Origin: a virus | Length of the DNA stretch: 32,023 nucleotides | Virus record (IMG/VR): IMGVR_UViG_3300044619_000607 | Coordinates: 1-32,023 of that record | Direction: 5' to 3' (one strand) | Shown here: positions 1-32,023 of the stretch, piece after piece | Numbering within the stretch: the first letter of the stretch is position 1 | Layout of the letters: every line of letters begins with the position of its first letter | Notes under the pieces: generated by a model | Databases searched by the model: none | What the model saw: only the letters and a program-made list of their open reading frames with translations | Told to the model about the DNA's origin: nothing | Translations under genes and position numbers: made by a program

Positions 1-594
1 AATGATCGTGCCTTCTAACTCTTTGGCTTTCTGTGCTAGATAACGCTTGAGCCGCTCTTCGTGATTGCCTTCGCGGTAGACAATCCGCACCTTATCGCCA
101 AAGAATTGGCGTAGATGTTTGACCATCGTACGCGCCGCGTCCAGCTCCCACTTCCACGAGCGGTTATTTTCTACTTTTTCATGCGAAGAAAGGTTGTAAC
201 AATCCATCATATCGCCGTTTAGAAGCAGCGTATCTACTCCGCAGTTGCGCAGCCATTCAATAGCGGTTAAATATGCCCCGCTGTACGTTCCGTCTGCTTC
301 CCTGCGCAGATCGTGAAAGGGCCAATGAGCATCCGAGATTACGCCGATCTTGTTACACGTAGACAAGTCTGTTATCTCATCTTCTCGTAACTCCCCTGCA
401 AGCGGAGCAACTGGCTCCGGTTCTTGACCGAATACAGCACCGGTTACGGCCTGCTCGGTATAGCTAGATTCTGCCCTAGCAATGCCAAGCTGAATGTTGG
501 TGTTGTTGGTTTTCATCTTTTTGAGCCGCTCGGCCCGCATAGCTGCGACCGCTTCGTACTCTTCATCGCTCAATCGGACTGACTTGTTACCCAT
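1..594 (-). CDS. Metallophosphoesterase (calcineurin-like), C-terminus beyond window
   Basis: The reading frame is open from an ATG at 594 to base 1, giving 198 residues with no stop, so the gene continues outside the window. The metal-binding blocks of the calcineurin-like phosphoesterase fold are visible in order: SDAHWPFHD (residues about 89-97), LLNGDMMD (126-133) and REGNHEERL (177-185). The histidine block GHxH expected nearer the C-terminus is not in view. About 80 residues of charged, low-complexity sequence precede the catalytic domain. Phage members of this family are often annotated as phosphatases or nucleases acting on DNA or nucleotides; the substrate cannot be told here. The start shares a base with the stop of the preceding tiny gene (TGATG), so it is translationally coupled and the last readable gene of the tail operon. 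An enzyme after tail-tip genes is an unusual place. Confidence 0.85.
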   Translation of the reverse strand, partial: MGNKSVRLSDEEYEAVAAMRAERLKKMKTNNTNIQLGIARAESSYTEQAVTGAVFGQEPEPVAPLAGELREDEITDLSTCNKIGVISDAHWPFHDLRREADGTYSGAYLTAIEWLRNCGVDTLLLNGDMMDCYNLSSHEKVENNRSWKWELDAARTMVKHLRQFFGDKVRIVYREGNHEERLKRYLAQKAKELEGTII

Positions 595-734
595 CAATTA
601 GCCCTTACGTTGTGATCTTTCGCCCATTGCTCCAGATAAACGATAACGTGCAATAGCTGCGCACGTCGCACCGGTGGGATGTCATCGTATGCTATCACTT
701 TTAGCTGCTCGATCAGTTCTTCAACGTCTATCAT
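594..734 (-). CDS. Small acidic hypothetical protein, 46 aa
   Basis: A 46-codon frame begins with ATG at 734 and ends with TGA at 596-594. The start overlaps the stop of the upstream structural gene (ATGA at 734-731) and the stop overlaps the start of the phosphoesterase (TGATG), so it exactly fills what would otherwise be a 137-base hole in a tightly coupled operon. The protein begins MIDVEELIEQLKVIAYDD and looks like two amphipathic helices separated by a proline pair (PPVRR). It has no signal peptide or membrane segment. I do not recognise a family. The precise overlaps on both sides are the main argument that it is real. Confidence 0.72.
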   Translation of the reverse strand: MIDVEELIEQLKVIAYDDIPPVRRAQLLHVIVYLEQWAKDHNVRAN

Positions 735-1270
735 AGTGCTGTCCCTGCTTCCGTTATCACCTTCAAGCGTAACGCTGCCGATGCTGCATACTGCAAGCTT
801 GCTCCGTTGTTGGATATTACGATGCCGTACAAGAAGCCCGCCGTAGAACCCACACCAGTACGATAGTAGCGAGCAGGATTAACGCGCGCCACCCATTTAG
901 TATCAGATACGCGCACATAGTCCGCCTGCGCTACTGGTACGACCGCCACAAGATCAGTTACGCTGCCATTAAAGACCGCTCCAAGCGTTGGCGTGCTCGG
1001 CGAGCTGTTTGTATAAAGGTAAACATGCAGCGGTGCTTTTTTGATATTCGCGCTGCTACTAGCAGTCTCTTCAATCTCAAGCTGCCGCAAGATCATGTGC
1101 TGGTTTGTCGTGTTCGCCGTACCTTCAAACGTTATCACCGTATTCGATACGGGATAGTATTGAGAAAGCGCACTTGTAGATACGCTGGTTAGGTCGATCC
1201 ATCCAAGATCAGATGAGTTAGTCGCGCTTAAAAGATTAGGCGCAACGGGTGTATTTGGTAAGCAGCTCAT
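731..1270 (-). CDS. Putative tail or virion structural protein, 179 aa
   Basis: The protein has 179 residues, is rich in Ser, Thr, Ala, Val and Asn, and has alternating hydrophobic stretches typical of an all-beta virion protein. It has no membrane segment or enzymatic motif. The start ATG at 1270 overlaps the stop of the upstream gene (ATGA), which fixes it. It follows the tail-tip and C1q-like genes, so an accessory tail-fibre or baseplate protein is the best guess from position. The N-terminal part (about residues 20-60) reads like a short bead or linker, followed by a beta domain around residues 75-179. No family was recognised, and the structural role is inference from composition and location. 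Confidence 0.6.
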   Translation of the reverse strand: MSCLPNTPVAPNLLSATNSSDLGWIDLTSVSTSALSQYYPVSNTVITFEGTANTTNQHMILRQLEIEETASSSANIKKAPLHVYLYTNSSPSTPTLGAVFNGSVTDLVAVVPVAQADYVRVSDTKWVARVNPARYYRTGVGSTAGFLYGIVISNNGASLQYAASAALRLKVITEAGTAL

Positions 1271-2064
1271 TGGTTGTGGTCGAATTGGTAAAGAAATCCT
1301 GTTACTGGGTTGTTGTATATCTCGATATTGTCGCAGTTCTCGCGGTGACCCGTTACGTATCCGTAAACAGAGGTAGGATACAAAGCTACGTCCAAACCAG
1401 CCAAGCTATCTTTGGCGTAAATACGTATAGTTAGTACGTCGCCTGTACGCATAGGTATATGAGCACCGCCGCCCATGTGGGTATCAATGATCTTGTTTGC
1501 GCCCATCATGTTATTGTCAACGTTATCAATAATGCGGTAAAGCGAGCCGTTAAGGAACAATCCGAGCTTTGAGCTTGAAACGTTGGCATTGTTGGCAAAC
1601 TGAAAATTGAGGTAAGCATAGACCCAGTAGATACCTGCCGCATCTTCAGGGCAGCGATATTGCCAGTATGCCGTACCATCAGCTACAACGCCGCCATTGG
1701 AGCAGCCCATAGCCCGCAGCACTTCGTTGTTAAATGCTAGTATCTGCCAGTCATTTACTCGGTATGCTTGATTCTGCTTTATATCCCATTGGAAAGAACG
1801 CTTGTAATCCGACACCCAATGCTTCGATCTGTGTTCAGATTCGTGCATTGCCTTCATCAGCTTGTCATTATCCGTCTGGATATACTGGTTAGTGATGTAG
1901 AGCTGCGTAATATCGCCGTAGCGGATGTTTACGATCTCTTGGTACGTCACCGATGTTGGCGTTGTACCAACTTGGAAGATCGCACCATTACGCATTTGGT
2001 CACGCTCAAACGCAAGCGATGCTGGAGCTACCTTGCGGTTCTTGATTGGATCGTTAATTGGCAT
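1267..2064 (-). CDS. Tail protein with C1q/TNF-like jelly-roll, receptor-binding candidate
   Basis: This 265-residue protein has an N-terminal part (1-120) with aromatic and charged residues, and a C-terminal part (about 125-240) that resembles the C1q/TNF jelly-roll. Visible blocks are YRCPEDAAGIYWVYAYLNF (137-155), LGLFLNG (167-173), RTGDVLTIRIY (206-216) and YGYVTGH (234-240). In C1q-like domains these correspond to the strand beginning with a Gly-Tyr or Gly-Ile pair, the ligand LNG turn, the AGD loop and the final strand. Such trimeric domains are common tips of phage fibres and caspsule- or glycan-binding proteins. The start at 2064 shares a base with the preceding stop. Position after the tail-tip gene supports a host-recognition role. 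The fold assignment is by eye and moderate in certainty. Confidence 0.6.
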   Translation of the reverse strand: MPINDPIKNRKVAPASLAFERDQMRNGAIFQVGTTPTSVTYQEIVNIRYGDITQLYITNQYIQTDNDKLMKAMHESEHRSKHWVSDYKRSFQWDIKQNQAYRVNDWQILAFNNEVLRAMGCSNGGVVADGTAYWQYRCPEDAAGIYWVYAYLNFQFANNANVSSSKLGLFLNGSLYRIIDNVDNNMMGANKIIDTHMGGGAHIPMRTGDVLTIRIYAKDSLAGLDVALYPTSVYGYVTGHRENCDNIEIYNNPVTGFLYQFDHNQ

Positions 2065-3860
2065 TATGCGCTCACCATATAGTAGCGGTGCGTAGCTTTT
2101 GCGCTTATCAAGTCAACGGATATTGATACTGGCATTGCCTTATCCCATGCGATGTTATCGAATTTGTCTGCCGCTTCGTTGGTTAGCTCGAATTTGCCCG
2201 CGATATAATCCGTCATTACCTTATTGCTTATGCTCAAAGGCCACTCTACCTCTACAATAGCGTTGTTTTCATTGCTAAATACCGTTAGAAGCAGGTTACA
2301 CAGGGCAGCCGTGATACATCCGTTAACTTGGCAGTCATTGATTTGTAAGAAATACGTTGATTGAGTTTGCGAGTTCGTCTTGAAATCAGTAGCTGGCACT
2401 GGGTTCTTGAGTCCGTCCGGGTCTACTTCAACAAATTGCGATGAGCTGTACCTGATTTTCGTCTTTTCATGCACCTTGATAAAGTTGCTAGGCGAACCGC
2501 CGTAGTAACTACCACGCACGTATAGCTGGTTAGTCTGCTTTATAGGTGCTTTAAACTTGGGCCACCTATCATCTGGGTTGTTGTCCTGAATATGCACCGG
2601 CATGTTATGCAAAAGTGGCTCTATATTCATGCTTCGCGATGCCCTAGCCCCGCGCTGCACCTTGACAATATCAGTAGCGTCGCGATCTGATTCGGTCTCG
2701 TAGCGTACTTCTGCTTTTAAGATGTTATCGCCGCGCTTTGTGATGCTTGAGTACGTCAACGCGCTGGACAATGAAAGCGTAGCGTCTACGTTACTCGGAT
2801 GATCGCGGCCTTCTGTTACCATCTTCACGTCGAATACTACGTTTATTGCCGTGCCTGATCCTGTTCCGCTTGTTGTAAAGCGATAGCCAACACGTACGCC
2901 CGATTGCTCGCAGAGGGTACGCAGCACATCGTATGCCGTAGTATTGGCGTTTGCAATGCCGTACTTGTCCTGCTGATTCATTACGCCGCCTATCGCCGTG
3001 GCATCACCTACCGGCGTGATCTCTACAAGCGCGTACATCTGTGCATTTGTTAGCGCTGTACTGTCAGCGTTGCGCGGCAAACTCTGAACGCTAGCGGCAG
3101 CGTACCAGTCTACCGCGTGATTCATGAGGTTGCGCAAAGCATTGGTGCTATCAAACGTACCGCTTGCGGCGTGTGTCAAGGATTCGGCGAAGTAGCTAGA
3201 CGAGTTATAGTATGTGTCCATTACATTGCCGATAGACAAGAGTTTTCCTTCTGCGTTAACGCTCCAAAACTCGTGCACTTGCTCGCGATCATTGAGATTG
3301 CTTGGGTTGAGTCTGATCTGCCAAGCATTAGGCCCCGACGTTATTACTTGCCCTAGCGATTTAGCAATTATCAGTCCTATCTCGTTAAAGAACTGCTTGC
3401 CGTTCATTGTCTTGAGCCAGTAATATGCGATGTCTACCAGCTCTACGTTGTATGAGAAAAAGCCGTTATCGAGCGGCTGTAATTCTAGTGCTTCTACGTT
3501 GTCTTCACATCCTGCAAACTCAAGCGTCCACGTTGCGCCGCTCGTACCGCGATCTGTGTAGAGATACCACGTATTGCGCTTGTACCCTGAAAGCAGTAAC
3601 GGGTCTTCCGTAAAAGCATCTTCAAGGTACGTCTTCATTGCATCGGGGAGCTGATCCCACACAAGCCGAAATGAGAACGTAGCTGGATTCATAAGGCCAT
3701 ACGGCAGCGAATCAAACTCTGCTGTTAGTGCGCCCATCTCAAGCAATACCACTTCTGGCAACGGTACAATCGTATCACCAAATGCGCCGTCGTAGCTTAT
3801 CATGTCCAGCCGCACTTGCCATCCGTTCGGCATAGTGCGAGCAATGCGGTAATGTGCCAT
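2064..3860 (-). CDS. Tail tip / tail-hub associated protein, 598 aa
   Basis: This large protein lies directly after the distal tail candidate and before the receptor-binding candidate, the usual position of the tail-hub or tail-associated protein in siphoviruses. The N-terminal 130 residues (MAHYRIARTMPNGWQVRLDM onward) resemble the ring-forming portion of such proteins, with a beta-rich middle and a long insert around residues 270-330. No lysozyme or peptidase motif is evident, so a cell-wall-cutting role cannot be claimed. The start ATG at 3860 overlaps the upstream stop (TAATG). The family was not identified at sequence level; the call rests on length, gene order and composition. Confidence 0.6.
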   Translation of the reverse strand: MAHYRIARTMPNGWQVRLDMISYDGAFGDTIVPLPEVVLLEMGALTAEFDSLPYGLMNPATFSFRLVWDQLPDAMKTYLEDAFTEDPLLLSGYKRNTWYLYTDRGTSGATWTLEFAGCEDNVEALELQPLDNGFFSYNVELVDIAYYWLKTMNGKQFFNEIGLIIAKSLGQVITSGPNAWQIRLNPSNLNDREQVHEFWSVNAEGKLLSIGNVMDTYYNSSSYFAESLTHAASGTFDSTNALRNLMNHAVDWYAAASVQSLPRNADSTALTNAQMYALVEITPVGDATAIGGVMNQQDKYGIANANTTAYDVLRTLCEQSGVRVGYRFTTSGTGSGTAINVVFDVKMVTEGRDHPSNVDATLSLSSALTYSSITKRGDNILKAEVRYETESDRDATDIVKVQRGARASRSMNIEPLLHNMPVHIQDNNPDDRWPKFKAPIKQTNQLYVRGSYYGGSPSNFIKVHEKTKIRYSSSQFVEVDPDGLKNPVPATDFKTNSQTQSTYFLQINDCQVNGCITAALCNLLLTVFSNENNAIVEVEWPLSISNKVMTDYIAGKFELTNEAADKFDNIAWDKAMPVSISVDLISAKATHRYYMVSA

Positions 3861-4348
3861 TAGCTGCGCTTCCTATGCTCAAACGTGAGCGTTAAAGTAC
3901 GATTGCCGAATTGCTTATTGATTGCTGTGTTGTTAGACGTCAACGTTACAGGATATACATACGTTGCCGCTGGATAAGCCCGCGAACCACCATCTACGCG
4001 AAGGTACAAGAACTTGAAATCTCGAATAATGTTCAATAGCGTGATCATGTCCTCCATATCCTGTTCTAGCGATACGCTCGTTGCGTTGTAACTAAACGGA
4101 TAGGTTTCTATTTGGAACTGTATACGCCGCGTCGTGAATCCTATGACCGTGCCACTTACATCTTCAAGCGTGCCTGTATTGAACACATAGTCGAATTGCG
4201 GTGCAAGTATGTAAACGCTCTTGTTTGTCGCGGTAGTCAACGCTGATATAAGCATCATTGCCCCGCCATACGTCGCGTCGCTTGTTGTCGTAGCTGTATC
4301 TGTATTGCTGCCGTACAGCGTCATTGTCCAGTTACTCTTTGCTGGCAT
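3860..4348 (-). CDS. Distal tail (Dit-like) protein candidate, 162 aa
   Basis: The gene sits immediately downstream of the tape measure gene, where siphoviruses encode the distal tail protein that links tube and tip. The protein is 162 residues, beta-rich, and ends with TLTLTFEHRKRS, a basic tail typical of strand-terminated tail-ring proteins. A Shine-Dalgarno-like GAGAGGATAAC precedes the ATG at 4348, and the stop overlaps the next start. Canonical Dit proteins are usually longer (200 or more residues), so this may be a shortened ring-forming version, or the function may be shared with the following 598-residue protein. The assignment is positional. Confidence 0.55.
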   Translation of the reverse strand: MPAKSNWTMTLYGSNTDTATTTSDATYGGAMMLISALTTATNKSVYILAPQFDYVFNTGTLEDVSGTVIGFTTRRIQFQIETYPFSYNATSVSLEQDMEDMITLLNIIRDFKFLYLRVDGGSRAYPAATYVYPVTLTSNNTAINKQFGNRTLTLTFEHRKRS

Positions 4349-4349
4349 G

Positions 4350-7300
4350 TTATCCTCTCAACTTTCTTGCAATCATTCGTGAGCGATCGCGCTCGTAAAG
4401 ATACGTATCCATGCCTACTTGCAGGTCTACTCCCATTTGGCCCTGAATACCATTCGGCATTGAGTCCAGACGCTGCCGAATTGCGGATAGCTCCGAGCGC
4501 ATAAGCTGCAATTCAGTTACTGGTATCGTGCTGATCTGGTTATCTGCTAGCATCTTCTGCAAAGCAGGGAATGACTCAAGCGATTTGCCGCTATGCAAGT
4601 GCTCAAGCAGCGCCCTGTTCTTGCGTGTTGTATCGGCAGTCATTACGAACTCTTGCCCGTGGACTACGCCCGCTACTTGCTTTGTGCCGCCGTTGCCCGT
4701 GTAACCGCCTTCTTCAAAGCCAGACAATGCGGACTGCAATAATGCCTTCAACGCTTGCACGGCTGCCAAACCCGCGATTTGTCCGAATGGCGGAGGGATA
4801 ACCGAGCTAAACAAGGCCACAATCGACGGCGTATACAAGTCAAGCAATGCGCTAACAGTCGAACCGACTACCTTCTTGAGTGCTTCCCCTGCGCTTTCAC
4901 CGCCCGCTACAAGAGATGCAAAAGCAGCACCCGCAGATACGGCTATCTGGTTAAGTGCAGCGTCCTGTACTTCCGCTGATTCTTTGGCTAACTTCTCATC
5001 TTCCTTCTTAAGATTGGCGCGATCCTGCGTATACTTTTCCTCTATCGCCTTGAGTGCTGCCTCGTAAACTTCCTTGTCTTTGATACCCTGATCTTGCAGA
5101 GCTTTAACCTCTGCTGCCTTTAGTTTTTCAAGGTCGATCTCTTGTTTAGCTATCTCTTTTCTACGTTCCAATGCAGCGTTTACCGTATTGATACCGTCCT
5201 GCGCTGCCTTTGCCTGCTGATCTGCGATAGCTTGGAATGCCTGCGAGATAGCCGTAGCCGTCGCACTTGCCGTCTGTTCTTGTTGTGATTGCAAGTTAGC
5301 AAGCTGATGTACCGATTCTTGGTAGGTCGCTGTACCGTCCTGCAAGTTCTCTATTAGCTTTTCTTGCTCTTCATTCAACGCCGCTGCTTTGTCCGCAGCT
5401 TCGCCGTAGATAGTCGCAAAATCTACCGAGCGCAGAGCTTCACCGATGCCACGCAATGAGTCTGCGAATATCTCCCCTGCCTGCTTTACCTGTTGCTGCC
5501 TTATCTGCGCTACAATGTCAGCCGTTCCCTTCGCAATCTCGTCTGCGCTCTGCTGGTATGCGGCGCGAATCTGCAAAGCGTACACATCTTTAGTATCGGA
5601 TGGTAGCGACTGCAATCGTGCAAGTATCTCTGCGCGTACTTTATTTGTACGCTCTGCATAATCGGCAGGATTTAGCAAGCCCTGCTCGATCTCTTTGTTA
5701 ATCTTTGCAATAGCAGCCGCATACTCTGGAGTAGATGCAATGATAGCGTCTACCGTTGCAGTCAGTCCGCGCTCAATAGCTGATCGTTGTGCGTTGAGAA
5801 CAGCCGTAGCAAGCGAGTTATCACCGCCTGCAAAGCGTGCCTGCAATCGTGCAAGTAATTGATCCGCTACTTTGGCGTTAAGCTCTTCTACTTTCTTTGC
5901 CTGCTCTTGCGCCTTTGCTAATTCATCGGCGCGCTGCTTTGCCCGTATTTGTGCAATAGCGTCTGCGCTTTCCTGCTCTAATTTCTTGAGCTGGATATTA
6001 AATATTTCGCGCTGCGTTGTCTCTAGCTTGCCCTTGCCCTTAATAGCTGCAAGCTGCTCATCCAATATCTTCTTCTGAAAGTCTCGCTCAATCTCAATGA
6101 TCTTAATTGCGCGCTTGTTTTCATCCTCGATAGACTGCGCATCTCGTATTTGCTGCCGCTTCTGTTCTTCCGCTGTTAGTGCTTTTAACTCTGCTTGCGC
6201 TGCCTTTAACGCATCGGCGTATGCCTTTTCCTGTTCTTTCTTTTTCTCTGCCGCTGCCGCTTGTTGCTCTGCTAGCTTTGCCGCCTCTTCTGGAGTAAGG
6301 CCGCCGTTGTTCGCTTTGTTAACATCCTCTTGCGCCTTTGCCTGTTCCTTCGTAGCGTCTGCATCTTTTTTCTTTGCTTCTGTCAACGTGCCAAATGCAG
6401 ACAAGGCGTTTTGGATGTTGCTTAAATCAAAAGAACTGACGGCGTTGACAAGCCCTACGATTGCATCGCCCAAGTTGGTAATAACTGTAAAGACAGTTTC
6501 ACCAAGTGACTTGAGATAGTTCCATGCTTTAGTTAAAAACTCTGAAGCCCCGGTAACGTCGCCAATCCATTTTACTAGCTTAACAAATGCGCTAATAAGA
6601 ATTTGGATAGGCGCAAACAATACACGTACGACCGTAAATACTGTCTTTAGTGCAAGTACAAATCCATTTATGGCAACGTTTACGATAGTGCCAATAACAT
6701 TGCCTAGCGTCTTCAGAATGTTCGTATCGCCGCCAAGCCCAGAAAATGCCCCTGCGATTACATCGCGTACCTTGCCAAATCCTTCGATAACAGGATTGAT
6801 AATAGGCACGATCAAATCTTTGTATATCGTATTGAGTGCCTGCCCAACTTCTTTCTTTGCAAGCTCAAAGATGCGCCCAAAATCTGGCGGCGGGATCGTT
6901 TGGTCAATTACCTTGCCCGCTTCTTGCGCTGCTTTTTTAACCGCCGCTGTATCAATTGGCGCGCTGAATATCTTACTATACGCTTCGCTACCAATGTCTT
7001 CCGCGATGGAGCCGCCAAAGGTAGTGAGCAATTGACCACGTAGCGACTGCGATATTTTGCCGTCCTTAAATGCCTTGTCAATCTCTGCGATAGATTGCGT
7101 AAGCACTTCCTTACCTGATAGCGTGCCCTTCTGCGCTTGCCGTGCTAGGTTCTCAAGCTGCTTGCTAGTCTCGCCGCCGATGCCCTGCAATTGGGTTAGC
7201 AGGTCGCCTGACTTAATACGATTTTGTAGCTCTTTGATACCATCGCCAACTTTGGCAAAGTCTTTAAGCCCTACTTCGCCCGCTTTGCCTAGCAGCCCTG

Positions 7301-8138
7301 TAAACTCTTCTGCGCTAAATCCAGCTTCTTTTAGATTAGGCGTGAACTCTTGGATAGCATCCAAATAGCCGCCGATGTCGGTAACGCCCTTCTGTGCTCC
7401 AGATGCTACCAAGTTCAGCGCATCGTTAAAGCTCAAGCCGTACTGCTTGATAAGAGGTGATAGCTTACCTACTAGCTCCGGCGTCTCTGTTCCTAATGCC
7501 TGCGCCACTTGGTTTGATCGCGCTGCCGCCTCATCTAAACTATCAAGTGGTATCGCATCTCCGAGCGTCTGACGTAGCGAACCCACGATCTTCGCAGCTT
7601 CCGCCGCGCTCTCCCCCACACCCTTCAAAAAAGCATTGTCCGCCGCCGTCTCTAACTTGCCTAAATCTTCGCCTGCTAGCCCCGTGCTAATCGATAGCTG
7701 CTTGAGCGTCTTGTCAAACTCCGCGCCCGCTGCAAATGCTTCACCAAATGCGCCCGCTACTGCTCCAACGGTAGAGCTTAATATCTCCATCCCGCTAGAC
7801 AATGCGCCTGCTAATGGGAAAGCAGCGGCAAGGCCGTTGCTCAATCCTTCTATTGCGCCCCCAGCGTCACCACCTTTTGCCGCTTCAAATGCGCTGGACA
7901 GTTCTTTTTTAATGTTGGCAATAACGCCTTCTGCTTTGCTACCGTCTATCTTTATAGTCTGCTTATCACCTAAATCTTGCAACTCGCTTTTAGCGGCTTT
8001 AATGTCGCTGTCATCAACTTTCGGCTTAATAGTTGGATCGATGTTGTCCAACTTTTTTGCTTCTGTTAATACAGTACCAAGCTGCTTCTTTAGGTCGCTG
8101 GCATCTATGTCTATTTTAACGGTAGCTTTTTCTGCCAT
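4350..8138 (-). CDS. Tail tape measure protein, 1262 aa
   Basis: This is the longest gene of the window and has all visible marks of a tape measure protein. There is an N-terminal helical region, Gly/Ala-rich hydrophobic segments around residues 90-140, a long membrane-like stretch near residues 475-540 (NVIGTIVNVAINGFVLALKT and following), and extended Ala/Glu/Lys/Gln coiled coil from about 590 to 780 and again near 960-1060. Near the C-terminus is a GGYTGNGG motif, common in these proteins. The tape measure sets tail length during tube polymerisation and is ejected with the DNA. At the usual 1.5 angstrom per residue it predicts a tail near 190 nm (inference). The start overlaps the upstream stop (TAATG). 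Confidence 0.93.
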   Translation of the reverse strand: MAEKATVKIDIDASDLKKQLGTVLTEAKKLDNIDPTIKPKVDDSDIKAAKSELQDLGDKQTIKIDGSKAEGVIANIKKELSSAFEAAKGGDAGGAIEGLSNGLAAAFPLAGALSSGMEILSSTVGAVAGAFGEAFAAGAEFDKTLKQLSISTGLAGEDLGKLETAADNAFLKGVGESAAEAAKIVGSLRQTLGDAIPLDSLDEAAARSNQVAQALGTETPELVGKLSPLIKQYGLSFNDALNLVASGAQKGVTDIGGYLDAIQEFTPNLKEAGFSAEEFTGLLGKAGEVGLKDFAKVGDGIKELQNRIKSGDLLTQLQGIGGETSKQLENLARQAQKGTLSGKEVLTQSIAEIDKAFKDGKISQSLRGQLLTTFGGSIAEDIGSEAYSKIFSAPIDTAAVKKAAQEAGKVIDQTIPPPDFGRIFELAKKEVGQALNTIYKDLIVPIINPVIEGFGKVRDVIAGAFSGLGGDTNILKTLGNVIGTIVNVAINGFVLALKTVFTVVRVLFAPIQILISAFVKLVKWIGDVTGASEFLTKAWNYLKSLGETVFTVITNLGDAIVGLVNAVSSFDLSNIQNALSAFGTLTEAKKKDADATKEQAKAQEDVNKANNGGLTPEEAAKLAEQQAAAAEKKKEQEKAYADALKAAQAELKALTAEEQKRQQIRDAQSIEDENKRAIKIIEIERDFQKKILDEQLAAIKGKGKLETTQREIFNIQLKKLEQESADAIAQIRAKQRADELAKAQEQAKKVEELNAKVADQLLARLQARFAGGDNSLATAVLNAQRSAIERGLTATVDAIIASTPEYAAAIAKINKEIEQGLLNPADYAERTNKVRAEILARLQSLPSDTKDVYALQIRAAYQQSADEIAKGTADIVAQIRQQQVKQAGEIFADSLRGIGEALRSVDFATIYGEAADKAAALNEEQEKLIENLQDGTATYQESVHQLANLQSQQEQTASATATAISQAFQAIADQQAKAAQDGINTVNAALERRKEIAKQEIDLEKLKAAEVKALQDQGIKDKEVYEAALKAIEEKYTQDRANLKKEDEKLAKESAEVQDAALNQIAVSAGAAFASLVAGGESAGEALKKVVGSTVSALLDLYTPSIVALFSSVIPPPFGQIAGLAAVQALKALLQSALSGFEEGGYTGNGGTKQVAGVVHGQEFVMTADTTRKNRALLEHLHSGKSLESFPALQKMLADNQISTIPVTELQLMRSELSAIRQRLDSMPNGIQGQMGVDLQVGMDTYLYERDRSRMIARKLRG

Positions 8139-8575
8139 TACTTCATTTCAAGTAGGGTGCTGCAATACTTCTGCACATCCGCGATTGTTACGTGATGCCA
8201 GAATCTTTCGGTCTCAAAATCTTTTGCGTCCTGTTCCGATAGCTTGGTTTTATCTGCGGTCGCTTTGATGCAGTCAATCCCGAGCATTAGCGCGCTCATT
8301 GTGTGCGGAAGCTCTTGCATTTGGCGATGCAATGCGGCTGCCTTTATCATGTTGCTCTTTGCCCATTCGGTCAAGTCTAGCTCGGTAAAAGTTCCGCCGT
8401 TGGTTATTGCCTTATCCACAAGCGCGGCAAACTCTGCATCTTCTGCGTACATTTTCGATACGCTTGCCATTATGCGGTCTTTGCTGTGCTCTTCAATGTA
8501 TGCGCTGATCTTACCTTGCCATTCCTGCAAGAGCTTCGCGTTCGCTACCGATAGCGGGATAGGTTCAAAATTCAT
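8138..8575 (-). CDS. Tail-assembly-chaperone-position protein, short paralogue, 145 aa
   Basis: I place the start at the ATG at 8575 because AAGGACACACA precedes it; an earlier in-frame start at 8650 would overlap the previous gene by 86 bases without a good ribosome site. The protein is related to the 203-residue product of 8929-9540. Shared blocks are LGIDCIKAT (residues 98-106), KLSE (111-114) and FWHHVT...V..Y (125-137), plus a similar N-terminal ISAYIEEHS. Compared with its paralogue it lacks the middle charged insertion. It lies directly before the tape measure gene, where siphoviruses encode tail assembly chaperones, so that role is likely but inferred from position. The stop overlaps the tape measure start. 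Confidence 0.72.
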   Translation of the reverse strand: MNFEPIPLSVANAKLLQEWQGKISAYIEEHSKDRIMASVSKMYAEDAEFAALVDKAITNGGTFTELDLTEWAKSNMIKAAALHRQMQELPHTMSALMLGIDCIKATADKTKLSEQDAKDFETERFWHHVTIADVQKYCSTLLEMK

Positions 8576-8927
8576 TGTGTGTCCTTCGAGGTTTGTTGAG
8601 ACGCTTGCCGCTGGCTTTCTCGTACATGTATGCCTGTTCGCCCATGTCACCAGTCCACCACGGCTTCTTATAGTTAATTGCTTTTTGGATGTTTACCAGC
8701 TTGTAGAATTCCGCATACGCCATATCCATCACTTCGTAGTAACTCAATCCCCATTCGGGAGCGTATTGCAGAGCCATTGCCATAGATGATGCGGTAGCTG
8801 GTAACGTGTCGGTGTAGTTATCGTCTATGTCCATTGTAAAATTAGGATGCTCTTGCGAGAAACCGTACTTGTCTAACAGCTTCACTTCGTGAATTTTCCA
8901 CATCGTCACCCGCCAAACTTCGTACAA
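8565..8927 (-). CDS. Hypothetical protein between two paralogues in the tail-chaperone region
   Basis: The open frame gives 120 residues from a TTG at 8927, or 112 residues from the ATG at 8903. Neither has a convincing Shine-Dalgarno; GGCGGGTG before 8903 is the better candidate, while the TTG lies two bases after the upstream stop. The protein is rich in Tyr, Met, Trp and acidic residues, with a helical middle segment (ASSMAMALQYAPEWGLSYYE) and a basic C-terminus ending KRLNKPRRTHNEF. The phrase about EWGLSYYEVMDM resembles proteins following the major tail gene in other siphoviruses that serve as the second tail assembly chaperone. It overlaps the next gene by 11 bases. Function is inferred from position only. 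Confidence 0.68.
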   Translation of the reverse strand: MYEVWRVTMWKIHEVKLLDKYGFSQEHPNFTMDIDDNYTDTLPATASSMAMALQYAPEWGLSYYEVMDMAYAEFYKLVNIQKAINYKKPWWTGDMGEQAYMYEKASGKRLNKPRRTHNEF

Positions 8928-8928
8928 C

Positions 8929-9540
8929 TCATTGCTTGTGCGAGCTGCGAAATCGATCGACGTATTGAGCCACCTCCGAGGCCGTCACGTCCTGCCAAAA
9001 TTCGCTATCGTTTGCGCTCTTGATAGCGTCCGATTCATGCTCTGATAGCTTGCTATAATCGACCGTAGCGCGTATGCAGTCAATGCCCATCAGCATAGAC
9101 TCCATCGTCTGCGGGAAAGCGTCCAAGTTAAAGTACATCTGGCGCCCTATCTCGGGGCTATCTTTTAGCAGTACCACTAGCGAGTCTTTCAGTTCCTGCT
9201 CTGCTATGGCCTTTGCTGCTTCCGCTGTCATTGGCTCGTATTCCAGCTCGGCTTGCTTTGCCGCTTTGCGCTGCTCATTCTCGTATTCGTGCTGCGCTTT
9301 ATGTGCCTCTATTAGCCCCACAATTCGCGCCTGAAGCGTTACGTTGTTGACCATGCCCACTTCGTCGATAAGCTCGGCTAACTCTTCGCTACCGTGCCGC
9401 AATCGTGCAATCGTGCGGAGCATGTACTCGACGCTTCGTTGCTGTATGTGATTGCTGATTCTTTGATACCAGTCTTTGCAAATCTGCTGGTTGCGGAGCG
9501 TGACCGGTAGATGGTCTATTTCTATGCCGTTTAGTTTCAT
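8929..9540 (-). CDS. Tail-assembly-chaperone-position protein, long paralogue, 203 aa
   Basis: This is the first gene after the major tail protein and a terminator-like hairpin. TAAGGACACA precedes the ATG at 9540 and fixes the start. The C-terminal 60 residues match the 145-residue protein of 8138-8575: MGIDCIRAT (151-159), KLSE (164-167) and FWQDVT...V..Y (181-193). A charged helical insertion (about 75-125, rich in Glu, Lys, Ala and Gln) is absent from the paralogue. Tail assembly chaperones coat the tape measure before tube assembly, and this is their usual place, but I do not recognise the family from sequence. A tandem duplication followed by divergence is the simplest reading of the pair. 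Confidence 0.72.
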   Translation of the reverse strand: MKLNGIEIDHLPVTLRNQQICKDWYQRISNHIQQRSVEYMLRTIARLRHGSEELAELIDEVGMVNNVTLQARIVGLIEAHKAQHEYENEQRKAAKQAELEYEPMTAEAAKAIAEQELKDSLVVLLKDSPEIGRQMYFNLDAFPQTMESMLMGIDCIRATVDYSKLSEHESDAIKSANDSEFWQDVTASEVAQYVDRFRSSHKQ

Positions 9541-9549
9541 TGTGTGTCC

Positions 9550-9601
9550 TTAAAAATAGGGGGCCAGTAACTGACGGGACACAGATCGCCAGCACCAGCC
9601 C
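9550..9601 (-). terminator. Putative intrinsic terminator between major tail gene and chaperone genes
   Basis: On the minus strand GGGGGCTGGT (9601-9592) can pair with ACTGGCCCCC (9566-9557) over ten positions, two of them G-U wobbles, with a 25-base loop. The right arm is followed by TATTTTT. The hairpin lies 26 bases past the major tail stop and just ahead of the ribosome site of the next gene. A leaky terminator here would give high major tail protein expression and lower chaperone and tape measure expression. The loop is long for a classical terminator, so efficiency is uncertain. Confidence 0.6.
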
Positions 9602-9626
9602 CCAGTACGCGTATCGCTACGCTAGA

Positions 9627-10226
9627 TTACTCAAGTTCAACTAGCATCTTGCCGTACGGATGTGTAGAGGCCGAGATTGTGACCGTTGAGATTGATGTAG
9701 ATGTAAGCCCAACATAGCTAGTAAGAGCACCCGACGGAACCACAAGATTCGTCGTAATGCTTGTTGCAATAGCCGTAAGCGTTGGCTTAACGTAAGCTGT
9801 ACCAGCAAAGTTTACAGAGCCAGATGACTTGCTAACCTTAACAAGTCCAGCCCATGCAAGGCGCTTGCCGTTGCCTGCGCCATCTTTGATCGTTGCGCCA
9901 CGTACAAGCATAGCAAGTGTCGTGCTGCCCGCTGATGTGCCCGCTACAATTTCGCCGTCTTCCATCGTCAGTTCTTCCGTTGTAGCTGATGATGTAGAAG
10001 CAGGTGCGTATGTCTGGACGAAGTCCCAGTACAGCTTGTCTGCTTGTACTTGATCGAGCGTCCATGTGCGTATACCGTTGTCATCATTGGCCCCGTCAGA
10101 CGTGATTTGTGAATCACATGAATAGACGGGAGTAGTCGATGCAAAGGTTGTCTGTGTTGTGCCAACGGTAACCGTAAAGAACTCTGCCTTACGTCCACCA
10201 TTGATCACGAATCCAGATAGTGCCAT
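9627..10226 (-). CDS. Major tail protein, 199 aa
   Basis: A 199-residue Thr/Ser/Ala/Val-rich beta protein beginning MALSGFVINGG, located between neck genes and the tape measure, in the position and size range of siphovirus major tail (tube) proteins. It contains the typical early strand FFTVTVGTTQTTF (17-29) followed by a helix around WTLDQVQADKLYWDFVQT, and a mid-chain loop GEIVAGTSAGSTTLAMLVRG resembling the conserved region of tube proteins. The ATG at 10226 is preceded by GGAGAAATGAA. It polymerises as hexameric rings around the tape measure. A terminator-like hairpin follows, consistent with its need for a high copy number. Immediately upstream is a glycosyltransferase gene that could modify it (inference). 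Confidence 0.85.
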   Translation of the reverse strand: MALSGFVINGGRKAEFFTVTVGTTQTTFASTTPVYSCDSQITSDGANDDNGIRTWTLDQVQADKLYWDFVQTYAPASTSSATTEELTMEDGEIVAGTSAGSTTLAMLVRGATIKDGAGNGKRLAWAGLVKVSKSSGSVNFAGTAYVKPTLTAIATSITTNLVVPSGALTSYVGLTSTSISTVTISASTHPYGKMLVELE

Positions 10227-10227
10227 T

Positions 10228-10977
10228 TCATTTCTCCATTTTAATTAGTGCTGTTAAATCGCGCACGTATGTGTCGCGATAGAATGTATGCAGTCCGTGC
10301 TCTTCGTTGTTCTCTGCTAACCATCTGCCGATCAGATTAGTGTTGCGTATTAACTTCTTCTTGAGCACTTCACTTTCGCCGCTGTAACCATTGTGTGCGA
10401 TTGTGATAGTTGTATCTATGATGCTGTATCCAGCACCGCGGATAGTGTGTGCAATCTGCTCATGTGCGTAACCTTCCCAGTAAAACTCTGGAGTGTTGCG
10501 ATACATCCGCAATTGCCCGATGTTAAAGTATTCGTTTTCGTTTGCTTCGCCGATCAGCTTCTTATAGCATGACAGCGACGCTTGCCCTGCCATAAAACCA
10601 CCTACGCCGCCGCCGTGCCGTTGCGTTGCCTCTGCTATGCCTTCGTGCTGCTGCTCGCAAAGGTACTCGTCGCAGTCAATCCAGAATATCCATTCCTTCG
10701 TAGCCATTTGACCGCATAAATTGCGAGCTTGTGCGAAGCTGAATTTTCTCTTTTCGTACGTCCACTCGCGCGAGCGGATTGTATGGTGTTCGTCGGTATG
10801 CTCTGTTACGTCACTTACGTGATGCTCGCGCCCCTGCTTATTTAGCAGGATGCAAACTTCCGCATTCTTTGGTAGTGAGCGGAGCATCCCCTGCATACTC
10901 TTGTGCATATCATCATGCGATGCGATAACGCAGAAGCTGACGGGGAAGGTATCTAATTGTGTGTCCTGTGTGTCCAT
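10228..10977 (-). CDS. Family 2 glycosyltransferase (GT-A fold), 249 aa
   Basis: The N-terminal strand VSFCVIASHDD (13-23) fits the nucleotide-sugar-binding start of GT2 enzymes. KFSFAQARN (78-86) and EWIFWIDCDEYL (95-106) match the region before and at the metal-binding DxD motif, here D101-C-D103. YWEGYAHEQI (166-175) supplies the likely catalytic Glu/His segment. The protein has no membrane anchor, so it is cytoplasmic and probably glycosylates protein or a small acceptor. It is inserted between the tail terminator candidate and the major tail gene, a virion module in which an enzyme is not needed for assembly. In several actinophages, glycosyltransferases next to capsid or tail genes decorate virion proteins, and the same is plausible here. 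The ATG at 10977 follows AGGACAC. Confidence 0.85.
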   Translation of the reverse strand: MDTQDTQLDTFPVSFCVIASHDDMHKSMQGMLRSLPKNAEVCILLNKQGREHHVSDVTEHTDEHHTIRSREWTYEKRKFSFAQARNLCGQMATKEWIFWIDCDEYLCEQQHEGIAEATQRHGGGVGGFMAGQASLSCYKKLIGEANENEYFNIGQLRMYRNTPEFYWEGYAHEQIAHTIRGAGYSIIDTTITIAHNGYSGESEVLKKKLIRNTNLIGRWLAENNEEHGLHTFYRDTYVRDLTALIKMEK

Positions 10978-10982
10978 GTGTC

Positions 10983-11447
10983 CTAGACCGGTCGTATAAC
11001 AAAAGTGACAGTAGCAGCAACGCCCATCTGGATTTTATTGCTGCCCGTGTTGAATTCGCCTACGTTGCCATCTACATGCATTGACGTGATAGCCGTGTAA
11101 AATCTTCCATCGTTATTGCTGCCTATTGCGTCGAGATCGTACGTCTCTAGTGCGTACTTGATACGGCTGGCAATATCGCCTGCCCGCTCGTTGGCTATGC
11201 CTAGCTCACTAGGGTCTGCCTCTATCATGGCATTGCACATGATCTCGACCAATGCACGACCAAGCCCCAAGCTCAAGCCCGTCTCTGCATCCGTATCATA
11301 TTGCATCTGGCTAATGTATGGATAGCAGATAGTAGTATTTGACTCATACGCGTCTGGCCTCCAAATACGACGCGGAGTAAGATTGCCGTCGCTGTTGAGA
11401 GCATCGATGATTGTGTCCACAATGTACTGCATCGAATTGCTAGCCAT
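10983..11447 (-). CDS. Tail terminator / tail completion protein candidate, 154 aa
   Basis: The 154-residue protein lies after the HK97 gp10-like gene and before the glycosyltransferase and major tail gene, the usual place for the tail terminator. The N-terminal helix (MQYIVDTIIDALNSDGNLTP) is followed by a strand with PYISQM, then a beta segment carrying LSLGLGRALVEIMCNAM and a helix with GDIASRIKYALETYDL, and it ends in hydrophobic strands AATVTFVIRPV. This layout agrees with the minor tail completion fold (lambda gpU-like). The start overlaps the preceding stop (TAATG). Assignment by order and helix-strand layout, not by a signature motif. Confidence 0.6.
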   Translation of the reverse strand: MASNSMQYIVDTIIDALNSDGNLTPRRIWRPDAYESNTTICYPYISQMQYDTDAETGLSLGLGRALVEIMCNAMIEADPSELGIANERAGDIASRIKYALETYDLDAIGSNNDGRFYTAITSMHVDGNVGEFNTGSNKIQMGVAATVTFVIRPV

Positions 11448-11950
11448 TATCCGAACTCCTGTAAGAACTCATCTACGATGGTAGTTTCAAGCTCGCGTAT
11501 CAATGCCTTGAACCCGTTAGCGTCTCTCATGTATGCAGCAAATCCCGGCTTTAGAAACGGTCTTGCCTTTGCGCGTGATGTGCCTTTCTCATTGTACAGC
11601 GCATACATAAGCGTCTGATTGATCTTGCCAGACTTCACAGGTGTGCGCGGATCGTAACCGTACTCAACTTCAAACTTGCCATTGCGAAATTCTACGTTTG
11701 AGATGTTGCCTTTACCGCCTTGACCAAGCGACCGCGATATGTTGCCGTATAGCGTACGTAGCTTCGTGCCTGTGTTTGGTCGTGGATAGTAACGCTGCCC
11801 GCTCTTTGATGTTTTCTGCCCTGCTTCGTTTGGATTCAGGTAGTCTTCCGTGTATACTTGCAAGTCTTCTGGAATGTTCTGTACAACATCCTTTACCGCT
11901 GCCAATATGCCACGCTCAAGCCGCGCTAATCTTTGTGAGAGATCGCTCAT
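11447..11950 (-). CDS. HK97 gp10-like neck / tail completion protein, 167 aa
   Basis: The C-terminal part contains LYNEKGTSRAKARPFLKPGF, which matches the recognisable block of the HK97 gp10 family (xEFGTSxxxARPFLRPA). The N-terminus is a helix with QRLARLERGILAAVKDVVQN. These proteins sit in the neck and help join head and tail. The gene overlaps the head-tail connector gene upstream (ATGA at 11950-11947) and the next gene downstream (TAATG). A basic, glycine-rich middle (GQKTSKSGQRYYPRPNTG, and RSLGQGGKGN) is longer than in HK97 gp10 and may be a surface loop. The family call is good because of the GTSRAKARPF motif. Confidence 0.82.
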   Translation of the reverse strand: MSDLSQRLARLERGILAAVKDVVQNIPEDLQVYTEDYLNPNEAGQKTSKSGQRYYPRPNTGTKLRTLYGNISRSLGQGGKGNISNVEFRNGKFEVEYGYDPRTPVKSGKINQTLMYALYNEKGTSRAKARPFLKPGFAAYMRDANGFKALIRELETTIVDEFLQEFG

Positions 11951-12522
11951 ATTGTTACGCGAGTATATGGTGCGAGCCGTGGCTTAACGCGCGTACGCAT
12001 TGCCTGCAAGGTCTTTGAGATGCTCATACCAGCTTCGCTTTCCGTGATAGCTGTTACGCCGAATCGGTTTGCCTGCGGTGCAAATGGGGTCTCCATATAC
12101 AGCTCGGTTACCATCTCCGCAGCGCATATCTCTATCACGCTAGGGATGGTTGTATATCCTACGCTCATCACCGCTTCGTACTGCTTGTTGATGAAACCAT
12201 CTTCAAGGTAGAGATATTTAACGCCGCGTATGTCCACAAGATTAGTAGTGCCCGTAACGGACTTGAAGGTATCACCGTAACTATCTCTGTACTTAAGCGT
12301 GCTCAACGTTACGGGCACGGTATAACCTGTTAACAGCAACGTATCGCGCGTGCCTTCGTAGTAAGCTGTTACGCTTTCCTGAATGATGGGCTGATTGCAG
12401 ATGTCTTTAATCTCATTATCTACATAGCCGATCAAACGATCTATAAGACCGTCGCGGCTTGTGTCGATTGCTGCGATGTTTAGCCAGTCCTGCTTGATTA
12501 CTGCGCGCGATACTAGGGGCAT
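11947..12522 (-). CDS. Head-tail connector (gp6-like adaptor), 191 aa
   Basis: The 191-residue protein starts with a helical block (SRDGLIDRLIGYVDNEIKD) followed by AYYEGTRDTLLLTGYTVPVT and a strand-rich middle, as in phage head-tail adaptors of the HK97 gp6 / SPP1 gp15 type. In these the helix pair near the N-terminus packs against the portal ring and the LxLxxxPV strand precedes the second helix. The C-terminal helix carries ISKTLQAMRTRVKPRLAPY, characteristic of adaptors ending in a Leu/Arg-rich helix. The ATG at 12522 follows AAGGAATAAGC. It overlaps the gp10-like gene by four bases. It sits after a block of non-neck genes, so the usual capsid-to-neck order is interrupted. Confidence 0.8.
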   Translation of the reverse strand: MPLVSRAVIKQDWLNIAAIDTSRDGLIDRLIGYVDNEIKDICNQPIIQESVTAYYEGTRDTLLLTGYTVPVTLSTLKYRDSYGDTFKSVTGTTNLVDIRGVKYLYLEDGFINKQYEAVMSVGYTTIPSVIEICAAEMVTELYMETPFAPQANRFGVTAITESEAGMSISKTLQAMRTRVKPRLAPYTRVTI

Positions 12523-12525
12523 TGC

Positions 12526-12726
12526 TTATTCCTTGATTGCAGATGGTACGGGAGTCTCTGGCTTGATTGCCTTCACGTGCATCTTGCCTACTGTCATAAT
12601 CGAGCCGTCTGGCAGCTTGACTACACATGCGCTCGGAGTATCGTTTACTACTTCTACGTCAATGTCTTTTGCACCGTGATTGATTGTCACGATTGCCTTG
12701 TTTTTAATCTTGCTGAAATCAATCAT
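12526..12726 (-). CDS. Small beta-rich hypothetical protein, 66 aa
   Basis: A 66-residue protein beginning MIDFSKIKNKAIVTINHG and predicted to be almost entirely beta strand up to residue 53, with a proline-rich tail (KPETPVPSAIKE). The start ATG at 12726 shares a base with the upstream stop (TAATG), so it is coupled to the membrane-protein gene before it. No cysteine cluster, signal or membrane helix is visible. Tiny SH3-like beta proteins at this place in head modules often act as decoration or assembly factors, but I do not recognise this one. Confidence 0.65.
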   Translation of the reverse strand: MIDFSKIKNKAIVTINHGAKDIDVEVVNDTPSACVVKLPDGSIMTVGKMHVKAIKPETPVPSAIKE

Positions 12727-13100
12727 TACTTTGTTTCCTTATCTGCTGTGAAGTATGCCTGAACAACATCGACAAGCGCATAGCAAGCGGCAAGTACAAG
12801 CCCTTCCGTAACATTTCCTGCGCTAATGCCAAACGCGCCAAGCGCAAAAAATACCAGCTTGATAACGCCGGCAATTGTGGTTTTCCAGTTGCTCATCGCA
12901 ACGCCTTTTATAATTGTGTAAAAGTGTGGTATCATCCTGACGTAATGCAGTAGATTCAGCTTCTTTGTTTCACGTGGAACATGCGGCTGCAATTTGTCTG
13001 CAAGCGGCACGCGCTCAATTGGCGGAACGTAGTCCTGACGTTTGGGCCAAAACTTATAACGCAGTACAACCTTCGATATGATTGGGTCATCTGACAGCAC
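12726..13100 (-). CDS. Membrane protein with possible internal start, holin-like C-terminus
   Basis: The long form (124 residues) begins at a GTG at 13100, preceded by TAAGGCGTACAAGC. It has a basic soluble N-terminal half (VVLRYKFWPKRQ, ETKKLNLLHYVR) and a C-terminal half with two hydrophobic segments around residues 74-92 and 98-116. A second in-frame start, ATG at 12896 (residue 69), has AAAAGGCG upstream and would give a 56-residue protein, MSNWKTTIAGVIKLVFFALG onward, closely resembling short phage holin-like proteins. Without the long form there would be a 190-base hole in a packed operon, so I keep it. Dual starts could produce two membrane products. Holin function is inference from topology. 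Confidence 0.6.
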   Translation of the reverse strand: MLSDDPIISKVVLRYKFWPKRQDYVPPIERVPLADKLQPHVPRETKKLNLLHYVRMIPHFYTIIKGVAMSNWKTTIAGVIKLVFFALGAFGISAGNVTEGLVLAACYALVDVVQAYFTADKETK

Positions 13101-13371
13101 GCTTGTACGCCTTACGTGGTTTCGGGTCTGTGTTGCCTGTGCGCTCTTCTAATCTTACGAGCCGCTCGATAATCTCAACGATGCGCTGTGTGATTAGCTC
13201 ATCTGATTTTTTGAGAGCAATAATTTCGTTGGTTGTATTGCTCATCACTTCGTGCATGGCGATGACGTTATCGCGTGTCTGCTTGAAGTCATTTACCAGC
13301 GTCTTCACCCAGAAGCCGATGATGGCCAGCATGGTAGACATGATAATACCAAAAAGCATTTCGATGGTCAT
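13087..13371 (-). CDS. Membrane-anchored coiled-coil protein, 94 aa
   Basis: The protein has one N-terminal hydrophobic segment (residues 3-23, IEMLFGIIMSTMLAIIGFWV) followed by a heptad-patterned helix from about 28 to 76 (NEIIALKKSDELITQRIVEIIERLVRLEE in two parts) and a basic tail, KPRKAYKRAVR. The arrangement of a single membrane anchor plus coiled coil is reminiscent of XhlA-like holin-associated proteins, and the next gene also encodes a membrane protein. It overlaps that gene by 14 bases. A lysis-related role is a hypothesis; a structural or membrane-tethering role is also possible because the genes around it are virion genes. Confidence 0.62.
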   Translation of the reverse strand: MTIEMLFGIIMSTMLAIIGFWVKTLVNDFKQTRDNVIAMHEVMSNTTNEIIALKKSDELITQRIVEIIERLVRLEERTGNTDPKPRKAYKRAVR

Positions 13372-13374
13372 GGT

Positions 13375-13620
13375 TTACAGCCCAAGTTTAGACTTTACCA
13401 GTTCCGCAAGAACTTCGTCATCGGATCCCCACGTTGCGAGTTCGTCGGCTGTAAAGTTTACCTGCACACCTGAAATACCGTTGCCGTTAGCATCGATGTA
13501 AGCAACACCGCAGAATGCGTATTGGTCTCCCTCGCCGAAACGAAAAATTACGTTATCAATAGCTATATATACGGCTTCCGCATATAACTGCTTCGGTGTG
13601 ATTGGTGCAATGATTGGCAT
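13375..13620 (-). CDS. Small hypothetical phage protein, 81 aa
   Basis: This 81-residue protein begins MPIIAPITPKQLYAEAVYI and is preceded by AAAGGACAAAACT before the ATG at 13620. The middle reads FGEGDQYAFCGVAYIDANGNGISG, strand-like, and the end is an acidic helix, DDEVLAELVKSKLGL. It lies directly downstream of the beta-roll fibre gene, with a 19-base gap. Small proteins next to fibre genes can be fibre chaperones or adaptors; nothing in the sequence proves it. No signal peptide, and one cysteine only. Confidence 0.62.
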   Translation of the reverse strand: MPIIAPITPKQLYAEAVYIAIDNVIFRFGEGDQYAFCGVAYIDANGNGISGVQVNFTADELATWGSDDEVLAELVKSKLGL

Positions 13621-13639
13621 AGTTTTGTCCTTTCGTTTG

Positions 13640-15142
13640 TTATCCAGTTATTTTTACGCAACGAGCGTGTGCAAGCCATCTTATAGTCTTACTATTTTCT
13701 CCAGTTCCAACAATTTCTAGCCGGTCATCTGTGTTATTTGCTTGCACTGCAATAGTCCATGCACCAGCACTATCATCGCCTTGAGCCGTAACCGTTGGTG
13801 TTCCTACAAATGCCGTATTACCTGCGTTGTTGTCAATGCAGCCAGTAATCCTCCAAGATGAAGATTCGTTATCTGCATCTGTTCGTCTTGCTACCACAAG
13901 TATATCAAACCCAATTGTTGTGTCATTTGCAACTGCAATAGATGTGCCTGCAGTTAGACCATCGCTGACTAACAATGTGGCTGTGTTGTTTGTTGTAATG
14001 CACCGCAAAAGCTGTTCTTGCAGTTGCGCGTCGCCGTTTGCAGTAAATCTACCAGAGGCATAGGAATACATCCCGTAATTATTCGCAACTGACTGGAAGC
14101 CGTGAGCGTTTGATATTGCCGAGCTCGCCGTGTTGCCATTGCCACTAGTATTCGAGGACTCGCCTGAACTTGTGTTGCCATAACCAACAGAGGCCGAATA
14201 TGTGCCACTAGCGGTATTAGCGTAACCGCCCGATACAGTTGAATATGTGCCTGATGCTATTTGGTCGCGACCACCTGAAATAACGGCGTGTTGTGCAGAT
14301 GCTGCATTATTTTGTCCCCCTAAAATTGCGCAGTGTGTTGCAGTTGTTGTGTTGCCTTGTCCGCCAACAATGGTGTGGTGCGTGCCTGCGGTTGACATTG
14401 TATTTGTTTGGCCGCCGCTAATAACTGAATTTGCGCGGCCCGCATTATTAGAACGCCCAGATAAAACTGCGGAATACGCGGAATTAGTAATTGTATTTGA
14501 CATGCCGCCACAAATAACGCCGTAACCAGAATTAGTTGTTAGTTGATTTGACTGGCCGCTGCCTATAAATGATTGATCGCAAGAATTGTTAATGGTATTT
14601 AGATACCCAGCTCCAATAAAAGATTGTGGAGCTGAACTGGTAATAGTATTAAATTCTCCACCGACAATACCAGCGTAAGTGCTCGAATTAGTATTTGAGT
14701 TCCCAGTAATAATACAGGAACCACTACCCGATGCGACGTTAAAGTTGTCCGATCTAGATCTTTGAAAATCTACGGCGCTTGCGCCTCGTTTGTTGCCGCC
14801 TGTATTCGTTCCGTCTGGCAATTGTGCTAATATCGCTCCACTGCCTTTTGGCTGCAAAACTATATCGGCATTCGTACTCGTTGCATCTACAAGCAACCTA
14901 GAAGCGTTAACCGTATTGTTTGGCGATGCTGTATTTTGCGAACTAGTAAAACCAGTTACACCACCCGCTGCGGAAATGGTCAGGGTCTCATCGCCCCCGT
15001 TGTTATTCTCGGTGAGTGTTACATTAGTTCCTGCCACTAGCTTTCCATTCAAATATCCAGCCGTTGTATCGTTAGATGATACTTTTGCTTTTTCATCAGC
15101 TGAAGAACCACCGCCGGAACCTTGACTAATTTGCGTTATCAT
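13640..15142 (-). CDS. YadA-head-like beta-roll fibre protein, 500 aa
   Basis: The N-terminus (about 1-65) contains DTTAGYLNGKLVAGTNVTLT, a leader recurring in phage fibre and structural proteins as an attachment segment. From about residue 140 to 368 are some sixteen imperfect repeats of about 14 residues with a core of S/T/V-x-GGxxNT-x-S (for example VISGGQTN, TIVGGQGNT, AILGGQNN, TVSGGYANT), the pattern of the left-handed beta-roll of trimeric autotransporter heads. The C-terminal 130 residues form a beta domain with VVARRTDADNESSSWRITG and a final SKTIRWLAHARCVKITG strand. It is therefore a probable trimeric fibre. Its gene lies between capsid and neck genes rather than tail-tip genes, suggesting a head-attached fibre. 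Confidence 0.82.
   Translation of the reverse strand: MITQISQGSGGGSSADEKAKVSSNDTTAGYLNGKLVAGTNVTLTENNNGGDETLTISAAGGVTGFTSSQNTASPNNTVNASRLLVDATSTNADIVLQPKGSGAILAQLPDGTNTGGNKRGASAVDFQRSRSDNFNVASGSGSCIITGNSNTNSSTYAGIVGGEFNTITSSAPQSFIGAGYLNTINNSCDQSFIGSGQSNQLTTNSGYGVICGGMSNTITNSAYSAVLSGRSNNAGRANSVISGGQTNTMSTAGTHHTIVGGQGNTTTATHCAILGGQNNAASAQHAVISGGRDQIASGTYSTVSGGYANTASGTYSASVGYGNTSSGESSNTSGNGNTASSAISNAHGFQSVANNYGMYSYASGRFTANGDAQLQEQLLRCITTNNTATLLVSDGLTAGTSIAVANDTTIGFDILVVARRTDADNESSSWRITGCIDNNAGNTAFVGTPTVTAQGDDSAGAWTIAVQANNTDDRLEIVGTGENSKTIRWLAHARCVKITG
14039..14725 (-). repeat. Degenerate protein repeats of the beta-roll
   Basis: Approximate extent of the roughly 14-residue (42-base) repeat array inside the fibre gene. 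The repeats are recognised at the protein level by a GG or G-G pair followed by xxN, while the DNA copies have diverged in codon choice and are not perfect tandem repeats. This argues for old, selectively maintained repeats rather than recent slippage. Confidence 0.75.
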
Positions 15143-15447
15143 GCTTCGTAATCCCTACGAGTATGGAACCATTGATACTGAATAGATGCAGATGCGGTTT
15201 CCTGTATAACTTTGACTGTTGAATTAGGGCCTACGTCAATTTGGTACATTTGATTTGCTACAAGCTGGAAACCAGTTGTAGATGTCGGTACTGTACCATC
15301 TAATGTAATACGCACATTTTGCGTATAAACCGTAATTAAAATTGCGTCTGCTGATGCGTCTGGCTTGATTAGTGTTACTGCGCTTGACAACGAGCTGTTA
15401 GTCGTATGCGTTCCCACTACAAGGCCTTGAAAACCTGTTAGTGCCAT
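15139..15447 (-). CDS. Small structural protein, possible capsid decoration protein, 102 aa
   Basis: This 102-residue protein begins MALTGFQGLVVGTHTTNSSL and contains NVRITLDGTVPTSTTGFQLV (residues about 46-65), a block frequently seen in small phage structural proteins encoded next to capsid genes. It is predicted all-beta. Its stop overlaps the start of the fibre gene (ATGA at 15142-15139), so the two are translationally coupled. A foundation, collar or capsid-spike role, for instance carrying the fibre, is plausible but inferred. A strong UUCG-capped hairpin lies in the leader, and no good Shine-Dalgarno precedes the ATG at 15447. Confidence 0.68.
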   Translation of the reverse strand: MALTGFQGLVVGTHTTNSSLSSAVTLIKPDASADAILITVYTQNVRITLDGTVPTSTTGFQLVANQMYQIDVGPNSTVKVIQETASASIQYQWFHTRRDYEA

Positions 15448-15464
15448 TTACTATATCTTTCATT

Positions 15465-15510
15465 AAGTGAGATCACCACGAGGCCCGAAGGCCCCGTAGT
15501 CATGTCACTT
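15465..15510 (-). other. Long RNA hairpin with UUCG tetraloop between two structural genes
   Basis: On the minus strand the core ACGGGGCC-TTCG-GGCCTCGT forms an eight-pair stem (one G-U) capped by the very stable UUCG loop. Outer arms AAGTGA and TCACTT add six more pairs with an imperfect segment between them, so the whole 46-base interval folds on itself. It begins at the stop codon of the upstream gene. No U-run follows, so it is not a standard intrinsic terminator. A role in mRNA 3'-end stability, processing or translational tuning is possible. Confidence 0.7.
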
Positions 15511-15953
15511 TAGACAATAAGATTAGCAGCGAGGCCACGCTGTGTTGCGTTGTCTTCTGTTGTAAGCGGATTGTAGAGATGCGCCGTGCAAGCACCAAAT
15601 GTACCTGTTGATCCATCACCAGCCGTAGCAACTACATCGAGGTAGCGCTTGCGGCCTTTGAGATCGATGAAGAAGGCAAATACCTTGTTGTCATCGTCTG
15701 CTGTTGGAAGAGCAGCATATCCGGTTGCGCCGTATACAGCACCTGTAATATCAGCGGCTCCGCTCATGCCTGAATCGTCAGACTCTTGAACCTTGAGAGC
15801 AGTCATAGCGATATCAGTTGCGCCGAGTGCAAAGTAGATAGCTACCTTGTTGAAGCCGAGCGTGTCGATTGTTGTTGTAGCGAACGAAGCGTTATCCTTG
15901 ATAGCGGCAGGCGGCGTTACGTTTACAACCTTTACGTTTTGCAAGTTATTCAT
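15510..15953 (-). CDS. Small head structural protein, possible capsid decoration protein, 147 aa
   Basis: The gene lies immediately after the major capsid gene, in the classical position of a decoration or cement protein. The 147-residue product begins MNNLQNVKVVNVTPPAAIKD and shows alternating strands, a short helix (TDIAMTALKVQESDD) and the block FAFFIDLKGRKRYLDVVATAGDG (two short pieces of it are strands), followed by a hydrophobic C-terminus AANLIV. Proteins with this layout are annotated as phage structural proteins in many siphovirus head operons. The ATG at 15953 follows AAGGTGACCAA. A hairpin follows the stop. Confidence 0.68.
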   Translation of the reverse strand: MNNLQNVKVVNVTPPAAIKDNASFATTTIDTLGFNKVAIYFALGATDIAMTALKVQESDDSGMSGAADITGAVYGATGYAALPTADDDNKVFAFFIDLKGRKRYLDVVATAGDGSTGTFGACTAHLYNPLTTEDNATQRGLAANLIV

Positions 15954-15962
15954 TTGGTCACC

Positions 15963-17423
15963 TTATGAGTTCTTTGTTACAAGAGCTGCAAGTGCGCCGC
16001 GCTGACGGCTTGCCGCTGTTGCTGATGCGTTACCGATATTCCACCAGTTTACGCCATAGCGAGCTGTGGACTTGTTGTATTGCGTGTCTGTTAGGAATCC
16101 AACTTCTTGCGAGCTTGTGATCGATAGACCGCGACGATCGCCGAACAAACCAGCTTGAGCAGCATCACCATAGAAGAGTACGAACTGGCTGTTCTCGGCT
16201 GTAAGCAGTGGCGTGTAAAGCTCATCTGTGAAGACAACTTCGGAACCGTTAAAAAACTGACGTGTTACGCCGTCTACGATCTGCGTTGCTGTGTTACCAC
16301 CTACGGCTTGAATCAGAGGTACAATCGTGCCGTACCATACTTGCGAAGAAACGTAGAAGCGGTTATTCATTCCGGGGAATGTAGCAACCTTTGCTTGCGT
16401 CTTGATGATATCAGATAAAGTTACAGATGCAAGCGTTGCGCCCGTTGCAACTTGTACGCCCGCTGCGTATGCCTTGTTAGCATCCGTAGCCCATGTACCG
16501 CCAATGTCAGTAACAAGCTTCTTGAATGATTCGGTCAAACCTACAAGGCCGTTGTACGTTGAAGTACCATCGCCCAAGAAAGCTACCTTGTCTTCTTGTA
16601 CAGCGTGTGCGTAGCCGTGATCCTTTGCAATCTCTTCTGCGATTGCAGCGTATGAATCTTCGCCGAGCTCGATCGTGTTCTGTGTGAGAGCACCGAACTT
16701 CTTTGCTGTAAGCTGTACGCCGCTGAACTGAACATCTGAAGCTGTGTAGCTCTGGCCTTCGCCAAGTGCGTATACAGTCGTGCCGCCTACGTTACGGTTA
16801 ACGGTACGTGTTTCGCTATTCATAGATACTACGTCCATGATACCGCGAGCTACGCCGCGCTCTTCGCGGTAGTACAGGATAGCTTGATCCAGTTCGTCAA
16901 CAACAGTCAAACCACCAAGCGAGTTGTTGGTAGTTGCCATTGTCTTCTGCATTGGTACGCCGTTATCCTTGCACCATTGTGCCGAGCTAGCATCGCCAAG
17001 GTAAGCTGCAATCTGGCGTCCTGCCTTGTATGCCGCTGATCCTGCTTCGCTGCCGAACTGCTTGAATGCCTTGCCACGGTAGTGCTGGCCTGTGATCTTT
17101 GCGCCTTCTGCAACGAATCCAGAAGGTACTGGGGCCGCTGTCTTGAGTGCGTTAAGATCTGAAGCGTTCTTTGTCTTCATATCGTTAAGCGCCTTCTTTT
17201 GTTGGATGATTGTCATGATACGAGCGAGCTTGGCTTGTGCCTTTGCTGCACCCTCTACGGCTGCCGATACTTCTTCAACTTCGGCTGTTTCTTCAGATGC
17301 TTCTGCTAGAAGCGCCGCGATCTGTTCGCGGATTGTTGCTACTTCGGCTGCCATTGCTTCCGGTGTTTCAAATGTCCCGGCGAGAACAGCATCCAAAGCG
17401 GCGAGGATTTCTTCCCACGTCAT
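15963..17423 (-). CDS. Major capsid protein, HK97 fold, 486 aa
   Basis: The N-terminal 100 residues are a Glu/Ala-rich coiled coil (IREQIAALLAEASEETAEVE), the scaffold-like delta domain of HK97 capsid proteins, removed by the prohead protease. The mature part includes GGLTVVDELDQAILYYREER, the start of the HK97 fold; RTVNRNVGGTTVYALGEG and TQNTIELGEDSYAAIAEEIA, matching the E-loop and spine helix; VAFLGDGTSTYNGLVGLTES; and FYVSSQVWYG and FNGSEVVFTDELYT in the A domain. The gene overlaps the protease stop (TAATG), with GGAGATAATCTA as ribosome site. A decoration-type gene follows. The fused scaffold plus adjacent protease means no separate scaffold gene is needed. Confidence 0.94.
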   Translation of the reverse strand: MTWEEILAALDAVLAGTFETPEAMAAEVATIREQIAALLAEASEETAEVEEVSAAVEGAAKAQAKLARIMTIIQQKKALNDMKTKNASDLNALKTAAPVPSGFVAEGAKITGQHYRGKAFKQFGSEAGSAAYKAGRQIAAYLGDASSAQWCKDNGVPMQKTMATTNNSLGGLTVVDELDQAILYYREERGVARGIMDVVSMNSETRTVNRNVGGTTVYALGEGQSYTASDVQFSGVQLTAKKFGALTQNTIELGEDSYAAIAEEIAKDHGYAHAVQEDKVAFLGDGTSTYNGLVGLTESFKKLVTDIGGTWATDANKAYAAGVQVATGATLASVTLSDIIKTQAKVATFPGMNNRFYVSSQVWYGTIVPLIQAVGGNTATQIVDGVTRQFFNGSEVVFTDELYTPLLTAENSQFVLFYGDAAQAGLFGDRRGLSITSSQEVGFLTDTQYNKSTARYGVNWWNIGNASATAASRQRGALAALVTKNS

Positions 17424-18184
17424 TAGATTATCTCCATTGTGTTGATTGTTTGCATAAGCGATAGGAGTTGCTTGCGCTTTAACTCCTTATCGTCTGCCTT
17501 TGGTATTGGGTCTGTCTCTGCATGAAGCTGATACAGATTTTTTGAGACATCTTTCAATTGATCGGCAAGTGAAAGGATCATGCCTCGGATACGAGAGTTG
17601 AGCACACGGCCCGCTTTACTACGCATATCCGCGTATGCGAGTGCGTGCTCTTCTGATTGCTTGATAAGCGTAGCCGCTACATCCAGCTTTTCTTCGAGTG
17701 TCATAGCTTTTACGTTACTTGTCATGGTCATGGGATTAGCCCCTACCGTAACCGGTGACCATTCAATAATGTTCAGTTTGTTAAGTTCTTTTGTACCATC
17801 TGCCAGCGGCGTTGTCTCTACCTCTTCATAACCAAAGCTGTACTCATCCACGCTGCCAAACTTGATGTGCTCGTATGCGTCTTTGCCGTCGGTCGTGTTG
17901 AGGTTAAACAGGCCCTTCACATACAGCGCGCCGTTATCGCGTAGACGCTCTGGTAGACGCGCATCACCTGCTGCTATCTCTTCTGCTAGCACCGTCTTCC
18001 CAATCGGTCGCTGCATATCGTGCTGCCATACCATCTTGGGCAGCTTTGCTTCTATGCTTTCCTTGAATGCGCCGTAAATAACACGATCGCCGTATGAATC
18101 GACATTGCCGAAGACGCTTACGAACGCTTCAACACTGCCCTGCTCATCCGCCTTAAATTCTACTGGTATGTTCTTGTACTTCAT
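17423..18184 (-). CDS. Prohead maturation protease (HK97 gp4-like, S78), 253 aa
   Basis: The sequence matches the HK97 prohead protease family: FVSVFGNVDSYGDRVIYGAF (21-40), MVWQHDMQRPIGK with the probable catalytic His55, VKGLFNLNTTDGKDAYEHIK, and EYSFGYE with the likely nucleophile Ser116, followed by LNIIEWSPVTVGANPMT, a well conserved closing block. The C-terminal 90 residues are helical and basic and are probably removed by self-cleavage. The protease digests the delta domain of the capsid protein during head maturation and then itself. It is coupled by TAATG overlaps to the portal gene upstream and the capsid gene downstream. Confidence 0.93.
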   Translation of the reverse strand: MKYKNIPVEFKADEQGSVEAFVSVFGNVDSYGDRVIYGAFKESIEAKLPKMVWQHDMQRPIGKTVLAEEIAAGDARLPERLRDNGALYVKGLFNLNTTDGKDAYEHIKFGSVDEYSFGYEEVETTPLADGTKELNKLNIIEWSPVTVGANPMTMTSNVKAMTLEEKLDVAATLIKQSEEHALAYADMRSKAGRVLNSRIRGMILSLADQLKDVSKNLYQLHAETDPIPKADDKELKRKQLLSLMQTINTMEII

Positions 18185-20274
18185 TAGTTCCGTTCCTGTA
18201 CTCGTGATCGGCGAACTGGACGTAAGGTACAGCGGCAGTTAATCGCTTCTTGTGGCTCCCCTAGTCCGGGGCCTTCGCCTGCTCCAGATACGAACTGGTC
18301 AAACGTCTCGCCCTCTTCAATCCATTCGCCGTCTAAATCTTTATGCGTCTTGCGTACGTCAGAATCACGCTGTGATAGCCACACTTGTACGACCTTACGC
18401 TTTGGATCTGTTTCCCGTGCATTGACGCGCTCGACTGTCTTGCGCTGCACTACCGTTGCCTGCGCTTTGCACGTAGTAACGGCGATCATCTTTGCGCGTG
18501 ACGTCTGCATCTCGGTAAACTTTTCTAGCAGCGACTTTTGCACTTCCGCTGCCGGCTTGCCTGCGTTAGCTTCGAGAACTCTTGCCACGTCCTTTTTAGC
18601 CGTGTTCAAAGACTCTTTCATGTTCTCGGTAGACTTGCGGATTTGCTCATCACGGATTTGATCTGTCAAGCTCTGCACTTGCGTAAGATCACCGCCCACG
18701 CTTTCAAGCGTCATCTCGATGATCTGCGTACGCAATGCCTCTTGCGTAGCTTCATTGGCTGCAATAAACTGCCTGACCAAATCGGCTATGTTGATTGCAT
18801 CCTCTGGAGCTTTTACCATTTTGTTGACGCCAACAAAATGATCCGCTTTTACCTGCTTCATGACTGCACGCTCTACGCGCTTCATTACTTCCGCAACATC
18901 GGCCTGCGTAGCTTCCGCAGCTTTGAGGATAACATCTTCCTGCTTCTGCCAGTATTTAACCGCCTCCGGCTCGTGCCACTTTACCTTGCGGCCCTCTACG
19001 CTTTCGATTGGGTCTGCGTTGGTTTCTACCGCTTGCTTTGCCTCTGGCTCTGGAGCAGTAAACGCACCAAAGCCGCCTGCTGGCTGCTGCTCGTAAGCGA
19101 ATACATCGCCGTTCTCTACATCTTCGTACTTAAGCGTTGCGCGTGCTTCGTTAAGCGTGATGATATTCGCCGTGAACTGCTGCAATGTCTGCGCTTCTAT
19201 CGTTGCCGCGTCTGGTTGTAGCGCTTGCACCTCTGACGTATCAAAAGCAAGCTGAACATCTGGGAATTCCTTACGGAGTCCCGATTCCAGTTGCTCTTCA
19301 AGCGCATTCCAGAACGGTACGCGCGTTAAAGTGGTATATTCTTGGTAGGCACTAGCAAGGTTGTTGTATGTGCTACGTGCAAGCCCCGCACTTGTCAATA
19401 CAACGGCTGGATGGATGCGGAATGCGCCGCAGATCGCCGTTTCCAGTTCCTGCGTTGTCTCAATCGCTTGCAGCTTCTGGGCATCCAAGCCCATCTGCTG
19501 GTAGCTCATACCATTGCCTAGCACGATCGCATCTGTGCGGTCTTTGCCGTTGGCATCCTTGCGTTTACGCAATTGCGCCCGCAAAGATTCGACCTGTGAA
19601 ATAGGAACATCGCCCGGTGCAGACAAGATACCGCTAGGGATAGCATTAGAAGCTACAAGCGAATAGATCGTAGCTTGCAGCTCATTGTAGGTGTTGATCT
19701 TATCCCATGCTACCGAGATAGGGCTTACGCCCTTGTGCATATTGACTGGATCGCGGTACGCTGGATTCTGGATATGGATCACATCTTCCGCGGGCCAATC
19801 CTGCGTTATGTTGCCTGACTGGTAGCGGTAAGCATAGACCCATCCCAGATCGTTAAGCAGAGGCGCAACGTGAGCATCCGAGTATGGGTACAGCTCGACG
19901 ATGTTACCCATTGCCGAGCGTACCTTCACGATGTAGGCATTGCCGCTGATCGCTAGGTATGTCCAGACGATCTGCCAGAATTCAGCTTGGCCCATCCGAG
20001 GATTGGGCTTGCGGAATAGCAGACTGACCGGGTGGTTGCGATTGATTGTACCATCGTCGTACATCGCAGCCAAAGGCGGCTCGTTTAGCGTAGATGCGTA
20101 AACACCAACGCAAGCAGCTACAACTGGGTTGCGATTGAATCCATGTTCGACGTTGGCAAGGTAACCAGCTTTTGAGGGATAGCCAATTCGCCCACCGACT
20201 TGCGTGCCGTTTGGGCTTGGTAGTGCTTGATTGTTACGACCAAAGAGCTTTTGGAAGTAATCGGCTATTGCCAC
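18184..20274 (-). CDS. Portal protein fused to MuF-like domain, 696 aa
   Basis: Residues about 1-400 read as an HK97-type portal (FWQIVWTYLAISGNAYIVKV, YPYSDAHVAPLL, DVIHIQNPAYRDPVNMHKGV, HPAVVLTSAGLARSTYNN). After a linker rich in Pro, Glu and Ala around 400-430 comes a helical region (430-600) and then a MuF-type C-terminal domain: SQRDSDVRKTHKDLDGEW, FDQFVSGAGEGPGLGEPQEA, ending with NCRCTLRPV at the close. In most phages the portal and the MuF minor head protein are separate adjacent genes; here they are one frame. The start is a GTG at 20274 overlapping the terminase stop (TAGTG). The portal forms the DNA entry vertex; MuF domains are thought to be minor head or ejection components. Confidence 0.93.
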   Translation of the reverse strand: MAIADYFQKLFGRNNQALPSPNGTQVGGRIGYPSKAGYLANVEHGFNRNPVVAACVGVYASTLNEPPLAAMYDDGTINRNHPVSLLFRKPNPRMGQAEFWQIVWTYLAISGNAYIVKVRSAMGNIVELYPYSDAHVAPLLNDLGWVYAYRYQSGNITQDWPAEDVIHIQNPAYRDPVNMHKGVSPISVAWDKINTYNELQATIYSLVASNAIPSGILSAPGDVPISQVESLRAQLRKRKDANGKDRTDAIVLGNGMSYQQMGLDAQKLQAIETTQELETAICGAFRIHPAVVLTSAGLARSTYNNLASAYQEYTTLTRVPFWNALEEQLESGLRKEFPDVQLAFDTSEVQALQPDAATIEAQTLQQFTANIITLNEARATLKYEDVENGDVFAYEQQPAGGFGAFTAPEPEAKQAVETNADPIESVEGRKVKWHEPEAVKYWQKQEDVILKAAEATQADVAEVMKRVERAVMKQVKADHFVGVNKMVKAPEDAINIADLVRQFIAANEATQEALRTQIIEMTLESVGGDLTQVQSLTDQIRDEQIRKSTENMKESLNTAKKDVARVLEANAGKPAAEVQKSLLEKFTEMQTSRAKMIAVTTCKAQATVVQRKTVERVNARETDPKRKVVQVWLSQRDSDVRKTHKDLDGEWIEEGETFDQFVSGAGEGPGLGEPQEAINCRCTLRPVRRSRVQERN

Positions 20275-21440
20275 TATATCTCGTAAACGTAAGTGTTTGA
20301 TTCGTGTCCGTTTACAGCGTAGATGAGAGCATCAACCATATCGTCGGGCTTCCCATCTTTGCCGTCGAACATAAGCAGTTGCTCGGTAAATTCCAAAGGT
20401 ACGCTATTCACATGTTTGATGTACCCGTGCTCATACTTGCCTGCAATCGGTAGAAAGCGCGTGAGCTTATTGCGCCCCCGTGGATTGACGCCTTGGATGT
20501 TCAACATGGTCTCGGCGCGTAGCTGTTGCACCATTACCTCTTGGTATGCTACGTTCTCCACGCATACGCGCACCGCATTCCAGTTGTACGCGGTCTGCTT
20601 GATCTTGTCTTTGGTCTCGTTGAATGACCATTTGCCGAATACTACATCAGCGACGTAATACGTCGTGCCACGCTTGCCTACTACCACAATAGCACGATCG
20701 TCTGCGTTGGACTTCATACCTACTGCCAAGTCTACGCCGATCACGTAGCTGATATCATCCTCTGGAAGCAGAGCGTATTGCAGCCATTCCTTGCGCATGA
20801 TGCGTCCCATTGGCCCAATGAATTCGCCTTCCAATTCCTGCCGTGCAAACTCGCTTGTGTACGTCTCCTCGAGGTTACGCACGTATTCGCTAGGCAGGTG
20901 GATATTGTCCCGCGTCTTTGCCGTTACCACGTAATAGTCTGGATTTCCTGCCGTGGCCTTTCGGTAGATGCGCTCGTATACCCAATTAGTATCACCGTTC
21001 GGCGATGTAGTTATCCAGCATCGCGTAGGGTCGCGGCGAATACGACCGAGCATAACGTCCCACGTCGCACCATCCATGTAATCCGCCTCGTCTAGCCAAA
21101 ACCAGTTTAGGTTAGGGCCGCGCAGGGAATCGGGCTTGTCTGCCGATCTCCAGAAGATCGTAGTTCCGTTTACGAGCTTCGTTACTCCTTCGCTCTTGTT
21201 ATGCTCTTCTACGTACTGACTGAACAGGTCGAAGAAGGTTAGCTGCGTAGCATCACGGAGCATTGGGTACGTTGGTGCTAGGATCGTGCCATACGTGCCA
21301 GCAGGCTGCCGTAGAACCTCCACGCAGCCCGCAAGCGTCTTGCCTGATCCGATGCCCCCAATGAATCCCCTATGCCTCGCCGGATTGCTCCAGAAGTCTA
21401 TCTGGGCTGGTAGCGGGTCTGCTATCTCCAATTTCGCCAT
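20274..21440 (-). CDS. Large terminase subunit, 388 aa
   Basis: The ATPase has Walker A GGIGSGKT (28-35), Walker B-like NWFWLDEAD with Asp117-Glu118, and coupling motif ITTSPNGDTN (143-152). The nuclease domain starts with VIGVDLAVGMKSNADDRAIV, Asp237 being the probable first metal ligand, and a C-terminal DGKPDDMVDALIYAVNGH provides the last acidic ligands. It cuts and pumps concatemeric DNA into the prohead. At 388 residues it is compact. The start ATG at 21440 lies 71 bases inside the small terminase gene. A weak ribosome site suggests coupling to that gene. Confidence 0.95.
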   Translation of the reverse strand: MAKLEIADPLPAQIDFWSNPARHRGFIGGIGSGKTLAGCVEVLRQPAGTYGTILAPTYPMLRDATQLTFFDLFSQYVEEHNKSEGVTKLVNGTTIFWRSADKPDSLRGPNLNWFWLDEADYMDGATWDVMLGRIRRDPTRCWITTSPNGDTNWVYERIYRKATAGNPDYYVVTAKTRDNIHLPSEYVRNLEETYTSEFARQELEGEFIGPMGRIMRKEWLQYALLPEDDISYVIGVDLAVGMKSNADDRAIVVVGKRGTTYYVADVVFGKWSFNETKDKIKQTAYNWNAVRVCVENVAYQEVMVQQLRAETMLNIQGVNPRGRNKLTRFLPIAGKYEHGYIKHVNSVPLEFTEQLLMFDGKDGKPDDMVDALIYAVNGHESNTYVYEI

Positions 21441-21759
21441 TGTCTGCTTTCAAGGGTTTGCGGATTACTACTTCAATCTCTTGCACGCCGTTGGTTTGAT
21501 GTACCTTGTCTGACTGGCCCAACCTGTTAGCACCTAACCAGCGAAGCATACCGGCGTCACCATCCATAGCTTTCTCAAACTGCTTGCGATGCAATGCACG
21601 CCGTCCGGCAGCCTGTCCAGCTTTCCACGTCTCGTAATACTTCTTGTAGATTAAACCGTCCGATACGCCGAACTCGGTAGCGATATCATCCACGCTGCAC
21701 CCCTCTTTTGCCATTTGAAAGATCAGATCTTCATCTAGTTCTATGCTTGGTCTTCCCAT
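21370..21759 (-). CDS. Small terminase subunit candidate, 129 aa
   Basis: The N-terminus MGRPSIELDEDLIFQMAKEG, followed by SVDDIATEFGVSDGLIYKKY, is a helix-turn-helix such as found in small terminases, which recognise the packaging site. The middle is a basic helix (AAGRRALHRKQFEKAMDGD) with GDAGMLRWLGANRLGQSDK, a common block in the family (xMLxWLGKxxLGQxD). It is directly upstream of, and overlaps by 71 bases, the large terminase gene. The C-terminal 35 residues, encoded in the overlap, are disordered. The ribosome site is GGTGTGTATAA before the ATG at 21759, rather weak. Confidence 0.85.
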   Translation of the reverse strand: MGRPSIELDEDLIFQMAKEGCSVDDIATEFGVSDGLIYKKYYETWKAGQAAGRRALHRKQFEKAMDGDAGMLRWLGANRLGQSDKVHQTNGVQEIEVVIRKPLKADNGEIGDSRPATSPDRLLEQSGEA

Positions 21760-21800
21760 TTATACACACCTTAAGCTAGTTTGACAAAGTGTTTATTTAC

Positions 21801-22370
21801 TCACTTTATCTCTTCCACTTTAACCGTAAAGTTAATATCTAGCAGCGTTTCCATGCGCTCGACATATTCACGGAAGTTAGCATCCGTCTCAATCTGATTG
21901 CGCATGTTACGCAGCGCGTGGATAACTGACGAATGGTGCTTGTTAAATAGCCGCGCTATCAAGGAATTAGATAGCCGGTACTTCGTGAATAAGAAGTACA
22001 TAAGCAGGTATCGGCATTCTACGACCCAATGAAATCGGGATTGCGCTACAAGCTGCTCCCATGTGCAGTTATAGAGCTTGCAGAATTGGTCTATAAGGTT
22101 TAGGATAGCTGGGTTTTGCGTGTTTGGTCTCATGGTATGTTTTTGTTTGATGATTTTTAATGCTCTTCTAGTGTCTGTTATGTGTGAAGGGATCATGTGT
22201 CTATTGAGTGCTATGCACAAATAATCCTGCATCGCGCGCTTGCCTACCTCTGGAAATAGGTCGGGCTGCTTAAGAGCCCACGTTACGAACCGTGACCGGT
22301 GCACGTCAAAGTATTTTAGGATGGTGTCGGACATTGCCAGCACCTCATTTAGCTTTCTATACCGCCTCAT
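21801..22370 (-). CDS. DnaA domain IV-like DNA-binding protein, 189 aa
   Basis: Residues about 88-172 resemble DnaA domain IV, the DNA-box-binding helix-turn-helix. IDQFCKLYNCTWEQLVAQSR matches the opening helices; VVECRYLLMYFLFTKYRLS the central Arg-x-LxMYL helix; SLIARLFNKHHSSVIHALRN (136-155) the signature helix, in which bacterial DnaA reads RDHTTV. Here the Asp of that motif is His145, so the DNA site preference may differ. There is no AAA+ ATPase domain; the N-terminal 85 residues are unrelated, with DVHRSRFVTWALKQPDLFPE. The ATG at 22370 has GGAGGGTAAAT as ribosome site. Located between replication and packaging genes, it may bind the phage origin or regulate late genes. Confidence 0.82.
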   Translation of the reverse strand: MRRYRKLNEVLAMSDTILKYFDVHRSRFVTWALKQPDLFPEVGKRAMQDYLCIALNRHMIPSHITDTRRALKIIKQKHTMRPNTQNPAILNLIDQFCKLYNCTWEQLVAQSRFHWVVECRYLLMYFLFTKYRLSNSLIARLFNKHHSSVIHALRNMRNQIETDANFREYVERMETLLDINFTVKVEEIK

Positions 22371-22490
22371 ATTTACCCTCCGTGTTGTTTTTGAGTTGTT
22401 AAGTAATGCTTAATAGTTGTTTGCAGGTCGTTTCCAGCCCCGTAGACGCGTTTTTATTCGTTGTTTGATACTTTGGACGCTCTAGGATGT
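22371..22490 (-). other. 120-base intergenic leader before the DnaA-IV-like gene
   Basis: This is one of the longest gaps in the window. It ends with a strong ribosome site for the DnaA-IV-like gene. It holds A-rich and T-rich tracts (for example TATCAAACAACGAATAAAAA on the minus strand near 22470-22451) that could serve as promoter elements, with TTGAAC overlapping the upstream stop as a loose -35 and TATCAA as a loose -10. No clear hairpin or small gene was found. Promoter status is a guess. Confidence 0.3.
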
Positions 22491-23120
22491 TCAAACGCTT
22501 GTAATCCGACCTCTTAATTCATCCAACCACGGCAAACCTTCAAACTTGATGCCCTTTTTATGCTCGACTTTTATCATCTCCATTGCTACCTTTTCCAGCT
22601 CGTACGGTGACGGTGGTATCTGATACCCGTACTTTTGGCTTTGGTCTGCGTCTTGCAAATGCTGTGGGTCTATTTTAGCCTCGATTTTGCCGCGCCTGAA
22701 TCCTTTGTCGTATGCTACGGCTCGGATGTTCTCTAGATCGTGCTTTGTGATTACGAAGTACTCACCACCTTTTTGCTTTGCTTCTGCTGCTTTAACCTGC
22801 TCATCATCTGGGTAGAAGTCAGCAATGTCGATTATTACATTTGCGCCACGGAAGGTAAAATCTTTGTAAAGCAGCACTAGCTCGGCTTTTTTGCTTATGT
22901 GATGTGGATACTCACGGTAATGTAGTTCCTCAAGTATCGCTTCGGCTCGGTTCGGTTCCAATTGCAAGCCCCGCAGATTGTTCAATTTGACCAATAACCT
23001 TGTGAACCATTCCGTCCGTGCCCGATCTTTGTCTGACTGAGTTAACGGCAATGTTTGCGAGCTGTTCGTAATAGGTTTGTGTATCTGTGCGTTCTCTGTC
23101 GCCGCGTCTAGGTTGTGCAT
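22491..23120 (-). CDS. Hypothetical protein overlapping the replication gene, 209 aa
   Basis: The frame opens at ATG 23120, preceded by AAGGATCATCAA, a good ribosome site, and overlaps the end of the replisome-organizer-like gene by 191 bases in another frame. Residues 1-30 (encoded in the overlap) are Thr/Ser/Gln-rich; from about 35 the sequence becomes clearly protein-like, ARTEWFTRLLVKLNNLRGL, RAEAILEELHYREYPHHIS, then VIIDIADFYPDDEQV, and a charged helical C-terminal half ending in DELRGRITSV. No motif for a nuclease or helicase is visible. As it is sandwiched in the replication module, a helper role such as loader or initiator partner is possible. If the upstream gene were frameshifted, this might be its natural C-terminal part. 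Confidence 0.72.
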   Translation of the reverse strand: MHNLDAATENAQIHKPITNSSQTLPLTQSDKDRARTEWFTRLLVKLNNLRGLQLEPNRAEAILEELHYREYPHHISKKAELVLLYKDFTFRGANVIIDIADFYPDDEQVKAAEAKQKGGEYFVITKHDLENIRAVAYDKGFRRGKIEAKIDPQHLQDADQSQKYGYQIPPSPYELEKVAMEMIKVEHKKGIKFEGLPWLDELRGRITSV

Positions 23121-23904
23121 TTGATGATCCTTGTGATTGTTTATACTTCGCTTCGTTTCTAATCCAGTTACGTGCTGCTGATTGCCAGTTCTTCATGGGG
23201 TTCTTACCTACGCGCCAGCCGTTTGATGTGTAATAGTCGAAATAGGGCTGTGCTAGGTCATGGCGGAATTGAGAAGTAAAGAATGCCTCAACTTCCTCAA
23301 AACTTGGTGGCGTGAATGCGCGCGAGCGCATACTCACACTATCTATTTGTTCTATATTCTTACCTTCTTTACTTCTTAACTTCTTATGATAGTGCCCTTG
23401 CTGTGCCCTTGCTGTGCCCTCCGTGTGCCCCTCTGTCAATTGCTGTTCTTGTAAGTCGTTATAATTCAAAACGATAAAGTGTGTCGTTGCTGTGCCCTTT
23501 TTTGGCAAAATCATTGCGTCAACTTCAGCATGCTTTAGGAAGTTGCGTACACTTTTCTCGCTCGTGTGCGATTGTTGGGCTAGCGTTCTTATGCTTGTGA
23601 GTATCTCGCCGCGCTCAACAATAACCAGTTTACCATGCACTAAAACTTTTGATTGCTTCCAGTTTGTGCCCCATAGAATAGCTAGCCAAATGTTGGTATA
23701 ATTTGGGTTCTTATAGACCCAATGATCCTGCATCTTGCGGTAGAGCTTGATCCACGATTTATCCATAGCAAAATAAGCTACCCCTAGCTCATGCTGTTCT
23801 GCTACGGTCAAATCTAAACCGCCGGTGGCCTCTCGACCATCGGGAACTTCAAAAGCTAGGGGTGTATTTTCTTGATTCATATGACTTGGTTTTAGCATTA
23901 GCAA
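22930..23904 (-). CDS. Replisome-organizer-like protein, 324 aa or slightly shorter
   Basis: The central part resembles phage replication initiators of the replisome-organizer type: WIKLYRKMQDHWVYKNPNYT (residues about 51-70), IWLAILWGTNWKQ, LVIVERGEILTSIRTLAQQS, and a winged-helix continuation TSEKSVRNFLKHAE. Near residue 235 is DYYTSNGWRVGKNPMKNW with the following RNWIRNE, the block seen at the end of DnaD-like and related phage replication proteins. The start is unclear: TTG at 23904, ATG at 23898 or ATG at 23880; none has a good Shine-Dalgarno, and the inverted repeat at 23907-23924 lies just upstream. The last 64 codons overlap another gene. It likely binds the origin and recruits the host helicase loader. 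Confidence 0.75.
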   Translation of the reverse strand: MLMLKPSHMNQENTPLAFEVPDGREATGGLDLTVAEQHELGVAYFAMDKSWIKLYRKMQDHWVYKNPNYTNIWLAILWGTNWKQSKVLVHGKLVIVERGEILTSIRTLAQQSHTSEKSVRNFLKHAEVDAMILPKKGTATTHFIVLNYNDLQEQQLTEGHTEGTARAQQGHYHKKLRSKEGKNIEQIDSVSMRSRAFTPPSFEEVEAFFTSQFRHDLAQPYFDYYTSNGWRVGKNPMKNWQSAARNWIRNEAKYKQSQGSSNAQPRRGDRERTDTQTYYEQLANIAVNSVRQRSGTDGMVHKVIGQIEQSAGLAIGTEPSRSDT

Positions 23905-23906
23905 TC

Positions 23907-23924
23907 TATGGCACTTACGCCATA
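23907..23924. repeat. Perfect 6-bp inverted repeat ahead of the replication gene
   Basis: TATGGC and GCCATA are separated by six bases immediately upstream of the start region of the replisome-organizer-like gene. It may be an operator or a small RNA hairpin that limits access to the start, which lacks a clear ribosome site. Confidence 0.45.
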
Positions 23925-23960
23925 ATTGGATGATATTTCTCTGTGCGCGTTATCAACGTG

Positions 23961-24548
23961 TCAGAGCTTACGCAGCCATACTTGCCAGTTCTTTGCTAGC
24001 AGCTCATATTCGCCGTCGTGTACCTCTAGGAACGTGTCAATCCCCTGCTTTGGATTGTATGCCGGGCCTTTGCCTGCATCCCATTCGTAATCGTCAAATG
24101 CCAAGATACCGCCCTGCTTAAGATACTTCCATCCCTTTGCACCGTCTTTCCAGACCTGATCTGCGGTATGATCGCCATCTATGTAGACAAAGTCAAACTG
24201 ATTGCGATCTAGCATGTTCGCGTAGCTATCGAAGAACCTATCTGACGTCATACGGAAGTATCGGCACTTCATGTATGCCCGCAGCCCGATCCTGTCTAGA
24301 TATGTGTCAAAAACATCTACCCAGTCAAACAGCTCGTGCTCTGCTTCGTCGCTGCCCTGCCACGTGTCTACGTCATACAGCATTACTTTGTTACCTGTTA
24401 GCACATACCGTAGCAGCCAATCGCTTGCATGCCCTACAAATGCTCCGATTTGTAATGCTTGGTAGTTATCGCGCCCTGCTTCTGGTAGCAGGAACTCTGT
24501 AAAGTTTGCCCGTGCTACGCGGTCAAACCAGTTAGGATATTCAGTCAT
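23961..24548 (-). CDS. SAM-dependent methyltransferase, class I, 195 aa
   Basis: I choose the ATG at 24548 because GGAGGGTCG precedes it. Motif I reads ALQIGAFVGHASDWLL (31-46), the acidic end of strand 2 is MLYDVDTWQG (56-65), and the signature of the Methyltransf_24 type follows: DFVYIDGDHTADQV (119-132) and GGILAFDDYEWDAG (146-159). The acceptor is not a DNA base, since the DPPY/NPPY motif is absent; these enzymes usually methylate sugars or small molecules. With the virion-linked glycosyltransferase, a role in glycan modification is conceivable. Its start overlaps the end of a 32-residue membrane peptide gene by eight bases. Confidence 0.82.
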   Translation of the reverse strand: MTEYPNWFDRVARANFTEFLLPEAGRDNYQALQIGAFVGHASDWLLRYVLTGNKVMLYDVDTWQGSDEAEHELFDWVDVFDTYLDRIGLRAYMKCRYFRMTSDRFFDSYANMLDRNQFDFVYIDGDHTADQVWKDGAKGWKYLKQGGILAFDDYEWDAGKGPAYNPKQGIDTFLEVHDGEYELLAKNWQVWLRKL

Positions 24549-24639
24549 CGACCCTCCGATTATGTACGTATATCTCAAGTGCGATATACATCACTAGCAG
24601 CACCAAGCTGATAGCTAGCCCCCTGTCGATTGCGTCCAT
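24541..24639 (-). CDS. Tiny membrane peptide, 32 aa
   Basis: A short frame runs from ATG 24639, preceded by CGGAGGACAC, to TGA at 24543-24541. It encodes MDAIDRGLAISLVLLVMY continuing IALEIYVHNRRVDD: one hydrophobic helix (residues about 8-25) and a short basic-acidic tail. It exactly fills the gap between the dCMP deaminase and the methyltransferase and overlaps the latter by eight bases. Single-helix peptides of this kind in phages may be holin or antiholin relatives, superinfection factors or inhibitors of host membrane enzymes; none can be assigned. Confidence 0.68.
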   Translation of the reverse strand: MDAIDRGLAISLVLLVMYIALEIYVHNRRVDD

Positions 24640-24649
24640 GTGTCCTCCG

Positions 24650-25069
24650 TTATACTTCTTGTGTTGAAACTCCGGCTTCTGCGAACATCAGCCACCCTTG
24701 TTTGATTGAGTCATGCCAGCGATCAGCGTATGCGTTGTCTGGCTTAACATAAACTACTCTCGTAATGCCCCGCTGGATTATGTGTCCTGCGCAGTTAGCG
24801 CACGGGGCTGCCGTTACGTACATCGTGCATCCTCTGACGTCCGCTGCGAAGTGCAGCGCGTTGGCCTCGGCGTGAATGGTGCGATATAGCTTTTGATCGC
24901 GTGAGAAGCCGGACGGCTCTATACATCCCTTTGGTGCTCCGTTATAGCCGCAAGAAACAATCCTGCGGTCTGCATCTACTATCACCGCACCTACTTGCGT
25001 GCTAGGGTCTTTGCTCCACGTCGCTACCAGCTGCGCTAACTGCATGAATCTTGCATCCCATTTGCTCAT
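24650..25069 (-). CDS. Deoxycytidylate (dCMP) deaminase, 139 aa
   Basis: From the ATG at 25069 (ribosome site AAGGAGGATTG, one-base TGATG overlap with the upstream stop) the enzyme shows the zinc-site signature: HAEANA (67-72) with catalytic Glu69, and PCANC (89-93). TQVGAVIV (24-31), SCGYNGAPKGC (39-49) and TMYVTAAPCANCAG are all typical of ComEB/dCMP deaminases rather than cytidine deaminases or tRNA deaminases. It converts dCMP to dUMP, feeding dTMP synthesis for phage DNA. A longer frame to 25123 would overlap the nuclease gene by 55 bases and lacks a better ribosome site. Length agrees with phage T4 type minimal enzymes. Confidence 0.94.
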   Translation of the reverse strand: MSKWDARFMQLAQLVATWSKDPSTQVGAVIVDADRRIVSCGYNGAPKGCIEPSGFSRDQKLYRTIHAEANALHFAADVRGCTMYVTAAPCANCAGHIIQRGITRVVYVKPDNAYADRWHDSIKQGWLMFAEAGVSTQEV

Positions 25070-25368
25070 CAATCCTCCTTTAACACGTTGATTCGTGGTA
25101 AATCCGCTCCGATTATGTTGCACGCATCATCTATCGACCGTGCTACGCCGTACTGCCCTCTCCAATGCGCTGCAAACTCGTACTGATCTTCTGTCAGCTT
25201 GCCTTTGGCCTGCTTTACTTCGATCATGTAATTGCGTCCGCGCCATCCTACCACAAGATCGGGGAATCCCTGCCCTACTGCGCTCATAACAGCGACTGAT
25301 GCCCCAATCTTGCGTAGGTATGCTACTATCTCTTTTTGATTTATGTCCACCTTTGCTGCCCTTTTCAT
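25069..25368 (-). CDS. VRR-NUC domain nuclease, 99 aa
   Basis: This small protein has the PD-(D/E)xK core of the VRR-NUC family: GQGFPDLVVG (32-41) with the metal-binding Asp37, and YMIEVKQAKGKLTEDQ with Glu50 and Lys52. A first helix, QKEIVAYLRKIGASVAVM, precedes it. Single-domain VRR-NUC proteins are common in phages and are thought to act as Holliday-junction-resolving or structure-specific nucleases; Gln/Tyr in the final helix (EDQYEFAAHW) fits too. The start overlaps the stop of the PAPS-reductase-like gene (ATGA) but has only a weak ribosome site, so it is probably translated by coupling. Confidence 0.9.
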   Translation of the reverse strand: MKRAAKVDINQKEIVAYLRKIGASVAVMSAVGQGFPDLVVGWRGRNYMIEVKQAKGKLTEDQYEFAAHWRGQYGVARSIDDACNIIGADLPRINVLKED

Positions 25369-26600
25369 GATTCAAACAACGTTATTGGTAGATTTTCATA
25401 CATCATTTGATTTTTTCTTTTGCTCGCTAATGCTAAATACTTTTCATAAGCTGAACTTTTATGTTGTGTAAATGAAAGCCCCTTGCACCAATAATCATTG
25501 CGTAGTAAACTTTTACATACTCTGCGCCAGCTTGGAACTTTGCGCTCTTGCTCTAATCTATAATCTGCTTCATCTGGTATACCTTCTGGATATCCTCTTT
25601 CTATCCACCACTTTTGAAAGTGCATGATCTTTGCTTCGTAATGAGTACGTGTTTTAGGAGGCATTGACTTAACAAGCATTTGTGCAAAGCTCTTCCAAGT
25701 ATGATGCTCTGGTTTACTGATCTTTCTATATCCATTAACGTTGCCATTTTCCTGTATATATAGTGCGCCACTATTTGCTCCATTTACACGAGCTACAACC
25801 TTTGCCCATGTTTCGGGTTCGATTAAGTGATAAAGCCATAGACCGCGCCGTTGATCGTCACCATACGGTTGACAGATCCGCATTTGGTGGATAGTTAATC
25901 CGGCAAGGTGCATCCTGTTATAAAGTTCGTTTAATCTTTTGTCTGGATTTTTCGCATGATATATCCAAAGGTCTTCTGTTTTCCAATCATATACTGGATA
26001 GCAATTAAACACGTGTGGAGTAACTACCGTAGTATATGATTGATCTTTGTATCGCGCTTTTGTCGTGCTAGATATTGTACGCCATCTGTTCAATGACTCA
26101 TCACTTCTAATACCAACAAAGCATGCCGTTGTTTCATCTTCAGAATACCATTCGCCAAACAAAGGAACAAACTCTTCAAACTCCATGCCTTTTTGAAAAA
26201 AATCAAAATGCTTATGATTCGTAATTGAATACTTTGACGGATCACGTACCCAATCAAGTTGCCTTTCGTCATCCCAGCATAACCAATGCGGTTCGTATAC
26301 ACTTACTGCATTGCGCAAATGCAAGGGCAATGATACCCAAAATGGATTGATTATATCGGAATACTCATCAAACAACGATTCAACATGCTCAATTGTGAGT
26401 TTGTATTGAGCTTCTAAATCCACAAACAACAGCCCAATTTTCACATTTCTTTTGCGTGCCTCTTCAGCAACAATATGAAGCATGACGGTAGAATCTTTTC
26501 CACCTGAAAAAGAAACATATTGTCTTTGTGAATTGTCAAAAGCCCAAGATATTCTTTGCTTTGCAGCATCGTAAACATTTATACCAAGTCCCTTTTTCAC
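25365..26600 (-). CDS. PAPS-reductase-like PP-loop protein, IbrA-like (DUF3440), 411 aa
   Basis: The PP-loop is FSGGKDSTVM (31-40), in SQRQYVSFSGGKDSTVMLHI, with the adjacent strand VKIGLLFVDLEAQYKLTIEH, as in PAPS reductases and DndC, which activate sulfur or adenylate substrates. The C-terminal blocks (WKTEDLWIYHAKN, IHQMRICQPYGDDQRRGLWL, HTWKSFAQMLVKSMPPKTRT) and total length fit the DUF3440 family, whose member IbrA pairs with the ParB-like IbrB. Here the pair is present with one gene between. A GTG start at 26600 follows GAGGAGCAAGG and overlaps the previous stop. Four sampled 60-base lines give 86 G+C of 240, against 64 of 120 in two lines of the deaminase, suggesting a foreign origin. 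Confidence 0.88.
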   Translation of the reverse strand: MKKGLGINVYDAAKQRISWAFDNSQRQYVSFSGGKDSTVMLHIVAEEARKRNVKIGLLFVDLEAQYKLTIEHVESLFDEYSDIINPFWVSLPLHLRNAVSVYEPHWLCWDDERQLDWVRDPSKYSITNHKHFDFFQKGMEFEEFVPLFGEWYSEDETTACFVGIRSDESLNRWRTISSTTKARYKDQSYTTVVTPHVFNCYPVYDWKTEDLWIYHAKNPDKRLNELYNRMHLAGLTIHQMRICQPYGDDQRRGLWLYHLIEPETWAKVVARVNGANSGALYIQENGNVNGYRKISKPEHHTWKSFAQMLVKSMPPKTRTHYEAKIMHFQKWWIERGYPEGIPDEADYRLEQERKVPSWRRVCKSLLRNDYWCKGLSFTQHKSSAYEKYLALASKRKNQMMYENLPITLFES

Positions 26601-26998
26601 CCTTGCTCCTCAAAAATGTTTAGTTGGTAATTCTTTGTTTGTCGCTCAACCCAAATTTTGTACGCTATTTCAGCTTGTTCATTAGCTAAATCTTGTTGCT
26701 TTGGCGTTAAATGATGCCACGCCATGCGCACAATGTATTCTGGGCAATTAAAAGCAATGCAGCAAGCAGCATGACCAATCCATGCTTTGTGATTAATGTC
26801 AGCATTGGAAAGATTCTGATCGCATGAGATAGGCCATTGCGTTATTACTTGTTTCATCCAATGACCATAAAGCATGTGGTCGCCGGTAAACTCTATTGCT
26901 TTCTTTAGGTATTGCTGTTCCTGTTTAGTATCAACCCTTCTCCACATGCCTTGCTTGTATTCTTCCCATTGCAAATAGTTATGATATTTCTGTTTCAT
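26597..26998 (-). CDS. IbrAB-cassette middle protein of unknown function, 133 aa
   Basis: The ATG at 26998, preceded by AAGAGGATTACA, gives 133 residues; a start at 27058 would enter deeper into the ParB gene. The protein is rich in Trp, His, Gln and Lys (WRRV, HWMKQVITQWP, MAWHHLTPKQQ) and appears helical. A Cys pair in GHAACCIAFNCPEYIV and the two His around could form a metal site, but this is only a possibility. It overlaps the IbrB-like gene by 20 bases and the IbrA-like gene by four bases, so the three are made together. I do not recognise the family. The constant company suggests a partner or substrate-adaptor role in the cassette. Confidence 0.75.
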   Translation of the reverse strand: MKQKYHNYLQWEEYKQGMWRRVDTKQEQQYLKKAIEFTGDHMLYGHWMKQVITQWPISCDQNLSNADINHKAWIGHAACCIAFNCPEYIVRMAWHHLTPKQQDLANEQAEIAYKIWVERQTKNYQLNIFEEQG

Positions 26999-27647
26999 TG
27001 TAATCCTCTTGAACAGTAATATCTGCCGTCCATGCTTCGCTAAATTCCTTATCTGCAAACATTTCCGCTAGTCCAGTTATTTGCGTCAAGCGCAATACCT
27101 CGTCGCTATCCATGCCTAGCTCCCTTGCAATCTTTTCATCTGACCAATTACGGCGCTTTAACTCAATTACAATGTCAGACATTGCTTCTACCTTATGCTT
27201 TCCTCGTGCTCTGTTGTGACGTATGGTGCTCGCAATACGATCGTTACGGTCTGTGCTGTTTTGCTTTATTTCAACAAGTGGCAAGTAGCCGTGTACTCTA
27301 GTATTTATTTCTTTTGATTCTTTGCCTACACGATTTCTGTGAAATCCATCGACAACTTCATATTTGAAATCCCTTTTCCAGCCAACAATTGGTTGTGTAT
27401 ATCCGTCATTTTGTATCGAAATTTTTAGTAGCTCCATCTCCGGCGGTGCTACGCTATTTGGATTGTAGTCATTGGCTTCTACGGTATCGTTTTTAACCCA
27501 TACGACACAATCCACTGGTTCGCTATTAAATGGTGACACTTGGTGCAAATACCTTTTTGCCATATTGAGCATGTGTATTTTTTGGTCTACATCTTGCTCA
27601 TTGTCAATATGGCTAACCAAATCGTTTAGTAATTCGTTGTAATCCAT
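26979..27647 (-). CDS. ParB-domain protein, IbrB-like, 222 aa
   Basis: The ParB N-terminal fold is visible as NDYNPNSVAPPEMELLKISI (59-78), DGYTQPIVGW (81-90) and FKYEVVDGFHRNRVGKE with the DGFHR signature (94-110). A KorB-type helix-turn-helix follows (WSDEKIARELGMDSDEVLRL, about 168-187). This combination, and the partner at 25365-26600, correspond to the IbrB/IbrA pair, described in Escherichia as activators of prophage-borne genes. ParB-like domains can bind CTP or act as nucleases, which the sequence does not decide. The ribosome site AAGGAGGGAGCA is among the strongest here; the reverse complement of GGAGGGAGCAA also occurs on the plus strand at 28255-28265 (see findings). Confidence 0.86.
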   Translation of the reverse strand: MDYNELLNDLVSHIDNEQDVDQKIHMLNMAKRYLHQVSPFNSEPVDCVVWVKNDTVEANDYNPNSVAPPEMELLKISIQNDGYTQPIVGWKRDFKYEVVDGFHRNRVGKESKEINTRVHGYLPLVEIKQNSTDRNDRIASTIRHNRARGKHKVEAMSDIVIELKRRNWSDEKIARELGMDSDEVLRLTQITGLAEMFADKEFSEAWTADITVQEDYNETEIS

Positions 27648-27662
27648 TGCTCCCTCCTTGTA

Positions 27663-28010
27663 TTAAAATGGTAAATCGGTAGGTTCGGCGATAACTGTTG
27701 CTTTGCTTGCAGGTGCGTTCTCGCCTAGCTTGTCAATCTTCCAGCAATCGAGCGATGTAAACCAGCCCATGCCGCCTTCGCGCTTGTTGTAACCGCGTCC
27801 GCGCAAGTTTACGCGGGCTGTTACGGTATCGCCAACCTTAAAGCGGTCTAGCTCCTTGCACTTGTCTTGAGTAAACTGGCATTCCAGTTCCTGCGGATAT
27901 TCCGATTGCGTCTTGACTACGAAAGATCGCTTCTGGAATGTGTCTTTTACCTGCTGCGTCTGTCCGATGTGGATCAGTTCGCCCGTGATGTTGATTGCGT
28001 CGCTGCTCAT
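27663..28010 (-). CDS. SSB-like OB-fold protein (DUF3127), 115 aa
   Basis: The protein shows the DUF3127 layout: INITGELIHIGQTQQVKDTF, RSFVVKTQSEYPQELECQFT, FKVGDTVTARVNLRGRGYNK and GWFTSLDCWKIDKL. This is a small OB-fold in which the sequence after the YPQ and before the KVGDxV blocks is conserved. It ends with a proline-rich linker and EPTDLPF, an acidic-hydrophobic tip like that of SSB proteins (DDDIPF), which recruits partners. A single-stranded DNA-binding role in phage replication or recombination is therefore likely, and fits the neighbouring recombination genes. Start at 28010 overlaps the preceding gene (ATGA) with AAGGGCACACG as ribosome site. Confidence 0.83.
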   Translation of the reverse strand: MSSDAINITGELIHIGQTQQVKDTFQKRSFVVKTQSEYPQELECQFTQDKCKELDRFKVGDTVTARVNLRGRGYNKREGGMGWFTSLDCWKIDKLGENAPASKATVIAEPTDLPF

Positions 28011-28207
28011 CGTGTGCCCTTCTTGCGCATTCTTTGCGCGATAGTTGTTAATACATCCAATGCGGCTTTGTATTCCGCTGCATCTCTGCTCATGTTCGCT
28101 TCGTATTCGTAGATACCGGCACGTTCATGCCATTCTACAAGCTGATCGTCATCAAACCTCGCTACGCAGTGGATAACGAAGTCTGGGTCTGTTTGTTCGT
28201 TACTCAT
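28007..28207 (-). CDS. Small hypothetical protein, 66 aa
   Basis: A 66-residue protein beginning MSNEQTDPDFVIHCVARFDD. It seems to have a strand, a short acidic loop, then a helix (DAAEYKAALDVLTTIAQRMR) with a basic end KKGTR. The ATG at 28207 has AGGGGACATT upstream, moderate, and the stop overlaps the SSB-like gene start (ATGA), indicating co-expression. Not recognised; its size and company suggest an accessory replication or host-takeover protein. Confidence 0.62.
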   Translation of the reverse strand: MSNEQTDPDFVIHCVARFDDDQLVEWHERAGIYEYEANMSRDAAEYKAALDVLTTIAQRMRKKGTR

Positions 28208-28297
28208 AATGTCCCCTATATTCGTTTACCCCTTGTAAGTGAGTGCGTGACTCCTTGCTCCCTCCGTGAGCCGTCGGACGAAAATCTGGCGGCTCTT
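28208..28297. other. 90-base leader with relic-like ribosome sites
   Basis: Between two minus-strand genes this gap holds two sequences resembling gene leaders without starts. ACAAGGGGTAAACGAAT (minus strand, 28236-28220) resembles ACAAGGAGTAAACAATG of the gene at 28790-28993, and GGAGGGAGCAAGG (minus strand, from 28265) resembles the ParB leader GGAGGGAGCAATGG with one base lost. They may mark decayed small genes or duplicated leader pieces. No intact coding frame was seen. A terminator-shaped hairpin on the plus strand is listed separately. Confidence 0.45.
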
Positions 28298-28304
28298 TTA
28301 TTTT
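28268..28304 (+). terminator. Plus-strand intrinsic terminator-shaped hairpin
   Basis: GAGCCGTCGGA (28268-28278) pairs with TCTGGCGGCTC (28285-28295) over eleven positions (two G-U), with a six-base loop CGAAAA, and is followed on the plus strand by TTTTATTTT. It would stop transcripts running left to right, the opposite of every gene here. Its U-run lies in the end of the 28298-28666 gene. It may end an antisense or small RNA, or just be a bidirectional 3' hairpin for the minus-strand mRNA. Confidence 0.6.
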
Positions 28305-28666
28305 ACCCATTCGCCCAAGCTGTTCTCATACCCGAAAACCGTAGTAGATAGCGGGTAACGTGCAAGAACTGCTGATACGTCTTTGCCTACTGCCCCGCGC
28401 ACCTTTGTGTTATGTGCATCTTTGAGCTTTGCTTGGTCTACTATTTCTTCTACTATCTTGACTATCTCACGTTCTGCCGGCATGTTTGATAGCCGCTCCA
28501 GTATAAGCGCAATATAATCCTTTGCTGCCGCTATTGCATCCTGTTCGTTGATAGCATCGTTTACTATAAACTGCTTACGGTATCTACCACCGCGTTGCGC
28601 CTGTACCGATGCTCGGATAGCTACTACCTTGCCGCTGATACTCACTCGCTCTATACGCTGCTTCAT
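28298..28666 (-). CDS. Hypothetical protein, 122 aa
   Basis: I take the ATG at 28666, which forms an ATGA overlap with the stop of the membrane protein gene; a start at 28723 lies deep inside that gene. The protein begins MKQRIERVSISGKVVAIRAS and is followed by a basic Gly/Arg stretch (QAQRGGRYRKQF) and then helices: EQDAIAAAKDYIALILERLS and AEREIVKIVEEIVDQAKLKD. The Arg-rich strand-loop followed by long helices would suit a nucleic-acid-binding protein, but no family is recognised. It ends 90 bases before the next gene, with a hairpin just after the stop. Confidence 0.65.
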   Translation of the reverse strand: MKQRIERVSISGKVVAIRASVQAQRGGRYRKQFIVNDAINEQDAIAAAKDYIALILERLSNMPAEREIVKIVEEIVDQAKLKDAHNTKVRGAVGKDVSAVLARYPLSTTVFGYENSLGEWVK

Positions 28667-28803
28667 ACGATCCCCACTAGCCAAAGAAAGAAATAGAGCA
28701 TACATGCAAATGCTACGATGCAAGTCAGAGCCACAAAGAACAGGATCAGTACCATAGCATCCGCCGCGAAGCGTGCTAGGTCGATGTCGCTATGCTTGCT
28801 CAT
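28663..28803 (-). CDS. Small membrane protein, 46 aa
   Basis: The ATG at 28803 gives 46 residues, MSKHSDIDLARFAADAMVLI and onward, with one long hydrophobic segment from about residue 17 to 44 containing four Phe and two Cys; the helix may re-enter or span twice. It overlaps the upstream gene by 14 bases and the downstream one by four bases (ATGA), typical of this operon. A longer reading from 28857 lies entirely within the previous gene and is not needed. Early small phage membrane proteins may be superinfection-exclusion or host-inhibition factors; no evidence decides. Confidence 0.68.
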   Translation of the reverse strand: MSKHSDIDLARFAADAMVLILFFVALTCIVAFACMLYFFLWLVGIV

Positions 28804-28993
28804 GCTTGCCCCCTTTGTGCGGCTTGTAGTTAGCGCAGTAAAAGGTATCAGGATCATCCAGCTCTATTTCTAACACGTCGCAAATTGCGACTGGTACGGA
28901 GATGGTATAGAATCCTTCGTAGCTCAATTGATCGCGCTCGTATTCTTTCAATCGGCTGCATGTTCTGCATGTGCCGTGCTTGTTATCGTGCAT
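28790..28993 (-). CDS. Small Cys/His-containing hypothetical protein, 67 aa
   Basis: The ATG at 28993 is preceded by ACAAGGAGTAAACA, a strong ribosome site. The 67-residue product begins MHDNKHGTCRTCSRLKEYER and ends CANYKPHKGGKHEQA. The spacing CxxC (residues 9 and 12), then a Cys near 38 and a Cys near 53 with surrounding His residues, suggests a small zinc-ribbon or zinc-binding protein. No longer homology is recognised. The leader contains a 15-base palindrome and terminator-like hairpin, so expression may be controlled. Confidence 0.65.
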   Translation of the reverse strand: MHDNKHGTCRTCSRLKEYERDQLSYEGFYTISVPVAICDVLEIELDDPDTFYCANYKPHKGGKHEQA

Positions 28994-29147
28994 TGTTTAC
29001 TCCTTGTGTTAAAAGTAGGGGCATTGGCTTCCCAACCTCCGCCCCTGTCCCAAACCTATACCACGTCGTGGTACTTGCACAACCGACATCGCAGGGGCAT
29101 TCCCTGCTTTGTTAGTTGTAATAAGACTGCATTTTGCAATCTATGCT
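28994..29147 (-). promoter_or_regulatory. 154-base leader with palindrome, direct repeat and terminator-like hairpin
   Basis: Longest intergenic gap in the window. It holds a perfect 15-base palindrome TACCACGTCGTGGTA (29059-29073), an operator-like site. AGGGGCATT occurs twice (29017-29025 and 29093-29101). On the minus strand AGGGGC (29046-29041) pairs with GCCCCT (29022-29017), enclosing an inner TTGG/CCAA stem, and is followed by ACTTTTAA, a short terminator-like tract just before the ribosome site. GCAGGG and CCCTGC (29091-29107) form another small hairpin. Promoter boxes are not clear. Confidence 0.5.
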
Positions 29148-29972
29148 TCATGACTTGCGCAATAACTTAACATCCACCCAATCAACTGGCCGATCCTTTG
29201 TGTGCAAGAAGTTAACGCGCTTGATGATCTTGCCCTGCCGCCACGCATCCCATGCGCGGATTAGCCCGGAAGCCATAGCAAAATTGCGGATGATGTGCCG
29301 ATTGTTCTTGAGCCGCATCAATGTCTCGCGAATGTTGATGATGGTTTCATCTTGTGGCAGAAGCGGCATACCAGTTTGCAGCACGTCAAAGAATCTATCT
29401 GCTTGTTGAGGAAAATGCTTGTCAATCAGGTAATGAGCGGCAAAAATCGACTTTGCATTGCCTAGAAGCTCTCTGTATTTGTTGTAGCGCGTACCATTGA
29501 TCTTGGTATTGAAAAACACTTCGTTTGCAGCCATATCGAATTGCTTGATCTTATCTACAACGCGCTGATCGTACATAGGATTCTTCGATTCTAATGATAA
29601 GACAACGCCAGCTACCGCAGCTTTAACATTGGCATCCTTGATACCAGCGATTCCTAGCTGATCGCCGGGCGTACGTGCCCGCCCTGTATCAATAGTCATC
29701 TTGGCTTTAACAGGCAGATTGTACGTTACCATCATTTGCACAGGTCTATCAGCTTTGACCACGCCAAATAGTCTATGGTGGCAATCAATTAAATTCCCGT
29801 TAACGTCAAATGCTGGCCCGCTGTTGTCTATTGTCCAGTTACCTTCTAAAATGTATTTGGCAAACATATCTACGCGCTGATGCGAGATTGCTCTATTGCC
29901 TGCGGATTTAGAAAGAAAATCCCTTGCTATTTGTGGCGTGATGGTCATTTCGACCGAATATATGTTGCTCAT
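29148..29972 (-). CDS. ParB/Srx-fold phage protein, 274 aa
   Basis: The N-terminal half has the layout seen in a large phage family with a ParB-like domain: NRAISHQRVDMFAKYILEG (26-44), WTIDNSGPAFDVNGNLIDCH (46-65), HHRLFGVVKADRPVQMMV and MTIDTGRARTPGDQLGIAG (92-110). The DGxHR signature of ParB proteins is changed to DCHHRL. The C-terminal 160 residues are helical (NVKAAVAGVVLSLESKNPMY; LRAFDAW-like IRAWDAWRQGKIIKRVNF). Its biochemical activity in phages is unknown; DNA-binding, CTP-dependent or nuclease roles have been suggested for ParB-like folds. A leader gap lies after it. The start overlaps the upstream gene (ATGA). Confidence 0.8.
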   Translation of the reverse strand: MSNIYSVEMTITPQIARDFLSKSAGNRAISHQRVDMFAKYILEGNWTIDNSGPAFDVNGNLIDCHHRLFGVVKADRPVQMMVTYNLPVKAKMTIDTGRARTPGDQLGIAGIKDANVKAAVAGVVLSLESKNPMYDQRVVDKIKQFDMAANEVFFNTKINGTRYNKYRELLGNAKSIFAAHYLIDKHFPQQADRFFDVLQTGMPLLPQDETIINIRETLMRLKNNRHIIRNFAMASGLIRAWDAWRQGKIIKRVNFLHTKDRPVDWVDVKLLRKS

Positions 29973-30187
29973 CCTTGTGCCCCTTCCGTTGGCTTATAGG
30001 TTAGTTTTTCCAGCATTACCAGCGCTGGGTTGTTTTCTTCGCAATCTTCGTACGCATCGTTGAGCAATCGCATGATCTGGTTTGCAAGCTGCATTGTCGG
30101 TAGGCAGTCCGCTACGCAGAAGTCAGCATCGAGATCGACAACGGAATAGAATCCGCTGGGCTGCTTCCATGTTCCTAGCTTTCTCAT
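29969..30187 (-). CDS. Small hypothetical protein, 72 aa
   Basis: A 72-residue acidic protein starting MRKLGTWKQPSGFYSVVDLD. It contains a helix LANQIMRLLNDAYEDCEENN and three Cys residues (ADFCVADC, EDCEEN). The ATG at 30187 overlaps the preceding stop (ATGA), and its own stop overlaps the ParB-fold gene start, so it is part of the early operon. I do not recognise it. Early small acidic phage proteins often inhibit host enzymes, but nothing here shows it. Confidence 0.65.
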   Translation of the reverse strand: MRKLGTWKQPSGFYSVVDLDADFCVADCLPTMQLANQIMRLLNDAYEDCEENNPALVMLEKLTYKPTEGAQG

Positions 30188-30426
30188 TGCTTGACTCCTT
30201 TTATATCGACCATCGCACTATTCAGGTTTGCAAATGTTGCTCTCAATTCTTTTTGCATTGCTTCAGATTGCGTTGCTATTATTTCTTCACATTGCACAAC
30301 GTAATACAATGCTTCTAGTGCTTGATCAGATGCAATAAGTAGTTTTTGTAATTGTTCGTACTCTACATATTTGCCTTCTGAATCAACAGTAGATATCGCT
30401 ACTGCGCTCATTGAGTATCTTCTCAT
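30184..30426 (-). CDS. Small helical hypothetical protein, 80 aa
   Basis: The ATG at 30426 is preceded by GGAGGTGCAGCG and is preferred over an ATG five codons later. The protein begins with a short strand (AVAISTVDSEGKYVEY) and is otherwise helical: EQLQKLLIASDQALEALYYV and IIATQSEAMQKELRATFANL. It looks like a small coiled-coil partner. Position directly after the annealing protein suggests a recombination or replication accessory; no family was recognised. Confidence 0.65.
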   Translation of the reverse strand: MRRYSMSAVAISTVDSEGKYVEYEQLQKLLIASDQALEALYYVVQCEEIIATQSEAMQKELRATFANLNSAMVDIKGVKQ

Positions 30427-31169
30427 CGCTGCACCTCCGTATATGCGCCCTTACTCCAAACCAAATCCAGCTCTTTGGCACGTCGTGCTACGTATTCGCG
30501 GATCGGTGCTTTAATGCCTTCGTCTACGCTCTTGATTTGCATCACAATCGCCGTTAGCTCTTCTGGCCCCGTAGCGGCGTCAATAGCCGATAACCACTCC
30601 GTTATAGCTTCGTCCTGCTCTGACGTCGTAGCGGGCTTTATAGGCGGCAATTCGATGCGTTCCGCGCCCTGCACTTGCACAACTTCCTCTTCGTCCAGCA
30701 TACCGAGACCGCATGCGCTCAAAATAGCGCGTCGCTTTGCCTGTGTTGCTGCTTTCTTCATCGCATTGCTTGCCGCATCGCCGCGCATACCGCCAATTGT
30801 AACAGCTCCTATGTCCTCGGAATAGCTGCCCGTTGGTGTCTCGCATCGCGCGGTTACTACATACTGATCGCCGATAACCTCGCGAGCTACAATTGCCACG
30901 CGAAGACCGCGGATGGACGTTAGTTGTGCCGTGCACGTCTTGTTTGCGTACAAAGTGAGCTTGCCCGATAGCTTGATAAGATCAAATGGCTTTTGGTATG
31001 GGTCTAATCCCACGCGCTCACATACCAGCTTGTAGTATTGTATGCGCTGTTCCTGCGACATAGCCGATAGATCACCGTTAACTACCAGCGTCTCAAACAA
31101 CGCTGCCGCCTGCGATTCACTGATAGATGCTGCGACCGCCGTATTAGTCGCTGTAAGTGCCTGTGTCAT
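30423..31169 (-). CDS. Putative single-strand annealing (recombination) protein, 248 aa
   Basis: Residues 40-83 carry RIQYYKLVCERVGLDPYQKP and FDLIKLSGKLTLYANKTCTA, a block common to a phage protein family related to RecT/ERF-type annealing proteins. The core continues with VTARCETPTGSYSEDIGAVT and then NAMKKAATQAKRRAILSACG LGMLDEEEV split at 150, which resembles the closing helix of ERF or Sak-like proteins (AxxxAxTxAxRRAxLxLxG). The C-terminal 85 residues are a linker and helical tail. Annealing proteins pair complementary single strands during phage recombination. The neighbouring Gp157-like and SSB-like genes fit. The ATG at 31169 follows GGAGGGACG. The exact superfamily (RecT, ERF or Rad52-like) is not settled by eye. 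Confidence 0.72.
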   Translation of the reverse strand: MTQALTATNTAVAASISESQAAALFETLVVNGDLSAMSQEQRIQYYKLVCERVGLDPYQKPFDLIKLSGKLTLYANKTCTAQLTSIRGLRVAIVAREVIGDQYVVTARCETPTGSYSEDIGAVTIGGMRGDAASNAMKKAATQAKRRAILSACGLGMLDEEEVVQVQGAERIELPPIKPATTSEQDEAITEWLSAIDAATGPEELTAIVMQIKSVDEGIKAPIREYVARRAKELDLVWSKGAYTEVQR

Positions 31170-31564
31170 CGTCCCTCCATTATAGCAGTTAGTTGATCGC
31201 GCATCTGGTACGCTTCTTCTTTGTTGCTGTATCGTGCAACTTCGCGCGAACTAGGATACTTTTTGCGTGTCAAGTTGCCATAGTCAAAGAGTCTAATCGA
31301 GTAGTGTGACTTTTCCGTCTGGCAGTTCATTAGCGCGCGGCCTCGTGCCCTGCGCTTTAGATCAACCCACAAGGCCAATCCGCCGCCTTGCTCGATAATC
31401 TTCTTTGCCTCTGCGTTGTCCGTTACAATAGCCACCTTGCTCGCCTTGCTCTTTGTGGGCGGCCTTAATGCTGCCATTGCGTGTTTGACCTGATCTAATT
31501 GCATAAGCAGGTCATTTTGCAATTTTTCGAGCGCTTGATACGCATCGATTATCGCGTTGCTCAT
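31166..31564 (-). CDS. Hypothetical protein, 132 aa
   Basis: The ATG at 31564 follows GGAGGTAAA. The protein has an N-terminal helix, IDAYQALEKLQNDLLMQLDQ, a basic linker (PPTKSKASKVAIV), and a C-terminal domain with GGGLALWVDLKRRARGRALM, HYSIRLFDYGNLTRKKYPSS and KEEAYQMRDQLTAIMEGR. It is strongly basic (many Lys and Arg), suggesting nucleic-acid contact. It lies between the Gp157-like and annealing-protein genes with overlapping starts and stops. I do not recognise the family; a recombination accessory is inferred from position. Confidence 0.68.
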   Translation of the reverse strand: MSNAIIDAYQALEKLQNDLLMQLDQVKHAMAALRPPTKSKASKVAIVTDNAEAKKIIEQGGGLALWVDLKRRARGRALMNCQTEKSHYSIRLFDYGNLTRKKYPSSREVARYSNKEEAYQMRDQLTAIMEGR

Positions 31565-32016
31565 TTTACCTCCAGTCGTGTTGTGTTAATTAACCTTGCC
31601 CCGTCCACCGGTACGCCGTTCTTGAGCGCATCGGCAATTGCTTTCTTGTCTATCGTAAATGATACCTTTTCTACCTTGTACTCGCTAGGCACTACCACCT
31701 CTTCCAATATCTCTACCTTTGGTGGGTTCTTGCGTAGTTTGAGCGTGTAGAGATCGGTCACAATTTCCTTTAACTCTACCATCTCCATGTGACGTTTAAC
31801 AGCGTTCTCAAGCCGCTCTGCCCTTGTATTACGTTCAGTTAGCAATGATTGCAAGCGTTGTATCTCCAGCTTGATTGCCTCCGCTGACATCTTGAGATTT
31901 GCCGCGATGTCCATTGCCTGCACAATATAATCACGGAAGTTCTCGCCCGCTTCTTCAATCGCATCTTCAAACATCGCGACAACTTCGGGTTCATCCGTGT
32001 GCATCATTTGGTTCAT
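31561..32016 (-). CDS. Siphovirus Gp157-like protein, possibly N-terminally incomplete
   Basis: The protein matches the Gp157 family: a coiled-coil first half (AANLKMSAEAIKLEIQRLQS, LLTERNTRAERLENAVKRHM) and the conserved second half TDLYTLKLRKNPPKVEILEE, VVVPSEYKVEKVSFTIDKKA, IADALKNGVPVDGARLINTT. Gp157-type proteins are encoded beside phage recombination genes and were linked to phage resistance in Streptococcus. I give the ATG at 32016, 151 residues, but the frame is still open to the window edge at 32023 and the usual N-terminal region is short, so the true start may lie upstream. The stop overlaps the next start. Confidence 0.85.
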   Translation of the reverse strand: MNQMMHTDEPEVVAMFEDAIEEAGENFRDYIVQAMDIAANLKMSAEAIKLEIQRLQSLLTERNTRAERLENAVKRHMEMVELKEIVTDLYTLKLRKNPPKVEILEEVVVPSEYKVEKVSFTIDKKAIADALKNGVPVDGARLINTTRLEVK

Positions 32017-32023
32017 AAGATCA

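Follow-up and report, generated by a model that had tools for sequence, protein, structure and literature searches.

The DNA analyzed here, referred to below as the window, comprises the 32,023 bases of an IMG/VR virus record that is classed as linear and may be a fragment. Its portal, terminase and replication-type genes lie on the minus strand, and on the same strand a DUF3127 gene is followed by genes for a ParB-like protein (B), a middle protein (M) and an IbrA-like DUF3440 protein (A), and then by a VRR-NUC gene (Table 1). Inspection of the open reading frames bore out the three genes, their coordinates and the two overlaps that tie them together, all of which had been described in a first-pass annotation. 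Purine-rich ribosome-binding sites were found for ParB (AAGGAGG), for the ATG of M (AAGAGG) and for the GTG of IbrA (GAGGAG). The presence of its own ATG and AAGAGG site in M points to translational coupling at the ParB/M overlap and makes a programmed frameshift at this junction unnecessary. No tyrosine integrase was found in this possibly fragmentary record, and a lytic lifestyle of the phage is plausible.

Table 1. Features of the three-gene cassette in the window (plain positions) and of related loci (contig number before the colon).
Feature	Position	Strand	Evidence or remarks
Upstream cassette boundary, 15 nt, DUF3127 stop to ParB start	27648-27662	minus	sequence; holds ParB ribosome-binding site
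ParB/IbrB-like protein B, 222 aa	26979-27647	minus	phrog_2159 and ParB_N matches, motif conservation
Overlap of ParB end and M start, 20 nt	26979-26998	minus	sequence
Middle protein M, 133 aa, all-helical compact domain	26597-26998	minus	phage relatives, AlphaFold2 model
GTGA overlap of M stop and IbrA start, 4 nt	26597-26600	minus	sequence
IbrA-like protein A, 411 aa, A2 subtype; PP-loop SGGKDS, GIRSDESLNRW	25365-26600	minus	DUF3440, PAPS_reduct, phrog_2302
Downstream boundary ATGA, IbrA stop overlapping VRR-NUC start	25365-25368	minus	sequence
Protein "c", examples	L091:6278-6592, L007:6290-6598, L035:5290-5598
Ectoine synthase, examples among others	L006:4742-5641, L034:3509-5008, L091:5114-5482
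Protein in the slot of M in CV-1-33-like phages	L121:3078-3494, L122:3609-4004, L123:3636-4013, L010:571-948

The composition of the cassette had been noted as deviating, and sliding-window G+C indeed shows a step at both of its edges. The G+C content of the cassette is 0.391 (39.1%; IbrA 0.383, M 0.396, ParB 0.399), compared with 0.485 and 0.482 in the flanks and a mean of 0.486 (48.6±1.7%; sd 0.017, minimum 0.444) in other 2283-bp stretches of the window. At third codon positions G+C is 0.31-0.40 in the trio versus 0.44-0.62 in the tabulated neighbours. Contigs from four other metagenomes (L001-L004) encode cassette proteins identical to those of the window, and two of them (L001 and L003) share 99.9% identity with it over 9.6-10.2 kb, showing that several samples contain this virus.

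A sister contig, L005, has the same neighbour genes and a terminase 89% identical to that of the window. In L005, DUF3127 and VRR-NUC abut, and the B-M-A trio sits between a methyltransferase gene and the ORF that comes next. In the window the trio separates DUF3127 from VRR-NUC and the methyltransferase gene is directly next to that ORF, so that the site occupied in one phage is empty in the other. Between the two phages, B is 71%, M 70% and A 82% identical, compared with 31-89% for the proteins of the flanks, and both trios are rich in AT (G+C 0.39-0.42). The different locations with reciprocal empty sites indicate either that the trio was moved as one block or that it was acquired on two occasions. 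The cassette is thus compositionally foreign and has changed position, as a suggestion of recent acquisition would have it; "recent" cannot be claimed, however, since L005 has this AT-rich cassette too, with proteins 70-82% identical, and the cassette is therefore not new to the lineage. The dCMP-deaminase gene beside the cassette (window 24650-25069) is absent at that place in L005 (1695-1787), where a gene that by eye resembles a C5-methyltransferase is found downstream instead (5708-6853).

Protein A matches DUF3440 (E 5.5e-36, 124.5 bits, cut-off 25), PAPS_reduct (E 7e-13, 49.4 bits, cut-off 22.5) and phrog_2302 (E 1.1e-81), and has an IbrB/ParB partner adjoining it in the window. Residues S30, G34, K35, D36, S37, G163, R165, E168 and R172 are invariant, and the SGGKDS PP-loop, the GIRxxESLNR motif and D205, D210 and W212 are invariant or nearly so. 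None of its cysteines is invariant among 57 proteins (C372 is present in 53), a CxxC pair occurs in one of the 57, and CG[ILVM]H, the catalytic cysteine motif of PAPS reductases, in none of them. Matches to DndC are confined to a short PP-loop stretch of 59-99 residues and score 25-30 bits (25.3 bits for the window, where the TIGR03183 cut-off is 290.4), and the CysH model TIGR02057 scores 22.6 bits against a cut-off of 254.2. This pattern of motifs and cysteines fits an adenylate-forming ATP pyrophosphatase and argues against a sulfur enzyme of the DndC or CysH type.

Protein B matches phrog_2159 (E 2.3e-70) and, weakly and below the cut-off of 26.3, ParB_N (E 2.7e-4, 21.3 bits). Its ParB/Srx fold carries the motifs VDGFHR and IRHNRARG, and it also has a C-terminal HTH-like segment. 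DG[FY]HR was found in 134 of 138 B proteins and IRHNRARG is also conserved; the catalytic cysteine of sulfiredoxin (GCHR) is replaced by F, Y or A, and is never present at this position. Conservation of the HTH-like segment is strong even among phages whose hosts are unrelated (63 homologues). The ParB fold of other proteins binds CTP, ATP or GTP (PMC12704722). The nucleotide-binding motifs of the ParB/Srx superfamily are present in B, and from these NTP binding is predicted.

M is a real, unnamed protein family. The window protein matched no Pfam, PHROG, NCBIfam or PADLOC family and no PDB chain; a few members of the M family gave weak matches to known families. The possibility that M is hidden within phrog_2159 (length 365) was tested and is not the case. 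Using tblastn, we found M in six phage records, which represent four lineages with Mycobacterium, Pseudoalteromonas, Microcystis and Pseudomonas as hosts, and in all six it adjoins DUF3440 and ParB genes. Profile scans of IMG/VR yielded 399 relatives belonging to a single clade; when the profile was broadened, the number rose to at least 581. Alignment of 62 homologues showed W11, E12, M48, N69, A72, W73, G75, H76, A77, A78, R91, A93, W94 and A105 to be invariant (numbered one higher than in a count starting at residue 2), and this set of homologues, in which W, E, N and R residues are among those that never vary, rules out a chance ORF.

The AlphaFold2 model of M is a compact seven-helix domain (pLDDT 96.4, pTM 0.88). 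Foldseek returned nothing below E 1.0 among PDB structures (probability 0.15), and among the viral models of BFVD it returned one sequence homologue of 116 residues, which is probably the XCL1123 protein. A search of plasmids with M gave no match. Among 84,980 species genomes, a scan with the single motif AW[IV]GHAA[CA], which is present in 51 of the 62 aligned M proteins and misses the AWLGQA subfamily, was positive in one, a Planctomycetota MAG in which the contig with M is phage-like; this is also the one genome among 294 of Planctomycetota in which DUF3440 was found. M thus appears nearly confined to viruses, at least in the clade scanned with the motif. A tyrosine integrase was found in 6 of 37 M-bearing records, many of which are fragments, and 4 of 12 records lacking M carry a tyrosine or serine recombinase. 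These counts do not establish a virulent lifestyle as a defining trait of M: its carriers mostly, but not all, look non-integrating, with the proviso that many of the records are fragments.

The association of M with the other two genes is very consistent. Both A and B adjoin M on the same strand in 151 of 158 distinct M loci, where near-identical loci were collapsed and the remaining loci are partly related; the other seven loci are at contig ends. Three gene orders were found, B-M-A as in the window, A-B-M-c and M-(c)-A-B, and this variation indicates selection for the linkage rather than inheritance alone. The ParB/M junction is read through in 56 loci (43 distinct M sequences), giving a single ParB-M ORF of about 363-506 aa. 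In the model of one such fusion the M domain is mostly above pLDDT 90 and follows a low-confidence linker; with a pTM of 0.41, it predicts neither a fixed orientation nor an interface between M and B. A scan anchored on the IbrA of the window found M in 27 of 44 distinct loci, which shows that the linkage does not arise from using M as the query. Together with the two sites in the sister phages, the constant company, gene orders and fusions substantiate the earlier proposal that the three genes form a self-contained module. The first-pass annotation had named a lack of conservation of M with the pair and a missing G+C step at the cassette edges as refuting it, and neither was observed. M is very probably the missing third part of an IbrA/ParB machine, and nothing on a third partner of IbrA/IbrB was found in the literature.

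Phages CV-1-33, PhiR5_2, CHPC1230 and phiFN37 have the pair in the order A-B without an adjoining M. An unrelated protein of 125-138 aa overlaps the IbrA start by about 20 nt in CV-1-33-like phages, occupying the slot of M (Table 1). In the Fusobacterium phage phiFN37, a second ParB directly precedes a queuine tRNA-ribosyltransferase gene (L013:9748-11033), a few genes from the IbrA-ParB pair. Other observations concern loci with M: an ORF in the trio locus of Nebkiss is annotated as GIY-YIG and has no Pfam match (L006:5631-6005), a GIY-YIG-like ORF was recognized by eye in the trio locus of another phage (L038:2532-2852), and on a 114-kb contig M-IbrA is followed by two diverged genes, a further IbrA-like ORF and a ParB (L134:6479-9055).

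Loci of the A1 type have the order A-B-M-c, with "c" directly after M. This protein of about 100 aa has a weak DUF3440 match and resembles residues ~323-399 of the IbrA of the window, without the conserved cysteine of that C-terminal segment; its best matches are to the A1 C-terminus in 30 cases and to the A2 C-terminus in 21. In locus L017, both types of A flank B-M. This gene order suggests that M may work with the C-terminal part of IbrA. Of 33 A1-type loci, 25 encode an ectoine synthase (PF06339, E 1e-33 to 1e-43), either between IbrA and ParB or fused to the ParB N-terminus (18 loci); it was found in none of the 24 A2-type loci, which include the window.

IbrA and IbrB are known from an island of E. 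coli ECOR-9, with YbdN/YbdM as their counterparts in K-12, and DUF3440 and ParB pairs are known in phages. In work attributed to Sandt in 2002, E. coli IbrA/IbrB are said to activate prophage eib genes. We know of no modified base, tRNA or other product of a DUF3440 system. The link to IbrA/IbrB made in the first-pass annotation is correct by homology: A and B of the window are homologous to IbrA and IbrB, the genes are adjacent and often overlap, and the IbrA of E. coli phage PhiR5_2, which carries IbrA-IbrB, is 45.7% identical to A. The trio nevertheless falls outside the two-gene definition of IbrA/IbrB, because the third gene is conserved between or beside the pair, while it is absent beside the pair in PhiR5_2 and the other three phages named above. 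Phages Gaia/Nebkiss, XCL1123, Mwe-JY13 and Amjad_SA have M beside DUF3440 and ParB as in the window; Mwe-JY13 and Amjad_SA also share its gene order, while Gaia/Nebkiss and XCL1123 have A-B-M-c with ectoine synthase. None of these loci is annotated as a system.

With DndC, BrxP and SspD, A has in common the PP-loop ATP pyrophosphatase core, and the wider phosphorothioate system includes a ParB-fold protein, DndB. A differs in having neither cysteine pairs nor full-length similarity, and in its partners. Dpd resembles the trio in that DpdB, a ParB-like ATPase, works with a base-modifying enzyme in 7-deazaguanine DNA modification (PMC12839542); a TGT/DpdA gene was not recognized beside the trio.

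Based on established knowledge of the PP-loop and ParB/Srx families, we tentatively prefer a reading in which the trio is a virus-specific, three-subunit form of IbrA/IbrB (YbdN/YbdM) that acts as one ATP-dependent complex and modifies nucleic acid. A, B and M likely form a complex in the window phage; nucleic acid as the target is our best guess, which we hold with some reserve. A would bind ATP at its PP-loop and activate a substrate as adenylate. B would bind and probably hydrolyse NTP, and its HTH-like segment would bring the complex to nucleic acid; the use of the ParB-like DpdB in DNA modification provides a precedent for such a complex (PMC12839542). M, which folds as a separate helical domain in the models, would be tethered to B, through translational coupling in the window and through a flexible linker in the fusions, and could serve A and B as the subunit that recognizes a substrate or partner, although its role cannot be read from structure since it has no fold relative. 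The most likely outcome would be covalent modification of phage or host nucleic acid during infection.

One alternative is a transcription co-activator, in which B binds DNA, A is a nucleotide-dependent switch and M adapts the complex to RNA polymerase. Homology to IbrA/IbrB, described as turning on eib prophage genes, and the HTH-like segment of B are consistent with this. However, the segment is nearly invariant among phages of Mycobacterium, Pseudoalteromonas, Microcystis and Pseudomonas, which is improbable for phage-specific operators and fits a common target better, the invariant PP-loop residues fit catalysis better, and ectoine synthase is added in some loci; we consider this role fairly unlikely. 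A specific form of nucleic-acid modification is an undescribed, virus-borne hypermodification, in which A would adenylate a base or linkage, B deliver it, M present the target and the ectoine synthase of A1 loci mature an amino-acid-derived group; such a system may shield phage DNA from host defences or reprogramme tRNA. In this specific form we think it unlikely.

The ectoine synthase may instead point to small-molecule synthesis, with A, B and M, together with this enzyme in A1 loci, making an amino-acid-derived signal, inhibitor or osmolyte. Its frequency in A1 loci and its fusions to ParB agree with such a function, as do SerK and sulfiredoxin, ParB-fold proteins in which ATP binding serves small-molecule or protein chemistry (PMC12704722). 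Its absence from all A2-type loci and the HTH-like segment of B, which suggests a nucleic-acid partner, make this distinctly unlikely. DndC-like DNA phosphorothioation, a theme raised in the earlier annotation, has in its favour the shared PP-loop superfamily and weak DndC/BrxP matches; given how short and low-scoring these matches are, the lack of conserved cysteine pairs, and that dndA/D/E were not recognized beside the cassette in the window, this theme did not hold and is highly improbable. Least probable is a viral cysH (PAPS reductase) helping host sulfur metabolism, for which the PAPS_reduct match and the naming in phage annotations speak, and against which stand the missing catalytic motif, the low CysH score and the constant partnership with ParB.

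DUF3440/IbrA proteins occur widely in phages, where PAPS reductase is a common annotation for them. According to the results presented here, they form part of a multi-protein machine whose third subunit has no known fold and is largely restricted to viruses. They also call for caution in viral metagenomes, where such genes should not be counted as sulfur-assimilation genes. The fusion proteins, the minimal operon and the cultured carrier phages, whose hosts are Mycobacterium smegmatis, Pseudoalteromonas, Pseudomonas and Microcystis, offer a handle on the function of IbrA/IbrB systems.
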